Positions 1 to 64,000 of a DNA stretch of 64,000 bases are shown here, piece by piece (position 1 is the first letter of the stretch; every line of letters starts with the position of its first letter). A program made the position numbers and the translations under genes. The notes beneath the pieces are model-generated. The model did no database searches and was not told the DNA's origin. It saw only the letters and a program-made list of their open reading frames with translations. Location of the stretch: assembly GCA_030066045.1 (NCBI GenBank), contig JASJCJ010000001.1, forward strand, positions 1 through 64,000. Direction: 5' to 3'. Origin of the DNA: Calothrix sp. MO_167.B12. Lineage in GTDB: Bacteria; Cyanobacteriota; Cyanobacteriia; Cyanobacteriales; Nostocaceae.

Positions 1-153
1 GGACGTTCCAAGGGTTTGAGACCCCGACTGAATCAGAAGATTCAGTCGCTCGTGTTCAGGAGGAGTCACAATCTCTTTCTGAACACTGTCTCCGTGTCCC
101 CCACTCCCCGCGTCTCCGCGTCCTTGAAATCTTGATTCAGCAAAGCCGAATTT
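1..153. other. Hairpin-rich end of window, possible IS605-type right-end remnant
   Basis: A perfect 10-bp stem lies at 25-34 and 39-48 with loop AGAA, followed by a second pair (GTGTTCAG at 52-59, CTGAACAC at 79-86). The layout of a purine-rich stretch, a hairpin and then GGAGTCAC resembles the 3' flank of tnpB genes in IS200/IS605-family elements. No tnpB coding sequence is in the window, so this may only be a decayed end. After about position 90 there is a C-rich low-complexity stretch leading to the end of the kinase gene. Confidence 0.25.
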
Positions 154-2199
154 TTAATGGGTTGCTTGCCAAATTTTCATTCCGTCTTTGGAGCCACTGA
201 TTAAGGTTTTACCATCTTTACTAAAGGCAATGGCTTTTATTCCTTGTTGATGTCCTCTGAGAGTGGTGATTTGTTGACCAGATTCCAGGTTCCAAAGTTT
301 AATGGTGTTGTCATTACTACCGCTAGCCAGGACTTTACCACTAGGAGCAATCGCTAGGGTATTTACTCGGTTTAAATGACCTCTGAGGGTGATAATTTGT
401 TGACCAGATTCCAGGTTCCAAAGTTTAATGGTGTTGTCATTGCTACTGCTAGCCAAGAGTTTACCACTAGGAGCGATCGCCAAACTGGTGACAGTTCCCA
501 AATGTCCTTTCAGGGTGCGAATTTGTCTGCTGGATGCTAAATGCCATAATTTAATGGTTTTATCACTGCTACCACTGGCGAGAATTTGTTTATTGGGAGC
601 GATCGCTAAACTTGTTATAATTCCTGAATGACCTTTGAGAGTGAGGATTTCTTTTCTGGTCAACAAATTCCACAATTTAATGGTTTTATCCGCACTCCCA
701 TCAGCTAGGATCTGACCATCAGCACTAAAGGCAAGGGTTTTAATGGCATGGGAGTGAACCCCCAAAGTTCTGATTTCCTGCCCAGTAGCTAAATTCCATA
801 ACTTAATTGTTTTATCCCTACTACCACTAACCAGGGTTTGTCCATCTGGACTAATGGCGAGGGTAGTAACAGGTTGAGAATGCCCATTCAGGGTAGATAT
901 TTCCTGTCCGGTTTTAATGTTCCACAGGGTAATCCTTCTATCCCTAGCAGTGGCAATAGTACTACCGTCTGGGCTAAAAGCAAAAGATACTATAGCCTGA
1001 GATTCATTCCCCAAGGTTTTTACCAAGGAAAAATTTTCCCAGGAGATGGGGGATACAACGGGTAGCAGGGAGGGATTTTTGACCGAATGATGGTTCGGAT
1101 TATTGATACTAGAGGAGATATTACTTTCCAGATGGCGGTATTGGCGATACCAAAATTCACCGAACCCCAATAATGTGATCCCAAAAACAATGGTAAATAT
1201 ATTAATTAGCTTGATATACTTGCTCCGAGCAATAGGAAGCTGAGTTGGTAATGGTTTAGGAGGAGTTGCCACAACTTCTTCCATTACTAATGACGGTAAT
1301 GGTTCTAAATTGGCTGTTAAATCCATGAGCACTTCATCTGCTGACTGATAGCGCTGTTTGATATCTTTCTGTAACAAACCATCTAAAACTTGAGCTAAAT
1401 CCCTATCGACTTTAGTTCGCAAGTACTGTCGCCAGTTTTTTACCCAACTATAACCATGTTCCATCCATAACTGAAATGGGGAAGTACCTGTCAGTAGATG
1501 AAAGCAAGTAGCCCCTAAGCTGAATAAATCGCTGGCAGGATAAGCCGCACCATCTCGAATTTGCTCCAATGGAGAATAACCATGGGAACCAATGGAAGTA
1601 CCCATTTTCATCTGTACCCTTGCCGTTAATTGTTTGGAAGAGCCAAAATCAATCAAGCACAACCGTTTATCACTTTGACGACGGATAATATTTTGTGGTT
1701 TAATATCCCGGTGTATTACTCCGCGATCGTGAATAAATTTGAGTACGGGTAATAAACTCAATAAAATTTCTTTTATATCTTTTGAATTGTAAGATACTTT
1801 CCACTGCAACTCTTTTAATAAATTGTGCCCATCAATAAATTGCTGTACTAAGAACATATAGTTATCTTGTTCAAAGTAAGCTAACAAGGTAGGTATTTGG
1901 GAATGTTCTCCGAGTTGTTTGAGTCTTTGTGCTTCTTTCTGAAACAACTCCATCGCTTTGGAAATTGCCCAAGTTCCTTGAAACTTAGGCGCTAATTGTT
2001 TAATGACACAATGTTCGTCAAGTTTATCAATATCCTCTGCTAAGTAAGTTCTACCGAATCCTCCCTCATCAGAAAGTACCCTAACCACACGAAAACGGTT
2101 TCGCAGTAGTGGCACTAAGGGAGTGCTACAGGTTTGGCAGAACTTCTTGCCATCAGGGTTAAGAGGATTAGGGCAATCAGGATTAAGGCAGCAGATCAT
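154..2199 (-). CDS. Ser/Thr protein kinase with N-terminal zinc ribbon and C-terminal WD40 propeller
   Basis: 681 aa. The N-terminus holds a short Cys pattern (C4, C9, C21, C24) typical of the zinc ribbon of cyanobacterial kinases. The kinase domain (about 36-300) is complete: glycine loop GGFGRTY near 46-52, lysine in VIKQL (K67), HRDIKPQN (D165) and DFG (184-186), so it should be active. One hydrophobic segment near 329-350 would anchor it in a membrane. Residues about 395-681 contain seven WD40 repeats, each with a version of DKTIKLWNL, enough to close one seven-bladed propeller. The kinase half should be cytoplasmic and the propeller on the other side of the membrane or looped back; the sequence does not decide. 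Substrates are unknown. The gene stands alone, with an AT-rich, repeat-bearing upstream region. Confidence 0.92.
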   Translation of the reverse strand: MICCLNPDCPNPLNPDGKKFCQTCSTPLVPLLRNRFRVVRVLSDEGGFGRTYLAEDIDKLDEHCVIKQLAPKFQGTWAISKAMELFQKEAQRLKQLGEHSQIPTLLAYFEQDNYMFLVQQFIDGHNLLKELQWKVSYNSKDIKEILLSLLPVLKFIHDRGVIHRDIKPQNIIRRQSDKRLCLIDFGSSKQLTARVQMKMGTSIGSHGYSPLEQIRDGAAYPASDLFSLGATCFHLLTGTSPFQLWMEHGYSWVKNWRQYLRTKVDRDLAQVLDGLLQKDIKQRYQSADEVLMDLTANLEPLPSLVMEEVVATPPKPLPTQLPIARSKYIKLINIFTIVFGITLLGFGEFWYRQYRHLESNISSSINNPNHHSVKNPSLLPVVSPISWENFSLVKTLGNESQAIVSFAFSPDGSTIATARDRRITLWNIKTGQEISTLNGHSQPVTTLAISPDGQTLVSGSRDKTIKLWNLATGQEIRTLGVHSHAIKTLAFSADGQILADGSADKTIKLWNLLTRKEILTLKGHSGIITSLAIAPNKQILASGSSDKTIKLWHLASSRQIRTLKGHLGTVTSLAIAPSGKLLASSSNDNTIKLWNLESGQQIITLRGHLNRVNTLAIAPSGKVLASGSNDNTIKLWNLESGQQITTLRGHQQGIKAIAFSKDGKTLISGSKDGMKIWQATH

Positions 2200-2565
2200 G
2201 AGTTAATCGGCGTGACTGCATCACAAATTATGCTAATTTTGCCCAGTTTTTGACTGAATATAATTAATTATTTTCCCATTATACAAAAAGAAAATAAATA
2301 TGGTGCTTCAGCTTTAATTTCCAGTATTTTTCGGGTATTATGTATGAAGTTAAACGAATTATTTGTTGCTGGTACTGATAATAATATCAAGTCAAATATT
2401 GATTAACTATATCTTGAGTATTGTTATTTTTTAACATTGGCTATTTATTTTTTTACCAATTTAAGAATTAAGAGGGAAATCAAAGTCAAGGAATAACTAT
2501 TTTTATTTTTATTTAATCATATGGCATATATAGGATACTATTTGATTTTTGTTGGCGTAGTTGGC

Positions 2566-2692
2566 GTAGTAGACTGACACGCCTAAAAATGTAGGTTGGG
2601 TTGAGCGATAGGGAAACCCAACAAAGCTTTACTGGTGTTGGGTTACTCTGCTCCAAGCCGCTGTTGCGTCTACATTCCTCAACTCAACCTAC
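2566..2692. repeat. Interspersed repeat, copy 1 (GTAGGTTGGGTT family)
   Basis: Positions 2566-2644 are identical, base for base, to 7519-7597 (79 bp). In this copy GTAGGTTGGGTTGA at 2591 is matched by an inverted TCAACTCAACCTAC ending at 2692, so the unit is MITE-like. Related, diverged copies lie at about 4822-4956 and 11229-11315. Confidence 0.8.
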
Positions 2693-2887
2693 ACCTATTG
2701 CACTATTTTAGCTATGTCAGTCCAGTAGGGTGTCCTGCCGATGAGAGTACGGCACCATCCTCTAAGGGTAAGGTGGGCAGTAGGTGGGTTACCACATATC
2801 TTGCACTTTCTCAATAAGGGCAAGGTGGGCAGTAGGTGGGTTACGAAAAACTAAGTAATTAAATGTAAGATGAAACCTCATCCCCAG

Positions 2888-2912
2888 CCCCTCTCCTTAT
2901 TAAGGAGAGGGG
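2888..2912. repeat. Palindromic REP-like element, copy 1
   Basis: CCCCTCTCCTTA, one T, then the exact inverted complement. The same palindrome core is at 25208-25230 and 27303-27325, each in a different sequence context. It lies about 30 bp beyond the stop of the DUF2141 gene, so it could serve as a transcription stop, but no U-tract follows. Confidence 0.7.
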
Positions 2913-2943
2913 TGCATTTAATTTGACTCAGTTACTTAAATAA

Positions 2944-3414
2944 TTAAGGGTCGAGTCGATATTTCATGGAAATTTTGATGGTTTTATTCTTATTAAGAAT
3001 AAAGCTAGCATCTTGGAATTTGGGTGCCCCTGTTTTGATTGACACCTTCGGATTATTAGAAATACCAAATCCTTCTTGAGGAATGCCAAAAAAGTCTCTA
3101 TTTAGTTGGCGATCGCCATTTTGATCATCAACTATAGCTACTGCATATCTTCCATGTTTTAAACCAGAAAATTTCTGTTTAATAGAACTACCTACAATCT
3201 GAGTACAAGCACTCTTCAATACGTTTTTAGTATTCAAAGGAAATCCTTTATTCTGGGAATATAAGCCAATACAGACTTCACCTTTTTGATTTTGAATACC
3301 ATTTACAACCACAGTTAGAGTAGCAGTAGGTTTGGTGCTCATAGCTTTTGTAAAACCTAAACTGACAATACTAGCTACTAGTAAAAAACTAAGTTGAGAT
3401 ATTTTCCGCATCAT
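2944..3414 (-). CDS. DUF2141 family secreted protein
   Basis: 156 aa. The first 26 residues form a clear signal peptide (basic MMRK start, hydrophobic core, small residues before the predicted cut near AMS). The mature part fits the DUF2141 family, small extracytoplasmic beta-sandwich proteins of unknown function: an early TVVVNGIQNQKGEVCIGLYS strand region, a central GRYAVAIVDDQNGDRQLN and the FFGIPQEGFGISN segment. Family members are usually 130-160 aa, so this one is full length. Either of two adjacent ATG codons could start it. It is transcribed alone, after the family 2 glycosyltransferase gene on the same strand but separated by about 80 bp. No ligand or enzyme activity is known for the family. 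Confidence 0.8.
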   Translation of the reverse strand: MMRKISQLSFLLVASIVSLGFTKAMSTKPTATLTVVVNGIQNQKGEVCIGLYSQNKGFPLNTKNVLKSACTQIVGSSIKQKFSGLKHGRYAVAIVDDQNGDRQLNRDFFGIPQEGFGISNNPKVSIKTGAPKFQDASFILNKNKTIKISMKYRLDP

Positions 3415-3496
3415 TTAAATATTCCCCATGGATAGTGTTGTCATGAAAAATTTAATTCAGCAAGTGAATCATTTTTACTGAAATTAATTAAGAGTC

Positions 3497-4486
3497 TCAG
3501 GTTTGAGAATTAGTTGTTTCTATGGTCTGAGTATTAGTATATTTATTCCACAATATTTTAGCTGCAATGACAAAATCTTTGAATAATAGAATTTCTGTAC
3601 CTTGAAACTGTCTAATTATACTAATATGGCAACACAGACGCTCATAAAAGCTCATTTTTACTAGCCACGCCGAACGTAAATATTCCCAAAATACCCGCCA
3701 ATGTTGAAATAGAAGTTTACTATCATCATTGGATGAATCAAACCATTGAGCATACCCATATAGGTCGGGTAACATATTCACTGAATAGTCCGGATTATCA
3801 TGAGCAAATGACATATGATCCGGGAATAAAATACTTAATGATTGTTGAGCATGACTGCGAGAAAAGAAGAGGTATTCTGGTATTTCATAAAACCTTCCCT
3901 GGAGAGCTAATCTTAATAAGAAAATTGCATCTGCTGCACCATAACCGCCCTGAGGAGGGGTAACTTGCAAAGCACTAGTACGAATCAAGCCAAAAATAGG
4001 ATAACAGAGATGTTTAGCCAGCAAATCATGAAATCTTACCTGTATTTTTGGTGAATTTGTGCGGAGGTGAACATTGTAATTTCTTAAAAAATCACCATTT
4101 TCATTAATATAAGATACGAGAGAATGACACAGGACAACATCAGGATTTTGGTCGAGTACATCAATGCATTTACTCAGAAAATCTGGAGCAATTACATCAT
4201 CATGAGCTGCCCACTTAAAATATTCTCCATTCGACAATTCAAAAGTCCGATGGTAATTAGGACCGCCACCAAGATTTTTATCATTTTTGTAGTATTTGAT
4301 GCGGCAGTCTTTTGCCATGTATTCCCGACAAATTGCCTCAGTGTTATCAGTAGAAGCATTATCGGAAATAATTAATTCAAAATCTGTAAAAGTTTGAGCC
4401 AAGATAGAATCGAGGGCTGCACGGATAAAATTTTCACCATTATATACAGGCAGACCAATACTTACCTTTGGTTGATATTTGCTCAT
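3497..4486 (-). CDS. Family 2 glycosyltransferase
   Basis: 329 aa. The GT-A fold starts at once (VSIGLPVYNGENFIRAALDS), continues with FELIISDNASTDNT, and carries the metal and nucleotide-sugar site as AAHDD near residue 95, in place of the DDD form. The C-terminal 100 residues are helical and poorly conserved. No membrane segments, so a soluble or peripheral enzyme that moves a sugar from a nucleotide donor to an unknown acceptor. It is close to the heterocyst glycolipid genes but separated from hgdA by 0.7 kb of repeats, so a shared role is only a guess. Confidence 0.85.
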   Translation of the reverse strand: MSKYQPKVSIGLPVYNGENFIRAALDSILAQTFTDFELIISDNASTDNTEAICREYMAKDCRIKYYKNDKNLGGGPNYHRTFELSNGEYFKWAAHDDVIAPDFLSKCIDVLDQNPDVVLCHSLVSYINENGDFLRNYNVHLRTNSPKIQVRFHDLLAKHLCYPIFGLIRTSALQVTPPQGGYGAADAIFLLRLALQGRFYEIPEYLFFSRSHAQQSLSILFPDHMSFAHDNPDYSVNMLPDLYGYAQWFDSSNDDSKLLFQHWRVFWEYLRSAWLVKMSFYERLCCHISIIRQFQGTEILLFKDFVIAAKILWNKYTNTQTIETTNSQT

Positions 4487-5190
4487 AAGAATTATCTGTT
4501 ACAGCTATTATTTTGCTAATCATGAAGGGAATTAAATTAAAAACCCACAATAGTTTTGGATGGTTTTTAGCTAGTAGTCTTTTTCATTAGTTTTGAAGGG
4601 CAGCTGTAGTGCGGGCATCTTGCCCGCTTTATGTATACAACTTAGATGCTTAATTCACATCTTGCACCACATAATTATTGCGAAAATTATCGTCTGTAAC
4701 CCTTATTATTTCGTAACCCACCAATGCCCACCTTACGCTTATTGAGAAAGTGCAAGATATGTGTTAACCGCTTATGTATACAACTTAAACCCCATCCATC
4801 TTGAAATCTGTAGTTTTCATGTAGGTTGGATTGAAGAATGTAGACGCAACAGCGGCTTGGAGCAGAGTAACCCAACGATAGCAATGGTTCCGTTGAGTTA
4901 CGCTATCGCTTTTCACAGGATGCCGAAGGCTATACCCAACCTACAACAATTACGAATCTCAAGGTGGTTTTGGTTTAGATGCTTAACCGCTTTATGTATA
5001 CAACTTAAATACGCCACAGCTTACAGCAGGGAGCGAGACGCTCCCACTACAATTGTTTACTTATCATCACTAATGCAATGAACTACAGTGCTTTTTCCTT
5101 CACCCTATAATTTCTGGTAACATTGAATCTTTACCCTAAGAAAATAGTAGATGCAACCGCATGAGGCATGAAAACTGAATGACTACTAAT
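4487..5190. other. Intergenic repeat cluster downstream of hgdA
   Basis: No supported gene. Contains a complete 108-bp MITE (4656-4763), a GTAGGTTGG-family copy (about 4822-4956), and two or three copies of CGCTTTATGTATACAACTTA. Parts are shared with 10973-11500, which flanks the other side of the hgd operon, so the operon is bracketed by the same repeat set. Confidence 0.65.
4656..4763. repeat. MITE-like element, CACATCTTGCAC family, copy A
   Basis: Ends are CACATCTTGCACC at 4656 and AGTGCAAGATATGTG at 4749-4763, an imperfect inverted pair. The inside (CTGTAACCCTTATT, CGTAACCCACC) matches the second full copy at 11331-11440. Length 108 versus 110 bp. Too short to code for a transposase. Confidence 0.8.
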
Positions 5191-6195
5191 TTAGTGCATA
5201 ATTTTTGTCAAATCTGTTTGCTGCAACCATTGTTTAGTCAATTGCAATCCTGACTCTAAATTAATAGTCGGTTCATAATTTAATATCTGACGGGCTTTGT
5301 CAATTGAATAAGCATAGGGACGGGACATAAAATCTACTGCTTCAGGAAAAATATCTGTGGGTTTACGAAATAGTTTTTGACCCTGGTAGCGTAATTTGAG
5401 AAATAATTTTAACTCATCTTTGGGTAAAGAAAAAGGTGTAGGCAAACCTGTAATTTCAGCTAAGGAATTAAAGTAATCTTTCCAAGAAGTTTCTTGACCA
5501 TCGGTGATATTAAAAACTTCACCATAAGGCTCTTTTTCTAAGGCGAGAAAAATGGCATCAATCAGGTTATCAATATAGCAGTGATTCATCACTCCTACAC
5601 CATCATTAGCATAAGCAAATAACTTCTGACGCATCATGATTATGGGTCGGACAATCCAGGGAATACTACCTGGTCCGTAAACATCCCCCGCTCGAATAAT
5701 AATTACACCAAAATCTGTAGGAGAATTAATTTCTAATAGAGCTTTTTCGGCTTCGATTTTGGTTTGACAATAAGGATTATTTTCCCCAACCAGTACTCCG
5801 TCTTCAGTAACATGATCGGCATAGTTAAAGCCGTATACTAAAGCATTAGAAATGTGGACAAAAGTTTTGACACCAGCCTTTTTAGCTGCCTGGGCGATAT
5901 TAATAGTGCCGTTGACATTTTCCTCACGAAATTGCTTAATTTCCCCACCTTCTTTGGCAAGTTCATGGGCATGTAAAACAATGTCTACTCCCTGACAAGC
6001 TTTTTCAGCCGTAGCTCGATCATTAATATTCCCGACAATTACTTTAGCACCCAAGTTTTGAGCTTTCTTTGCTTCCTCCTTTGAACTGTGTAATCCACAA
6101 ACTTTTATTCCTTGGGCGATCGCTTTTTCTGCGGTACGTAAGCCGATACAGTCACCAATACCGGAAATCAAAATGGTTTTATTGTTGAGGTTCAT
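5191..6195 (-). CDS. hgdA: HgdA-like NAD-dependent sugar epimerase/dehydratase
   Basis: 334 aa from the ATG at 6195 (MNLNNKTILISG). An upstream ATG at 6279 would add 28 residues that overlap the previous gene, and the Rossmann strand begins right after residue 5, so I chose the internal start. Extended short-chain dehydrogenase: nucleotide loop GIGDCIG (the middle glycine of GxxGxxG is replaced by D), ISNALVYG, and active-site YCQTK (YxxxK). In Anabaena PCC 7120 HgdA is a UDP-galactose 4-epimerase needed for a normal heterocyst glycolipid layer. Here the gene follows an MGDG-synthase-like glycosyltransferase by 7 bp, downstream of hgdB and hgdC genes, which supports the same role. Orthology is inferred from similarity and context. 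Confidence 0.72.
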   Translation of the reverse strand: MNLNNKTILISGIGDCIGLRTAEKAIAQGIKVCGLHSSKEEAKKAQNLGAKVIVGNINDRATAEKACQGVDIVLHAHELAKEGGEIKQFREENVNGTINIAQAAKKAGVKTFVHISNALVYGFNYADHVTEDGVLVGENNPYCQTKIEAEKALLEINSPTDFGVIIIRAGDVYGPGSIPWIVRPIIMMRQKLFAYANDGVGVMNHCYIDNLIDAIFLALEKEPYGEVFNITDGQETSWKDYFNSLAEITGLPTPFSLPKDELKLFLKLRYQGQKLFRKPTDIFPEAVDFMSRPYAYSIDKARQILNYEPTINLESGLQLTKQWLQQTDLTKIMH

Positions 6196-6202
6196 ATTTC
6201 TC

Positions 6203-7438
6203 TCAATATCGAGGTGTGTTACTGGAAGTAGTTTGATAAGTCCGTTGAAGAATTTTTTGCAGGATGTCAGGGACTTCAAACACGGCTCTATGATTCACCT
6301 CTGCAATATTTGCTCGGTAAGTTTTTAAAGCACCAGGTTGGAGTAATTTCTCTACTGCTCTATCTATATGGCGAAAACTAGGAATCACTAAACCTACTTG
6401 TTTTTCTTGTACCCATTGGGTGTTATATTTATCAGATACAAAATTGCTAAGATTCCGTTCTACCACCACTGGTAGTTTCATCGCCAAAGCTTCACTAATG
6501 CTAGGGGAATTTGGTTTACCAATGAAAAAATCAGCCAAGTGCATATAGTCAGGAATGTCTTTGGTAAATGTAGTCACAAACCGAGGTAATTTACTTTGAC
6601 TTTGATGTAGAGCCTTAGCCAATTTTTCATTGCGTCCGCAGATAAAAATTAATTGCAGTTTGTATCGAAAACGTTCTAGGCGTTGGCAAATATCTAGCAT
6701 CACCATAGAACCTTGACCACCAAACAAGACTAATCCCGTTAAACAGTCTGGATCTAATCCTAAAATTTCTCTAGATGTACGGCGCTCAGCGACAATTGGT
6801 TCGTAAAAATGGGGATGGATAATCATCCCAGAAGATGGAAAAATACGTCCTGGTGCTACTCCTAAACAATGAGCTTGTTCTACGGCTTTTTCTGTACCGC
6901 AGACAACATAGCTGTTAATTTTTGGCTCGAACCAAAAGTTAGGGGAACAATCGACAAAATCATTTAATACCGTGACATAGGGAGTTCTTGGTTTTACTCT
7001 TTGTAAACCTTCCCAGACGGAACGATTATATAAGGGAACGAGGGAAACCACTAAATCCGGTTGTTCTTGTTGCCAATAACCCTCAAATATCTTGATTAAG
7101 GATTGGTGATAAAGTTTAATCAGTAGTTTGAGGAGCAATAAAAGTGGTGATTGTAACCAAGTCCACCCTTTTTGCAAGATTTGGTTCCACATCTGATATG
7201 CGGGAATCCCCAATAACTTTTTCACCGGATCGAAGATTAAATTGTGGTCAGATGCACAATCTAGAATTTGATCTATGTCTGTGATTCTAATTTCCCAAGG
7301 CCGTCCTTGCTGCTCAATCATTGCACATAAAGCATTTACAGCAGCATAGTGACTTCCTCCCATCCGAGTGGTGAGGATATTGACTTTGATTTTTTGGTTG
7401 GATTCTACATTCCGCAGGTACAAGGGCAAGTGTGACAT
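6203..7438 (-). CDS. MGDG-synthase-like glycosyltransferase, HglT candidate
   Basis: 411 aa. N-terminal half resembles the MGDG-synthase acceptor domain: NILTTRMGGSHYAAVNAL near residues 19-36 corresponds to the GGGH loop. The C-terminal half has the GT28-type donor site (LVLFGGQGSM, then FIGKPNSPSISEALAMKLPV). A hydrophobic patch near 95-110 suggests membrane association. The heterocyst glycolipid glucosyltransferase HglT of Anabaena is encoded close to hgdBCA, and a lipid-acceptor glycosyltransferase between exporter genes and hgdA would fit a role in adding the sugar head group to the long-chain alcohol. I cannot tell whether this is the HglT orthologue or a paralogue making another glycolipid. 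Confidence 0.7.
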   Translation of the reverse strand: MSHLPLYLRNVESNQKIKVNILTTRMGGSHYAAVNALCAMIEQQGRPWEIRITDIDQILDCASDHNLIFDPVKKLLGIPAYQMWNQILQKGWTWLQSPLLLLLKLLIKLYHQSLIKIFEGYWQQEQPDLVVSLVPLYNRSVWEGLQRVKPRTPYVTVLNDFVDCSPNFWFEPKINSYVVCGTEKAVEQAHCLGVAPGRIFPSSGMIIHPHFYEPIVAERRTSREILGLDPDCLTGLVLFGGQGSMVMLDICQRLERFRYKLQLIFICGRNEKLAKALHQSQSKLPRFVTTFTKDIPDYMHLADFFIGKPNSPSISEALAMKLPVVVERNLSNFVSDKYNTQWVQEKQVGLVIPSFRHIDRAVEKLLQPGALKTYRANIAEVNHRAVFEVPDILQKILQRTYQTTSSNTPRY

Positions 7439-7518
7439 TGAGGTTAGCTATATAGTTAATATGCAGCAACAATCCTGCACCCCTAAAATCATGTCTGGTT
7501 CAACACTTACAATTAAAT

Positions 7519-7640
7519 GTAGTAGACTGACACGCCTAAAAATGTAGGTTGGGTTGAGCGATAGGGAAACCCAACAAAGCTTTACTGGTGTTGGGTTTCG
7601 TCCCACCTCTGCGGGGGAGCAAGCTACAACCCAACCTACA
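7519..7640. repeat. Interspersed repeat, copy 2 (GTAGGTTGGGTT family)
   Basis: 7519-7597 is identical to 2566-2644. The 3' part differs from copy 1 but again ends in an inverted CAACCCAACCTAC near 7627-7639, so the terminal inverted repeat is kept while the middle has changed. Confidence 0.8.
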
Positions 7641-7840
7641 ACTGGAGGTAGAAGGCACCTCTGAGAATTTTTCCGCTCAACCGGATGATATCGTTTCCGT
7701 TTGTATCGGAATTATTTCAGTTACTCTCTCTCTTCCTCTTCCTTTGCGTCCTTTGCGTCTTTGCGGTTTTTTATCATTCAGATGCTATCGGATTTGATAT
7801 GACGCGGGGACAGGGGGAGGCGGAGCGGGATGTGTCCCAA

Positions 7841-7960
7841 GCCCCGTTTCTGGGGCGATAAGCCCCAAGGGTCATCCTCCCCCATCAAAATCTACGATTT
7901 GATGGCTGCCGATTGGTGGGCACCTCAAGCCCCCACCACATCGGTGGAGGAGTGCGTCTC
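7841..7960 (-). repeat. 120-bp dispersed repeat, arm 1
   Basis: The reverse complement of this stretch matches 39479-39597 with few differences (shared pieces include CTCCTCCACCGATGTGGTGG and GATTTTGATGGGGGAGG in that orientation). Both copies contain the same short open frame, but they sit in unrelated places and carry no start signal, so I treat them as a repeat and not as genes. Confidence 0.75.
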
Positions 7961-8019
7961 CCCCTCTCCGCGTCTGGTGCGTCTCTTCCTGACACCCTCT
8001 GACTTCTGACTTCGCTTGA

Positions 8020-9198
8020 CTAAAAAATATCTGCCGGATCAGTGGAACGAAGTTTATTAATAGCAAATGCACCGGAAGTCATGCACATTAAAATGGATGA
8101 GATTAATACCAGAATGGCATTTTGTAAGCTCATCATAATCGGTAACTTTGTTGCTTCCATCGCAAAGTCATACATTAATATGGAAATGGCAAACCCCGGA
8201 ATATAAGCTAGGACAGCTAATACAAATGCCTGTTGAAAAACAATCACTAACAGGTAATTGTTTTTATAACCAATGGCTTTTAATGTGGCATAGGCAGTTA
8301 ATTGAGTGGAAATATTACTGTAGAGAATTTGATAAACAATCACAATTCCCACCACAGAAGCCATAGTTAACATTAGATTGAGAATAAATCCAATGGGGGT
8401 TCTGGTTGCCCAATATTCTTTCTCAAAATTAATGAAGTCCTTGTATGTGAATATTTTCACATCTTTTGGTAATTGCGATCGCAATTCAGCCATGACCTTT
8501 TCTGGATCCACATCTGCTTTGAGAGATACAACCCCAACATCAATAATTTCTGAAGGACGGCTGTTAGGAAATATCCGCAAAAAAGTGGTATCGCTAACAA
8601 TTAAGTTTCCATCTACACCAAAGGAAGGACCTAGTTTAAATAAGCCACCGACTCTAACCCGATATCCTTTTAAGGAGTCAAAGGGGAAAATTTCAATGAT
8701 TTGTTCTCTTTGTTCTTGCTCAAATTTTTTGGCAACAGGACCAAATTCTGGTCGGGAATTACGGTCAAAAAGAACTACATCTGGTACTTTCAGTTTATCT
8801 GTATTGGCTATCACATCTGGCAGTTTCATCACAGGTTTTCCTGGTTCAAAGCCAATCACATATATGGAATATTTTTCCCCATTTTCTGGATTTTTAAATT
8901 TAGCAAATCCTAAGTACATAGGGGAAACTGATTCCACTCCCTCAAACCCTAAGGTTTGATATAAACGACTACGAAAAAAGCTTTGAATTGCAGTCAAGGA
9001 TTTATATTGAGAACTAACTAAAAATAAATCCCCTTTTAAGCTGCGATGTACTTGGGTAGCACTGGAGTAGAGTGCATCTTGAAACCCAAGTTGGAGAAAC
9101 ATCAAAATTACAATAAAACCAATACCCGCTACAGCCACTAGAGAACGAATTTTATTTCTAGCTAGTTGTAGCAATCCCAAGGGAGTTTTAAACAGCAT
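8020..9198 (-). CDS. hgdC: DevC/HgdC-type ABC exporter permease
   Basis: 392 aa. Layout of the DevC family: one N-terminal membrane span (about 16-38), a large periplasmic MacB-like domain (40-265), and three C-terminal spans (about 270-295, 318-342, 358-382) of the FtsX type. The opening MLFKTPLGLLQLARNKIRSL is typical of DevC proteins. With an HlyD-type partner encoded just upstream and no ATPase gene in the cluster, the pair looks like HgdB-HgdC of Anabaena, which works with a separately encoded ATPase and TolC to build the heterocyst glycolipid layer. The stop codon lies inside repeat-derived sequence. DevC itself is the other possibility. Confidence 0.8.
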   Translation of the reverse strand: MLFKTPLGLLQLARNKIRSLVAVAGIGFIVILMFLQLGFQDALYSSATQVHRSLKGDLFLVSSQYKSLTAIQSFFRSRLYQTLGFEGVESVSPMYLGFAKFKNPENGEKYSIYVIGFEPGKPVMKLPDVIANTDKLKVPDVVLFDRNSRPEFGPVAKKFEQEQREQIIEIFPFDSLKGYRVRVGGLFKLGPSFGVDGNLIVSDTTFLRIFPNSRPSEIIDVGVVSLKADVDPEKVMAELRSQLPKDVKIFTYKDFINFEKEYWATRTPIGFILNLMLTMASVVGIVIVYQILYSNISTQLTAYATLKAIGYKNNYLLVIVFQQAFVLAVLAYIPGFAISILMYDFAMEATKLPIMMSLQNAILVLISSILMCMTSGAFAINKLRSTDPADIF

Positions 9199-9340
9199 GA
9201 TTCCAACCTCTGGGAATTCAGTTATCAGTTATCAGTTAACAGTATTCGTTCATTAGTTTGATCAGTCGTGGGTGTGAGCGCTCCTCAACTTTTAAAACAA
9301 GTCGGGGAGCTGTTATTTAGTTATTAATTTGGTAAAACAC

Positions 9341-9476
9341 TAGTACTCGACCACATTAATTTTGCCGGGTAAATGAACATCTCTTTTTCTCTTCTCTCCT
9401 TCTTCCTTCGCGCTCTTTGCGCCTTTGCGGTTTTTCCCTCTACCCCTCATAACTAATGTGGTTGGTGGAACACTAG
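9341..9476. repeat. MITE-like element with imperfect ends
   Basis: CACTAGTACTCGACCACATTA on the left faces TAATGTGGTTGG...ACACTAGTG on the right, an imperfect inverted pair. The middle is the common CTTTGCGCCTTTGCGG low-complexity sequence. Confidence 0.45.
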
Positions 9477-9505
9477 TGGTCTATCGCATTAATTTTGATA
9501 GTTTT

Positions 9506-9671
9506 AGGACTTACACAACTGGCATATTTTTTCTGTAGGGGAGGCAAAATGCGGTATAGATTTTCTGCCCGCATTATTGCCGTTGCGTGACGTTGCGAGA
9601 ATATTTGAATGTAGCAATCAGACTTGTAACATCACGTACCAATTACCGATTGTGACAATTGCGTAAGTCCT
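9506..9671. repeat. MITE-like element, AGGACTTAC ends
   Basis: Thirteen-base ends AGGACTTACACAA (9506-9518) and TTGCGTAAGTCCT (9659-9671) form an inverted repeat with one mismatch. 166 bp, no coding capacity. A solitary end of the same kind (TTGCGTAAGTCCT) is at 27771-27783. Confidence 0.75.
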
Positions 9672-9751
9672 GAGTTTATTGTAGTGCGCGCATCTTGCCC
9701 GCTTTTTGTCAACGGGGATAGTTCATACCCGCAACTCATCAAGTCCTAGGA

Positions 9752-10972
9752 TTAAAGTTTGATTGCTACATCCACTTGTAAATGAGTTAAGCTAGCAACT
9801 TTTTGACTATCTGCTGGATTGTCAATACGGATTTTCACCTTAATAATTCTCCTGTCTGTATCCGCTCCAGGATTGATACTTAAGATGCTTTGTCTGTCTA
9901 CTAATAAGCCAATATCGCTGACAGTTCCCTGCAATTGACCACTAAAGGCTGTACTGCTGATATTGGCTTTTTGTCCAATACGCACATTTTCTATGTCGGT
10001 TTGATAAACTTCTGCAATCACATACATCTGAGATGTTTTACCAATTTCTACAATCCCCGATGTGGCGACAACTTCCCCAGTTTTCGCATGAACTTTTAAT
10101 ACTTTACCATCTATGGGAGCAGTCACATAGGTCAAATCCCGTTCGGCTTTAGCTTGAGTCACCGCAGTCATGGCACTTTTAAGCTCTGCTTTAGCTAGGT
10201 TCACATCCACAGCACGTACTTCTCGAATACTGTTAAGCCTAGCTTTTGCCTCTTTTAATTGGTCTCTAATACTATTACGGGTACTGTCAAGATTGGCTTG
10301 AGCTTGTTTGAGCTGTTGTTGGACAGTTTCTAACTGCAAACGCTTAGAGTCTGAATTGGAAGCTGAGATTGCCCCTTCATTATATAACTTTTGATACCTA
10401 TCATTCTCCGTCCGAGCATTTTCTACCTGAGCATTCAAACGAGCGATCGCTGCTTTTTGAGTAGCATTTTCTCCAATTAATTGCTGTTTTAAGCGAGAAA
10501 TTGTCGCTTTTTGGGCATTAATATCCCCTGATTTCGCTCCAGCTTCAATTTGTGCTAATTTTGCTTCAGCTACTTTCAATTTATCTTTGGCCTGTTGCCA
10601 TGCTGCTGTAGCTTTGGTATACCCTTGCAACCAAGCCATTACTTGTCCTGCTTTTACCTCCTCTCCCTGCTTTACCAGTAATTTCTCTACCCTTACACCA
10701 CTCAAGGAACTAGGTGCAGATAACTGGGTAACTTCTCCTTCTGGTACTAAATATCCTAAGGCGGTGACGGCTACTCTAGCAGCCTTGGCTGATTGATTTT
10801 TCAGTAACTGGCTCTGCTGAGAAGATGTAATGGCTTGGGTATTCACATTCGAGCGTATTCTAGAATAACTGTAAAAAGAAATTAATCCCGTAATTACAGC
10901 AATTGAAGCTCCTAAAATAATCCGCCACCGAATAGATAGTGAGAATAATTGGCGTTCTCTATCTGCTGCCAT
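9752..10972 (-). CDS. hgdB: DevB/HgdB-type membrane fusion protein
   Basis: 406 aa HlyD-family periplasmic adaptor. A basic N-terminus and one membrane span (about 17-36) are followed by a biotinyl-lipoyl half (ALGYLVPEGEVTQLSAP, GEEVKAGQVMAWL), a long coiled-coil hairpin (about 120-265, rich in K, A, Q and E), the second lipoyl half (APIDGKVLKVHAKTGEVV) and a beta-barrel domain to the end. Its partner permease gene follows on the same strand. In Anabaena, DevB and HgdB proteins link an inner-membrane ABC transporter to TolC to move heterocyst glycolipids outward. It is first in the minus-strand cluster, so its promoter should lie in the repeat-rich 10973-11894 region. Confidence 0.82.
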   Translation of the reverse strand: MAADRERQLFSLSIRWRIILGASIAVITGLISFYSYSRIRSNVNTQAITSSQQSQLLKNQSAKAARVAVTALGYLVPEGEVTQLSAPSSLSGVRVEKLLVKQGEEVKAGQVMAWLQGYTKATAAWQQAKDKLKVAEAKLAQIEAGAKSGDINAQKATISRLKQQLIGENATQKAAIARLNAQVENARTENDRYQKLYNEGAISASNSDSKRLQLETVQQQLKQAQANLDSTRNSIRDQLKEAKARLNSIREVRAVDVNLAKAELKSAMTAVTQAKAERDLTYVTAPIDGKVLKVHAKTGEVVATSGIVEIGKTSQMYVIAEVYQTDIENVRIGQKANISSTAFSGQLQGTVSDIGLLVDRQSILSINPGADTDRRIIKVKIRIDNPADSQKVASLTHLQVDVAIKL

Positions 10973-11894
10973 ATTTTCATCCCAATTCTGTTATAGGTGT
11001 TACATAAGTTGAAGATATCTTTGAGTCAATTCACATCTTGCACCACAAGATTATTCAAGTGCCACTTGACTATGATTGAAAATGTGCAAAATAAACCCCA
11101 TCCATCTTGAAATCTGGAGTTTTTATCTATACTCCTAGGGTTTTAAAACCCCATCCTCTACGGGTTGTTTGTTTTGTGTTGGGGTTTAAATCCCCATTAC
11201 AAAACGTAATTACGAATTACGAATTGTTTAAGTCAGTTGGGTTGAAGAATGTAGACGTAACAATGTCTTGGAGCAGAGTAACCCAAACATAGCAATAGTT
11301 CTGTTGGGTTACGCTATCACTAAGTCAACTCACATCTTGCACCACAAAATTATTGAGAAAATTAGAGCCTGAAACCCTTATTTATCCGTAACCCACCTAT
11401 TGCCCACCTTACCCTTCCACTCGAAGGTGCAAGATATGTGTCAACCGATAACAATTACCAATCTCAAGATGGTTTTGGTTTATTTGTAGATAAAGATATC
11501 TAATTGATAATTAGTAATGGGTGGTAATGGGTAAAAAATAATTAGCTGGACTTGATCTTACAGCCATTTCCATCTGAGTAAGGTACAATTAATCTCATTT
11601 TGAGGCAGCAATAGCTGGAGGCAAATAGGCGGGGTGAGGTTTTATATTTAATTTGACCCAGTTGCTTATTTTCATCTGTTATATATAGCTTATACTATCA
11701 AGAATTAGCTGATTGTTTCTAATAATGCAATATATACAATTGCCAAAATAAAAGTAATACCTGTAACAATTTTTCGATAAATTATGGCAATAAAACTTCT
11801 TAGAAAATTCAAACTCAATTGTGGATATATCTAATATATTGGGTATATCCTGTTGGTGATCTTTAGAAGAAATAATTTTCACAAATAGTAAATT
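10973..11894. other. Repeat-rich divergent intergenic region
   Basis: 922 bp between hgdB (minus) and the ParB-like gene (plus). Contains a partial and a full copy of the CACATCTTGCAC MITE (about 11027-11060, 11331-11440), a GTAGGTTGG-family copy (about 11229-11315) and the block AAACCCCATCCATCTTGAAA (11093), which is also at 4788. From 11500 on the sequence is AT-rich and unique. No gene is supported; both promoters must be here. Confidence 0.6.
11331..11440. repeat. MITE-like element, CACATCTTGCAC family, copy B
   Basis: Ends CACATCTTGCACC (11331) and GGTGCAAGATATGTG (11426-11440) pair as inverted repeats. The inside is similar to the copy at 4656-4763 along its whole length. Confidence 0.8.
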
Positions 11895-13214
11895 ATGCCT
11901 AAAGTCAATATAGACAAAATTCATATTGGTGCTAAACGTCGCCCTATAAAAGCAGAAAAGGTTAATCAATTAAGAGAATCAATCCAAACTAATGGTTTAT
12001 TAAATCCCATTACCATAGATACTCAACAGAATTTAATTGCTGGGTTGCATCGCCTCACAGCCTATCAGCAGTTGGGATTAGAGGAAATTGAATGTCATAT
12101 TATTGATTATCAAAGCCAGGAACAGTCCCGGTTAGCGGAAATTGATGAGAACTTAATCCGCAATGAGTTAGGAGCTTTAGAAAGGGCGGAATTATGGCTA
12201 GAAAGAGATAAATTGCTGGCTGATATGGGGTTAAAAGCCAAGCCAGGGGACAATCAATATACTTTAAGAGGTGATGAAATGATTTCACCTCCTGTGAAAA
12301 CCAATTTGGAATTTGCTCAGGAGATTGGATATTCCAAGCGCACCTTGCAACATGGCAGGCAAATTGCCAAGGATATTATCCCAGAAGTTAAACAAATTAT
12401 CAAGGAAACTGCGATCGCAAATAGTCCGACAAAGTTACTGAAGGTAGCTAGAGCCGGTAGTCACCAAAGAATTTTAGCAGAGCAAGCACAACAAGCTTTG
12501 GAGGTGGCGAAAAATCGGGGAGAAACCACAGAAGTCCAAAAGCAAGCACAATTATTGCAGTCAGCCAAAAATAAGCAAAAAGAGCTACAACTGCAAGCTC
12601 TGAAACATGCTATGAATCCCCAGGATTTAAAGTCAGCTATATTTCCCCCGGTAAGTGGAGCAGATGTAGGCAATCCTCCCCAGGAGATTCTGTTAGGGAA
12701 AGAATGGACATTGGGAAGGCACCAAGTTTATTTAGGGGACACAACAGGGGAAGAATTTATCCATCAGTTACCTTCCCATGCGGCATTAGCGATCGCTACT
12801 CTATCATCAATCTGGAACCATGACTACTTGGTAGAGAAAGCGCGAGTTGTGGCGGTATTGCGTTCTCAAGGAAATATTTACCAATTTTGTCGCCACCATC
12901 AGATGCCTTTTCAATATGAGTTTTTAGTGGGTAATCTTTATGTGGGTATCTTCTCCCACCAATCCATATCTCCTCCACCCATACCGATGAATGTGGAGGG
13001 AGTAGAGGGGATAATTAACTATCTTCTCCACCTCTATACCAGCCCTAACAGCGCGGTAATTGCTCCATTTATGGGACATGGGGAGATTCTAATTAATTGC
13101 GATCGCATGGGGCGTATATGTACTATTGGAGATGATAATCCTGAGGTAATTAGTCGGGGAATTATGCGTTGGCAGAATTTGACTGGTAAGCAAGCCCAGA
13201 AGAATAGAGTCTGA
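11895..13214 (+). CDS. ParB-domain protein fused to a degenerate N4/N6 DNA methyltransferase
   Basis: 439 aa. Residues 1-95 are a ParB/sulfiredoxin-fold domain (RPIKAEKVNQLRESI, TIDTQQNLIAGLHRLTAY), followed by a helical segment resembling the HTH part (to about 185) and a Gln/Ala-rich coiled region. Residues about 265-439 look like an adenine/cytosine-N4 methyltransferase of the kind often fused to ParB: WTLGRHQVYLGDTT starts it, and PFMGHGEI (391-398) followed by RWQNLTGKQA ends it. The catalytic DPPY motif expected soon after the start is absent; that region reads ALAIATLSS. SAM-loop glycines 394 and 396 remain. I infer a DNA- or SAM-binding pseudoenzyme. Start ATG 11895. It faces hglE genes but has no obvious link to them. 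Confidence 0.7.
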   Translation: MPKVNIDKIHIGAKRRPIKAEKVNQLRESIQTNGLLNPITIDTQQNLIAGLHRLTAYQQLGLEEIECHIIDYQSQEQSRLAEIDENLIRNELGALERAELWLERDKLLADMGLKAKPGDNQYTLRGDEMISPPVKTNLEFAQEIGYSKRTLQHGRQIAKDIIPEVKQIIKETAIANSPTKLLKVARAGSHQRILAEQAQQALEVAKNRGETTEVQKQAQLLQSAKNKQKELQLQALKHAMNPQDLKSAIFPPVSGADVGNPPQEILLGKEWTLGRHQVYLGDTTGEEFIHQLPSHAALAIATLSSIWNHDYLVEKARVVAVLRSQGNIYQFCRHHQMPFQYEFLVGNLYVGIFSHQSISPPPIPMNVEGVEGIINYLLHLYTSPNSAVIAPFMGHGEILINCDRMGRICTIGDDNPEVISRGIMRWQNLTGKQAQKNRV

Positions 13215-14161
13215 ATTTATCTCACCCAGAGGGCGCACCAGACACAGAGAGTAAGAGAATACCAAAAAATAAATTATCCCAAATACACCAGAAAACCTGT
13301 AGGGGCGCATTGCGTGCGCCCTGAATGTGGAGATATTTTAAAATTTGGAAATCCCTAAGAGTTTTCAGCAAGCCCTATTTAAGAGATGCTTGCATTCTGA
13401 AAAATTTCCTCCAAAATATTTTTAGTTTCTGTTATTTGAGCTACTGTAGCTTTCACATATTTGTACTAAACTATCAAAGCCTCTTTCAGTTCATGAGAGA
13501 GCTTTTTTATGAAATTAATCACTGTCAAAGTGTTTTCTAATAACTGAGTATTATTATTTATTCATCTTATTTTTACTTTTAATTAATTATTAACTAAGAT
13601 AATTATCTATAAAACCGGAATTAATCTTTTTTTAATCAATGATAGGAGTATTCTTACTTAAATATCATGCTCTGATGAAAAAGATACTTAATTATATTTT
13701 CACTGCCCATGTATTAAAAATCTCTGTTACTGGGCTTACAACAAAATTTATATCATATGTTATTCGGGGAACATTTCTGAGGAATTAACCAGAGAAAAAA
13801 CATTATTTCATCATAAATATAAGTTTATCTTTATACATTGAGTGTGAAATTAGAGTTAAAAAGCCAGAATATTTATATCAGAAATGAATTATAGCGATCA
13901 TTCGCGTTCTTTATGGCTGTGCTAGTGTTTTATTAATTAAATCCTCAAGTTTTATTTGTGGCAAAACATATTATTTAGTACATTGAGAATGAAAAATAGA
14001 AACTGGAAATCAGATTGATTTCCATTACTAATTGGTCTCCTAATTAATAATTTTCCGGCTCTCATAATTCGGTTTAATTATTAATTTCTTCTGTAACGGA
14101 TTTGTCAACTTTCCATCGCTAAATTTCCTAAACTATATTATCTTGGACGTTGTAACTTGCT
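13215..14161. other. AT-rich gap, one small hairpin
   Basis: 947 bp. GGGCGCA (13303-13309) and TGCGCCC (13315-13321) make a 7-bp stem shortly after the ParB-like gene; the same AGGGGCGCATTGCGTGCGCC repeat is near 24991. The rest is AT-rich and I see no gene, RNA or repeat I can support. Confidence 0.5.
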
Positions 14162-14440
14162 ATGGCATTCATCAAGATACAGAACGTTGTTATTAACACA
14201 AACTATGTTGCTGCTATAAGGCTAGATAATCAAACAAGTTCTGGAGAAAAAAGCATTTCCGTTTTAATAGTTACTCCTAAATTTCCATTATTAAAATGGG
14301 AATTTATGTCCCAAAATATTCCTAATTCTGAATGGATTGAGTTTACAGGTGCAGCTGCTAATGCTTTACAAGACTATTTCACAAGTTGCAACAATGTGAT
14401 TGATTTGATGCCACAAAATCATGAATCTAGTATTTTATAG
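14162..14440 (+). CDS. Small conserved-looking protein of unknown function upstream of hglE
   Basis: 92 aa. I do not recognise a named family. It begins MAFIKIQNVVINTNYVAAI, contains a short LIVTPKFPLLKWEF strand and the segment WIEFTGAAANALQDYF, which reads like an alternating beta-beta-alpha protein with no signal peptide or membrane segment. The start (IKIQNVVINTNYVAAIRL) resembles small cyanobacterial proteins that take a single beta-sheet fold, but that is impression only. Its codon use is ordinary and it is the only open frame in a 1.8-kb stretch, so I think it is real. It lies 580 bp before hglE on the same strand, with a MITE between. Confidence 0.55.
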   Translation: MAFIKIQNVVINTNYVAAIRLDNQTSSGEKSISVLIVTPKFPLLKWEFMSQNIPNSEWIEFTGAAANALQDYFTSCNNVIDLMPQNHESSIL

Positions 14441-14527
14441 ATAGCAGACAATTTTAGATTTTGGATTGCTTCCATTTCTGAATTCACAAGAGCTAAAATA
14501 ACCTGATTTCGGAGTTCGGAGTTAAAA

Positions 14528-14756
14528 TTAACCTGAGTTCGGGTTAAGCTAAAAGCTAAAAGCTTATTCTATCAGGATTTAGTCAAACTCTAAGTACTTA
14601 AAGAAGGAATTAAATTGACATCATTTTTTCAATTAGGTTCATAAATGAGACTAATCTCAACAACATGGCTGATTGAGAAGAACGTCAAACAGAGTTTGAG
14701 AGCTAACAACTAGACATCAGGTATTTCGAGGATTTCTTATCCCGAACTCAGGTTAA
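14528..14756. repeat. 229-bp MITE-like element upstream of hglE
   Basis: Perfect 16-bp terminal inverted repeats: TTAACCTGAGTTCGGG (14528-14543) and CCCGAACTCAGGTTAA (14741-14756). No transposase inside. Such ends resemble those of known cyanobacterial insertion sequences, so this is probably a non-autonomous derivative. Confidence 0.8.
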
Positions 14757-14967
14757 AATAAGTAAATTTTACCTCTGGTACTTATGCGGCATGGCAACTA
14801 AGGGTATTAAATAAAAATCATTACTCATTTATTTTGGATATTTCTTTAACCAATAATTGAGTACTGGCATGGATACATATTTTTTACCTGTTGATGAAAG
14901 GTAAAGTAGAGAATGTTCACCATACAAAATACTGAACAGTTAATAGTGATTAGATTTATTGTATCAA

Positions 14968-15010
14968 TCATCAACTAACAACTAACAACTATCAACTAAC
15001 AACTAACAAC
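14968..15010 (+). repeat. Heptanucleotide tandem repeat (STRR) next to hglE start
   Basis: About six units of AACTAAC with one ATC variant. Short tandemly repeated heptamers of this kind are a known feature of heterocystous cyanobacteria. Similar arrays here: 24656-24690 (TTAGTTG), 28555-28590 (TTATTAC), 30727-30757, 34570-34606 (AATTTAG), 20593-20627 and 24783-24814 (TTCGGAG), 25295-25325 (CCGAACT). Confidence 0.8.
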
Positions 15011-15021
15011 TGATTATTCCT

Positions 15022-18000
15022 ATGTCTGCTGATTGGATGGATACTGCTTTATCACAATTAGAAGAGCAGATTAATAATTGCGAACAGGCGGTAGTTAGGT
15101 TTATAGAGGACAAAAAAATGAAGTCAGATAAATCTATGTCAACTGATAAAATTAACCGAAAATTGCACCACAATCCGATTGCCATTGTTGGCATGGCATC
15201 TCTATTTCCCGAAGCGAGAAATATCCAAGAATATTGGGAAAATATTGTTAATAAAATTGATTGTATTACCGATGTTCCAGCTTCCCATTGGAATGTAGAT
15301 GATTATTACGATCCTAATCCCAGAACCCCAGAAGATAAGACATATTGTAAGCGGGGTGGGTTTATTCCCTATGTTGATTTTAACCCCGTAGAATTTGGCA
15401 TTCCCCCCAATATTTTGGAAGTAACTGATGTTTCCCAACTCTTAAGTTTGGTGGTGGCGAAAGAAGCAATGGCTGATGCTGGCTATGGTTTGGAACGCCA
15501 ATTTAATCGGGAAAATGTGGGGGTAATTTTAGGTTCGGCGGCTCTGAAGTTGGGGATTCCCTTATCAGCAAGATTGCAATATCCAATTTGGAAAAAAGTC
15601 CTCAAAAGTAGTGGCTTATCTGATGAGGATACAGAAAAAATTATTGAAAAAATGAAGAGCGCCTACGTCAAGTGGGATGAAAATTCATTCCCCGGGATGT
15701 TGGCGAATGTGATTGCCGGGAGGATTGCCAACCGCCTCAATTTGGGAGGTATTAATTGTACCGTGGATGCAGCCTGTGCTAGTTCCTTAGCTGCCTTAAA
15801 AATGGCAATTGGGGAATTAGTAGACCATCGTTGCGATATGATGCTCACTGGTGGTGTAGATACTGATAATTCCATCACTGCCTATATTAGTTTCAGCAAA
15901 ACCCCGGCGGTTTCCCCTGGAGACACAGTTAAGCCTTTTGATGCCGAGTCTGATGGCATGATGTTGGGTGAAGGCATTGGCATGATGGTACTCAAGCGGT
16001 TGGAGGATGCCGAGCGAGATGGGGATAAAATCTACGCCGTCATTAAGGGTATTGGTACTTCCAGTGATGGTAGATATAAGAGTATTTATGCTCCCCGTAA
16101 GGAAGGGCAGGTAGCTGCATTGCGCCGCGCCTACGAAGATGCAGATATTGCTCCAGAAACCGTAACTCTAATGGAAGCTCACGGTACGGGAACAATGGCG
16201 GGAGATCCCACAGAATTTGGCTCTTTACGGGAATTTTTCGGGGAAACTGACTGCAAACGCCAGCATATTGCTTTAGGTACAGTAAAATCCCAAATTGGAC
16301 ATACAAAAGCAGCTGCGGGGGCGGCAAGTTTAATTAAAACAGCCTTGGCACTACACCACAAGGTGTTACCACCAACCCTGAATGTGAAAACACCAAATCC
16401 CAAACTCAATCTCAAAGATTCTTCCTTCTATTTAAACACCGAAACTAGGCCTTGGATTCGGGCAGAGGGACAATCCCCGAGAAGGGCGGGTGTGAGTTCC
16501 TTTGGTTTTGGGGGAACTAATTATCATGTGGTGTTGGAAGAATATCAAGGAGAACATGAAAAAGCTTATCGTTTAAATAGTTCTGGTTCTGAGGTGTTGC
16601 TGTTTGCTGACAATCCAGCTCAGTTGGTACTCAAGTGTGAGGAGATACTAAATCAATTACAGTCAGAGCAGGGAGAAAAACACTATCTCAACTTAGTAGA
16701 GGCGTGTAAATCCCTAGAAATTCCTCAAACTGCTGCCAGATTGGGTTTTGTTGCCGATTCCTTGGCTCAAGCTTGTAAACTGCTGAAAATGAGTATGGAT
16801 TTGTTGAAAAATAAATCCTCAGCAGAAGCTTGGGAGCATCCCCAAGGAATTTATTACCGTGCTACTGGCATGGAATTGGGTGGTAAGGTAGTAGCTTTAT
16901 TTTCTGGGCAAGGTTCCCAATATCTAGAGATGGGTAGGGAAGTAGTAATGAACTTCCCTCAAATGCGGCAGATGTATGGTTATATGGATGGCTTGCTGCT
17001 GCAAGAAAACTTAAAGCCATTGTCAGAAGTGGTATTCCCCCATCCCGTATTTACTGAGGAGGAAAAAAACAATCAAGTTGCTGCACTACAACGGACAGAA
17101 TATGCCCAACCTGCCATAGGAATGTTGAGCGCTGGTTTGTACAAAATTCTCCAGCAAGCCGGGTTAAAACCAGATTTTGTTGCCGGACATAGCTTTGGTG
17201 AATTAACGGCATTGTGGGCAGCAGGAGTACTAACTGATGAGGATTATTGCCTACTGGTGAAAGCTAGGGGACAGGCAATGGCAGCACCCCAAGATCCTCA
17301 CTATGATACGGGAACCATGTTGGCGGTGAAGTCAGAATTGAGTAAGGTTGAGGCTATTCTGAAACAGTTTCCTCAAGTTGCGATCGCTAATCTTAATTCT
17401 CCCACACAAGTGGTGTTGGCGGGTCCCACGGCGGAAATTCACCGGGTGAGGGATGTGTTGCACGAGCAAGGTTGTACGGCGGTATTGTTACCGGTGGCGG
17501 CTGCATTCCACACTCCCCTAATTGCTTTTGCTCAGAAATCCTTTGCTATAGCAATTAAGGATATGGAGTTCCATACTCCCCGGGTACCTGTATATAGTAA
17601 TGTGACAGGGAAGGAATATCCCCAAACAGCAGCAGAAATTCAGAAGATTCTGGAAACTCATATTGCCAATTCTGTGTTGTTTAAGCAAGAAATTGAGAAT
17701 ATTTATGGTGCGGGGGGTTACTGTTTTATTGAATTTGGTCCTCGGAAGATTCTGACTAACTTGGTGAAGGATATTCTGGGTGAGCGTCCCCACATGGCCA
17801 TTGCTTTGAATCCTAGTGCCCAGAAAGATAGCGATCGCTCCTTGCGTCAAGCTGTGGTACAGTTACGGGTAGCTGGTTTATGTTTGCAAAATCTCGATCC
17901 CTATTATGTACCTCAGTCTGTTCCGAAGCAGGAGCAGAAGAAGGGGTTGAAGTTCCAGCTAAATGGGATGAATTATGTGTCTGATAAGACTAAACTGGGT

Positions 18001-20592
18001 TTTGAGCAGGCTTTGGGAAATGGCCATCAGGTAAAGGTTTTATCTAATGGTAAGGGTAGTATTTCTCCTGAGTTGGTGTCTTTGAATGGGAAAAATGGCG
18101 TTGGAAAATCAAGTAATGAGAGGCTCACGCAGAGGAGCCATAGCGTTGCGGAGGTTTCCTCCGTTGTAGCGAATGGCGTGCGCGGAGGCGCAGAGGGAGA
18201 GAGAAGAGTTGAGAGTAATGGTGTTGGAAAATCAAATCATCAGGAGTTAGTGCAAGGTACTCCAGATAAAGAGGAAGTAAAAATGATGGAGAAGAATGGA
18301 GTGAGTCCAAAGGTAGATAGTTTTCAGGAGACAGGTAAGGCTAAGATTACTATTGCTGATTTGGAACCAACTCAGTTATCTCAGGTGTCTCCAACCGTTT
18401 CTGCTTCTGTTCCTTCAATTCCTCGGTTAGATATGCAAAGTACAGAGAAAGTTGTTGGTTATCAAAGAATTTTATCTAGTCTGGAGTATGTGCTAACTCA
18501 GTTTCAACAAAATCAAAGTGAGAATTTACAGGTTCACAGTAATTATCTCCATCATCAGGTAGAGTATGCTCGCAGCTTTTTCCAATTGATGCAGCAGCAG
18601 AATGTTTTGTTTGGGAAGGATGAGTCTGCATCAAATATGGCGGAGTTGAAGTCTACGATTATTGATAGTTTAAATCGTAGTATGCAGCAATTCCACAGTC
18701 AGCAGGGGGATACTTTACGGGTACATGAGCAGTATTTACGAGAGCAGGTAGAATATACGAAAAACTTTTTCCAACTGCTGCAACAGGAGTATGCTCAGTT
18801 GATGGCGGTGGAAGATAGTGGAGAAGTAATGGTTGCCAGGGAATTAGGGTTGGCAAACCCAACCCCTACAGTCAATCAACTTCCCCATACTCCCCCAGAA
18901 AGTAAGTTGACACCTGTTACTCCTGTTGCCAAACTGTCGCCAACTACATCAGCAATAGAAGAGAAAGAGAAATCAGTGGTTGCTCATCCCCAGGTATGGG
19001 AAAGTCAAGGGAAATCTGAAGTTAAGAATGGTGCTACTGCGGTGATGGAAGTTGTAGCAGCACCAACACCAACGGTAGGGGAATCAGAAACCACTGTCAC
19101 CGTGGAAGAAACTGTAGCGGTGAATGCACAGATAAATATACCTGTTGCTGAACCTGTGGCGGTGGATTTGAGCAATTTGTCTGAGAATCTGTTAGCCATT
19201 ACCAGTGAGAAAACTGGTTATCCAGTAGAGATGTTGGAATTGGATATGGATATGGAAGCAGATTTGGGAATTGATTCCATCAAGCGGGTGGAAATTATGG
19301 GAGCATTACAAGAGATGTACCCAGACTTACCCAAGCCGGAAAATGTGGAAGAATTGGGAGAGTTGCGTACCATTGCTCAAATTGTTGACTATCTCCAGTC
19401 TTTGGCAGCTAAGTCTGGTTCTGAAACTACGGTAACTCCAGGGGTAGAAACTCCCACCGTCAGCGAACCTGTAATTGAACCTACCATTGAACTCACGCCC
19501 CTGGTAGAAGAGGTTGCTGTGAACCATGTTACTACCCCCATAGAGGAAACAGTAGGGGAACCTGTAGCAGTGGATTTGAGTAACTTATCTGAGAATTTGT
19601 TAGCCATTACCAGCGAGAAAACTGGTTATCCAGTAGAGATGCTGGAATTGGATATGGATATGGAAGCAGATTTGGGAATTGATTCCATCAAGCGGGTGGA
19701 AATTATGGGAGCATTGCAAGAGATGTACCCAGATTTACCCAAGCCAGATAATGTGGAAGAATTGGGAGAGTTGCGTACCATTGCTCAAATTGTTGATTAT
19801 CTCCAGCAACTAGCAACCGGAGAAAAAAAAAAGTCCCAACCCCAATCTCCTAGCCAATCAAACCAGGTAAAGCATAACGTTAAACGGCTGCCAGCTAAAC
19901 TGCAAACCCTTCCCGAACCGGATTTTTGGGACGTAACATTACCAGAGGGACACATTGGTTTAATTACCGATGATGGTTCCCTCACCACCTCCAAAGTGGC
20001 AGAGAATTTGATTGAGCGTGGGTGGAAAGTAGTAGTGTTAAGTTTTCCTCCCTCCCTAGTTTCCCAACAATCTGCCTTACCCCCAGGAGTCAACCGCATT
20101 ACCTTACAAGACTTAAGCGAAACACATTTACAACAACAACTAAATGCGATCGCAACTAATTATGGTAATGTGGGAGGATTCATACACTTGCATCCGGTAT
20201 TTGGTAGTAAGCCTAACGCTACAGTACCTTACTTCCCGGAGGAGAAAGCAATTGTCAAACACATCTTCTTGATGGCGAAACACCTGAAAGGGTCCCTCAA
20301 CCAAGCCGCAAATAGAAATGGACGTAGTTGTTTCTGTACTGTAGCGAGATTAGATGGTGCTTTTGGATTAGAGCAGAAAGTCCACTTTGGAGCCATTGGT
20401 GCTGGTTTATTTGGGTTAAGCAAGAGCATGATTTGGGAATGGGAAAAAGTATTCTGTCGAGCAATGGACATTAGTCCTGATATTAATGCTCAAGATACAG
20501 CCCATCATATTATTGCAGAATTGCATGACCCTAATCGTTATCTTACTGAAGTCGCTTATGGTTCCCAAGGGAGAGTTACTCTGACAGCCTGA
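15022..20592 (+). CDS. hglE: HglE-type polyketide synthase (KS-AT-ACP-ACP-half KR)
   Basis: 1856 aa. Ketosynthase about 48-510 with Cys252 in DAACASS, His387 in EAHGTGT and His427 in IGHTKAAAG. Acyltransferase about 625-930 with Ser724 in GHSFGE. A variable linker follows (about 985-1380) that carries two copies of a helical motif, YLxxQVEYxxxFFQL (about 1175 and 1250). Two almost identical acyl carrier proteins have their phosphopantetheine serines at 1419 and 1555 (LGIDSIKR). The last 210 residues look like only the structural half of a ketoreductase; no NADPH glycine loop or catalytic Tyr is present. In Anabaena HglE is needed to make the long-chain alcohol of heterocyst glycolipids. The other hgl synthase genes (hglB, hglC, hglD) are not in this window. 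Confidence 0.9.
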   Translation: MSADWMDTALSQLEEQINNCEQAVVRFIEDKKMKSDKSMSTDKINRKLHHNPIAIVGMASLFPEARNIQEYWENIVNKIDCITDVPASHWNVDDYYDPNPRTPEDKTYCKRGGFIPYVDFNPVEFGIPPNILEVTDVSQLLSLVVAKEAMADAGYGLERQFNRENVGVILGSAALKLGIPLSARLQYPIWKKVLKSSGLSDEDTEKIIEKMKSAYVKWDENSFPGMLANVIAGRIANRLNLGGINCTVDAACASSLAALKMAIGELVDHRCDMMLTGGVDTDNSITAYISFSKTPAVSPGDTVKPFDAESDGMMLGEGIGMMVLKRLEDAERDGDKIYAVIKGIGTSSDGRYKSIYAPRKEGQVAALRRAYEDADIAPETVTLMEAHGTGTMAGDPTEFGSLREFFGETDCKRQHIALGTVKSQIGHTKAAAGAASLIKTALALHHKVLPPTLNVKTPNPKLNLKDSSFYLNTETRPWIRAEGQSPRRAGVSSFGFGGTNYHVVLEEYQGEHEKAYRLNSSGSEVLLFADNPAQLVLKCEEILNQLQSEQGEKHYLNLVEACKSLEIPQTAARLGFVADSLAQACKLLKMSMDLLKNKSSAEAWEHPQGIYYRATGMELGGKVVALFSGQGSQYLEMGREVVMNFPQMRQMYGYMDGLLLQENLKPLSEVVFPHPVFTEEEKNNQVAALQRTEYAQPAIGMLSAGLYKILQQAGLKPDFVAGHSFGELTALWAAGVLTDEDYCLLVKARGQAMAAPQDPHYDTGTMLAVKSELSKVEAILKQFPQVAIANLNSPTQVVLAGPTAEIHRVRDVLHEQGCTAVLLPVAAAFHTPLIAFAQKSFAIAIKDMEFHTPRVPVYSNVTGKEYPQTAAEIQKILETHIANSVLFKQEIENIYGAGGYCFIEFGPRKILTNLVKDILGERPHMAIALNPSAQKDSDRSLRQAVVQLRVAGLCLQNLDPYYVPQSVPKQEQKKGLKFQLNGMNYVSDKTKLGFEQALGNGHQVKVLSNGKGSISPELVSLNGKNGVGKSSNERLTQRSHSVAEVSSVVANGVRGGAEGERRVESNGVGKSNHQELVQGTPDKEEVKMMEKNGVSPKVDSFQETGKAKITIADLEPTQLSQVSPTVSASVPSIPRLDMQSTEKVVGYQRILSSLEYVLTQFQQNQSENLQVHSNYLHHQVEYARSFFQLMQQQNVLFGKDESASNMAELKSTIIDSLNRSMQQFHSQQGDTLRVHEQYLREQVEYTKNFFQLLQQEYAQLMAVEDSGEVMVARELGLANPTPTVNQLPHTPPESKLTPVTPVAKLSPTTSAIEEKEKSVVAHPQVWESQGKSEVKNGATAVMEVVAAPTPTVGESETTVTVEETVAVNAQINIPVAEPVAVDLSNLSENLLAITSEKTGYPVEMLELDMDMEADLGIDSIKRVEIMGALQEMYPDLPKPENVEELGELRTIAQIVDYLQSLAAKSGSETTVTPGVETPTVSEPVIEPTIELTPLVEEVAVNHVTTPIEETVGEPVAVDLSNLSENLLAITSEKTGYPVEMLELDMDMEADLGIDSIKRVEIMGALQEMYPDLPKPDNVEELGELRTIAQIVDYLQQLATGEKKKSQPQSPSQSNQVKHNVKRLPAKLQTLPEPDFWDVTLPEGHIGLITDDGSLTTSKVAENLIERGWKVVVLSFPPSLVSQQSALPPGVNRITLQDLSETHLQQQLNAIATNYGNVGGFIHLHPVFGSKPNATVPYFPEEKAIVKHIFLMAKHLKGSLNQAANRNGRSCFCTVARLDGAFGLEQKVHFGAIGAGLFGLSKSMIWEWEKVFCRAMDISPDINAQDTAHHIIAELHDPNRYLTEVAYGSQGRVTLTA
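18094..18235 (+). repeat. In-frame repeat insertion inside the hglE linker
   Basis: AATGGCGTTGGAAAATCAA at 18094-18112 recurs with one change at 18217-18235, exactly 123 bp (41 codons) later. Between them lies sequence that looks like a dispersed intergenic repeat (CACGCAGAGGAGCC, a CGGAGG-TTT-CCTCCG hairpin at 18149-18163, GGCGCAGAGGGAGAG). It is translated in frame as an Arg/Ser/Val-rich stretch. Confidence 0.7.
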
Positions 20593-20855
20593 ATTCGGAG
20601 TTCGGAGTTCGGAGTTCGGAGTTCGGAGTAGGGGCGGGGTTTCCCCGCCCGGAGGGAAGGAGTGATGGAGTGATGGAGTGAAAGAGTGAAAGAGTGAAGG
20701 AGGGAATAAAACAAATACATAATATTTCTCCCCATCTCCCCATCTCCCCATCTCCCCATCTCCCCATCTCCCCATCTCCCCATCTCCCCATCTCCCCATC
20801 TCCCCATCTCCCCACACCCTTCTCCTCTTCCCCGAGAATTTATGAGGAGGACATC
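20593..20855. repeat. Tandem repeats between hglE and the DUF1611 gene
   Basis: A heptad array of TTCGGAG follows the hglE stop directly (about 20593-20627). Then ten perfect copies of the octamer CCCCATCT run from 20730 to 20809. The next gene's ribosome-binding site (GAGGAGG at 20844-20850) follows. The octamer array is translated in some reading frames, but only as low-complexity GDGEMGRW-type peptide. Confidence 0.85.
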
Positions 20856-21878
20856 ATGTCTGATAAATACTTTTTTACCTGCCTTACCCGCATCTCTGAC
20901 TTACAATCCCATCCTTTCCAAGTAAATCCATTACCACCAGAGCAATGGACTACGGGAGATTACGTAGTCGGTGAGGTGATTACCCCTATGGGGAAATTGT
21001 CCAGAATAGAACTGAGTACTGGACGGATGGTGGAAGTCTTGGAAGGAGACTTGATTGTGGGTGCTTTCGGTATCCGCAGGGCGACATTAGAAATTGTAGG
21101 AGATTGGCAACACATTGGCGCAGATGGGCGGATGGAGGCGTTAACAGAGGGTGGTATTTTTGGACGAGAAACTTCCAGATCTTTTTTAGAACCAGCACCC
21201 ACCTCTATGGTTTATCGGGGTCATGTAATGAGAAATGGGCAAAAAGTTTGTATGAAGGATTTTGTCCCTGATGTAGTCGAAACTACTTACAATTGCCCAA
21301 CCATCATGATGATTGGTACTTCCATGTCTTCCGGAAAGACGACAGCCGCGAGAATTATCATCCATCTACTCAAAAAAGCTGGGCTTAAGGTTGTAGGAAC
21401 CAAGTTGACAGGTGCAGGACAATACCATGACATACTTACCATGAGTAATGCAGGTGCGGACAAGGTATTTGATTTTGTCGATACTGGTTTACCATCTACA
21501 GTTTGTCCTCCAGAGGAGTTCCGCATCTCCCTACGGAAACTATTGGCAATGATAGCCGCTGAAAAGCCTGATGTGGTGGTAGCAGAGGCAGGAGCTTCAC
21601 CTTTTGAGCCATACAATGGTTCTGTGGTGTTGGAAGAAATTAAAGACCAAATTTGCTGCACAGTGCTTTGCGCTTCTGACCCCTATGCGGTGGTAGGGGT
21701 TGGGCAGAGTTTTGGTTTAACTCCAGATTTGATTAGTGGGATTGCAGCAAGTACAACTGCTGGGGTGGATTTGGTAGAAAAACTCACGGGTGTGAAAGCT
21801 CTGACACTACCAGATAGCAAGTCTCTGGCTGATTTACAACAGTTATTAGCCAAGAAATTAGAGCTGATACCAATTTGA
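20856..21878 (+). CDS. DUF1611 P-loop protein
   Basis: 340 aa from ATG 20856, chosen because GAGGAGG is 5 bp upstream; an earlier start would translate the octamer repeat. DUF1611 family: an N-terminal domain (1-135) and a P-loop domain with Walker A GTSMSSGKTT (Lys161), then TKLTGAGQYHD and AEAGASPFEPYNG. No signal peptide or membrane span, so cytoplasmic. One characterised relative, DgcN, acetylates D-glutamate; whether that applies here is unknown. It is the first gene after hglE on the same strand, 263 bp downstream and before a strong hairpin, so both may share a transcript. Confidence 0.82.
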   Translation: MSDKYFFTCLTRISDLQSHPFQVNPLPPEQWTTGDYVVGEVITPMGKLSRIELSTGRMVEVLEGDLIVGAFGIRRATLEIVGDWQHIGADGRMEALTEGGIFGRETSRSFLEPAPTSMVYRGHVMRNGQKVCMKDFVPDVVETTYNCPTIMMIGTSMSSGKTTAARIIIHLLKKAGLKVVGTKLTGAGQYHDILTMSNAGADKVFDFVDTGLPSTVCPPEEFRISLRKLLAMIAAEKPDVVVAEAGASPFEPYNGSVVLEEIKDQICCTVLCASDPYAVVGVGQSFGLTPDLISGIAASTTAGVDLVEKLTGVKALTLPDSKSLADLQQLLAKKLELIPI

Positions 21879-21944
21879 AAAATGGCATTGCTGAATTTAA
21901 ATATGAAATTACAAATAATAGTGGGAAGTTTGACAGCCCTCCAG

Positions 21945-21979
21945 TAGCAACCAGAAAATTTTTGATTTTCTGGTTGCTA
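21945..21979. terminator. Bidirectional hairpin between convergent genes
   Basis: TAGCAACCAGAAAAT (21945-21959), loop TTTTG, then its exact complement (21965-21979): a perfect 15-bp stem. It is 67 bp after the DUF1611 stop and about 110 bp after the DUF4340 stop on the other strand. The A/T-rich top of the stem gives a short U-run in each direction inside the hairpin. Confidence 0.55.
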
Positions 21980-22092
21980 GATCCTTTAGGGGATGGATGA
22001 AAAACGGAACGACCTCTGTTTAGACTTGGAAACAAGTATAAATAAGTCGGCTGGATGAACCAAGAATCTCCTAGGCTTTAGCTAGGGGAGTG

Positions 22093-22716
22093 TCAATTAC
22101 TCTTCTCTGGGGTAGGTTGGGGAAGGCTAGGTAAAGGTTTTGACTCACTGGTTTGTGGAGGTTGTTTCCATTCTGCTAATTCCCGGTTCACAGCATTGGC
22201 AAAATCTCTAGATACCAACAAAACATCTATTTTGCCATTCTTTTTAGCAGTAGAACCTAATTGTGCATATACAAAACTGTTGTTATAAGTTGGATTTCCT
22301 AAACTGAGGGTATGGGCTTGTTGATTTTTTAGTTTTACATCTATCCTAGCTTGGGGTGGTTCCAAGCCAAATTCTTGAATTTCATTCGCCGCAGTTGACA
22401 CAGTACGGTTAATTTTACCTTTTACTAGTAAATCAGTTAAATAAGCTGCGATCGCATCATTGGCTGGTATTTGTTCTGGAGAAGTTAATAACCACTTGGG
22501 TTTGTCTGATTTCTGGTTGCGCTTTAAACTAAGAAGATAATTTTTAGTATTGATAGTCAAAGACTGAATATCATCTTCTGCAAAGGAGAAAATTTGTTTT
22601 GCTTTTTCCTGGGCTTGCTGTTGTTGGGTTTTCCCATTAATTTCATAAAAGTAGACAAAACTACCTAAACCCAGGGCGAATAAAAGCAAAATTAAAGTAG
22701 TTTTCTGTAATTTCAT
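22093..22716 (-). CDS. DUF4340 domain protein
   Basis: 207 aa. One N-terminal membrane span (about 6-26), then a periplasmic domain of the DUF4340 type: DDIQSLTINTKNYLLSLKR, PAQARID-like EPPQARIDVKLKN, and a Pro-rich tail. Proteins of this family are commonly encoded behind GldG-like genes, and here the gene follows the GldG-like gene by about 100 bp on the same strand. The function is unknown; it presumably joins the ABC complex encoded upstream. Confidence 0.75.
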   Translation of the reverse strand: MKLQKTTLILLLFALGLGSFVYFYEINGKTQQQQAQEKAKQIFSFAEDDIQSLTINTKNYLLSLKRNQKSDKPKWLLTSPEQIPANDAIAAYLTDLLVKGKINRTVSTAANEIQEFGLEPPQARIDVKLKNQQAHTLSLGNPTYNNSFVYAQLGSTAKKNGKIDVLLVSRDFANAVNRELAEWKQPPQTSESKPLPSLPQPTPEKSN

Positions 22717-22812
22717 CTCTCATTAAGTTGGGATTAATTGAATAGTAAAAAAATAGGGAAGGAGGAAAAGGGTGTAGATTCCGATCCATTTTTATCCGTT
22801 ACCTTCCCTAGA

Positions 22813-24606
22813 TTATCTTCTTCGTAACCAAAGACCGATTGCCCCGATAATGCCAATTAAGGGTAAAACTATTAAGGATGATATTGTTAACAAACCAGCT
22901 TGGGCTGTTGTGAGATTAATCCGCCTGTTTTTAGGTTCTTTGGGACGAATGGATAGGGGTTGAGTATCTTGTTGACTCAACCAAGTGACAGAATTAAGAA
23001 AAACATCTCCATTTAATGCTCTTTGAAACCATGTATTTGTGGCAAATCGAGAGTTACCTATGACTACTAATCTTGTTTCCCTATTAGTTGCTTTGGATTG
23101 ATTATCTTTTTTAGATGTGGGTGAAGGACTAGGTTGAGGACTAGTTTGGGCTGTAGTAGGGGATGTTGTGGGTGAGGGAGTAGTTGTAGCTTTAGGGGAT
23201 AATGTGGGCTTTGCTGTGGGTGAAGGGCTAGCTTGAGGTGATGCTGTTGCCTTTGCTGTGGGCGTGGGAGAGGGACTCGGTTGAGGGGATGCTGTTGCCT
23301 TTGTTGTGGGTGTAGGAGAAGGAGTAGATTCAGGTTTGGGGGTTGGTGGTTTTTCCACTACTTTCCGTGTTAATGCTACACCTAAAGTTAGGGGTCCTTG
23401 GCGATCGCTTTTTTCATTAAATTCTAATTTCTCACTTTCCAAGTCGCTTTCTGCCCAACTGTTAGGATAAGGTTTAGTTAGTAGTAAAGCATTGCTTTGT
23501 ACTCCCTTGACTGGTTTAGTATCTATGGGTCGTGCCGATTCATAAAAGGAAATATTATTACCAAAATTATTGGTAATTGGATGCTGTCCGTAGGTTGTCA
23601 CTAAAGGAACGTCAGGTCCCAAGGTTGCATTTCCAGAAATATCCACTGCTAATCTAGGATCTAGTGTTATCCCCCATTCCTTCAGTAAAGGATCTAACTT
23701 CGGATCTGTACCTGGATCGACCATCAGCAGCAAGTTACCACCGCGATTCAAGTAGTTTTGTAAAGTCTTCACCTCATTGGCAAATAAGTCTTGCTTTGCT
23801 CCAGCGATGATGACTACTGCTGCATCATTAGGCACCTGGGATTTATCTGTGAGGGTTAATGGTTCAGCAACATAATATCTGTCAGCTAATGCCTGAACTG
23901 CTTGGGACATGGCATTGTTACCCCTATTTAAAGGATGTTCCCCATGTCCTTGCAGGAAATAGACTTTTAGGGTATCGGCGCTAGAAATTTGTTGTAAACG
24001 ATTAGTTAGCCTTGCTTCAGAAAGTTGTTCGTTGGCATCTATTACCTTGATCCGTTGCTTACCAGATTCTAAATATACCTTGCCATTATCTTCATCCACC
24101 CCAAATTTCTTTACCAATCCTGGCTGTGCTTGGGGGTCTACATATTCAAACTTAAATTTAGAACTGTATCGTTGGTAATTTTCTAATAATTCTCTTTCTT
24201 GGGGATTTTGAATAATATCAAATACCCAAACTTTCACCGGAGCTTTTAATGAGCGTACCAATTCCTGGGATTGAGGAGCAAGGGTAAATAATTGAGTCTC
24301 TGTTAAATCTTGGCGTAGGGAGTAGCGAGTGCCTAAAAAATTGATTAATCCCAAAATCACTACCACCGCAGTAGTTGCCAGGATGGCATTAGTACCCACT
24401 TGGGTGGAACGTCTACCCCACCAATTAGAACGCTTACTTTGCCATAATAACCAGATAATAGCGATCGCTACTCCAGTTATAATCAAAGCAAAAGGGATGA
24501 TTCCCCACTTTTCTGATGCAAAACCAACTGTTAAGCCCGCAGCTATCAAGAATGGACTTAACCAAAACCAATATTTTCCAATCTTTTGATTCGTAATTAT
24601 TTTCAT
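22813..24606 (-). CDS. GldG-like ABC-associated membrane protein
   Basis: 597 aa. Two N-terminal membrane spans (about 13-55, 70-95), a large periplasmic GldG/ABC-type uncharacterised domain (about 105-420) with WVFDIIQNPQERELLENYQ, VYFLQGHGEHPL and LLLMVDPGTDPKL, a 95-residue linker made almost only of Pro, Ser, Thr, Ala and Lys (about 420-515), a conserved RLVVIGNSRFATN segment and a final span before RRR. Members form part of Gld-type transporters with a separate ATPase and permease; both genes are upstream on the same strand, but 717 bp of repeats intervene. The start ATG 24606 lies in the first of six copies of a repeat. Confidence 0.82.
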   Translation of the reverse strand: MKIITNQKIGKYWFWLSPFLIAAGLTVGFASEKWGIIPFALIITGVAIAIIWLLWQSKRSNWWGRRSTQVGTNAILATTAVVVILGLINFLGTRYSLRQDLTETQLFTLAPQSQELVRSLKAPVKVWVFDIIQNPQERELLENYQRYSSKFKFEYVDPQAQPGLVKKFGVDEDNGKVYLESGKQRIKVIDANEQLSEARLTNRLQQISSADTLKVYFLQGHGEHPLNRGNNAMSQAVQALADRYYVAEPLTLTDKSQVPNDAAVVIIAGAKQDLFANEVKTLQNYLNRGGNLLLMVDPGTDPKLDPLLKEWGITLDPRLAVDISGNATLGPDVPLVTTYGQHPITNNFGNNISFYESARPIDTKPVKGVQSNALLLTKPYPNSWAESDLESEKLEFNEKSDRQGPLTLGVALTRKVVEKPPTPKPESTPSPTPTTKATASPQPSPSPTPTAKATASPQASPSPTAKPTLSPKATTTPSPTTSPTTAQTSPQPSPSPTSKKDNQSKATNRETRLVVIGNSRFATNTWFQRALNGDVFLNSVTWLSQQDTQPLSIRPKEPKNRRINLTTAQAGLLTISSLIVLPLIGIIGAIGLWLRRR

Positions 24607-25165
24607 GGACAGGTTGTGAGATTTTCTCGTGAGGGGCTGACTTGAAAATGATTGTTAGTTGTTAGTTGTTAGTTGTTAGTTGATAGTTGATAGCTTAGGT
24701 GTGGGAGCTGCACTCGAGATATATTTTCATCCTTGGTTGTGGGATTTTACCGTGGGAAACTAGCTTGAAAATAGGGAATAGGGAGTTTGGAGTTCGGAGT
24801 TCGGAGTTCGGAGTGAAGGAAGTATTTTCATGGGCAGGTTGTGAGATTTGACCGTGGGGGGCTAACTTGAAAATAGGGGCTGAAATGACCAAAATACGTT
24901 GGTGAGTGTTGGATATCCCTATTTTCATCCTTGGTGGTGTACCAAGGTTGATGAGGGGCTAGCTTGAAAATAATTAGGAGGCGCGGAGTTTGTAGGGGCG
25001 CATTGCGTGCGCCCTTGAGGAGTTGGTCACAAAGTATTCTCATCTGCAGGTTGTGTACAAACGTTCATGGAGGACTAACTTGAAAATAGGGTGTGGGGTG
25101 TGGGGTGTAGGGAAACTAACCCTCTTTCATCCTTGGTGGTGAAAAAATTTTTTCATCGGGACTGC
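24598..25165 (-). repeat. Six dispersed copies of the gldG-like leader, each with inverted ends
   Basis: Units at 24598-24650, 24722-24773, 24823-24875, 24920-24972, 25035-25088 and a partial 25122-25165. Each runs TATTTTCAT ... TTGAAAATA (52-54 bp) with inverted ends and a conserved centre (GGTTGTG, ACCGTG, GGGGCTAACT). Read on the minus strand every full unit ends in ATGAAAATA or a close variant; in the first unit this is the real start of the gldG-like gene. Spacers are 33-71 bp and filled with heptad repeats and other short repeats. Confidence 0.75.
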
Positions 25166-25207
25166 CTCCAGCAAAGCTGCTATAATTCTGGCTTTACCTC
25201 ACCCCAA

Positions 25208-25230
25208 CCCTCTCCTTATTAAGGAGAGGG
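25208..25230. repeat. Palindromic REP-like element, copy 2
   Basis: Same palindrome core as 2888-2912 and 27303-27325, inside the repeat-rich gap between the permease and GldG-like genes. Confidence 0.7.
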
Positions 25231-25323
25231 AGTTGGAGACAAATTTCTCTTTATTACTTATTACTCCTTCACTCCTTCCCTCCTTCCCTCCATCACTCCG
25301 AACTCCGAACTCCGAACTCCGAA

Positions 25324-26136
25324 CTACCGTCGTTGAAAGCGGAGTGCATCAATAGACTGGGCGGTGAGAAAAATTCCTAAGATAATGTAACTAGCAAATA
25401 ATATCAAGCTGCTGGTATCAAAAATTCCTTGGATGAAGTTATTGTAGTGCTTGAGTAATGATAGATATCCCAAAGCTTCACCCAATCCTCCACCCACACT
25501 TTTAGCGATTAAATCGAAAAATAGTAGTAATAAAATTACCCCGAAAGTCAACACCGCAGACAAAATGGTACTGTCAGTTAATGAAGAAATAAACATTCCC
25601 AAGGATAAAATGGCTGCTGCGAGCAAGACTAATCCTAAATGACCAAGTATGGGAATAACTGGCGACATGGGAGGATTAGAAGCACTCAATACAATTGCTT
25701 CTAATGCCAATATGGGAATAACTAAGGTGATAAAAAATGTGACTACTCCTAGTAACTTTCCTACCGCCACCGCCCAATTAGTAATTGGTGAAGTTGCTAA
25801 GAGTTCCAAGGTTCCGCGCTTGCGCTCTTCAGCATAAAGCCCCATAGATAGGATGGGCAATATAAATAATAAAAGCCACCCAATACGGTCTAAAAATGCC
25901 CGTAAAAACTCGTAAGCCACATCTATGGGTGGTATGGGGGTAGGAATTTGTTGCCTTCGTAAATCTAATTCAGCAACCGTTGGTAAGATACCACCTGGTC
26001 CGATCAAAATAGATACCAGAAATAACCCTGATAAGAACCAGAACACCACGGCAATAATATAAGCTAAAGGCGATACAAAATAGCTTTGTAGCTCTCGGCG
26101 ATAAATGGCAATAATATTACTCAGTACAATACCCAC
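25324..26136 (-). CDS. ABC-2 type permease, GldF-like
   Basis: 270 aa with six predicted membrane spans, the first at about 21-45 and the last at about 240-262. The segment MGLYAEERKRGTLELLATSPITNWA is the typical cytoplasmic coupling region of this family. Starts with GTG directly after the TAA of the ATPase gene (no gap), which points to translational coupling. It should form a transport channel with the ATPase; the substrate is unknown. The stop codon is next to a CCGAACT heptad repeat. Confidence 0.85.
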   Translation of the reverse strand: MGIVLSNIIAIYRRELQSYFVSPLAYIIAVVFWFLSGLFLVSILIGPGGILPTVAELDLRRQQIPTPIPPIDVAYEFLRAFLDRIGWLLLFILPILSMGLYAEERKRGTLELLATSPITNWAVAVGKLLGVVTFFITLVIPILALEAIVLSASNPPMSPVIPILGHLGLVLLAAAILSLGMFISSLTDSTILSAVLTFGVILLLLFFDLIAKSVGGGLGEALGYLSLLKHYNNFIQGIFDTSSLILFASYIILGIFLTAQSIDALRFQRR

Positions 26137-27144
26137 TTAAGCCACTTCCTCCTCACTGGCTGTATCTGTTGCAGATGGTAAATTCTTTTCTGCTGTAGTT
26201 AGTTGTAAAAAGACATCTTCTAATGTGGCATTCATTCGCCGCATTTCATGCAAACCAAATCCTGATTGTATCAAAACCGTGGCAATATCTTTACCCGGTT
26301 CCCTTCCTGGTTGGGAAATAATTTGCAGGTGGGCGCGATTTTCCCCATCGGCACTGGGAGCAAATCTTTCTGGGGTAGGAAGTACTTCAATTGAACCGAC
26401 ACCAGGTACATTTTGCAGTAATTGTTGAGCTAATTGAGTTTCTCCAGTAATCTCCAATTCATAGCTAGAACTACCAGTCAACTCAGTCATCAGATTTTCC
26501 GGCGTATTGGTAGCTACCACTTTACCGCGATTAATAATTGCTACTCGGCTACAGGTCATACTTACTTCTGGCAAAATGTGGGTGGAAAGAATTATTGTAT
26601 GACTACCTGCCAAATTTTTAATTAAATTACGTACCTCAATAATTTGTCGGGGATCTAAGCCTACGGTTGGTTCATCGAGAATAATTGCTGGGGGATCGTG
26701 GACAATGGCTTGGGCAATACCTACCCGTTGGCGATATCCCTTAGAAAGTTTGCGAATTATGGTATGACGCTTATCCTGGAGGTTACAGCGTTCCATTGCT
26801 GATTTTACCTTGTCCGCGCGATCGCCTGGGGATACTCCTTTAATTCGGGCAACAAAATGTAAAAATCCCTCCACTGTCATCTCCGGATATAACGGAGGTG
26901 TTTCTGGTAAATAACCTATTTGCTGCCGTACCAATAGGGAATTTTCATGGACATCATAGCCAGCAATCCGAGCTGTACCACTAGTAGCCGGTAAATAACC
27001 AGCTAAAATCCTCATGGTTGTTGTTTTCCCAGCACCATTTGGTCCGAGGAAACCGAGGATTTCCCCCGGTTCAACCTTAAAAGTAATATCTGAAATCGCA
27101 GGGGTAGAACCGTATATTTTACTTAGATGCTCAACTTCAATCAT
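26137..27144 (-). CDS. ABC transporter ATPase, GldA-like
   Basis: 335 aa. Walker A GPNGAGKTTT near 38-47, signature LSKGYRQR near 134, Walker B AIILDEPTVGLD near 154, switch His in LSTHILPE near 188. The last 100 residues form the extra regulatory domain seen in GldA/NodI-type ATPases. First gene of the operon ATPase-permease-GldG-DUF4340. In Bacteroidetes the gld genes serve gliding, but many bacteria that do not glide carry this transporter, so that role is not implied here. Confidence 0.88.
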   Translation of the reverse strand: MIEVEHLSKIYGSTPAISDITFKVEPGEILGFLGPNGAGKTTTMRILAGYLPATSGTARIAGYDVHENSLLVRQQIGYLPETPPLYPEMTVEGFLHFVARIKGVSPGDRADKVKSAMERCNLQDKRHTIIRKLSKGYRQRVGIAQAIVHDPPAIILDEPTVGLDPRQIIEVRNLIKNLAGSHTIILSTHILPEVSMTCSRVAIINRGKVVATNTPENLMTELTGSSSYELEITGETQLAQQLLQNVPGVGSIEVLPTPERFAPSADGENRAHLQIISQPGREPGKDIATVLIQSGFGLHEMRRMNATLEDVFLQLTTAEKNLPSATDTASEEEVA

Positions 27145-27801
27145 CAGTTTTAGCCAACGGTGACTGTCTGTGTACCAAATGATAATAATTTAGCGGTAAT
27201 TTGTCATTGTTCGTTTATGATGCTGGAAAAATTCCTTCATTCTTTGGGTTATTCAAACTATGTTGTCACCTCACCCTCGCTTTTTGCTACGCAAAAATCT
27301 TTCCCTCTCCTTATTAAGGAGAGGGATGTCAACTAGGACAGGTTGGGATTACTCCCTTTGCGCCAGAAGAATATCAATTTAATGAACCGCAAAGGACGCA
27401 AAGGACGCAAAGGAAGAAGAAAAAGAAGATAGATAATCTTACACCATTTGGGACAGATTATATAGATGGGTAGGGAACACCAGTAAGATAATTTTATATC
27501 CCAAAAGATTGTGGATGCCGTGCCCTTACTAAGAATGTATGTATGGCAAACATTATTGGTATTACCTCACGGGGTGACAAGTAAGGTGAAATGTAGATTG
27601 GGTGTGGGGTGTAGGGAAGAATTAGCGGTTGAAATATGGGTACAAGCCCCTACTTTTAAGTATGAAAATCAGACAAAAATGTGTTTCGAGATACATAGTA
27701 TAATCAACACGGCATCCTTGGAAAGAAACCCCTGCTTTTAAGTATGGGATTTCCTACACCCTGTTCATAATTGCGTAAGTCCTGTTAAATATGACTGTAT
27801 A
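27145..27801. other. Intergenic repeats
   Basis: 27303-27325 is the third copy of the CCCTCTCCTTA palindrome. About 27345-27450 is a diverged relative of the MITE at 33934-34042 (shared GCCAGAAGAATA, TAATCTTACACC). 27771-27783 is a solitary end of the AGGACTTAC MITE. No gene is supported. Confidence 0.6.
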
Positions 27802-28449
27802 TTAGTCGTCATCATCCCCAGGTGCCCATCCGTCAGGAAAATGTTCTAGTCCAATCATGTCTAGATAATCTCTGGTGCTAAGACTCATATCCTCAAAATT
27901 CTCCTCATCATAATCTTCTTCATCATTGAGAAGTTCATCTACAGCATTTGCTATAAAGCAATCAATTAGCCAAGAACTAGTTTGAGAAAAATTACGCTTC
28001 AATTCTAAATAAACTGCACCAAGCACAGCTTCAAACATTTCTGCAAAAAGTTTCTCTTGCCCGTCTAAATGTTTTCCTTTCAGACTCTTTCCTAATAGAC
28101 AGAAATCTTGTAAGTTTAATTGACTAGCAAATTCTGATAATTGAGTTTTATCTACAAGTAATTGTTTGAATTCTGTGAGTTCACCTTTTGTATCATCAGG
28201 AAATTCTTCATATAAATAGTCAGTGACAATAGCACCAATAATTGCATCTCCTAAATGAGCCAGTCGCCTATAATATTTTTCCTGTAAATCTTTTGTCTGT
28301 CTGTCTGCTTTTGATTCATAAATATAGGATGGGTGTGTTAAAGCAGTTTCTAATGCTTCTTTATGATGAAAATCAGATATGCCAATGACTTTGATAAAGG
28401 CTTGGATTTGCTGCTCTCGTTGATTTTGTGAGTTCTGGAGTCGTGTCAT
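27802..28449 (-). CDS. RNase III-like protein, probably inactive
   Basis: 215 aa. RNase III catalytic-domain fold at about 15-165: ALTHPSYIYES, the signature helix RRLAHLGDAIIG and AEMFEAVLGAVYLE. Compared with the family signature (ERLEFLGDA), the metal-binding Glu is Ala64 here; Asp68 and Glu140 remain and the fourth acid is Glu137 in place of Asp. There is no double-stranded RNA-binding domain; the tail is a very acidic 45-residue stretch (DEEDYDEENFED). I infer a non-catalytic RNA-binding or dimerising protein. The gene is alone on its strand, and a divergent SLH-protein gene begins 155 bp away. Confidence 0.72.
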   Translation of the reverse strand: MTRLQNSQNQREQQIQAFIKVIGISDFHHKEALETALTHPSYIYESKADRQTKDLQEKYYRRLAHLGDAIIGAIVTDYLYEEFPDDTKGELTEFKQLLVDKTQLSEFASQLNLQDFCLLGKSLKGKHLDGQEKLFAEMFEAVLGAVYLELKRNFSQTSSWLIDCFIANAVDELLNDEEDYDEENFEDMSLSTRDYLDMIGLEHFPDGWAPGDDDD

Positions 28450-28604
28450 TAGGTAAAATTCTATTTAACGCTATCTTTAGGGTTCCCCAAAATTTATGCT
28501 GAAAGGCTTGGCAATTATGGCTGCTGGTGTAACCTATTTGCGTGGGAACCGTTATATTACTTATTACTTATTACTTATCACTTATTACTTAAATCCAAAA
28601 CCTC

Positions 28605-30704
28605 ATGGTGAACTCTACCCTAGTTGCCACAATCTATGTCAACCCAGTCACAGGAAATGATAATTATAGTGGTTTGCGACAAAAACCCTATAAGAGTATT
28701 TCCCGTGCTTTGGCAACTAAAAAAACACCAATGATTATCCAACTAGCACCGGGGACTTATAATGCTGCCAATGGTGAAATATTCCCCTTGGTAATTCCTG
28801 CTGGGGTGATGGTGGTAGGTAATGAAGCTACCAAAGGTAAAAATATTGCGATCGCTGGTAGTGGTAATTATAATAGTCGCCTGTTTGGTGGGCAAAATGT
28901 CACCCTATTGCTCCTGGGGAATGCAGAACTGATTGGGGTAACGGTAACTAATAACAATGTCAAAGGTTCTGGGGTGTGGGTTGAATCCACTTCTCCGACT
29001 TTGGCTGATAATACTTTTATCCAATGCGGGCGAGAAGGGGTGTTTGTCTGCGGCAGGGCTAAACCCGTAATTACCGATAATCTATTTGTGAAAAATGCTA
29101 ACGCTGGATTGGTAATCACTGGCTATGGCAAGGGGGAAGTACTGAGAAATGTCCTGGAAAATAGTCCTTTGGGCATGGTCATGAGTGATTTTGCAGCCCC
29201 TTTAATTGCTGAGAATAAACTATCTGCTAACCAAGTTGCCGTGGTTGTATCTCGTAATTCTCGCCCTGTATTGCGCCATAATTTCATTACTTACAACTCC
29301 CAAGGGGGTTTATTTGTTAATGGCAAAGCTATCCCTGACTTGGGTAACAGCCAAGACTCGGCTGGTAATGTTTTCAACCACAATCAAGATTTTGATATTC
29401 AAAATGCCACATCAAATAGGCTGTTATCTGCTGGCAATCAATTAAGTCAGGCTCTAATTAAAGGTTTAGTAGAAACCGTGGCGGTAACGGTAGACAAGAC
29501 CAATAAAACCGCAATCAATGCCAGTTTTACCGATATTGGTGGTCATTGGGCAACTGATTTTGTGGAAGCATTGGTGAGTATGGGTTTGGTGAGTGGATTT
29601 CCCGATGGCACCTTTCGCCCGGAAGCACCCTTAACTCGCGCCCAATATGCAGCTGCGATCGCCAAAACTTTCCCAATCCCTGCCACTAACCCTAACCGTA
29701 ATTTTACCGATATAAAACCAGATTTTTGGGCAGCAGAGGCGATCGCCAAGGCTAGCAGCATGGGTTTTATCAGTGGATTCCCGGATGGTAGTTTTCGCCC
29801 AGGACAAAATTTAACCAAAATTCAGGCAATTGTTTCTTTAGTGAGTGGATTGCAACTAAGTGGTGGTAATATAAACGTTTTATTCACCTATGGCGATCGC
29901 GCCCAAATTCCCAGTTATGCTACCAATGCAGTGGCGATCGCCACCCAGAAAATGTTAATCGCCAACTACCCAGACACCTCCCAATTGGAACCCCTAAGGG
30001 ATATTAAGCGGGGTGAGTTGGCAGCATTAATTTATCAAGCCCTGGTGGCAGAGGGCAAACAACAGCCCATTATCTCCCCCTACATCGTCCAGCCAGAACA
30101 GGTGGAAATACCCTCCTTTAAGGACCTAGTAGGGCATTGGGCAGAGCCATTTATTCGGGCATTGGTGAGCATGAACCTCACCCGTGGTTTTGCCGATGGT
30201 ACTTACCAACCAGATAAACCCATGAATCGCGCTCAGTATGCTGCCTTAATAACAGTTGCATTTAATCCCCCAGCCAAACGACAAGCACCGGATTTTACGG
30301 ATGTGCCCAAACCGTTTTGGGCCTATAGTGCCATCCAAACGGCAGCACGGGGGGGGTTTGTAGGGGGATTCCGCGATGGTACTTTCCGCCCCCAGGATTA
30401 TGTACAGAGGTTACAGGTGATTGTTTCCTTGGTAAATGGACTGGGACTACCATCAGCCCATCCAGATGTACTGCTGCGTTATAGCGATCGCTCCCAGATT
30501 CCTGCCTATGCCCAAACCGCCGTGGCAACTGGTACAGTACAGAAAATAATTGTTAATTTTCCTAACCCGAAATTGCTCCAACCATCCCAAATTGCCACCC
30601 GCGCCGAAGTCGCAGCTATGGTCTACCAAGCATTAGTGGCTACTGGTCGCTCTGGAGCAATTAATTCACCCCATATCGTTTCCCCGGTTGCCATTGACCA
30701 GTAG
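28605..30704 (+). CDS. DUF1565 beta-helix protein with six SLH motifs
   Basis: 699 aa. Residues about 8-255 form a right-handed beta-helix of the DUF1565/pectate-lyase-like type (IYVNPVTGNDNYSG start, repeated N-V-x-x-N turns). Residues 305-690 hold two sets of three SLH motifs: each set has two good copies (FxDxxxHWA, GFPDGTFRP) and one weak third copy (YxDRxxIPxYA). SLH domains bind cell-wall polymers, so a surface role is likely. No signal peptide is visible and an in-frame TAA sits just before the start, so there is no longer form. The heptad repeat TTATTAC is immediately upstream. Single gene. Confidence 0.85.
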   Translation: MVNSTLVATIYVNPVTGNDNYSGLRQKPYKSISRALATKKTPMIIQLAPGTYNAANGEIFPLVIPAGVMVVGNEATKGKNIAIAGSGNYNSRLFGGQNVTLLLLGNAELIGVTVTNNNVKGSGVWVESTSPTLADNTFIQCGREGVFVCGRAKPVITDNLFVKNANAGLVITGYGKGEVLRNVLENSPLGMVMSDFAAPLIAENKLSANQVAVVVSRNSRPVLRHNFITYNSQGGLFVNGKAIPDLGNSQDSAGNVFNHNQDFDIQNATSNRLLSAGNQLSQALIKGLVETVAVTVDKTNKTAINASFTDIGGHWATDFVEALVSMGLVSGFPDGTFRPEAPLTRAQYAAAIAKTFPIPATNPNRNFTDIKPDFWAAEAIAKASSMGFISGFPDGSFRPGQNLTKIQAIVSLVSGLQLSGGNINVLFTYGDRAQIPSYATNAVAIATQKMLIANYPDTSQLEPLRDIKRGELAALIYQALVAEGKQQPIISPYIVQPEQVEIPSFKDLVGHWAEPFIRALVSMNLTRGFADGTYQPDKPMNRAQYAALITVAFNPPAKRQAPDFTDVPKPFWAYSAIQTAARGGFVGGFRDGTFRPQDYVQRLQVIVSLVNGLGLPSAHPDVLLRYSDRSQIPAYAQTAVATGTVQKIIVNFPNPKLLQPSQIATRAEVAAMVYQALVATGRSGAINSPHIVSPVAIDQ

Positions 30705-30925
30705 AATTAATAACATTCTTTTATCTGTTGACAGTTGTTAGTTGTTAGTTGATGGTTGACGGTGAAGTTTACAGGTTTTGTTGCCTGATAACTATGGGAT
30801 GTTCTTTATCTGGAAGTCCCATAAATTAGATTAGTATCTACCAATTTTCCGAATTGACTATTTTTAGCTAGTAAAAGTAATTACTGATAACTGATTGCAG
30901 TCTACCCACTCCAGCCAAAAGAACG

Positions 30926-31756
30926 ATGTTCGCAGTAGCCTTGGACACTTCCAATGAATTGGCGCAAGCCTTATTAATTCACTACAGCTTTGACCTCAGT
31001 GGTTATAGTGCTAGTGAGTTAATTGCTCGCTGGCAAAACCAGTATCCACTCAGTTGGTTACATTTAGCAATAATTGAAGCCTTGTATCAAGGTCGCTATA
31101 AGGCCATTTCTGTGCAACAAATCTTAGCACTTTGGCTGCGACGGGGACAGGCTAGCTTTCATTTTAATGTTGAGTTTGAAAATTTGATTTGCAGCCGATT
31201 TCCGGAAATTTTTACAGTAAAACCAACTACTACATCAAGATTAAATAAACCAAAAAAGAATACTAATTTACCACAGCAAACTTATTTATCACCTGTTTCT
31301 GTAGTTACTCATAATTCACAGTCCTCAACTACCACCCATACTCAGGTAGATAGGGGGAAAGAGCATACCAGGAAGGAAGACACAGAAGAAATCCCTGGCT
31401 TCCTCACCCTTGCTCGCAGACATCGTCAACCCACCTTGAGGAATACAGATAATCATATTGATAGCGATCGAGATAATTTTACTTATACTGAATCAAATTC
31501 TCCTTCTAGCCAAAATTCATCCAGTAATTATACTAACAGCCCCCTCTTATCTGCTTGGGCAACAGCAACAGCAGTAGAAACCTCTGATGCTGTTTCCCCA
31601 TCACTAGCAACACAGCAATTGAACTATGTAGAAACTTCTAAACTCAATCATCCACCCATAGGTCAGTTTACTCCAGAAAATAGCGATCGCTCCAATTCTT
31701 TTACCTCTAAGCTCAAAGCCATATCTAGCCATCAAGCTGGGGATGGGGAGGATTAG
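30926..31756 (+). CDS. Cyanobacterial protein of unknown function (intact copy of a tail-triplicated gene)
   Basis: 276 aa. I recognise no named domain. Residues 1-95 look like a compact helical domain typical of cyanobacterial proteins (GYSASELIARWQNQYP, IIEALYQGRYKAISVQQILALWLRRG). The rest is low-complexity, rich in Ser, Thr and Asn, and ends with a short conserved-looking helix (FTSKLKAIS) and DGED. No signal peptide or membrane span. The last 250 bp and 65 bp of downstream sequence reappear at 33541-33860, and the last 90 bp and flank at 39762-39906, as broken copies. The IS605-type element lies between copies one and two. Confidence 0.7.
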   Translation: MFAVALDTSNELAQALLIHYSFDLSGYSASELIARWQNQYPLSWLHLAIIEALYQGRYKAISVQQILALWLRRGQASFHFNVEFENLICSRFPEIFTVKPTTTSRLNKPKKNTNLPQQTYLSPVSVVTHNSQSSTTTHTQVDRGKEHTRKEDTEEIPGFLTLARRHRQPTLRNTDNHIDSDRDNFTYTESNSPSSQNSSSNYTNSPLLSAWATATAVETSDAVSPSLATQQLNYVETSKLNHPPIGQFTPENSDRSNSFTSKLKAISSHQAGDGED

Positions 31757-32013
31757 GAAAACCAAACACCTGCTCTGTAAGGGTTGTGAGAGCCAATGCT
31801 GGACACCAAAATGCTCGGTAAAACCACAAACTGGCTGAGGAGTTATCTACGACTTGCTTAACTATCTGTAAAGTCTCTAAGCTATCTGAGGGATTTTTTA
31901 AACTTCAAATGATTGTCAATAATCTGACTCGCTCAATTTTTCAAAACTTCAATATCCCTTATTTCTATTTTTCCTCTCTCTGCCTAGAGTGACAAAAGAG
32001 GTTTAATGAGTCC

Positions 32014-32337
32014 CTACGCTCTTGTCCACATACTTGGAAGCTTTAACAAAGAGGGGAACTCCTTTCTTAAATACCTGGCAGATGCACCTTTGATACGATG
32101 CATGATTTGAGAGGGTGCCATATCAGGTGGACAATTGATGAACAAATGTACGTGTTCTGGCTCAATTGCAAGGTTAAGCACCTGACAATCCAGGTTTATT
32201 GCAGTGTCATGAACCAGTATTTCTAGTCTTGTTTTGATACTACCTGTTAGCACTCGCTTTCGACGACGAACTATCCATACAAAGTGATAATTCACTAGTG
32301 AAACTGATGTGTGCTTGTGTCTATATTTTTGAGGCAT
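32014..32337 (-). pseudogene. tnpA: Truncated IS200/IS605 TnpA transposase
   Basis: 107 aa left of about 135. Starts well (YRHKHTSVSLVNYHFVWIV), has the HUH motif (EHVHLFI) and the PSQIMHRIKGASARYLRKEF stretch, but a stop after LPSMWTRA removes the C-terminal helix that carries the catalytic tyrosine. It should be inactive. It points away from tnpB, the IS605 arrangement. The left end of the element seems lost. Confidence 0.85.
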
Positions 32338-32377
32338 ATACTAGATTTGATGTCTATAAACCATTATAATAGACAAC

Positions 32378-33502
32378 ATGAAGACACTGAAGTTTAAATT
32401 GTATCAACACAAGCGCAATAAATACCTCAAGCGGACAATCAATGCTGCGGGGGTAATTTATAATCATTGCATTGCCCTTCATCGTCGCTACTACAAGATG
32501 TGGGGCAAGCATTTGAGTTGTGCCAAACTTCAGTCACATATTGCCAGGTTGAGGAAGCGTAAGCAGTTCTGGCAATCAGTAGGTTCTCAAGCAGTGCAAG
32601 ATATTTGTCAACGCATTGAGAAAGGGTATCAATTATTTTTTAAGCACAACAAAAAAGGAGTTAAACCACCAGGATTCAAAAAGATTAAAAAGTACAAATC
32701 ATTCACTCTTAAGCAAGCTGGTTATAAGTTTTTAGGTGGCAACCGAGTAAAAATTGGGAATAGAATTTATCAATTCTGTCAATCTAGAGAAATTGAAGGG
32801 ACGGTTAAGACATTAACTATTAAACGTACTCCATTAGGTGAGTTGTTCATGGTTATTGTTGTTGACGGTGTAGCAGCCCCAGAAGCCAAATTCACGACTG
32901 GTAAAATAGCGGGATTTGATTTCGGGTTAAAAACATTTCTCACTTGCTCTGATGGTTCTAAAATTGAATCTCCCCAGTTTTTGAAACAGTCCCTAAATGC
33001 CATTAAAAAATCTAGTAGGCTACATTCCAAGAAGTTAAAAGGTTCATCTAACCGAGAACGGGCAAGAAAGGATTTAGTACGTAAACATGAGGATATTTCT
33101 AACAAGAGAAATGATTGGTTCTGGAAATTAGCTCATCAACTAACTGATCGGTTTGATGTATTGTGTTTTGAGACATTAAACCTCAAAGGGATGCAACGTC
33201 TTTGGGGTAGAAAAATATCAGACCTAGCTTTTGCTGAGTTTCTACAAATATTAGAATGGGTTGCCAAAAAGAAAAATAAACAACTTGTATTTATAGATCA
33301 ATGGTATCCCTCAACTAAAACTTGCTCTAGTTGTGGGCATGTTCTAGAAACTATTGATTTGTCGGTTAGGCAGTGGCGTTGTCCATCTTGTCAGTCAGTG
33401 AATGGAAGAGATGACAACGCAGCACGGAATATTCAAGCAGTCGGGGCATCGACTGTTGGGTTAGGTGATGTAAGACAGTCTCAGACTGCAATTGCTGTTT
33501 GA
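32378..33502 (+). CDS. tnpB: TnpB, RNA-guided nuclease of an IS605-type element
   Basis: 374 aa. N-terminal helical and OTF-like region (1-175), split RuvC nuclease with all three acids in place: Asp181 (AGFDFGLKT), Glu265 (CFETLNLKGM) and Asp345 (GRDDNAARNI). The zinc finger is complete (CSSC near 317, CPSC near 335). TnpB proteins cut DNA next to a short motif using a guide RNA whose scaffold is the 3' part of their own gene and whose guide comes from flanking DNA past the right end. Length is normal. tnpA next to it is broken, so the element can no longer move by itself, but TnpB could be active. Confidence 0.92.
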   Translation: MKTLKFKLYQHKRNKYLKRTINAAGVIYNHCIALHRRYYKMWGKHLSCAKLQSHIARLRKRKQFWQSVGSQAVQDICQRIEKGYQLFFKHNKKGVKPPGFKKIKKYKSFTLKQAGYKFLGGNRVKIGNRIYQFCQSREIEGTVKTLTIKRTPLGELFMVIVVDGVAAPEAKFTTGKIAGFDFGLKTFLTCSDGSKIESPQFLKQSLNAIKKSSRLHSKKLKGSSNRERARKDLVRKHEDISNKRNDWFWKLAHQLTDRFDVLCFETLNLKGMQRLWGRKISDLAFAEFLQILEWVAKKKNKQLVFIDQWYPSTKTCSSCGHVLETIDLSVRQWRCPSCQSVNGRDDNAARNIQAVGASTVGLGDVRQSQTAIAV

Positions 33503-33562
33503 CCCCAGAATCCCACGTTTTCTAAACGTGGGAGTATGTCAATTCTAGCCAAAATTCATCCA
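33400..33562 (+). ncRNA. Predicted omega RNA of TnpB and right end of element
   Basis: The tnpB 3' end is followed by a 9-bp hairpin (CCCACGTTT 33512-33520, AAACGTGGG 33524-33532) and GGAGTATGTCAA ending at 33542, which has the form of an IS200/IS605 right end. By analogy, the scaffold spans this region and the guide is the first 16-20 bases after it (TTCTAGCCAAAATTCATCCA). Borders are estimates. Confidence 0.45.
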
Positions 33563-33860
33563 GTAATTACAATAATAGTCCTCTATTAACAGAAACCATC
33601 CATCAATCTGCTTGGGCAACAGCAACAGCAGTAGAAACCTCTGATGCTGTTTCCTCATCACTAGCAACACAACAATTGAACTATGTAGAAACTTCTAAAC
33701 TCAATCATCCACCCACAGGTCAGTTTACTCCAGAAAATAGCGATCGCTCTGATTCTTTTACCTCTAAGCTCAAAGCTATCTCTAGTCATCAAGTTGGGGA
33801 TGGGGAGGATTAGGAAAACCAAACACCTGCTCTGTAAGGGTTGTGAGAGGTAATGCTGGA
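33541..33860 (+). pseudogene. Broken second copy of the 3' end of the 276-aa gene
   Basis: From 33543 the sequence follows 31504 onward; the first 27 bp are identical. It stays open to a TAG at 33811-33813 and continues into the same downstream sequence (AACCAAACACCTGCTC). It carries 18 extra bases (about 33588-33605) absent from the intact copy. It has no start and its 5' edge is exactly the IS right end. Confidence 0.85.
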
Positions 33861-33933
33861 CAGCAAAATGATTGCTATTAGCTTAGTACAGCTTTGCATT
33901 GCGATCGCCTTTGAGAAAGCGTTCAAATGTTAA

Positions 33934-34042
33934 CTACTCCCTTCCCGCCAGAAGAATACCGATTTAATAAACCGCAAAGACACGAAGGACACGAAGAAAG
34001 AAGATAAAGAAGATAGGTAATCTTACACCGGGAAGGGAGTAG
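33934..34042. repeat. MITE-like element, CTACTCCCTTCCCG ends
   Basis: Perfect 14-bp inverted ends (33934-33947 and 34029-34042). The inside includes AACCGCAAAGACACGAAGG. It is related to about 27345-27450 but with better preserved ends. Confidence 0.8.
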
Positions 34043-34132
34043 CTTAACTACATCCTGCAAAACCTGTGAATAGATTTCACCATAATCAGAATGAGTCTTA
34101 CTATAGTGCTAGAGTAAAGTCTAAAAATCACC

Positions 34133-34567
34133 ATGATTGGAACTAGAGAAGCAGCACACCTTTTAGGAATTTGTTGTCAGCGCGTTCGCCAATTACTCAA
34201 ACAAGGCAGAATTAAAAACGCACAAAAAATTGGTCGTTATTGGCAAATTCCTTTGTTTAACGGTATGCCGAAAGTAGTTCCAGCTCGCTTTGGACCAAAA
34301 GGTACCTGGCGAAAGCGTGTCAGAAAAGCTCCCACTCGCATCCATGTTAACCAACACATTATTAAAAAGAATAAAAAGCTCAACACCACACAACCTGTAA
34401 TTAAAATTCAGGGAGGTAAAGATGCTGGTTATTGCCATTATGTAGAAATTATGGGTAAATCGCGGGTGGTTTACCAGCCGGACAAAGCCTTGTCTTGTGG
34501 TGCTAGGGTTTGGATCGAAGTAGATCCGGAGGTGAGGATAATTCCCAAAGTTTTTCAGATGAGTTGA
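34133..34567 (+). CDS. Small DNA-binding protein with excisionase-type HTH
   Basis: 144 aa. Residues 1-45 form a MerR/excisionase-like winged helix (TREAAHLLGICCQRVRQLLKQGRI, GRYWQIP), followed by a very basic stretch (KGTWRKRVRKAPTR, KKNKK) and a C-terminal beta-rich part (YCHYVEIMGKSRVVYQPDK) of unknown fold. Probably a nucleoid or regulatory DNA-binding protein. It stands alone; the 276-aa gene tail and a MITE are upstream. No phage or plasmid genes are near it, so excision as a function is unlikely. Confidence 0.65.
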   Translation: MIGTREAAHLLGICCQRVRQLLKQGRIKNAQKIGRYWQIPLFNGMPKVVPARFGPKGTWRKRVRKAPTRIHVNQHIIKKNKKLNTTQPVIKIQGGKDAGYCHYVEIMGKSRVVYQPDKALSCGARVWIEVDPEVRIIPKVFQMS

Positions 34568-34726
34568 CGCTTAATTTAGAATTTAGAATTTAGAATGAAG
34601 AATTTAGAATTATTACCCTGGGATTTTTTCAATTCCCATTCCAGGTAGTGTGTTGAGCAAATTTAAGGGATGCTTAAGGAGTTCCCACAGCACCAGAGTA
34701 AATCAAACCCCGTTGTAAATCCATAG

Positions 34727-36031
34727 TCAGAATTGCACCATTGACTGATAGATTGGGATTTGAATCACAAACTCTGTTCCCTGTCCGGGTTTTGAAGAAC
34801 ACTTGAGTTGACCCTGATGTTTTTCTGTAATAATTTGATAGCTGATGGACATACCCATACCTGTTCCTTTACCTACAGGTTTTGTTGTAAAGAAGGGGTC
34901 AAAGATGCGATCTTGAATATGTTCTGGGATACCAGGACCATTATCTGCGATCGCAATTTGTATCGATTGTGCATTAATTATAGATGTACGAATTGTAATG
35001 TGATTGGGGTTATCTTTGATTTGTTGATACGTGAGTTTGTTATTGGCTTCTTCCAAGGCATCAATGGCGTTTGCCAGGATATTCATAAATGCTTGATTCA
35101 ATGGTCCGGGATAGCACTCAACAAGGGGTAATTTGTCATAGTCTCGGATTATTTGTATTTCCGGATATTGTGGTTTAGCTTGGAGGCGATGTTGCAAAAT
35201 CATTAAGGTGCTTTCAATGCCCTCATGAATATCAACGGCTTTGAATTCGGCTTCATCCATGCGAGAAAAGTTTCGCAGGGACAGTACTATTTGGCAGATG
35301 CGTTCGGTGCCTATTTTCATTGAAGCAAGCATTTTAACTGCATCTGATTGTACAAATTCTAGGTCAACATCTTCAGCTTGCTTTTGAATTTCGTATACGG
35401 GGTTGGGATAGTATTTTTGATAGAGTTGCAGAAAGTCTAAGAGTATTTGCATATATTCCTCAAAGTGGTCGAGGTTACCATAAATGAAGTTCACCGGGTT
35501 ATTTATTTCATGGGCAACTCCTGCTACTAGCTCTCCCAAAGCTGCCATTTTTTCTGATTGCAATAACTGAATTTGAGACTGTTGCACCTGTTGCAAAGCT
35601 TGTGTGAGTTCGGCTGTGCGTTCAGCTACTTGCTGCTCTAAATTTTGGGTAAGGTGGTGTAATTTTAACTGTGTTTTCACCCGGGCAATGAGTTCGGCTT
35701 CTTGAAATGGCTTAGTAACATAATCAACTGCACCCAAGTTAAGTCCTCTGACTTTATCAGTAGAATCAGCAAGGGCAGTCATGAAAATTACAGGGATATC
35801 TTGAGTAATATGAGAAGCTTTGAGACGGCGACAGGTTTCAAAACCGTCGATCCCAGGCATCATCACATCTAGAAGAATTAGGCTGGGACAACTCAGTTGT
35901 GCTTGACTAATAGCTAATTCACCATCCGTAGCGATCGCCACTTCAAAACCCACATCATTTAAGGCTTCTGAAAGAACTTCTAAGTTAGCAGGAGTATCAT
36001 CCACTACTAAAATTAAATCTGAATCATTCAT
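34727..36031 (-). CDS. Response regulator-histidine kinase (REC-HisKA-HATPase)
   Basis: 434 aa. REC domain 1-125 with acidic pocket VVDD, phosphoacceptor Asp in LLDVMMPG near 55 and Lys in VTKPF near 108. A coiled-coil (130-160) leads to a HisKA helix with GVAHEINNP and a HATPase with N-box FMNILANAIDA, DNGPGIP and GKGTGMGMS. Cytoplasmic; it likely takes phosphate or a signal from the hybrid kinase encoded 54 bp upstream on the same strand. The output is unknown, as no DNA-binding or GGDEF domain is present. Confidence 0.88.
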   Translation of the reverse strand: MNDSDLILVVDDTPANLEVLSEALNDVGFEVAIATDGELAISQAQLSCPSLILLDVMMPGIDGFETCRRLKASHITQDIPVIFMTALADSTDKVRGLNLGAVDYVTKPFQEAELIARVKTQLKLHHLTQNLEQQVAERTAELTQALQQVQQSQIQLLQSEKMAALGELVAGVAHEINNPVNFIYGNLDHFEEYMQILLDFLQLYQKYYPNPVYEIQKQAEDVDLEFVQSDAVKMLASMKIGTERICQIVLSLRNFSRMDEAEFKAVDIHEGIESTLMILQHRLQAKPQYPEIQIIRDYDKLPLVECYPGPLNQAFMNILANAIDALEEANNKLTYQQIKDNPNHITIRTSIINAQSIQIAIADNGPGIPEHIQDRIFDPFFTTKPVGKGTGMGMSISYQIITEKHQGQLKCSSKPGQGTEFVIQIPIYQSMVQF

Positions 36032-36085
36032 GATTTATACCTATTAAATAATATTATTATCTTTATAGAGATCGAGAAAAACAAA

Positions 36086-38323
36086 TTATTTGTCTAAGGA
36101 TTGTTGAATAAACTTTGTAATTGTTTTTACCTGAAATCCTTTAGCTTGCTGAACAATATGCTCAACAAAGGCAGCGTAATCTGGATTTTGTTGTTCTAGG
36201 GTTTGAGCAGCTGCCACCAGCTTTTTTAACCGACCTTGTTGGGCAAGCTGAAGCAATTTTTCCAGGTCTGCTGGTGCGGGTAATACCATATCTGCTAGGG
36301 CAGTTTCTGTCTTGCTACCATTGTGCTGGGGTAATGATTCAGTAGCATCGGCAGCAATGATGGATTGATATTTCCAGGTAATTGGTAAATGTTGTTGCAG
36401 TAGCTCAAACAATTCATTCGCTTCCACGGGTTTCCCTAGGAAAGCATCGCCACCAGCATCCAAACTTTGTTGTCGATCTATTGTGGAAACAGACGCGGAA
36501 GACACAATTACCGGAGTTGCCTTGAGTATCTGTGATTCTCGGATTTGCTGCAACAATGTATATCCATCCATCACTGGCATCAATATGTCGGTGATAATTA
36601 AGCTTGGTTGTACCTGAATGGCTTTGTTGAAGCCATCCTCACCGTTTTCTGCCTCAACCAGATTAAAGTTAAGCGGTTCGAGTAAGCTGACAATTACCGA
36701 GCGATTTTCCCACTTATCATCAACGACTAACACCGTTTGTGACTGCCCTTCATAGCCGACTAATTGCTGTCCGGTGTTATTCATGGCGTTATTTTGCCAT
36801 TCTTGTGTCAAGGGAAAATCAACTTCAAAAGAAAAAGTACTACCCACTCCTAACTCACTTGTAACTTGAATCTCGCTACCCATGAGACTGACAATATTAT
36901 GAGTAATGGCAAGTCCCAATCCAGTTCCTTCAGCGTTTCGTTTGCCTTCACCAACTTGTTCAAAGGGCTGGAAAATTTTTTCTAAGGAATCTGGACTCAT
37001 GCCAATTCCGGTATCCCGAATCTGGAAGCGGAGTCTTATATTATTTTCAGGTGTGTGGTATTCAGTTTGTTTTTGTTTAGCTGTAGAATCAACCACCTCT
37101 ACCTTAAATGTCACTTTGCCCTGATCGGTAAACTTGATGGCATTTCCTAATAAATTAATCAACACCTGACGCAACCGTTTATCATCAGTTAAAATACCTT
37201 CCGGTAAATTGGCATCTGGTAGATAAACAAAATCAATGCCTTTTTGTTCCCCTCGAATGCGGAGAACTTCCCCAATTCCTTGGAGAAAAGACGGTAGATG
37301 AATTGCTTGTGGTTGTAATTCCAGTTTGCGGGCTTCAATTTTGGAGATATCCAAGATGTCATTGATTAGGGTTAGCAAATGGGAACCGCACTGGTGAATG
37401 ATATTAACCCCTTTCCTTTCTTTTTCTCCCCAGGTTTGGGAACGGTTGAGGATTTGAGCGTAACCCAGAATCCCGTTCATGGGTGTACGGAGTTCATGGC
37501 TCATATTGGCTAAAAACTCGCTTTTGGCTTGGTTGGCGGCATCTGCTGCTTGTTGCTTATGCTGGAGAGAACTATAGGAATCAGCCAATCGCACTGCCAT
37601 TTGGTTGAATTCTTGTGCCAATTGTTCGATTTCATCAGCCGTGTGAATATGCAAACGATAATTTAAATCCCCCTGACCTAACTTTTCTGCACCAACTTGG
37701 AGGGTTTGAATTGAGCGAATTACTGGTAACAACGTTAGAGAAAACTGAGCAATGAAAATCAGCAACACCACCCCAATTAAGCAGTAGGTGGTAATGGCTG
37801 CATTAGATTGAAACTGTGCCGCAGCTTTTTGGGTAATAGCATCTTCTTGTTGTACTTCCTGTATTAAGTCGTTAAGAAACAGCAGAATATCATCCTCAAA
37901 TGAATTGATGGCTTGAACATCTTGCTGTATCTGAAATGTGGAAGAATTATTCTCTTGTGTAATCCCATTAACTAAGCGGACAAGAAATTGATGACGGCGG
38001 CGCACCACTTCCGCTTGCTTCGCCTCTGGCATCAACTGTTCTATCTCTGACAAACTAGCCAAAAAATTGGACATGGCTTGCCCATAGCTTGTTAAATAGG
38101 TAGTATTGCGATTGAGCAAAAGATAGTTTTTCAGTGCCGAAGTTTGCTTTTCCAAAGAAAGACTGAGCTTTTGGCTGGTACGAACTGCTTGATTGGTGCG
38201 ATCGCGACTTTGCTCGACGGATTTCTCTATCTGTTGAATCAATAGTGTACTACCTCCTAGTAAAGCAGCTACTAATCCCACAGAAATCGCCGTTGAACCA
38301 ATAAACTTGGTGATAATCTTCAT
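36086..38323 (-). CDS. Hybrid sensor histidine kinase (TM-HAMP-HisKA-HATPase-REC)
   Basis: 745 aa. Two membrane spans (about 10-30 and 175-200) enclose a four-helix periplasmic sensor domain; HAMP follows (about 200-255), then HisKA ([15 protein letters not shown]), HATPase ([27 protein letters not shown]) and a REC domain with Asp in [13 protein letters not shown] 90-residue C-terminal helical tail follows. The start codon overlaps the stop of the upstream binding-protein gene by 4 bp, so the two are translated together. I infer that the binding protein presents a ligand to the sensor domain. Confidence 0.9.
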
Positions 38324-39282
38324 TTCTCGGCTATTTTTGTAGACTTCAGACGGGTGTATATTTTTCGTATTTCCTCAAAGTCCCCATCTTTACCCAAGGT
38401 ATAACCAGCAGATTCAGTACCGCTTACGTCTACAACACCTACTGGGGCATCAATCAAAGCCTGTTGCAGCTGCTGAAGAACTTCTGGCGAGAACTTCTGA
38501 GTATTGATAACTATAGGGGGTGCAGGTATGGGTTTTGACTCCCAGATCACTTTGTATTTAGCAGCATCCAGTTTTCCTGACTTTTGACTCCGCAGGAAAG
38601 ATGCCTTATCGTTAGCGATCGCATCTACCATACCATCTACTAAATCTTGTCCGGCTTTATCGTGACTGCCAGAGTAGCGAATTTTAGTAAAATCACTTTT
38701 GGGGTTAATGTCCGCAGTTTTCAAGCCATTCATGGGTATCAGAAACCCAGAGGTGGAGGATGGACTGACAAAAGCAAAACGCTTACCTTTCAAATCTGGC
38801 AGCGATTTGATATTTTTGGCAGTATTGGCAACAATGACGCTGGTATACCAAGGTCTGCCACTGGCCTTATCAATGGGTATAACTAACGGCTTAATATTCG
38901 GATTGCGCTCGTTGGCTTTGATGTAGGTGAGGGCGGCTAAATATGCCATATCTACCTCTTCTTTGACAATCAAATCCACCGCAGCTGCATAGTTTTTCGT
39001 AATTTGGAAATTAACCGGACGTTTGAGAATTGTCTCTAGATATTCCGCCAAAGGTTGTAATTTCTCTTGCTGCTTGTCGGGACTTTGCCAAGGTAATACC
39101 GCTACACGCAAAGGCTGGTTAATGCTAGTACTAGTAGAGGGAGTTTTAGCTGTCTTTGCTTGAGAAGGTTTGTTAGAAGAATTTGCAGTACAACTAACAG
39201 TGATCGCGCCCATGCAGAACAGTAAGCTAAATACTAGCGAACATCTGAGAAAGCGATGATTTCGCCATATTGAAAGTTTCAT
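38320..39282 (-). CDS. PhnD-like periplasmic binding lipoprotein
   Basis: 320 aa. A lipoprotein-type signal (hydrophobic core, then AITVSC with Cys near 31) is followed by a Ser/Thr/Lys linker and a type 2 periplasmic binding fold of the phosphate/phosphonate PhnD group ([66 protein letters not shown]). No ABC permease or ATPase gene is nearby; a hybrid kinase gene overlaps it. So it probably acts as a sensor subunit. The ligand may be a phosphorus oxyanion by family, but related proteins bind other ligands. Confidence 0.85.
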
Positions 39283-39395
39283 AAGTACAACCTCTTGGAT
39301 AATTTTGTCAACTGAGTCTTTTCAGCTTCTATCCATAGGGTTCCCAGATTTTTCCCAAAAAAATTGACGAGAGTAATACCAATTTGAAAAAAGAA

Positions 39396-39460
39396 TGCGA
39401 CAGATGGGTAGGGGTTTAGCACTGCTAAACCCCTACGAGTAATTTAATTTATGTGTCGCA
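39396..39460. repeat. Hairpin element
   Basis: GTAGGGGTTTAGC (39408-39420), ACT, then its exact complement (39424-39436), all inside outer TGCGACA (39396) and TGTCGCA (39454-39460). It stands upstream of the PhnD-like gene on the minus strand. Confidence 0.65.
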
Positions 39461-39478
39461 AACATTATGTCAAGAAGA

Positions 39479-39597
39479 GACGCACTCCTCCACCGATGTG
39501 GTGGGGGCTTGAGGTGCCCACCAATCGGGAGCCATCAAATCGCAGATTTTGATGGGGGAGGAGGACTCTTGGGGCTTATCGCCCCGGACACGGGGCA
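39479..39597 (+). repeat. 120-bp dispersed repeat, arm 2
   Basis: Inverted match to 7841-7960, 31.5 kb away. See that entry for shared sequence. Confidence 0.75.
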
Positions 39598-39761
39598 CCG
39601 GACACAGGGCGCTCCGCGTCCGGTGTGTCCCCGCTTAAGCGCGTCATCCGGTTGAATTGGTATAACTTCTTTTTTCGGGGGAGACGGGTGATCGCCTAAT
39701 TATTTTCAATACCTGGAGTCATCAAAATTCATGCACTAATTTTTACCCTGGGATTTTGCAA

Positions 39762-39906
39762 TTTACCCCAGAAAATAGCGATCGCTCTAATTCTTTTACC
39801 TCCAAGCTCCAAGCTATCTCTAGTCATAAAGCTGTGGATGGGGAAGATTAGGAAAACCAAACACTTGCTCTTTAAGGGTTGTGAAAATTAATGCTGGGCA
39901 CCAAAA
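39762..39906 (+). pseudogene. Third, shorter copy of the 276-aa gene tail
   Basis: Codes for the last 29 residues (TPENSDRSNSFTSKLQAIS-like; here SKLQAISSHKAVDGED) with the stop at 39849-39851 and continues with the same downstream sequence to about 39906. More diverged than copy two. The copy begins abruptly after repeat sequence. Confidence 0.75.
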
Positions 39907-40059
39907 TTATCCAGTATTGACTCACTCATTTTTCTCTTTTACTATTGGCAATCCGATCACTTTTGTCCCCCTTTTCTTGCAGGCTTTGAATGTGTTTGAG
40001 TACTGAGAGAAACAAAATTACCAACTTATTCGAGAAGTTGGTAATCTGGCGTAGGAATG

Positions 40060-41697
40060 CTATCTTTTGGATTCATTTTGTGAGCTTTCCACTAAAATCA
40101 CTGGAATCGAACTAGCTTCCAACACAGTTTGGGAAACCGAACCAACTAATACCCTCTCCCAAGGTTGATGTCCGCGTTTTCCCAGAATAATATCAGTAAC
40201 ACCATACCTCTGGGCAGTATTAATAATCTCTTCGGAAATATTACCTGTAGTAGTTATAAATTTATGGCGAATATCTGATAGTAACTGTTGAGTTTGTGCC
40301 TTGAGGCGTTCCACGGCAACTTCATTAGGGATAGTAATCACATGTAACACAATCGCTTCACCATTCGTCTGTCTGGCTAAATCTCCTACCTTTTTCAATA
40401 CCTCCACGGCTAAAGGAGAAGTATCCACCCCAGCTAATAACAAAGTACGGCTAGCAACCGTGACTTTTGTGGGATCGACCTCTCCCTTTTGTAATAACTT
40501 AGGTGCAAAAGTAGCCGTTGCCCAAGCCCCTAAAGGTGCGGTAATTAAAATAGATAAAGCTGCGATCGCTAAAATTATTTCTCCCCCTGCAATCCCTTGA
40601 TTGAGGGGAATTGTGCCAATGGCTGCTTGTACGGTGGCTTTAGCAGAATTTCCTGGCAGTAAAAATAATTTTTCTCGCCAATTCCAATTACTACCCCAAG
40701 TAGAAAGATACCAACCAATTGCTCTACCAATAAATAGTCCTACAGCTAAAATCAACACGCCAGGTAAAAGCATACTTTCTAACACTTGTAATTGAATAGT
40801 TGCCCCCATCAATACAAACAAAACAATCTCGGCAACTATCCACAGACTGTTAAAACCAACCCGCAATCTCCGAGCCAAGGGTGCATCTAATTCGATGAGA
40901 AAAAAGCCCATTGCCATAGTTGCCAAATAACCAGAAAAATAGGGGAAGCTCTTGGCAAAAATTACAGTTAACAAAGCTAAACTAGCAGCAATTAAAGTAT
41001 CTTGGATAGAATTTTGAGTCCAGTTTTGACTTGCCAATACAGAGACCAGGAAACGGGCTGCTAAATAGCCACAAATAAGACCCAAGCCTATTTGTAAAAC
41101 TATCTGTAAAGGCAATAATTGAACAGCAGTGAAACTGAATCCCCCTGGAAGGGTAATATTTTGTATACCCTCCTGACCCAAGAAATTTATCAATAGGCTA
41201 AACACTAACAATAGCAACACATCAGATAGGGCACTACCAGTCAAAATTGCATCAGGTATACCCTTAGCCACACCCCAACCCAAACTTTTGAGTCGCAACA
41301 TTCCTGGAACAATCACCGCAGGGGATTCAGCAGCAATCACACAACCTAACAAAAGCCCCGTAAACACATCTAATTTAAACAAAAACATCGCCGTAATAGT
41401 AATAGCGATCGCTTCCCCTGTAGCTGGTAAAAATCCTAACCTTAGAGCAACTGTACCCTGTTGAGCCAACTTTTCTCGATCCAGACCCAAACCAGCTTTC
41501 ATGAGAATAATCATCACTGCCGCAGTTCTTAATTCATCAGCAGCATTAAGTACATCCACACTAAGTAAATTAGCAACCTGGGGACCAATAATAATCCCCA
41601 CTAGAATCATGCCAATTAAAGGCGGAGCACCCAAACGACGGGCAATTTGACCTCCGAAAAAGCCCGATACCAGAATCCATAGTACACTGACTAGCAT
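40060..41697 (-). CDS. Cation:proton antiporter (CPA2/KefB type) with C-terminal USP-like domain
   Basis: 545 aa from ATG 41697; a TTG at 41739 would add 14 residues with no obvious reason. Twelve or so membrane spans fill residues 1-395 (GAPPLIGMILVGIIIGP, LMKAGLGLDREKL, AAESPAVIVPGMLRL), typical of the KefB/NhaP-like exchangers. The last 140 residues form a universal-stress-protein fold (LLLAGVDTSPLAVEVLKKV, IILGKRGHQPWERVLVGSVSQTVL). The conserved acid pair usual in the transport core is not obvious as ND or DD here; ESP takes its place. Stand-alone gene; the cargo ion is unknown. Confidence 0.85.
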   Translation of the reverse strand: MLVSVLWILVSGFFGGQIARRLGAPPLIGMILVGIIIGPQVANLLSVDVLNAADELRTAAVMIILMKAGLGLDREKLAQQGTVALRLGFLPATGEAIAITITAMFLFKLDVFTGLLLGCVIAAESPAVIVPGMLRLKSLGWGVAKGIPDAILTGSALSDVLLLLVFSLLINFLGQEGIQNITLPGGFSFTAVQLLPLQIVLQIGLGLICGYLAARFLVSVLASQNWTQNSIQDTLIAASLALLTVIFAKSFPYFSGYLATMAMGFFLIELDAPLARRLRVGFNSLWIVAEIVLFVLMGATIQLQVLESMLLPGVLILAVGLFIGRAIGWYLSTWGSNWNWREKLFLLPGNSAKATVQAAIGTIPLNQGIAGGEIILAIAALSILITAPLGAWATATFAPKLLQKGEVDPTKVTVASRTLLLAGVDTSPLAVEVLKKVGDLARQTNGEAIVLHVITIPNEVAVERLKAQTQQLLSDIRHKFITTTGNISEEIINTAQRYGVTDIILGKRGHQPWERVLVGSVSQTVLEASSIPVILVESSQNESKR

Positions 41698-42011
41698 TTT
41701 GTTGAAATAAATACTACTAAAGATAGATGTCTTTCCCAAAATTTATCTAACTAAATATACAGCAAAATATGTTATCAAAAAAAATAATATTTATTTTATA
41801 AACAACCTATTACTTATACAATCAAAGTGATATGTAATAATAAAAAAATCCTGGCAAATTCTCCAGAACATATGATGAAATAGAAGTGGGAGAACCGTAC
41901 TAAATTGGAGTGCAATTTCTACCTAAACCTTTAATGTTCGGGTCGGTACAATTAAATTGCGGCTTCAATAATGCTGTTTGGTTTGACAGCATTAGCAGGA
42001 GAATAAAAAAT

Positions 42012-42881
42012 ATGACAAATCAATTAAAAACTGCTGCTTTATTAGCTGCCCTAAGTGGTCTTCTGATTGCAATTAGCCATTTAGTAATTAGGGGTACTGG
42101 TGGCTTGATAATTGGGCTAATTTTGGCAGCAGCAACCAACTTATTTGCTTGGTATCAATCGGATAAAATTGCCTTGGGAGCTTACCATGCTCAAGAAGTT
42201 TCATCCCAAGCAGCACCGGGACTCTACCAGATGGTGGAAAAATTATCCCAAAGAGCAAATCTACCCATGCCTAGGGTATATATAGTTCCTAGTCAGAATG
42301 CTAATGCCTTTGCTACAGGACGAGACCCAGAGCACGCCGCCGTCGCCGTTACCGAAGGAATTTTAGACATTCTCCCAGAAGAGGAACTAGAAGGGGTAAT
42401 TGCCCACGAATTAACTCACATTGCTAATCGAGATACCCTTACCCAAGCCGTTGCAGCTACTATTGCTGGCGCTATTTCTTATTTGGGACAAATGCTGAGT
42501 TATAGCCTCTGGTTCGGTGGTATGTCCCGAAATGATGATAGAGGAGGAAATCCTATGGGAATCATCGCCACAGTTATCCTAGCCCCCCTAGCAGCAACAA
42601 TTATTCAATTAGCCATATCTAGGACAAGGGAATTCTCTGCTGATGCTGGTGCAGCTAAATTGACTGGGAATCCTCGTGCTTTGGCTCAAGCCTTACAGCG
42701 TTTAGAATCCACAGCAAGGCAAATACCAATGACAGCGAATCCAGCCTTTGAGGCTTTATTAATTATTAATTCCTTATCAGGGAAGTTTTTGGGGAACTTA
42801 TTTTCCAGCCATCCAGCTACGGAAGAGCGAGTTGCTGCATTATTAAAATTAGAACAACAGATATTAGCAAGAGGCTATTAA
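42012..42881 (+). CDS. htpX: Membrane zinc metalloprotease HtpX
   Basis: 289 aa. Start ATG 42012 is preceded by AGGAG at 41997-42001; an earlier in-frame start would add 34 residues without similarity. Two N-terminal spans (about 7-45), zinc motif HELTH (GVIAHELTHIANRDT), third ligand Glu in SADAGAAKL, and one or two central spans. HtpX degrades misfolded inner-membrane proteins; the active site faces the cytoplasm. Length and all metal ligands are normal. No neighbour on the same transcript is evident. Confidence 0.92.
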   Translation: MTNQLKTAALLAALSGLLIAISHLVIRGTGGLIIGLILAAATNLFAWYQSDKIALGAYHAQEVSSQAAPGLYQMVEKLSQRANLPMPRVYIVPSQNANAFATGRDPEHAAVAVTEGILDILPEEELEGVIAHELTHIANRDTLTQAVAATIAGAISYLGQMLSYSLWFGGMSRNDDRGGNPMGIIATVILAPLAATIIQLAISRTREFSADAGAAKLTGNPRALAQALQRLESTARQIPMTANPAFEALLIINSLSGKFLGNLFSSHPATEERVAALLKLEQQILARGY

Positions 42882-43535
42882 AAGGAGGGAAGAAGTGAAA
42901 GAGTGAAGGAGTGTGGCGTTGCATAATTGAAGTATGAATTAGCCTCATATCGTTTCCATTGGCATTGGAATAATAAAACCGCATTAGCGAAGCCATGCCC
43001 GTAGGGCTTTAGGCGCAAAGAACGCCAAGAGAAGAGATTTGAACGCAGAGGAGCGTAGAAGGAAGCCCGAAAAAGAATAAAGCTTTTTCGCTGATATTTT
43101 TTATCATTCCGATGCAAGCGGAAAAGATATCACGCAAAGACGCAAAGGCGCAAAGAATCGTTGTTTAATCTTATCGAAAATGTAAATTCATACTCTGATT
43201 CAGCAACGCCAGGAGTGTAGATACGAAGTGGCTTCGGTGAAGGGTAGGAGGGAGAGATCAACTATACGTTAGTAAAAATGATTGTGACATATAGAAATTG
43301 AAAAATTTATCCAGTAAGCTTCTTTCACAATCCAAAATCAACAACAGATTATCTGTTTTTCACAATCCCGGACAGTTGTTCATGGGGGAAACCACGCCAT
43401 TTGTACTCTTAGTGGGAAACCACGCCAGTTCCTCCATTTGGGGAGACCCCAAGACCGGACTGGCTCCACAAGACCGCAATGGCTCCCCAAGACCACACTG
43501 TCCTCAAAATCTAAAATCTAAAATCCAAAATTGTT
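42882..43535. other. Intergenic region with imperfect inverted element
   Basis: About 42914-43210 is bounded by GCGTTGC...AGTATGAATT and AATTCATACT...GCAACGC and filled with CGCAAAGACGCAAAGGCG-type low-complexity sequence. 43380-43500 carries three or four short direct repeats (AAACCACGCCA, AAGACCG). A short open frame there (to 43543) is repeat-derived. Confidence 0.5.
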
Positions 43536-43928
43536 ATGACTGATAAAAATACTGAAACCAACCCCATTGTGGAAGTTACTCCCCAAACCGATGCTTTAGT
43601 AGACACGGAAATGGCTGGGGAAACTGACGAAGTAAAAAATGAAACTAAAGCTTTGATTAATGCGATTAAAAAACGTGCCCAATCCGAGGCTCACTCAGCT
43701 GGTACGCTCACTCGGGAGACCTATTTAAATGCAGTACGTCAAGCACGGGAAACCATTGAAACAAATCAATTGATAGAACGCGATCGCATCGAACACGCAT
43801 TAGATATGATTCAAAAAGAAGCTCAAAAAAACTGGGATTCTGTAACTAAAGAAGTACAGGATTTAGGCGATCGCTTGCAAGCAGCAGCTAAAGCCGCCTG
43901 GGAAGTTTTGACTGCACCACGCTCTTAG
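43536..43928 (+). CDS. Small acidic helical protein of unknown function
   Basis: 130 aa. A Glu/Thr-rich unstructured N-terminus (1-40) and then an almost continuous helix with coiled-coil character (NETKALINAIKKRAQSEA, RDRIEHALDMIQKEAQ) that ends WEVLTAPRS. No signal or membrane span. The final helix (DLGDRLQAAAKAAWEVLT) looks amphipathic. I believe similar small proteins occur in other cyanobacteria, but no function is known to me. 50 bp after its stop begins the tandem octamer array. Confidence 0.6.
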   Translation: MTDKNTETNPIVEVTPQTDALVDTEMAGETDEVKNETKALINAIKKRAQSEAHSAGTLTRETYLNAVRQARETIETNQLIERDRIEHALDMIQKEAQKNWDSVTKEVQDLGDRLQAAAKAAWEVLTAPRS

Positions 43929-43977
43929 GAGGGAAGGAGTGAAGGAGTGAAGGAGTGAAGAACTAAGAAATAATATC

Positions 43978-44180
43978 TCCATCTCCCCATCTCCCCATCT
44001 CCCCATCTCCCCATCTCCCCATCTCCCCATCTCCCCATCTCCCCATACTCCCCATCTCCCCATCTCCCCATACTCCCCATCTCCCCATCTCCCCATACTC
44101 CCCATCTCCCCATCTCCCCATACTCCCCATACTCCCCATCTCCCCATCTCCCCATACTCCCCATCTCCCCATCTCCCCAC
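43978..44180 (+). repeat. Higher-order tandem repeat (CCCCATCT / CCCCATACT)
   Basis: About 24 units. The first nine are CCCCATCT (8 bp, to about 44049). From about 44041 on, a 9-bp variant CCCCATACT appears at every third position, making a 25-bp higher unit (9+8+8) repeated about five times, with one extra 9-mer after the fourth. The same 8-bp unit is found at 20730-20809. Confidence 0.9.
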
Positions 44181-44330
44181 GCTCCCAACATCTGCCAAAT
44201 AGGCAGAATTATTTGAGATTTATTGATCTGGGATTACTAGAAGTACAAATGATGCTAGATAATGAAAAAGCTGTGACATTTACTTGTTGTCTTTGGCTCT
44301 GTAATTATCTGTAATTAAGAAATAATCCCT

Positions 44331-46118
44331 ATGCGAACTCACTATTGCGGCGAACTCCGAAACACGGACATTGGAGCAACTGTTACCTTATACGGCTGGG
44401 TAGACCGTCGCCGCGATCATGGGGGCGTGATATTTTTAGATTTACGCGATCGCTCTGGCATTGTGCAAATTGTCAGTGATCCCCAACGCACACCAGATTC
44501 CTACGAATTAGCCAACTCTCTGCGTAATGAATATGTTGTGGAAATCCAAGGAAAGGTAACACAACGTCCAGAAGAATCCTTGAATACCCGTATACCTACA
44601 GGGGAAGTAGAAATTTACGCCGAGCAAATCAACTTGCTCAATGGCGTTCACAAACAACTACCTTTCCAAGTTTCCACTGCGGAAACAGATCCGGTAAAAG
44701 AAGAATTACGACTCAAGTATCGCTACTTAGATTTACGACGCGATCGCATGGCAAGTAATTTACAAATTCGTCATCAGGTAGTGAAAGCTATGCGTCGGTT
44801 CCTGGAAGATAATGAAGGGTTTATTGAAGTAGAAACCCCTGTCTTAACCCGTTCTACCCCCGAAGGTGCTAGGGATTTTATTTTACCCAGCCGTGTCAAC
44901 CCCGGTGAATGGTTTGCTCTACCCCAATCACCCCAACTGTTCAAACAGCTATTAATGGTGGCTGGTTGTGACAGATACTATCAAATAGCCCGTTGTTTCC
45001 GGGATGAGGATTTACGGGCTGACAGACAGCCAGAATTTACCCAGTTAGACATGGAAATGAGTTTTATGTCTGTAGAAGATATTATCGCCCTGAATGAGAA
45101 ATTAGTGGCTCATATCTTTAAAGCTGTCAAAGGAATTGATTTACCTGGTGCATTTCCCCGACTTACTTATGCTCAAGCCATGGAACGCTACGGTACAGAT
45201 AAGCCAGATACCAGATATGGTTTAGAACTAGTGGATGTTTCTGATATCCTCAAAGATAGTGGCTTCAAAGTCTTCCGGGAAGCGATCGCCCATGAAGGAA
45301 TTGTGAAAATTCTGCCCATCCCCAATGGTAATGATGCTATTTCCAATGTCCGCATTAAACCTGGTGGAGATATCTTTAAAGAAGCCACCGAAGCTGGTGC
45401 TAGGGGGTTAGCATTTATCCGGGTACGGGAAGATGGGGAAATAGATACCATTGGTGCTATTAAAGACAACCTCACCCCGGAACAAAAACAAGAAATTTTA
45501 ACTCGTACAGGTGCTCAACCCGGGCATCTACTTTTATTTGGAGCAGGTGATACCGCCACTGTCAATAAAACCTTAGATAGATTGCGGCAATTCATGGCTA
45601 AGGAATTCCAGTTAATCGAGCCAGGTAAAAATAATCTGCTGTGGATTACTGATTTTCCCATGTTTGAATGGAACGCCGACGAAAAGCGTCTAGAAGCTTT
45701 ACATCACCCCTTTACCGCTCCCCATCCCGATGATATCAACGATCTAAAAACAGCCCGCGCCCAGGCTTACGACCTAGTTCTCAATGGCTTTGAAATTGGT
45801 GGTGGTAGTTTGCGGATTTACCAACGGGAAATCCAAGAGCAAGTATTTGATGCGATCGGACTTTCTCCAGAAGAAGCACATAATAAATTTGGCTTTCTCC
45901 TAGAAGCATTTGAATATGGAACCCCACCCCACGGTGGTATTGCTTATGGCTTGGATCGATTAGTAATGTTACTGGCCAAAGAAGAATCAATCCGTGACGT
46001 AATCGCCTTTCCGAAGACACAACAAGCACGATGTTTGTTAACAGAAGCACCTGCCAGTGTAGATGATAAACAGCTCAAAGAGTTGCAAGTTGCCTCTACC
46101 TATAAGCCCAAACCATAG
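44331..46118 (+). CDS. aspS: Aspartyl-tRNA synthetase
   Basis: 595 aa, normal bacterial length. N-terminal OB fold ([20 protein letters not shown]), class II catalytic core with motif 2 ([25 protein letters not shown]-like) and motif 3 ([13 protein letters not shown]), and the bacterial insertion (GAD) domain between about 290 and 410. It charges tRNA-Asp. The ATG at 44331 lacks a strong ribosome-binding site. A tandem repeat array lies about 150 bp upstream. Confidence 0.97.
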
Positions 46119-46145
46119 AATAAATTAGAAATCAGTAATAATGGC

Positions 46146-46178
46146 GGACATCCCGACGGATAGTCCCCATTTTTATTT
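46146..46178 (+). terminator. Likely intrinsic terminator of aspS
   Basis: GGACATCC and GGATAGTCC pair with one bulge across a short loop (46146-46165), followed by CCATTTTTATTTT. It is about 28 bp after the aspS stop. Confidence 0.55.
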
Positions 46179-46353
46179 TAAATCAATTCAATCGTCAGCT
46201 TTTTATAGTTTTCAGTAGATACACCCTTGTTATTTGTCATCTTAATTAATTAAGTTGTATGTATTGATAATCTAAAAAAAATATGAAATTCATTTAAAGC
46301 CACTACCTATACCAAGATTTGTAGTTATATTATTTATTGTGAGCAAAAAAATA

Positions 46354-46449
46354 TTATAGCGGTTCCCAAGCAATTGAAGTACACTTACACTTTGTATATC
46401 AAAACAAGTAGTTTAAAAGCGTACCTCACTAGATTGAGAACCGCTATAA
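46354..46449. repeat. MITE-like element, TTATAGCGGTTC ends
   Basis: Perfect 12-bp inverted ends TTATAGCGGTTC (46354-46365) and GAACCGCTATAA (46438-46449) around 72 bp of unique-looking sequence. Confidence 0.75.
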
Positions 46450-47370
46450 CTATCATCAGTTGATATGTTGCAAGTAAATTTATCACTAAACAACTTAAAA
46501 ATAAATGAGCGAATAAGTAAGCGATTTATTGTTGGTTTATGGAGCATGATGAAAATACAATGTAACTGAGCCAAATTAAAAAATCATCATTGACTAATAT
46601 GTAGTCTCTAGCAGCACTCATTTAATTGTGGAAGCAGATTTAGGCTTAAAGGTTAATTTTTTACACATTACAAGTCAAAATGTTTTCAATGATTAAACAT
46701 AATTTCTATTCCTAATTTAAGCATCTAACATAGTACAGCTATCAGACTAGCATAATAGAGATTAATATATTTAAGTGTTCTTGTGCAATTATTTATAGGC
46801 TTAAATATTACTTAACATCTATTCCCAATTAAAATTAAAACTGCTATTTTCACAAAAAAATTTCAATATTTTGCTGATGTTTACCAAATAGTAGTGAATA
46901 CAATAAATAACAACTCTGATATTGCGTAAACTCCTAACTAACATATTTTATAATCCCTATATAGCAAGGCTTTTAGCCAAACAATAAAAATGTGTTTGTT
47001 TCATTCGTTGCTAGAAACGAAAAAACGTAGCTAGTCAGAGGCTCATATCTTGTACCTAACCGTATAAATTTGGAAAAACTTAAATCAGGCGCAATAAAGT
47101 TACATTATTTTACTGAGCTTTTTCCCTTAATACTATGTGATTTAATCACATAAATTTATATTGGTGCAAGATGGGAGTAAATATCTAAATTAAATATTGA
47201 ACCAAGATGAATTGATGGAGCTGGGCTTCGATGGTTATTTGATCTCAGTCCCTCCAACGTAACCTTCTTTATCCTGTTAGTTTGCAATTTGGAAGCAAAG
47301 TGTGTTTTCTATAAGCAAAGTATGTCGAGGATAGGTCATTAACCCTTAGTTGTGGAGAGAGGAGGTCGAA

Positions 47371-47796
47371 TTGCAGAGAAGGTGTGACCGAAATCGGAAA
47401 CGTTCAAAACGAAGAGCAATATACTGTCCAATTCATGGATGTTATTTAGATAGTGTTAGTCAAAAGTATCCATTATTTGCCTCGAGCCCAGGACAATTAC
47501 AGCATCGAGGGGTACGGAAACGAGAAGCATTAATCTTAATAGCTTCTCAAACAGCAGTCACTCTTAAAAATGAGTGGTTAGAGGCTTTTTGGTGCAAGGA
47601 GTGTCAGCAAAAAAAGTGGTATCATATTCATAAATCATCCACTAACATCTATGAAGTTGCAGTTGCATCTCCAGAACTTTGGCAACAAGTAATGGGGGTT
47701 ACTTATCCCCAAGGAAATCCTTCTGTTGGTGAATTTACTAGTCGAAATTCACGAACAATGAACTATCGGGGACATCAATACTTTGATCAAGTATAA
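47371..47796 (+). CDS. Small basic Cys-rich protein at head of exopolysaccharide locus
   Basis: 141 aa from TTG 47371, which has GAGGAGG 6 bp upstream; a TTG at 47350 would add 7 residues. The N-terminus is strongly basic (RRCDRNRKRSKRRA), then CPIHGC, then a helix and CKEC near residue 85. The two Cys pairs and nearby His could bind zinc. The second half (WYHIHKSSTNIYEVAVASPELWQQVMG) has a WYH signature that I think I have seen in cyanobacterial proteins near glycan genes, though I cannot name a family. A regulatory or nucleic-acid-binding role is a guess. Confidence 0.6.
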   Translation: MQRRCDRNRKRSKRRAIYCPIHGCYLDSVSQKYPLFASSPGQLQHRGVRKREALILIASQTAVTLKNEWLEAFWCKECQQKKWYHIHKSSTNIYEVAVASPELWQQVMGVTYPQGNPSVGEFTSRNSRTMNYRGHQYFDQV

Positions 47797-48191
47797 CACT
47801 AGGGACAGTTTTACAAGTTGCCGATGCTCTGGAAGAGTGGGGCTACACGTACTAAGTCCGCCTACGCGGACTAGGAAAAATTAGGGTTTTTAGTCTGCAT
47901 AAGTGGACTTTGATAGTGTAGCCCCAAGCTACTTTGCTCCAAGCCGCCTTTGGGGTCTATAGCCTGTTGGCGCAGTCTGCCGCAAGCTTGGGTTTTAGGG
48001 GTTTGAAAACACGCCCTAGGGTTAAAGGTTAGGGCAAATTGAGAGTCCAGAATGAATGCTTGGTAAACCTTTCCCTCCTGATCTGATTTCTGCCTCCGGC
48101 TCTCGCTGCCTGATTCAAACAGATTGCAGATTTATCACAAATATTTACAATTTCCAAATCAGGGGATAATTTTTCCAATTTGTATGCAGAT
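47797..48191. other. Gap with small inverted element
   Basis: TGGGGCTACAC (47838-47848) and GTGTAGCCCCA (47916-47926) form an 89-bp MITE-like unit; inside is AGTCCGC-CTAC-GCGGACT, a 7-bp hairpin. A CTCCAAGCCGCC repeat follows. Promoter for the next gene is not obvious. Confidence 0.55.
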
Positions 48192-50771
48192 ATGAAAATA
48201 GCCTATCTAGTTAATCATTATCCTCATGTGAGTCATAGCTTCATCCGACGAGAAATTGTAGGTATTGAAGCTTGGGGAATTGAAGTCGCTCGGTTCTCCA
48301 TTCGTCCCTGTACCTCTAAATTAGTTGACGAAGCAGACAAACTAGAACTAGAGAAAACTCAATCTATTCTTGGTATTGGTATTCTCAGCATATTCTTAGT
48401 TGTAATTCAAGTTTTCCTCACTAAACCCATTTCCTTTCTGAGAAGTTTACAGCTAACTTGGAAAATAGGCTGGCATTCAGACCGAGGAATTGTCAGAAAT
48501 TTAGCGTATCTGGTTGAAGCATGTGTGCTTCTGATTAAATCGTCAGATTTGGGAATAACCCACATTCACGCTCACTTCGGTACTAATTCAACTACAGTAG
48601 CGATGCTTTGTCATGCTCTAGGTGGTCCATCTTACAGTTGTACCATTCATGGTCCCCAGGAATTTGACAGAGCTACTGTTCTTGCTTTAGATGAGAAAGT
48701 TAAACGAGCATCTTTCGTAGTAGTTATCAGTTCCTTCGGTAAGAGTCAGTTATATCGATGGTGCGATCGCCAATATTGGTCAAAAATTCATGTAATTCAT
48801 TGCGGCGTAGATGAAAAATTCTTGCGCGAATATGAGACTCCGATGTCAGAAGAGCCTCGTCTAGTTTGTGTTGGTAGACTGGACGAACAAAAAGGACATT
48901 TACTTTTAATCGAAGCAGCAGCTAAATTAGCCGCTGAAGGATTAGATTTTAAATTAGTATTTGTTGGTGATGGTTCTTTGAGAGGTGAGATTGAAACTGC
49001 GATCGCTCAACTGAATTTACATGATCACATTGAGATTACTGGTTGGGCTAGTAGTACTCAAGTGCGAGACCAAATATTAGCTGCACGAGCCTTAATATTA
49101 CCTAGTTTTGCTGAAGGTTTACCAGTAGTAGCAATGGAAGCCTTAGCTTTAGGCCGTCCAGTAATCAGTAGCCGTATTGCTGGGGTTCCTGAATTAATTG
49201 AGCATGAAAATTGCGGTTGGTTGGTAACACCCGGTTCATTGGAAGATTTAACAGCAACTATGGGTGAGGTATTGCAGTTACCAGTAGAAAAACTCAAACA
49301 AATGGGTGAAACCGGGAGTAAACTGGTTGCTCAACGGCATAATATAACAACCGAGACGGGGAAATTAGCAGAACTATTTTGGTGTAAAGATATTTCCCTC
49401 ACAATCAAATCAGCTATCTCAAGCAAATCATCAAGCACCCTCAAAAAAAAAGCTATTAATGCTACTATTTGGACTATTATTGCGTATTTTGGCGGTCATG
49501 TAATTAGATTTGGAACTAATCTCATTCTGACTCGCTTACTAGTTCCAGAGTATTTTGGTTTGATGGCTTTAATAAATACTTTTATGTCTGGGTTACAAAT
49601 GTTCTCAGATATTGGTGTTGCTCCTAGTTTGATCCGAAATAAACGCGGTGACGAACCTGATTTTTATAATACAGCCTGGACAATACAGATTATACGTGGA
49701 TTTGGATTGTGGCTAGCTAGTATATTAATTGCTTGGCCGATAGCAACATATTATCAACAACAACAGCTACTATGGTTAATTCCAATTGTTGGTATAAATG
49801 CTTTGATGAATAGCTTTCAATCGACCAGTAAATTTACTCTCCAACGCCATTTAGAACAGAGTAAACGAACAATATTTATTATTATAGGGGTAGCATACAG
49901 GAACATTATCACCATCACATGGGCTTTATTAAACCCTACAATTTTGGCAATTATTGGTGGTAGTTTAATCTCAGGATTAATAGATATTTTTCGTAGTCAT
50001 AAACTGATTCCTCAAATATCCAATCGCTTTACCTGGGATAAAAATGCTGCTAAAGAAATTTTTTCCTTTGGTAAGTGGATATTTATATCTACAGCAATGA
50101 CATTTTTGGCAATGCAATATGACAAGCTAACACTGCCAAAATTATTTTCTTTTGAAATGCTGGGTGTTTATACCGTTGCTTTTACCCTCGCAGAAATGCC
50201 CAAACAGATAATTGCTGGGATTAGTGGAAATGTCATTTTTCCTATAATTGCCAAATTTCAAGATTTACCCCGCAAACAACTAAGAGAGAAAATTATAAAG
50301 AAGCGGTGGCTATTACTAATTGGCATGGCACTTGTTGTGTCTCTGGTAGTTTGTTTTGGCGATCTGCTCATCTTGACACTATACGATAACAGATATAAAG
50401 ATGCTGCTTGGATGTTGCCAATTTTGTCCTTAGGAATGTGGCCGGCCCTACTACCAATGACAAATGCTAAATCTCTAATAGCTATTGGTAAGCCTATATA
50501 TATCGCTATTGGCAATTTCGTTAAATTTATTTATATGTTTATTGGTATACAATTAGGATTTTCTCTAATGGGAATTTTGGGAGTCATAATCGTTATTGCT
50601 TTTAATGATCTACCTGTTTATGCAGTAGTCAATTATGGTCTTTGGAAAGAAGGTCTAACAGGAATATGGCAAGATATTATGATAACATTATTTCTAATCT
50701 TATTAATATTTTGCATTGTATTTTGTCGCTATTCCCTAGGATTTGGATTACCAATTAATGGTATTTTGTGA
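48192..50771 (+). CDS. Glycosyltransferase (GT4) fused to Wzx-type flippase
   Basis: 859 aa from ATG 48192 (MKIAYLVNHYPHVSHSFIRRE, the usual GT4 opening). Residues 1-405 are a whole GT4 enzyme: HIHAHFG, VGRLDEQKGH, and the donor site EGLPVVAMEALALGRPVISS. A 15-residue Ser/Lys linker follows, then from about 418 a complete MOP-superfamily flippase with about 12 spans (LKKKAINATIWTIIAYFGG, ILTRLLVPEYFGLMAL, PKQIIAGISGNVIFPIIAKFQ). Nine A residues (49443-49451) encode the junction. I know of such proteins as separate enzymes. One chain could add a sugar to the lipid-linked repeat and pass it to the flippase on the same membrane face. Confidence 0.88.
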   Translation: MKIAYLVNHYPHVSHSFIRREIVGIEAWGIEVARFSIRPCTSKLVDEADKLELEKTQSILGIGILSIFLVVIQVFLTKPISFLRSLQLTWKIGWHSDRGIVRNLAYLVEACVLLIKSSDLGITHIHAHFGTNSTTVAMLCHALGGPSYSCTIHGPQEFDRATVLALDEKVKRASFVVVISSFGKSQLYRWCDRQYWSKIHVIHCGVDEKFLREYETPMSEEPRLVCVGRLDEQKGHLLLIEAAAKLAAEGLDFKLVFVGDGSLRGEIETAIAQLNLHDHIEITGWASSTQVRDQILAARALILPSFAEGLPVVAMEALALGRPVISSRIAGVPELIEHENCGWLVTPGSLEDLTATMGEVLQLPVEKLKQMGETGSKLVAQRHNITTETGKLAELFWCKDISLTIKSAISSKSSSTLKKKAINATIWTIIAYFGGHVIRFGTNLILTRLLVPEYFGLMALINTFMSGLQMFSDIGVAPSLIRNKRGDEPDFYNTAWTIQIIRGFGLWLASILIAWPIATYYQQQQLLWLIPIVGINALMNSFQSTSKFTLQRHLEQSKRTIFIIIGVAYRNIITITWALLNPTILAIIGGSLISGLIDIFRSHKLIPQISNRFTWDKNAAKEIFSFGKWIFISTAMTFLAMQYDKLTLPKLFSFEMLGVYTVAFTLAEMPKQIIAGISGNVIFPIIAKFQDLPRKQLREKIIKKRWLLLIGMALVVSLVVCFGDLLILTLYDNRYKDAAWMLPILSLGMWPALLPMTNAKSLIAIGKPIYIAIGNFVKFIYMFIGIQLGFSLMGILGVIIVIAFNDLPVYAVVNYGLWKEGLTGIWQDIMITLFLILLIFCIVFCRYSLGFGLPINGIL

Positions 50772-50962
50772 TATAAAAAATGGATTAAAAATTACAAGAA
50801 ACGAGATTTTTCAAATATTATATATCAACTTATATCAAAATTGCTGTAAGTGAGATAGACCAATTACAGAGTGGCTTTTAAACCTTGGAATCTTAATTCG
50901 TTAATTCACCTCATAAACATCGAATCTGCTGTAATATATAAATCAATTAGCTATTTTTGAAT

Positions 50963-51853
50963 ATGAAATTACCCGGTTTTCTTATTATTGGTGCTGCAAA
51001 ATCAGGAACTACCAGTTTATACCAATACCTAAAGAAACATCCACAAGTGTATTTTCCTCCTAAAGATGCTAATCCATTATTAGGGAGTAAAGAGCCTAAT
51101 TTTTTTGGTGATGATAATAAGTATGCATTGGGAATACAAGCTTATGCTTCCTTGTTTAACAATGCCCAATCCTACCAGATTTGTGGAGAAGCATCAACAG
51201 ACTATACCAAATTATCAGAGTTTCCTCGAGCCGCAGAACGTATAGCAAAGACACTCCCCCATGTGAAGTTGATTTACATCATGCGACATCCTGTAGAGCG
51301 TGCATATTCTTATTATGTACATCTTCAACGTAATCAAAAAGTAGAAGAAACATTTGAGCAGCATATTCAAAGAGCAAACATTTGTTTGGATGGCAGCAAC
51401 TATATGATGCAAATCGAGCAATATCTTAAATTTTTCCCCAGAGAGTCTTTGTTATTACTGTTAATGGAAGAATTAATTCATAACCCTGCTCTAACCTTAC
51501 AGAATATTTGTCAATTTTTGTCCATTGATGATGGTATTGATTTAACCTTAGGTAACAAAATAATTGCTAATGCAGGTCGGAGTCATTTTAATGATAATAT
51601 TAGAGGAAAAATTACTGCACCATTCCGCTCAATTCCGGTACTAAATATAGCGGCAAAAAAAATACCCCAATCTTGGCGCGATCTAGCTTATTCAATGATT
51701 AAAGAGATGCCATTTGCTAAAAATATTCAACAACAATATTTACCACAACCAATGCTTCCAGAAACCCGCCAGCTTTTGTTAAATAAATTCAAAAAATCTA
51801 ATGAAGAACTAGCTGATTTTATGAAATATGACTTATCACATTGGTCTAATTAG
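50963..51853 (+). CDS. Sulfotransferase 1
   Basis: 296 aa from ATG 50963; a TTG 6 bp earlier is also possible. PAPS 5'-phosphosulfate loop GAAKSGTTSLYQYL (about 10-23), 3'-phosphate site RHPVERAYSYYVH near 110, Ser-X-Y region EASTDYTKL. Cytosolic, no membrane span. It moves sulfate from PAPS onto a sugar hydroxyl, most likely of the exopolysaccharide made by this locus. It is not closely similar to the other two sulfotransferases here. Confidence 0.88.
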   Translation: MKLPGFLIIGAAKSGTTSLYQYLKKHPQVYFPPKDANPLLGSKEPNFFGDDNKYALGIQAYASLFNNAQSYQICGEASTDYTKLSEFPRAAERIAKTLPHVKLIYIMRHPVERAYSYYVHLQRNQKVEETFEQHIQRANICLDGSNYMMQIEQYLKFFPRESLLLLLMEELIHNPALTLQNICQFLSIDDGIDLTLGNKIIANAGRSHFNDNIRGKITAPFRSIPVLNIAAKKIPQSWRDLAYSMIKEMPFAKNIQQQYLPQPMLPETRQLLLNKFKKSNEELADFMKYDLSHWSN

Positions 51854-51940
51854 TCAGTCGTAGTCACACAGAAATTACGACTTAAGATAAAATTAACTTC
51901 TTTATATACCCTTGATGAAAAATTTTGAACCGAACATAAT

Positions 51941-53371
51941 ATGAGTCCCCAAGCACAACTTGTCATGATCCTCTGGTTGCCAGTTGTTCTTTACCTATTT
52001 ATTCGGTTTTCAGCTCAAAGGGCAGTTGTTATCAGCTTTATCGTGGCGTGGCTTTTTCTACCACAAAAAGCGGGATTTGCCTTTCCCGGATTTCCAGATT
52101 ATGAAAGGATGTCAGCTACTTGCTACAGTATATTGCTAGCTACATTTATTTTTGATATTCAACGCTTCCGCTCATTTAAATTTAGCTGGCTTGACTTACC
52201 AATGCTAATTTGGTGTGTATGTCCTTTTGCTTCTTCGATGAGTAATGGCTTGGGAGCTTATGATGGACTAGCACAATTACTGCAACAAACTGTATCCTAC
52301 GGAATACCTTATTTTCTTGGTCGTATATACCTAAATAATCTAGTTGGATTACGCCATTTAGCAATTGCAATATTCACAAGTGGGTTAATTTATGCTCCTT
52401 TATGCATATATGAAGCTCGTATGAGTCCAGTGTTTCATCGAATGGTTTACGGTTACGTTGATGTAAGAGCTTTTGCTCAGGGATTTCGTTACGGGTCGTT
52501 TAGACCGACGGTATTTATGCAACATGGTCTTGCAGTTGGTATGTGGATGATGGCTGCAACATTTATTGGAATCTGGTTATGGCAATCTGGGGTAATCAAG
52601 CAAATATGGGGCATTCCCATGATGTGGTTAGTTGCGGGATTATTAGTCACATTCGTAATAGTTAAATCAACTGGTGCATATTTCTATTTGTTGTTGGGAT
52701 TAATTATTATGTTTGTTGCCAAAAAATTTCGTACTGCTTTGGCAATGTTATTAATCATTGCGGCTATGTCTTCTTACTTATATATGGGGGCAAGTGGAGC
52801 ATTTACTAGCGATCGCATTGAGGGGGTTGTCTCGGCTTTAGAAGTTATAGTTGAGCCAAGTCGAGCTTCATCTTTAGGATATAGAATGAGTAATGAAGAA
52901 TTACTCTCAGAAAAAGCACGGCAACAGCCAATTTTGGGTTGGGGAGGTTGGGGAAGAAACCGTGTATATAAAGAAATTTGGACAGGTGAGTTGGTAAGTA
53001 TAGCAATTACCGATAGCTTATGGATTATTGCCTTTGGTATTAACGGATCGGTAGGTTTAATTGCTTTATTTAGTTCTTCCCTACTACCTGCTGTAAGTTT
53101 TTTCTGGTTAAGGTATCCAGCCAAATCCTGGTTTAAAACTGAAATTGCACCAGCAGCAGTATTATCAACGGTTACAACCTTATATATGTTGGACTGTACT
53201 TTAAATAATATGCCAAATCCAGTGTTTACACTAGCAACCGGGGGTATTGCGGGATTAGTACTTAACAAGACAGAAACTCAAAAACTAGCAAGTCGTTCAT
53301 CCCCAATTCGTCGTTCTTTACCTCGGTCACAGATAACACCTTCTTTAAAACCAAACAAAGTAAGATATTAA
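51941..53371 (+). CDS. O-antigen polymerase/ligase-like membrane protein (Wzy type)
   Basis: 476 aa with about 11 spans, starting at residue 5. A large extracytoplasmic loop between about 295 and 360 carries ...ILGWGGWGRNR..., the pattern seen in WaaL/Wzy-type proteins of the O-antigen ligase group. It would join repeat units on the outer face after flipping. It lies 87 bp after the sulfotransferase gene and 10 bp before the next GT gene. Basic, unstructured tail (RSSPIRRSLPRSQ). Polymerase versus ligase cannot be told from sequence. Confidence 0.8.
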   Translation: MSPQAQLVMILWLPVVLYLFIRFSAQRAVVISFIVAWLFLPQKAGFAFPGFPDYERMSATCYSILLATFIFDIQRFRSFKFSWLDLPMLIWCVCPFASSMSNGLGAYDGLAQLLQQTVSYGIPYFLGRIYLNNLVGLRHLAIAIFTSGLIYAPLCIYEARMSPVFHRMVYGYVDVRAFAQGFRYGSFRPTVFMQHGLAVGMWMMAATFIGIWLWQSGVIKQIWGIPMMWLVAGLLVTFVIVKSTGAYFYLLLGLIIMFVAKKFRTALAMLLIIAAMSSYLYMGASGAFTSDRIEGVVSALEVIVEPSRASSLGYRMSNEELLSEKARQQPILGWGGWGRNRVYKEIWTGELVSIAITDSLWIIAFGINGSVGLIALFSSSLLPAVSFFWLRYPAKSWFKTEIAPAAVLSTVTTLYMLDCTLNNMPNPVFTLATGGIAGLVLNKTETQKLASRSSPIRRSLPRSQITPSLKPNKVRY

Positions 53372-53381
53372 TCAATGAGTG

Positions 53382-54578
53382 ATGTATAAAAATTTGAGAA
53401 TTCTATACGCCGCTGGTCCAGGGAACGTGATTGGTACTTATCAATATTGGATTCAAGGAGAGGACGATCCATCCCAGGTTTCAGTTACCTATTCTAGTCA
53501 ATTCTACGATGTTTGTCGTGATTTAGATGCACAAGCTTATGTAATTTCATCCCATAGAGATCGACAGTTGTTACATGATGGTAAATTTACCATAGAACAT
53601 CGTCCATTCCCTATACCTAAAGCATCGGGTCTTCTATACCACTTAGTTAATTTCTGGTATGGTTTAGGGATAATTATCTCGGCAGTTCGTTTTCAAGCTA
53701 ATGTTATCGTAGTAGCTGATGGCACAGCGCACTGGTTTCTCTTTTCCTTACTACCTTGGTTGGGAATTAAAGTTATTCCTTCACTACACTGCGTACTTTG
53801 GTGCAAGTATCTTCCACAAAGCAAGATAAATAGATTATTCCTAAAGCTTAGTCATCACCTATTTGCTCGCCAATCCACCGCAATTATGGTTGCATCAAGT
53901 GATATTGAGAAACAGATAGTACAGATTACTACCAATCAACATCAACCAATAGTAGAATTTTTACCATTATATCGACGTTCAGAGTTTGCAAGAGTAGGTA
54001 AACCAGATGAAAAACATTTACCTTTTAGAGTGTTATTTGCAGGTCGCATTGAGCCAAATAAAGGTGTTTTTGAACTTCTGGAAATTGCCAAGAGTTTCCA
54101 GTCACAAGGTAGACAGGATATTGTGTTTGATATTTGTGGAAATGGTTCTGCACTAGAGGATTTATGTTTAGCAGTCGAGAAAGCAAACATAAATTCTTTA
54201 TTTGTGTGTCATGGTCATTGTAATAAAGCACAAATGCAAGAAATGTTTAACCAGGCACATGTTGTTATTGTGCCGACAAAAACAAATTTTGTAGAAGGCT
54301 TTAACCAGGTTGTTGCGGAAAGTATTTTATCTGGTCGTCCTGTTATTACTTCAGCAGTTTGTCCAGCTTTATCTTATGTGCGAGAAGGAGTTGTAGAAGT
54401 GCCACCAGATGACATTAAAAGATATGGTGATGCTTTACTAAAATTATCCCATGATCTCCATTTCTATAAACAAAAGCAACAGGCTTGTCTAGGTTTACAA
54501 GAACAATTTTATGATGTGTTCCAAAGTTGGGGAGCTAAACTCAAGTCTATTATTATGGATATTCAGGATAGTAAATAA
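53382..54578 (+). CDS. Family 4 glycosyltransferase
   Basis: 398 aa from ATG 53382 (GTG at 53379 would add one residue). GT-B: an N-terminal acceptor half (LRILYAAGPGNVIGTYQYW) and a donor half with LFAGRIEPNKGVFELLEIA near 210 and EGFNQVVAESILSGRPVITS near 305. A hydrophobic patch at about 90-145 could insert in the membrane. Starts 10 bp after the polymerase gene. Acceptor and sugar unknown. Confidence 0.86.
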   Translation: MYKNLRILYAAGPGNVIGTYQYWIQGEDDPSQVSVTYSSQFYDVCRDLDAQAYVISSHRDRQLLHDGKFTIEHRPFPIPKASGLLYHLVNFWYGLGIIISAVRFQANVIVVADGTAHWFLFSLLPWLGIKVIPSLHCVLWCKYLPQSKINRLFLKLSHHLFARQSTAIMVASSDIEKQIVQITTNQHQPIVEFLPLYRRSEFARVGKPDEKHLPFRVLFAGRIEPNKGVFELLEIAKSFQSQGRQDIVFDICGNGSALEDLCLAVEKANINSLFVCHGHCNKAQMQEMFNQAHVVIVPTKTNFVEGFNQVVAESILSGRPVITSAVCPALSYVREGVVEVPPDDIKRYGDALLKLSHDLHFYKQKQQACLGLQEQFYDVFQSWGAKLKSIIMDIQDSK

Positions 54579-54602
54579 TTAGAATTAACAAAGTAATTAA
54601 AT

Positions 54603-55541
54603 ATGGAAAATAGAAATATTCTCATTCATGTTGGCTATATGAAAACAGGTTCAACATGGCTACAAAAAGTTTTATTTAATAATAAAAACGCTGGTTTTAC
54701 TCCTCTATTGAAGCATGAATATCTAGGTGGCTCTCTTGATGCAGTAGAACAATTCATCATAAATAATAGCTTCACTTTTTCTCATGAATCAGCACGCAAA
54801 GTATTTGAGCCAAGAATAAATGAAGCTTTAAGTACTTCTCTTGTACCTGTTTTATCTCAGGAAAGTTTGAGTGGTAATCCTGTAGATGGTTGTTATTGGG
54901 GTAAGGAAGTTGCAGATCGACTTTATGCTACTTTCCCAGAAGCAAAAATCTGCATTGTTATCCGCGAACAGAAAGCTATTTTAATGTCTATTTATCGACA
55001 CTATATAGGAGGAAAAGGAACTAAAACCTTGGAAGAATTTATTGGTATGGGGAAAGATATACCTGGTTATAAACCTATTTGTCGTTTGGAACATTTTGAA
55101 TATGACTTATTAATTGCATACTATCAAAATCTCTTTGGAAGAGAGAATGTGCTAGTATTACCATTTGAATTAATCCAAAAAGATGCGTATTATTTTTGCC
55201 AATGCATACTTAAATTCAGTAATACTGAAGGGAGTATAAATTATTCGTTACGCCCTCAAAATGCTGGTTTTAAAGGAGGTTCTCTTGCTTTAAAAAGAAG
55301 ACTGAATTATTTCTCAGAACCTCCTAATTGTATCAAACCACAGCCTAGATTTTCTTATAATTTAATTTATAAAGCATCAATAGTAACAAATAAAATTTTA
55401 CCTCAAAAAATACACCAGAATTTTGAGAATAAATGGAAGAATATTATTAATGACAAAGTTGGTGATTCATTTAGTGATAGTAACAGAAAAACTAGTCATT
55501 TAATTGGTATCAAGTTATCAGACTTTGGTTATGATTGTTAA
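54603..55541 (+). CDS. Sulfotransferase 2
   Basis: 312 aa. PAPS loop HVGYMKTGSTWLQKVLF (about 8-24) and 3'-phosphate region IVIREQKAILMSIYRHYIGG near 120. It shares length, layout and the C-terminal FGYDC with the gene at 56733-57659; the two are paralogues flanking one glycosyltransferase gene. Sits 24 bp after the preceding gene, in the same transcription unit. Likely substrate: a sugar in the exopolysaccharide. Confidence 0.86.
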   Translation: MENRNILIHVGYMKTGSTWLQKVLFNNKNAGFTPLLKHEYLGGSLDAVEQFIINNSFTFSHESARKVFEPRINEALSTSLVPVLSQESLSGNPVDGCYWGKEVADRLYATFPEAKICIVIREQKAILMSIYRHYIGGKGTKTLEEFIGMGKDIPGYKPICRLEHFEYDLLIAYYQNLFGRENVLVLPFELIQKDAYYFCQCILKFSNTEGSINYSLRPQNAGFKGGSLALKRRLNYFSEPPNCIKPQPRFSYNLIYKASIVTNKILPQKIHQNFENKWKNIINDKVGDSFSDSNRKTSHLIGIKLSDFGYDC

Positions 55542-55579
55542 CTTTAAATATTTAATAAGCCAAAATACATATCAACATT

Positions 55580-56632
55580 ATGTTAAATAATTACTTCAAT
55601 CCATTACCATTTCCAGTATTTTTTATATGCCGTTATTCTGAACGCTGGTCAGAACTATTTACATCTTCTCAAGCATCAGTTCCCGATCCTGATTCCCTCC
55701 ACAAACAAATAGTCACAAATGAAGATTGTTGGACTATCCATACTTATCTTCGACTAAAACAGCGTAATTTAAATGTATCATTGTCAAATGATTTAGTTCC
55801 AAATGCAATTTGTGTTGTTAATTCATTAGAATTTGGCATTAGAGATTTATCTTTCTCTTCATTTATTGTCGGTTGTCGTGGAGATGGACCTAAACCAGCT
55901 CTTGCAAACTTTACTATTGTTCAGAATGAAGAAAATGTAGAATCAAAGACGGAAGCATTTATTCCTCATTGGCCACAACCAGGTTTAATACCACGTTTAA
56001 CATCAAGAGGTAATCGAATTCAAAATATTGTTTTCAAAGGAGCAGAAAATAATTTATACGAAGAGTTTTGTTCTTCTCAATTTCGTCAAGAATTAAAGAA
56101 GTTAGGAACACAATTATTGATTCATGGCAAGTTGGAAAGTACTGTGAATTGGCATGACTATAGTAATGCTGATTTAGTGCTGGCTGTACGTGATTTAACA
56201 GAAAAGGATGCTTTAGTAAAACCTGCAAGTAAATTGGTCAATGCCTGGATAGCAGGTGCACCTGCATTACTTGGTCCAGAGGCTGCATACCGTCAGCTTA
56301 AGGAATCGCCACTAGACTACATCGAGGTGAGAACTCCACAGGAAGCACTAGATGCAATTCGTAAACTCAAAAAAGATACAAATTTGTATCAACAGATAAT
56401 TAGTAATGGTTTCAAACGAGCACAAGAATTTACTCCAGATAAAATTTCACAAAGATGGCGAGATGTCTTAGCTGGACCTGTAGCAGAGAATTATGTTCGC
56501 TGGTGTCAGCGTCCACAAATAATCCATAGGACAAAGTTTGTGTTCGGGGCATTGCGTGAAAAGCAAAACCAGGCGATCGCAAAATATAATCGCTTTCATG
56601 GAAAACGAATTATTTCAGGAAAATTGACATGA
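55580..56632 (+). CDS. GT-B-like glycosyltransferase of unknown family
   Basis: 350 aa. The N-terminal third is not recognisable, but the C-terminal half has GT-B features: ADLVLAVRD near 195, KPASKLVNAWIAGAPALLGPEAAYRQL near 212-240 (donor-site-like), and TPQEALDAIRKLKKD near 260, then a helix typical of the end of GT4-like enzymes. No signal peptide. Lies between two paralogous sulfotransferase genes, 38 bp after the first. Donor unknown; function inferred from fold and position. Confidence 0.6.
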   Translation: MLNNYFNPLPFPVFFICRYSERWSELFTSSQASVPDPDSLHKQIVTNEDCWTIHTYLRLKQRNLNVSLSNDLVPNAICVVNSLEFGIRDLSFSSFIVGCRGDGPKPALANFTIVQNEENVESKTEAFIPHWPQPGLIPRLTSRGNRIQNIVFKGAENNLYEEFCSSQFRQELKKLGTQLLIHGKLESTVNWHDYSNADLVLAVRDLTEKDALVKPASKLVNAWIAGAPALLGPEAAYRQLKESPLDYIEVRTPQEALDAIRKLKKDTNLYQQIISNGFKRAQEFTPDKISQRWRDVLAGPVAENYVRWCQRPQIIHRTKFVFGALREKQNQAIAKYNRFHGKRIISGKLT

Positions 56633-56732
56633 TATATTAAGTTTATTTTAAATAAATTTATCATTCTTTCCATTGATACTTTAAAGTATATTAATTCGCA
56701 ACAAATAGTTCAATCTTAATGAAAATTTTCAA

Positions 56733-57659
56733 ATGTTAAGTTCCAATCTTTTAATTCATATTGGCTATCCTAAAGTTGCATCAACTTGGTTGCAAAAGGC
56801 TATTTTTAATGATGAAAATGCAGGATTTATAACCCCTTGGGGTGCTTGTTCTGCAGAGGCTCTAGATGCATTTGCACTCACTAATTCTTTTCGTTTTTCT
56901 GCTGAAGAAACATACAAATTATTTGAGCCAGGTTTAAAACAGGCTAATGAGAGAGATTTGATACCTGTTATTTCTCATGAATCATTAAGTGGTAACCAGA
57001 TGGGTCAAAATTATTGGGGTAAAGAGGTTGCTGATAGAATGTATGCTGTTTTTCCTGACGCTCGTATATTGATTATGCTCAGGGAGCAAAAATCAATATT
57101 AATGTCATCATACCAACAACATATAAAAACGGGAGGGAACAAAACTATAAATAGATTTATAGGAGTAGATATAAATAAAGCAGGCTTTAAACCAATATGC
57201 CGGTTAGAACATTTAGAATATGACTTATTGATTTCATATTATCAGACACTTTTTGGCAACAAAAATGTGTTAGTTTTACCCCTAGAATTGCTCAAGAAGG
57301 ACAAAATATTTTTTATTAAAAAGCTACTTGATTTTACTGGTTCTCAAGGTAAAATTGCGTCTAATGATGTTCTTCATAATGTCAGCCCTAAAGCTGGTAC
57401 TCTTGCTTTTAGGCGTATGATAAATTGTTTGATGCAGCCAACTGATTTTAGTGGAGCAAAAATTCCTTTACAACATCGTTTAGCAGTTGGTTTATCACAA
57501 TTAATGGATCCATTAATCCCAGAATCAGTCCATAAAAATATCAAAAATAACTGGCAAAATTGTATTGATGACTATGTTCAAGACCAATTTAAAAAAAGTA
57601 ATCAGAAAACAAGCGAATTGACAGGAATTAATTTAAGTGAATTTGGTTATGATTGTTAA
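56733..57659 (+). CDS. Sulfotransferase 3
   Basis: 308 aa. Closely related to the gene at 54603-55541 (both start NxLIHxGYxK, both have YWGKEVADRxYA, ICRLEHxEYDLLI and end FGYDC). The PAPS loop is GYPKVASTW, with Ala where the paralogue has Gly (GYMKTGSTW). The active region is otherwise similar. Sulfation of a second position or a second sugar is possible. Follows the GT-B-like gene by 100 bp. Confidence 0.84.
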   Translation: MLSSNLLIHIGYPKVASTWLQKAIFNDENAGFITPWGACSAEALDAFALTNSFRFSAEETYKLFEPGLKQANERDLIPVISHESLSGNQMGQNYWGKEVADRMYAVFPDARILIMLREQKSILMSSYQQHIKTGGNKTINRFIGVDINKAGFKPICRLEHLEYDLLISYYQTLFGNKNVLVLPLELLKKDKIFFIKKLLDFTGSQGKIASNDVLHNVSPKAGTLAFRRMINCLMQPTDFSGAKIPLQHRLAVGLSQLMDPLIPESVHKNIKNNWQNCIDDYVQDQFKKSNQKTSELTGINLSEFGYDC

Positions 57660-57747
57660 CTAATATTCAATTTCTAGCAATTCCCAACCTGGTGAAGTAC
57701 AGTTATAGGCTAAACAGTTTTTGATTTCAAATATTATTTAGTTAGTT

Positions 57748-58737
57748 ATGCTCAATAACCCACTACACTTACTCATAGTTATTGTTAACTATAGAACGCC
57801 AGATTTAACCATCGACTGCTTACAATCTTTAGTTAACGAAGTGCGATCGCTCCCCGGAACCCGTGTTATTGTTACCGATAATGCTTCCGGTGACGATTCA
57901 GTTGACAAAATTCAAACTGCTATTGAAAACGAAAGTTGGCAAGATTGGGTATCCTTCATGCCACTAGAACATAATGGTGGTTTTGCATTTGGTAATAATG
58001 CTGCAATCCGTCCGGTTATAAATTCTCCTACTCCCCCAAATTACGTTCTCTTACTTAACCCAGATACTATAGTTCGTCCTGGTGCTTTAAAAGTACTTAT
58101 GGACTTTATGAAAGAACATCCCCAAGTAGGAATTGCTGGTAGTCGTCTAGAAGATCCTGATGGTACTCCCCAAGTTTCTGCTTTTCGCTTTCATTCTATC
58201 CTCAGCGAACTCAATGCAGGCTTACGTCTACGATTTGGTAAAAAGTTCAAAGAACGTTGGGCTGTTATCCCCCCTACCCTTCCCCAAGAAATTACCCAAG
58301 TTGATTGGGTAGCTGGAGCCAGCATGATTGTGCGCCGTCAAGTATTTGAACAGGTCGGTGTAATGGACGAAGGATACTTCATGTACTATGAAGAGGCTGA
58401 TTTTTGCTTGCAAACTAATAGGGCTGGTTGGACTTGCTATTATGTCCCAGAGAGCCGAGTAGTACATTTAGTCGGTCAAAGCTCTGGAGTTACCGACCCT
58501 AAAGCTCCACGCAAACGTCTTCCGCAGTACTGGTTTGATTCTCGGCGACGTTACTTTGTCAAAAATCACGGTTGGCTGTATGCATCGTTAGCAGATGCTG
58601 CTTTTGCTTTTCCTTTTGCCCTGACCAAATTACGTTGGATGCTGATGGGACAACGTTCTAATTATCCACCAAATTTTTTGATTGATTTTATCCGCAATAG
58701 TGCGATCGCCAAAGGATTTATTCAATCCCCACAATAG
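57748..58737 (+). CDS. Family 2 glycosyltransferase, rhamnosyltransferase type
   Basis: 329 aa. Cytoplasmic GT-A with VIVNYRTPDLTIDCLQSL at the start, DNASGDDS, the acceptor/metal region LLLNPDTIVRPGALKVL and WVAGASMIVRRQVFEQVG, then EADFCLQTNRAGW. This pattern is characteristic of WbbL-like rhamnosyltransferases. A short hydrophobic helix near 275-292 may touch the membrane. The acceptor is presumably the lipid-linked repeat unit. The last 55 bp overlap the long ORF of the next gene, whose true start is downstream. Confidence 0.88.
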   Translation: MLNNPLHLLIVIVNYRTPDLTIDCLQSLVNEVRSLPGTRVIVTDNASGDDSVDKIQTAIENESWQDWVSFMPLEHNGGFAFGNNAAIRPVINSPTPPNYVLLLNPDTIVRPGALKVLMDFMKEHPQVGIAGSRLEDPDGTPQVSAFRFHSILSELNAGLRLRFGKKFKERWAVIPPTLPQEITQVDWVAGASMIVRRQVFEQVGVMDEGYFMYYEEADFCLQTNRAGWTCYYVPESRVVHLVGQSSGVTDPKAPRKRLPQYWFDSRRRYFVKNHGWLYASLADAAFAFPFALTKLRWMLMGQRSNYPPNFLIDFIRNSAIAKGFIQSPQ

Positions 58738-58783
58738 ATCAATAACCAATAGAATTTGTATTTACCAATCAATAGAGCATATT

Positions 58784-59350
58784 ATGGTCACACAACAGGA
58801 CTTAATATCGAGTCCTACCCTAGCAACAAGCAATACCCTTGGACTTTGGGAACAAGTTAAGGAAGACTGGATAGCTCATGGGTGCGATTGGACAAAGCCT
58901 GGATTTAGAGCAGTGGCTGTTCAACGCTTTGGTGTATGGAGGATGAAAATTGAGCCCAAATTCCTCCGCGCTCCCTTTAGTATTCTCTACCGGGCTTTAT
59001 ATCGTAAAATCCGCAATAATTACGGCATTGAATTACCTTATACCGTTAAACTTGGTCGTCGGGTAATTATTGAACATCAAGGGGCAATTGTCATTCATGG
59101 AAATTGTATTATCGGCGATGATTGTATTATTCGCCAGGGTGTAACTTTGGGTAATCGCTACCTAGAACGTCCATTTGATGCACCGAAACTAGGAACTCGC
59201 GTCAATGTTGGCGCAGGAGCGAAAATTTTTGGTGATGTCACCATCGGTGATCGCGCTAATATTGGTGCTAATGCAGTAGTTCTCAATAATGTACCAACTG
59301 AAGCAACCGCCGTAGGTATTCCAGCTAAAATTATCGGCAGTAGAAATTAG
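58784..59350 (+). CDS. Hexapeptide acyltransferase, serine O-acetyltransferase-like
   Basis: 188 aa from ATG 58784; an upstream start would overlap the previous gene by 56 bp. Left-handed beta-helix with hexapeptide repeats from about 85 (LGRRVIIEHQGAIVIHG, IGDDCIIRQGVTLGN, GAKIFGDVTIGDRANIGA) and the usual GIPAKIIGS end. CysE-like, but without the serine-transferase N-terminal domain, so likely a sugar O- or N-acetyltransferase using acetyl-CoA. Placed in the exopolysaccharide locus, 47 bp after the family 2 GT gene. Confidence 0.82.
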   Translation: MVTQQDLISSPTLATSNTLGLWEQVKEDWIAHGCDWTKPGFRAVAVQRFGVWRMKIEPKFLRAPFSILYRALYRKIRNNYGIELPYTVKLGRRVIIEHQGAIVIHGNCIIGDDCIIRQGVTLGNRYLERPFDAPKLGTRVNVGAGAKIFGDVTIGDRANIGANAVVLNNVPTEATAVGIPAKIIGSRN

Positions 59351-59624
59351 GGTAACTTTTAATGCATCAACAATCCTCATGAATATGGTGTCATTACTGA
59401 GGAAATAGGGTAGAGAATAAAACAATCTTTACATTGGAACCTTAAATTTTGAATTTTTGGCAAACAATTGACAATTCTCTCCCAATGCAAAAAAAAGTAG
59501 GTGATAACTGTAATATCTGATGGGTCAATTTTCGTAAACTCTTGTTGTGAAAAGCTCATACGATCTCAAATTTAAACTTTCAAGTTAGGCAAGAACTTAA
59601 ATAAATATTTATACGTAAATAATT

Positions 59625-60698
59625 ATGAAAGCACTGATACTATCGGGCGGTAAGGGAACCCGCTTGCGCCCCATAACTTATACTGGTGCCAAGCAATTAG
59701 TTCCCGTGGCAAATAAGCCTATTCTGTGGTACGGAATTGAGTCTATTGTTGCCGCAGGTATTACCGATATCGGTATTATCATCAGCCCGGAAACTGGAGA
59801 AGAAATCAAAGCGAAAACAGGTGATGGCGATCGCTTTGGTGCCAGAATAACTTATATACCTCAGGATAGGCCTGGGGGTTTAGCCCATGCAGTGAAAGTG
59901 GCTCAACCTTTTTTGGCAGATACACCTTTTTTAATGTACTTGGGAGATAATCTAGTTGAAAGTGACCTGGGTTTATTCGTTGACGATTTTAAAGACCGCA
60001 GGCTGGATGCTTTAACATTATTATGTCCAGTAAACAATCCTAGTGCTTTTGGGGTTGCTCAAGTTGACGAGAGAGGAAGAGTTTTACAGTTAGTAGAAAA
60101 ACCCAAGGTTCCCCCTTCCAATTTGGCACTGGTAGGTATTTATTTATTTTCCAGTACAATTCACCAAGCGATCGCTAATATTCAACCCTCTGCTCGAGGA
60201 GAGCTAGAAATTACCGACGCTATCCAGCATTTGATAGATCGCAACCAACAGGTGGAAGCTCATAAATTAAAGGGTTGGTGGTTAGACACAGGTAAGAAAG
60301 ATGATTTACTAGAAGCTAACCGCATTATTCTGGATACTTGTTTAGAAACTGCGATTGCTGGTGAAGTAGATGAAAATAGCCAAATTATTGGGCGGGTAAA
60401 GATTGGAAAAGAATCTCAAATTGTCAATTGCACCATTCGCGGACCAGTGACCATTGGTTGTGGTTGTCATTTAGAAAATTGTTTCATCGGTCCTTATAGT
60501 AGCATTGCGGATGGAGTAACTTTAATCGACGCAGACATAGAACATAGCGTCATTTTACAAGACGCAAAAGTCATCGGTATTCAACAGCGAATTGTAGACA
60601 GCGTTATCGGACAACGGGCTCAGTTTAAAGTCGCGCCCCAACGTCCTAAAGCCTTACGTTTTCTGATTGGGGATGATTCACAAATCGAACTAGTTTGA
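59625..60698 (+). CDS. rmlA: Glucose-1-phosphate thymidylyltransferase, long form
   Basis: 357 aa. Nucleotidyltransferase domain 1-235 (LSGGKGTRLRPITYTGAKQL, YLGDNLVESDLG, WWLDTGKKDDLLEAN) followed by a left-handed beta-helix tail (about 250-357), the long version found in many cyanobacteria and archaea. Makes dTDP-glucose from glucose-1-phosphate and dTTP. It should begin the dTDP-sugar supply for this locus. A dTDP-glucose 4,6-dehydratase gene (rmlB) is not in the window. The following gene starts 23 bp after its stop. Confidence 0.92.
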   Translation: MKALILSGGKGTRLRPITYTGAKQLVPVANKPILWYGIESIVAAGITDIGIIISPETGEEIKAKTGDGDRFGARITYIPQDRPGGLAHAVKVAQPFLADTPFLMYLGDNLVESDLGLFVDDFKDRRLDALTLLCPVNNPSAFGVAQVDERGRVLQLVEKPKVPPSNLALVGIYLFSSTIHQAIANIQPSARGELEITDAIQHLIDRNQQVEAHKLKGWWLDTGKKDDLLEANRIILDTCLETAIAGEVDENSQIIGRVKIGKESQIVNCTIRGPVTIGCGCHLENCFIGPYSSIADGVTLIDADIEHSVILQDAKVIGIQQRIVDSVIGQRAQFKVAPQRPKALRFLIGDDSQIELV

Positions 60699-60721
60699 TT
60701 GGACTACCATTGGAGAAATTA

Positions 60722-61855
60722 ATGTCAACAACTATTCCTTTTAATCGCCCTGTGACTGTGGGGAAAGAATTCACATACATCCAAGAGACCATTGAAAATA
60801 TGGATCTTTCTGGAGATGGTGCCATTACTAAGAAATGTCATAGTCTACTAGAAGATATTCTACAAGTCCCGAAAGTATTACTGACTACTTCCTGCACCCA
60901 TGCTTTGGAAATGGCTGCATTATTATTAAATATGCAACCGGGAGATGAAGTAATTGTTCCTTCTTTTACTTTCGTTTCTACTATCAATGCTTTTGCTTTG
61001 CGGGGTGTACGTCCCATATTTGCCGATATTCGTCCAGATACCCTCAACCTGGATGAATCCAAACTCGAAAAACTGATTACTCCCCAAACTAAAGCAATTG
61101 TACCTGTACACTATGCAGGTGTTGGGTGTGAAATGGACACAATCATGGATATTGCTGGACGTTATAAGATACCAGTAGTTGAAGATAATGCTCATGGATT
61201 ATTTGCTAAATATAAAGGTAAGTATCTAGGTACTTTCGGCTGTTTAGCAACCCAAAGTTTCCATGAAACCAAGAATTTCACCTGTGGCGAAGGAGGAGCT
61301 TTATTAATCAATGAACCCTATTATATAGAACGGGCAGAAATTATCCGTGAAAAAGGGACTAACCGCAGTCGTTTTTATCGCGGCCAGGTAGATAAATATA
61401 CTTGGGTAGACATTGGTTCTAGTTACTTACCCTCAGGTATACTTGCAGCCTTTTTATATGCCCAAATTGAAGCTCGGCAACAGATTCAAGGCAAACGACA
61501 GCAAATTTGGGAATATTATTACAATCATCTTCAAGACTGGGCACAGGAGAAAGGTGTACGACTACCGATTGTACCCCCTGAATGCGAGCAGGCATACCAT
61601 ATGTTCTATATGCTCATGCCCTCACTAGAAAAGCGTCAGGCTCTCATCGCACACTTACGCTCACAAGGAATTAGTAGTGTCTTTCACTACTTACCCTTGC
61701 ACCTATCTCAAATGGGGCGGAAGTTCGGTGGTTCAGAAGGAGATTGTCCGGTTACAGAAAGTGTGAGTGATCGCTTACTACGTTTACCCTTTTACAATAA
61801 TTTGACCGAAGAAGATTTGGCGCGAGTAGTAACTTCTATCAAGGATTTTTGCTAA
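60722..61855 (+). CDS. WecE-type sugar nucleotide aminotransferase
   Basis: 377 aa from ATG 60722, with GGAG 9 bp upstream. DegT/DnrJ/EryC1 fold: catalytic Lys in SFHETKNFTCGEGG near 184, matching the dTDP-4-oxo-6-deoxyglucose aminotransferase WecE. PLP-dependent transfer of an amino group to make a dTDP-4-amino-4,6-dideoxyhexose. Needs a 4-keto sugar from a dehydratase encoded elsewhere. Directly follows RmlA and is 3 bp ahead of the next GT gene, so it is part of one operon. The amino group could be acetylated by the hexapeptide enzyme above. Confidence 0.9.
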   Translation: MSTTIPFNRPVTVGKEFTYIQETIENMDLSGDGAITKKCHSLLEDILQVPKVLLTTSCTHALEMAALLLNMQPGDEVIVPSFTFVSTINAFALRGVRPIFADIRPDTLNLDESKLEKLITPQTKAIVPVHYAGVGCEMDTIMDIAGRYKIPVVEDNAHGLFAKYKGKYLGTFGCLATQSFHETKNFTCGEGGALLINEPYYIERAEIIREKGTNRSRFYRGQVDKYTWVDIGSSYLPSGILAAFLYAQIEARQQIQGKRQQIWEYYYNHLQDWAQEKGVRLPIVPPECEQAYHMFYMLMPSLEKRQALIAHLRSQGISSVFHYLPLHLSQMGRKFGGSEGDCPVTESVSDRLLRLPFYNNLTEEDLARVVTSIKDFC

Positions 61856-61858
61856 GGT

Positions 61859-62977
61859 ATGGCTTCCAATAAATCTCACATTGCCATTCATCTTCATTGC
61901 CTGTTTAATGGTGGCATTGAGCGAATTATGGCAAATTTAACCCATAATTTTATCGAACGCGGTTTACAAGTGGATTTGGTGCTTAATTATTTAGGGAATC
62001 CTGCTTTTAGGTCAGAGTTTCCAGCAGAAGTGCGGATTATAGATTTAAAAGCAGATAAAATCCAAGCCAGACTACCCAGACTAATACGTTATTTACGACA
62101 GCATCAACCTACAGCCTTATTATCAGCTAATCACTATGCCAATGAAATGGCTATATTAGCCAAATATCTCTCACGTGTGCCTACAAAGGTAGTAGTTTCC
62201 GATCAAACTAATTTATCCGTAGAAACAAAGAAAAAATCTCCTTTGAGTGGCAGATATTGGGCACCTTTGGCTTTAAAATTGCTTTATCCTGGGGCTGATG
62301 GCAGAATAGCTCCCTCTATTGGTGTAGCTCAGGACTTGGTTAGTATAACTGGTTTGCCAATAGATAAATTTCAGGTCATTTACAATCCGGTAATCAATCC
62401 CACAATTTTTGCTAAAGCAAAAGAGCCTGTAGACCATCCTTGGTTTGCTCCTGGGGAGTTACCAGTAATCTTGGCAGCCGGAAGACTAGAAAAACAAAAA
62501 GACTTCCCCACTCTCATTCGAGCTTTTGCAAAAGTACGAGAGGTGACACCATCTCGATTAGTCATTTTTGGTACAGGCTCTGAACATTCTAGATTAAAAA
62601 GTTTAATTAATGAATTGGACTTAGAAGATTATGTAGATCTACCCGGTTTTACCAAGAATCCCTATGCCTATGTTGCCAAATCAGCAGTACTGACATTATC
62701 TTCTGCTTGGGAAGGATTACCCACATTTTTGATTGAGACTATGGCTTTGGGTATACCAGTGGTTTCGACTGATTGTCCGAGTGGTCCAGCAGAAATTTTA
62801 GACAATGGCAAATATGGTGATTTAGTCCCTGTTGACGATCCTCCAGCTCTGGCAGAAGCAATTTTAAACATCTTATCTGGTAATTACAAATCTGCATCTC
62901 TAGATTGGTTAGAACAATTCACTGTAGAACAGACTACTCAAAAATATCTAGATATGCTCGGTATTCAAGTTGAATAA
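61859..62977 (+). CDS. Family 4 glycosyltransferase
   Basis: 372 aa GT-B. Acceptor half starts IAIHLHCLFNGGIERIMANL; donor half has VILAAGRLEKQKDFPTLI near 202, GFTKNPYAYVAKSAVLTL and EGLPTFLIETMALGIPVV near 282. Starts 3 bp after the aminotransferase stop, so it may add the amino-deoxysugar made by that gene pair. No membrane span. Donor specificity not readable. Confidence 0.9.
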   Translation: MASNKSHIAIHLHCLFNGGIERIMANLTHNFIERGLQVDLVLNYLGNPAFRSEFPAEVRIIDLKADKIQARLPRLIRYLRQHQPTALLSANHYANEMAILAKYLSRVPTKVVVSDQTNLSVETKKKSPLSGRYWAPLALKLLYPGADGRIAPSIGVAQDLVSITGLPIDKFQVIYNPVINPTIFAKAKEPVDHPWFAPGELPVILAAGRLEKQKDFPTLIRAFAKVREVTPSRLVIFGTGSEHSRLKSLINELDLEDYVDLPGFTKNPYAYVAKSAVLTLSSAWEGLPTFLIETMALGIPVVSTDCPSGPAEILDNGKYGDLVPVDDPPALAEAILNILSGNYKSASLDWLEQFTVEQTTQKYLDMLGIQVE

Positions 62978-62986
62978 ATTCTCAAA

Positions 62987-63931
62987 ATGAAAATTGCATT
63001 GATTATTGCCTACTTTGGTAAATGGCCAATTTGGTTTCCTGCTTTTCTCGAATCTTGTAAATATAATTCTGGAGTTGATTGGATTTTATTCACAGATTGC
63101 GAGATACCTAATTTTACAGTAAATAATGTCAAGTTTGTGCAATTTACTGTTGAAGATTTTAATTCACTAGCTTCAAATAAATTGGGATTTCAAGTAAATC
63201 TCCCATTTATTTACAAAATGTGTGATTTCAAACCTACATTTGGTCTTGTTTTTGAAGATTATCTCAAAAATTATGATTTTTGGGGGCATTGCGATCTAGA
63301 TGTAGTTTGGGGTAATATTCGTAAATTTATCACTGATGATATTTTGAATCATCATGAAATTATTTCGGGAGGGAAAGAAATTATATCTGGACATTTTTGC
63401 CTGTATAAAAATACAAATAAAATAAATAATATTTTCACAAAACTATCTTATTATAAAAGCCAATTAACATCGTCAGAACATACCTGCTTTGATGAATCGG
63501 CAATGACAAATATAATTAAAAATTTATCAAATAAGGGTGAGGTCACAGTTTATTGGCCAAAGTGGTTAGTTAATTTCCCTAACTTAGAAAAACCAATGCC
63601 GGCAGCTCGGTTAGGAGTTCATGTTAATCGTTGGTATTGGGAAGCAGGAAAATTATATAATCGTTCCCATGAAGTAATGTATATACATTTTATGACATGG
63701 AAAAAAAGTCTTACATCTTGTAAATTTGATTACTCAGATAACCCTACATCTTTCTATATATCTTACTCTCATATTGGATTGAATAAAGCAGATAGACCAT
63801 CATTAACATCTCAATTATCTTCATTGTTTGTATTAATTCAGACATTGATCTATTTTGATTACAAAGTTTGGTATCGTCGAATTAATCATTATGTAATCAA
63901 AAAAATATTGTACAGATTTAATGAAATTTAA
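62987..63931 (+). CDS. DUF6625-type glycosyltransferase-like protein
   Basis: 314 aa. Fits the DUF6625 group of capsule- and EPS-linked proteins: MKIALIIAYFGKWPIWFPAF at the start, ILFTDCEIP, then HCDLDVVWG near 105, which looks like the DxD metal site of a GT-A enzyme. SGHFCLYKN and HVNRWYWEAGKL are other typical stretches. It starts 9 bp after the previous gene. A nucleotide-sugar transferase activity is plausible but I know of no demonstration. Confidence 0.75.
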   Translation: MKIALIIAYFGKWPIWFPAFLESCKYNSGVDWILFTDCEIPNFTVNNVKFVQFTVEDFNSLASNKLGFQVNLPFIYKMCDFKPTFGLVFEDYLKNYDFWGHCDLDVVWGNIRKFITDDILNHHEIISGGKEIISGHFCLYKNTNKINNIFTKLSYYKSQLTSSEHTCFDESAMTNIIKNLSNKGEVTVYWPKWLVNFPNLEKPMPAARLGVHVNRWYWEAGKLYNRSHEVMYIHFMTWKKSLTSCKFDYSDNPTSFYISYSHIGLNKADRPSLTSQLSSLFVLIQTLIYFDYKVWYRRINHYVIKKILYRFNEI

Positions 63932-64000
63932 ATCTGTATGTGCAATATAATATATGTTTATGGAAGCATTTATCAAATAAATTAGTAATAATTAAATTTT
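63932..64000. other. End of window, no feature
   Basis: 69 bp of AT-rich sequence after the DUF6625 gene; the exopolysaccharide locus may continue beyond the window. Confidence 0.5.

Follow-up and report, generated by a model that had tools for sequence, protein, structure and literature searches.

A GT4 glycosyltransferase and a Wzx flippase in one open reading frame of Calothrix sp. MO_167.B12: a probable lineage-specific gene fusion

Results

The window, that is, the whole stretch of DNA analysed here, comprises 64,000 nucleotides of Calothrix sp. MO_167.B12. From the ATG at 48192 to the stop codon ending at 50771 one frame runs uninterrupted through a GT4 glycosyltransferase (GT), a linker and a Wzx/MOP flippase (Table 1); a TTG at 48180 shares this frame. 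The initial annotation had read the gene as a single chain carrying both proteins, and this is confirmed by the open frame and by the Pfam domains lying in one chain. It had also predicted a product of about 97 kDa, and the mass computed from the sequence, 96.1 kDa, is near that value. In what follows, labels beginning with G, C and L are our own for genomes, contigs and loci.

Table 1. Features of the fused gene and of the genes downstream of it, in window coordinates.
Feature	Position	Strand	Extent	Basis and remarks
Fused gene (GT4 glycosyltransferase + linker + Wzx/MOP flippase)	48192..50771	+	859 aa	ORF, Pfam, alignment history
GT4 half	48192..49379	+	residues 1-396	keeps 68 of 69 columns invariant among 17 GT relatives (alignment)
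Linker	49380..49451	+	residues 397-420	alignment to MO_192.B10 (L038) and C. rhizosoleniae (L039)
Candidate deletion joint	49385..49390	+		about 105 bp of L038 absent in window; TAA flanks the missing piece in L038
Lost wzx start codon	49416..49427	+		ATG in L038 and L039; ATC followed by nine inserted bases in window
Wzx half (SSSTLKKKAINATIW...)	49428..50771	+	residues 413-859	keeps 50 of 50 columns invariant among 29 Wzx relatives (alignment); PF13440, PF01943
A9 run	49443..49451	+	three Lys codons	possible slippage site; nine mixed bases in sisters
Sulfotransferase gene, next in cluster	50957..51853	+		PF13469, PF00685
Wzy-like polymerase gene	51941..53371	+		no Pfam match; 50% identical to pSYSM gene at xssF position
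Second GT4 gene of cluster	53379..54578	+		PF00534; no match to pSYSM locus L054 at E 1e-5
GT2 gene	57748..58737	+		45% identical to GT2 of xss cluster

Residues 216-377 of the GT half match Glycos_transf_1 (PF00534; E 2.8e-35, 121.8 bits against a cut-off of 26.4). The E-x7-E donor motif is a hallmark of GT4 enzymes; it is present here as E308 and E316, and these two residues, together with H126 and H128, are invariant across the 18-row GT alignment. By profile and donor motif, the first half is a GT4 glycosyltransferase. It also spans positions 1-384 of 389 of the EpsE family GT4 profile (NF041876, E 8e-64) at 216 bits against a cut-off of 400, so that an EpsE equivalog is not called. By near full-length profile matches, the second half is a Wzx/MOP flippase: Polysacc_synt_3 (PF13440) covers residues 445-738 with profile positions 1-291 of 293 (E 4e-47), and Polysacc_synt (PF01943) is matched over positions 5-274 of 274 (E 6e-20). 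That both halves are complete, as had been proposed, is borne out by these spans and by the invariant residues. Wzx/MOP flippases have 12-14 membrane helices, compared with 10 hydropathy peaks found by a simple scan of the Wzx half. The AlphaFold model of the fused protein, built on a 6-row alignment only, has a mean pLDDT of 42. The GT half contains one strongly hydrophobic stretch (residues 59-77, 48366-48422; mean hydropathy 2.64), through which the GT may contact the membrane by itself.

The own start codon usual in a stand-alone wzx, an ATG at all of the 19 distinct loci of relatives described below, is absent from the window gene. Between 49302 and 49560 the fusion frame contains no ATG, GTG or TTG. 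The ATG at 49302 is residue 371, inside the GT half and 47 codons ahead of the A run, and the TTG at 49560 is residue 457, preceded by 44 residues of the Wzx half; judged from these positions, a separate Wzx start at either is unlikely, and so is a start at the rare codon ATC in the position of the former ATG. The other two frames are closed upstream by stops at 49366 and 49385, and between these and the A run they contain no start codon, in agreement with the earlier statement that neither frame offers the flippase a nearby start. The place given there for the beginning of the Wzx part, LKKKAINATIW, is roughly right. The sister flippases begin a few residues earlier, at M-SSSTLK and M-SSNTFK, and the window retains the residues of these N-termini but without their start codon.

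A search of the genus covered three genomes, the window's own and those of the congeners Calothrix sp. MO_192.B10 (L038) and Calothrix rhizosoleniae SC01 (L039). Both congeners carry direct orthologues of the two halves (GT 91% and 82% identical, Wzx 75% and 74%, respectively), and in both these are two genes: a GT of 422 aa (L038) or 421 aa (L039) with its stop is followed by a spacer of 59 or 104 nt and then by the wzx ATG of a flippase of 454 or 450 aa. The sulfotransferase frame adjoining the pair in MO_192.B10 (L038:8778-9658) matches the window protein in two frames and looks frameshifted. All three genomes have a second GT4-wzx pair, paralogous to the fused halves (about 36% and 47% identity), and in each it consists of two genes (L058, G000:C250; L057, G001:C225; L059, G002:C166). 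A frame of 1003 aa computed at the paralogous pair G001:C225 was rejected, because a TAA follows the GT and the same place was elsewhere computed as 462 aa; thus, computed frame lengths can be too long.

When the window was aligned with MO_192.B10, it could be seen that, first, the missing piece of about 105 bp comprises the stop of the GT gene together with its tail and the larger part of the spacer. With L038 as the reference, this piece begins after an out-of-frame TAA within the GT and ends at a TAA in the spacer. Secondly, the wzx leader is still recognisable downstream of the joint (ATTTCCCTCACAATCAAA in the window versus ATTTCCCTTACAATCAAA) and is now in frame. Thirdly, the wzx start codon is gone, and the nine bases inserted there precede the conserved Ser-Ser-Ser-Thr. 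The linker is accordingly made up of the remaining GT tail, the former 5' leader of wzx in frame and the former Wzx N-terminus. These features suggest a route in which two co-oriented neighbours in an exopolysaccharide cluster, a GT4 gene (XssI-like) and a flippase gene (XssH-like), would have lost the roughly 105 bp between them, taking along the GT tail, stop and most of the spacer; the former wzx leader would then have turned into a linker about 24 residues long, with loss of the wzx start codon, now redundant.

Trees were made from 18 GT rows and 30 Wzx rows. Each fused half is sister to its MO_192.B10 counterpart (98/95), then to that of C. rhizosoleniae in a Calothrix group (100/100). 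Since the congeners have two genes and both halves are nested in the Calothrix group, the fusion is derived and, as far as sampled, unique. The Wzx half shows no acceleration, its tip length being 0.10 in the fused line versus 0.23 in L038; for the GT half, the fused line has a slightly longer tip than L038 (0.059 versus 0.041). With the NG86 method, the Wzx half has a dN/dS of 0.26 in comparison with L038 and of 0.16 with L039, and the GT half 0.12 and 0.13; the YN00 values are 0.25 and 0.18 (Wzx half) and 0.17 and 0.17 (GT half). For the window's own Wzx branch a dN/dS of about 0.15 was derived from three pairwise values. These ratios and the tip lengths, which span the time before the fusion too, point to purifying selection on both halves, with no look of decay. 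Nucleotide identity between the window and L038 is uneven along wzx (0.62 to 0.94), a partly mosaic look that may be due to recombination.

It might be asked whether the fusion, though real in the DNA, is neutral or damaging, so that the GT half works while the Wzx half, its task covered by another flippase, is carried along as a tolerated or decaying passenger. Its restriction to one lineage fits this explanation, as a fusion that is not conserved offers no proof that it functions. The genome contains 7 PF13440 matches including the fused gene, and another PF13440 flippase (L004, G000:C79:85945-86829) is located on the same contig about 35 kb beyond it; with 7 such matches, loss of the fused flippase might be tolerated. 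However, the Wzx half runs through 443 codons without a stop or frameshift and has kept every invariant residue, its tip branch is short, and the sulfotransferase and Wzy-like frames downstream are open. We consider this explanation unlikely, although it deserves some weight.

An assembly or sequencing error, behind which the true genome would have two genes, seems improbable. The fusion is known from one draft genome (321 contigs, 2.24% contamination), the only one available for the species. However, an error would have to produce the missing piece of about 105 bp, the changed start codon and the nine inserted bases together. Moreover, the spacer of MO_192.B10, a query that matched the genome of origin (G002, positive control) at 100%, was not found anywhere in the window's genome assembly; the same query also failed to match the diverged spacer of C. 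rhizosoleniae (G001). The count of nine A residues, finally, agrees with both sisters, which have AAACGACAA (L038) and AAACAGAGA (L039), nine bases each, at the position of the run. Nine bases in all three species mean that nine A keeps the ancestral wzx frame across the run; a run of 8 or 10 A would put the conserved residues before and after it in different frames. A homopolymer indel as the cause is therefore rejected on the evidence of the sisters and of the closed state of the other frames, and the earlier opinion that a simple sequencing indel is a poor explanation of the fusion holds.

With one base more or fewer at the A9 run, the chain ends 2 or 16 residues after it, and the products are GT4 proteins of 422 or 436 aa. 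The run, which neither sister has, sits in the linker, and in Thermus thermophilus dnaX slippage on nine A gives about half short product, as reported in the available portion of PMC1088944, in which no mention of cyanobacterial or Synechocystis slippage was found. A/T runs of at least nine are not enriched in the window (2 observed versus 4.8 expected under an order-1 model). It is thus a long shot that the gene has two products, the fused chain and free GT4, made by RNA polymerase slippage or by phase-variable replication slippage at A9, and we give equally little credence to a one-chain protein whose transport domain takes over the lipid-linked product of the GT domain while slippage sets the ratio of tethered to free GT. 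Another possible slippage site, an A10 run at 19823-19832, was noticed inside a polyketide-synthase-like frame of 1856 aa (15022-20592).

Further GT4-Wzx chains were sought with the Wzx half as query (E up to 1e-60) in an order-level sample of 243 genomes including the window's own. Matches were obtained in 63 genomes at 68 listed places; besides the window's, 66 places have frames of 445-481 aa and one (G049) a frame of 590 aa. In two phylum-level samples (244 and 292 genomes, overlapping with each other and with the order sample), 50 genomes matched PF13440 at E up to 1e-30 and 84 matched PF01943 at E up to 1e-22, the latter cut-off being stricter than the window gene's own 6e-20, so that this gene could not appear. 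Up to 7 (order), 9 (PF13440) and 8 (PF01943) best candidates were scored per genome. At these strict cut-offs no second GT4-Wzx chain was found among the best candidates of the 243 order-level and the 244 and 292 phylum-level genomes. Long flippase frames in G304 (973 aa), G280 (743), G275 (714 and 621), G289 (710) and G302 (551) were inspected by eye and rejected, as no GT4 was seen in frame upstream of the flippase; in G304, G275, G289 and G302 the additional residues had the look of GC-rich frame noise, and in G280 the frame seemed to continue across an unknown base into a methyltransferase-like stretch downstream. The G049 match (contig C41, L053:2693-4420), from another cyanobacterium, is a 576-aa chain with an N-terminal FHA domain (PF00498, E 5e-17). 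Like the fusion, it has a soluble domain ahead of a flippase of the same family, but the added domain is FHA instead of a glycosyltransferase; through this domain the Wzx might be brought to a phosphorylated partner. Two flippase genes of the same family stand in tandem in G202:C61 (14302-15630 and 16052-17299, L043).

A table was also made of the loci in which wzx is directly preceded by a homologous GT. The 24 rows, less three from the window (L002, L008, L041) and two that repeat L038 and L039 (L009, L010), leave 19 distinct loci, among which L003, L020 and L022 have a distant GT paralogue (34-36%), L011 and L030 match part of the GT only and the copy in L056 is broken. At all 19 the GT ends in a stop and wzx has an ATG of its own, the two lying 2 to 583 nt apart. 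The expectation that the fusion would recur in several cyanobacteria thus failed, both here and in the genome samples, and homologues that are always two genes, which the initial annotation had counted as evidence against its proposal, are what was found as regards conservation. A conserved coupling device is unsupported by these comparisons, and the fusion appears to be the derived state of one genome. Outside Cyanobacteriota, coverage consisted of plasmid records and one locus of unstated phylum (L040). Among the 30 best of the 61 matching plasmid records, six cover at least 80% of the query and all six are cyanobacterial; five of them (H1-H5) have two genes by annotation, and H6 matches in pieces without annotated genes. 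On a Synechocystis sp. B12 plasmid (L056:4471-7018) the xssI and xssH homologues lie in five pieces with no annotated gene, as if broken.

Among the matches listed, the best plasmid relatives with both halves were Allocoleopsis pMIC7113.02 and Synechocystis pSYSM. The latter carries the synechan (xss) cluster of Synechocystis PCC 6803, in which XssI (GT4) and XssH (Wzx) stand in the same gene order as in the window and are 52% and 52-53% identical to the GT and flippase halves; there they are two genes separated by a stop and 2 nt, whereas the window has one gene. The xss letters were assigned from the cluster order in the consulted part of PMC8205485. When 15 window frames were compared with the pSYSM locus (L054) by tblastn, the homologues of XssI, XssH, XssF and XssB and the sulfotransferase (34%) all matched. 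No XssG homologue was seen, the second GT4 gene having no match to L054 at E 1e-5; the same is true of several other genes of the window. By these comparisons, the likeness of the locus to the xss cluster is partial. Further downstream in the window are two frames with sub-cut-off sulfotransferase matches, one weak GT match, and genes for a nucleotidyltransferase and a DegT-type aminotransferase. The cluster is of the Wzx/Wzy type and probably makes a sulfated exopolysaccharide.

Discussion

Taken together, the above results suggest, with a probability of roughly 0.66, that the window contains a real, lineage-specific gene fusion that arose by loss of about 105 bp between a GT4 and a wzx gene. 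Its parts are known ones, which appear newly combined in one lineage, and reading the gene as encoding a one-chain protein is likely to be right.

Wzx N-termini are cytoplasmic, and with such an N-terminus a GT fused to it would be topologically sound. The gene would be translated as one 96-kDa chain in which the GT half, on the cytoplasmic face and ahead of the flippase, adds a sugar to a lipid-linked intermediate and the flippase half carries the finished unit outward. If both activities persist in the single chain, the cell would produce GT and Wzx in a 1:1 ratio and next to each other, and this may help the lipid-linked unit pass to the flippase. Coupling between export and sugar addition, proposed in the initial annotation for the last sugar added in the cytoplasm, is plausible. 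As a lead only, slippage at A9 could add free GT4 as a short product. We infer a role of the fused protein in making a sulfated exopolysaccharide of the Wzx/Wzy type.

According to the consulted part of PMC8205485, loss of xssI in Synechocystis, where xssI and xssH are the apparent orthologues of the two halves, leaves blooms in place with little EPS, and loss of xssH abolishes both bloom and EPS. This indicates that the Synechocystis flippase is not strictly dependent on the XssI GT. Contacts of a terminal GT with Wzx and Wzy were sought by two-hybrid assays in Rhizobium leguminosarum, with the galactosyltransferase PssJ and the flippase PssL, which, unlike the window fusion, are separate proteins; in the accessible part of that report the authors call the results for PssJ with Wzx/Wzy ambiguous and state that later steps are not blocked when the terminal sugar is missing (PMC7589315). 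Our literature search covered GT-flippase contacts and fusions and cyanobacterial EPS, mostly outside subscription journals, and no natural GT-Wzx fusion was described among the matches listed, as judged by titles and the beginnings of abstracts.

From the same portion of PMC7589315, physical contact of cytoplasmic GTs with the flippase in Wzx/Wzy pathways looks unsettled. If the Calothrix fusion works, a tethered GT would be compatible with flipping, and the gene would be a ready tool for coupling tests in a tractable host. The fusion also documents a route by which such a chain may originate, through loss of a stop and spacer and then of the second start codon.
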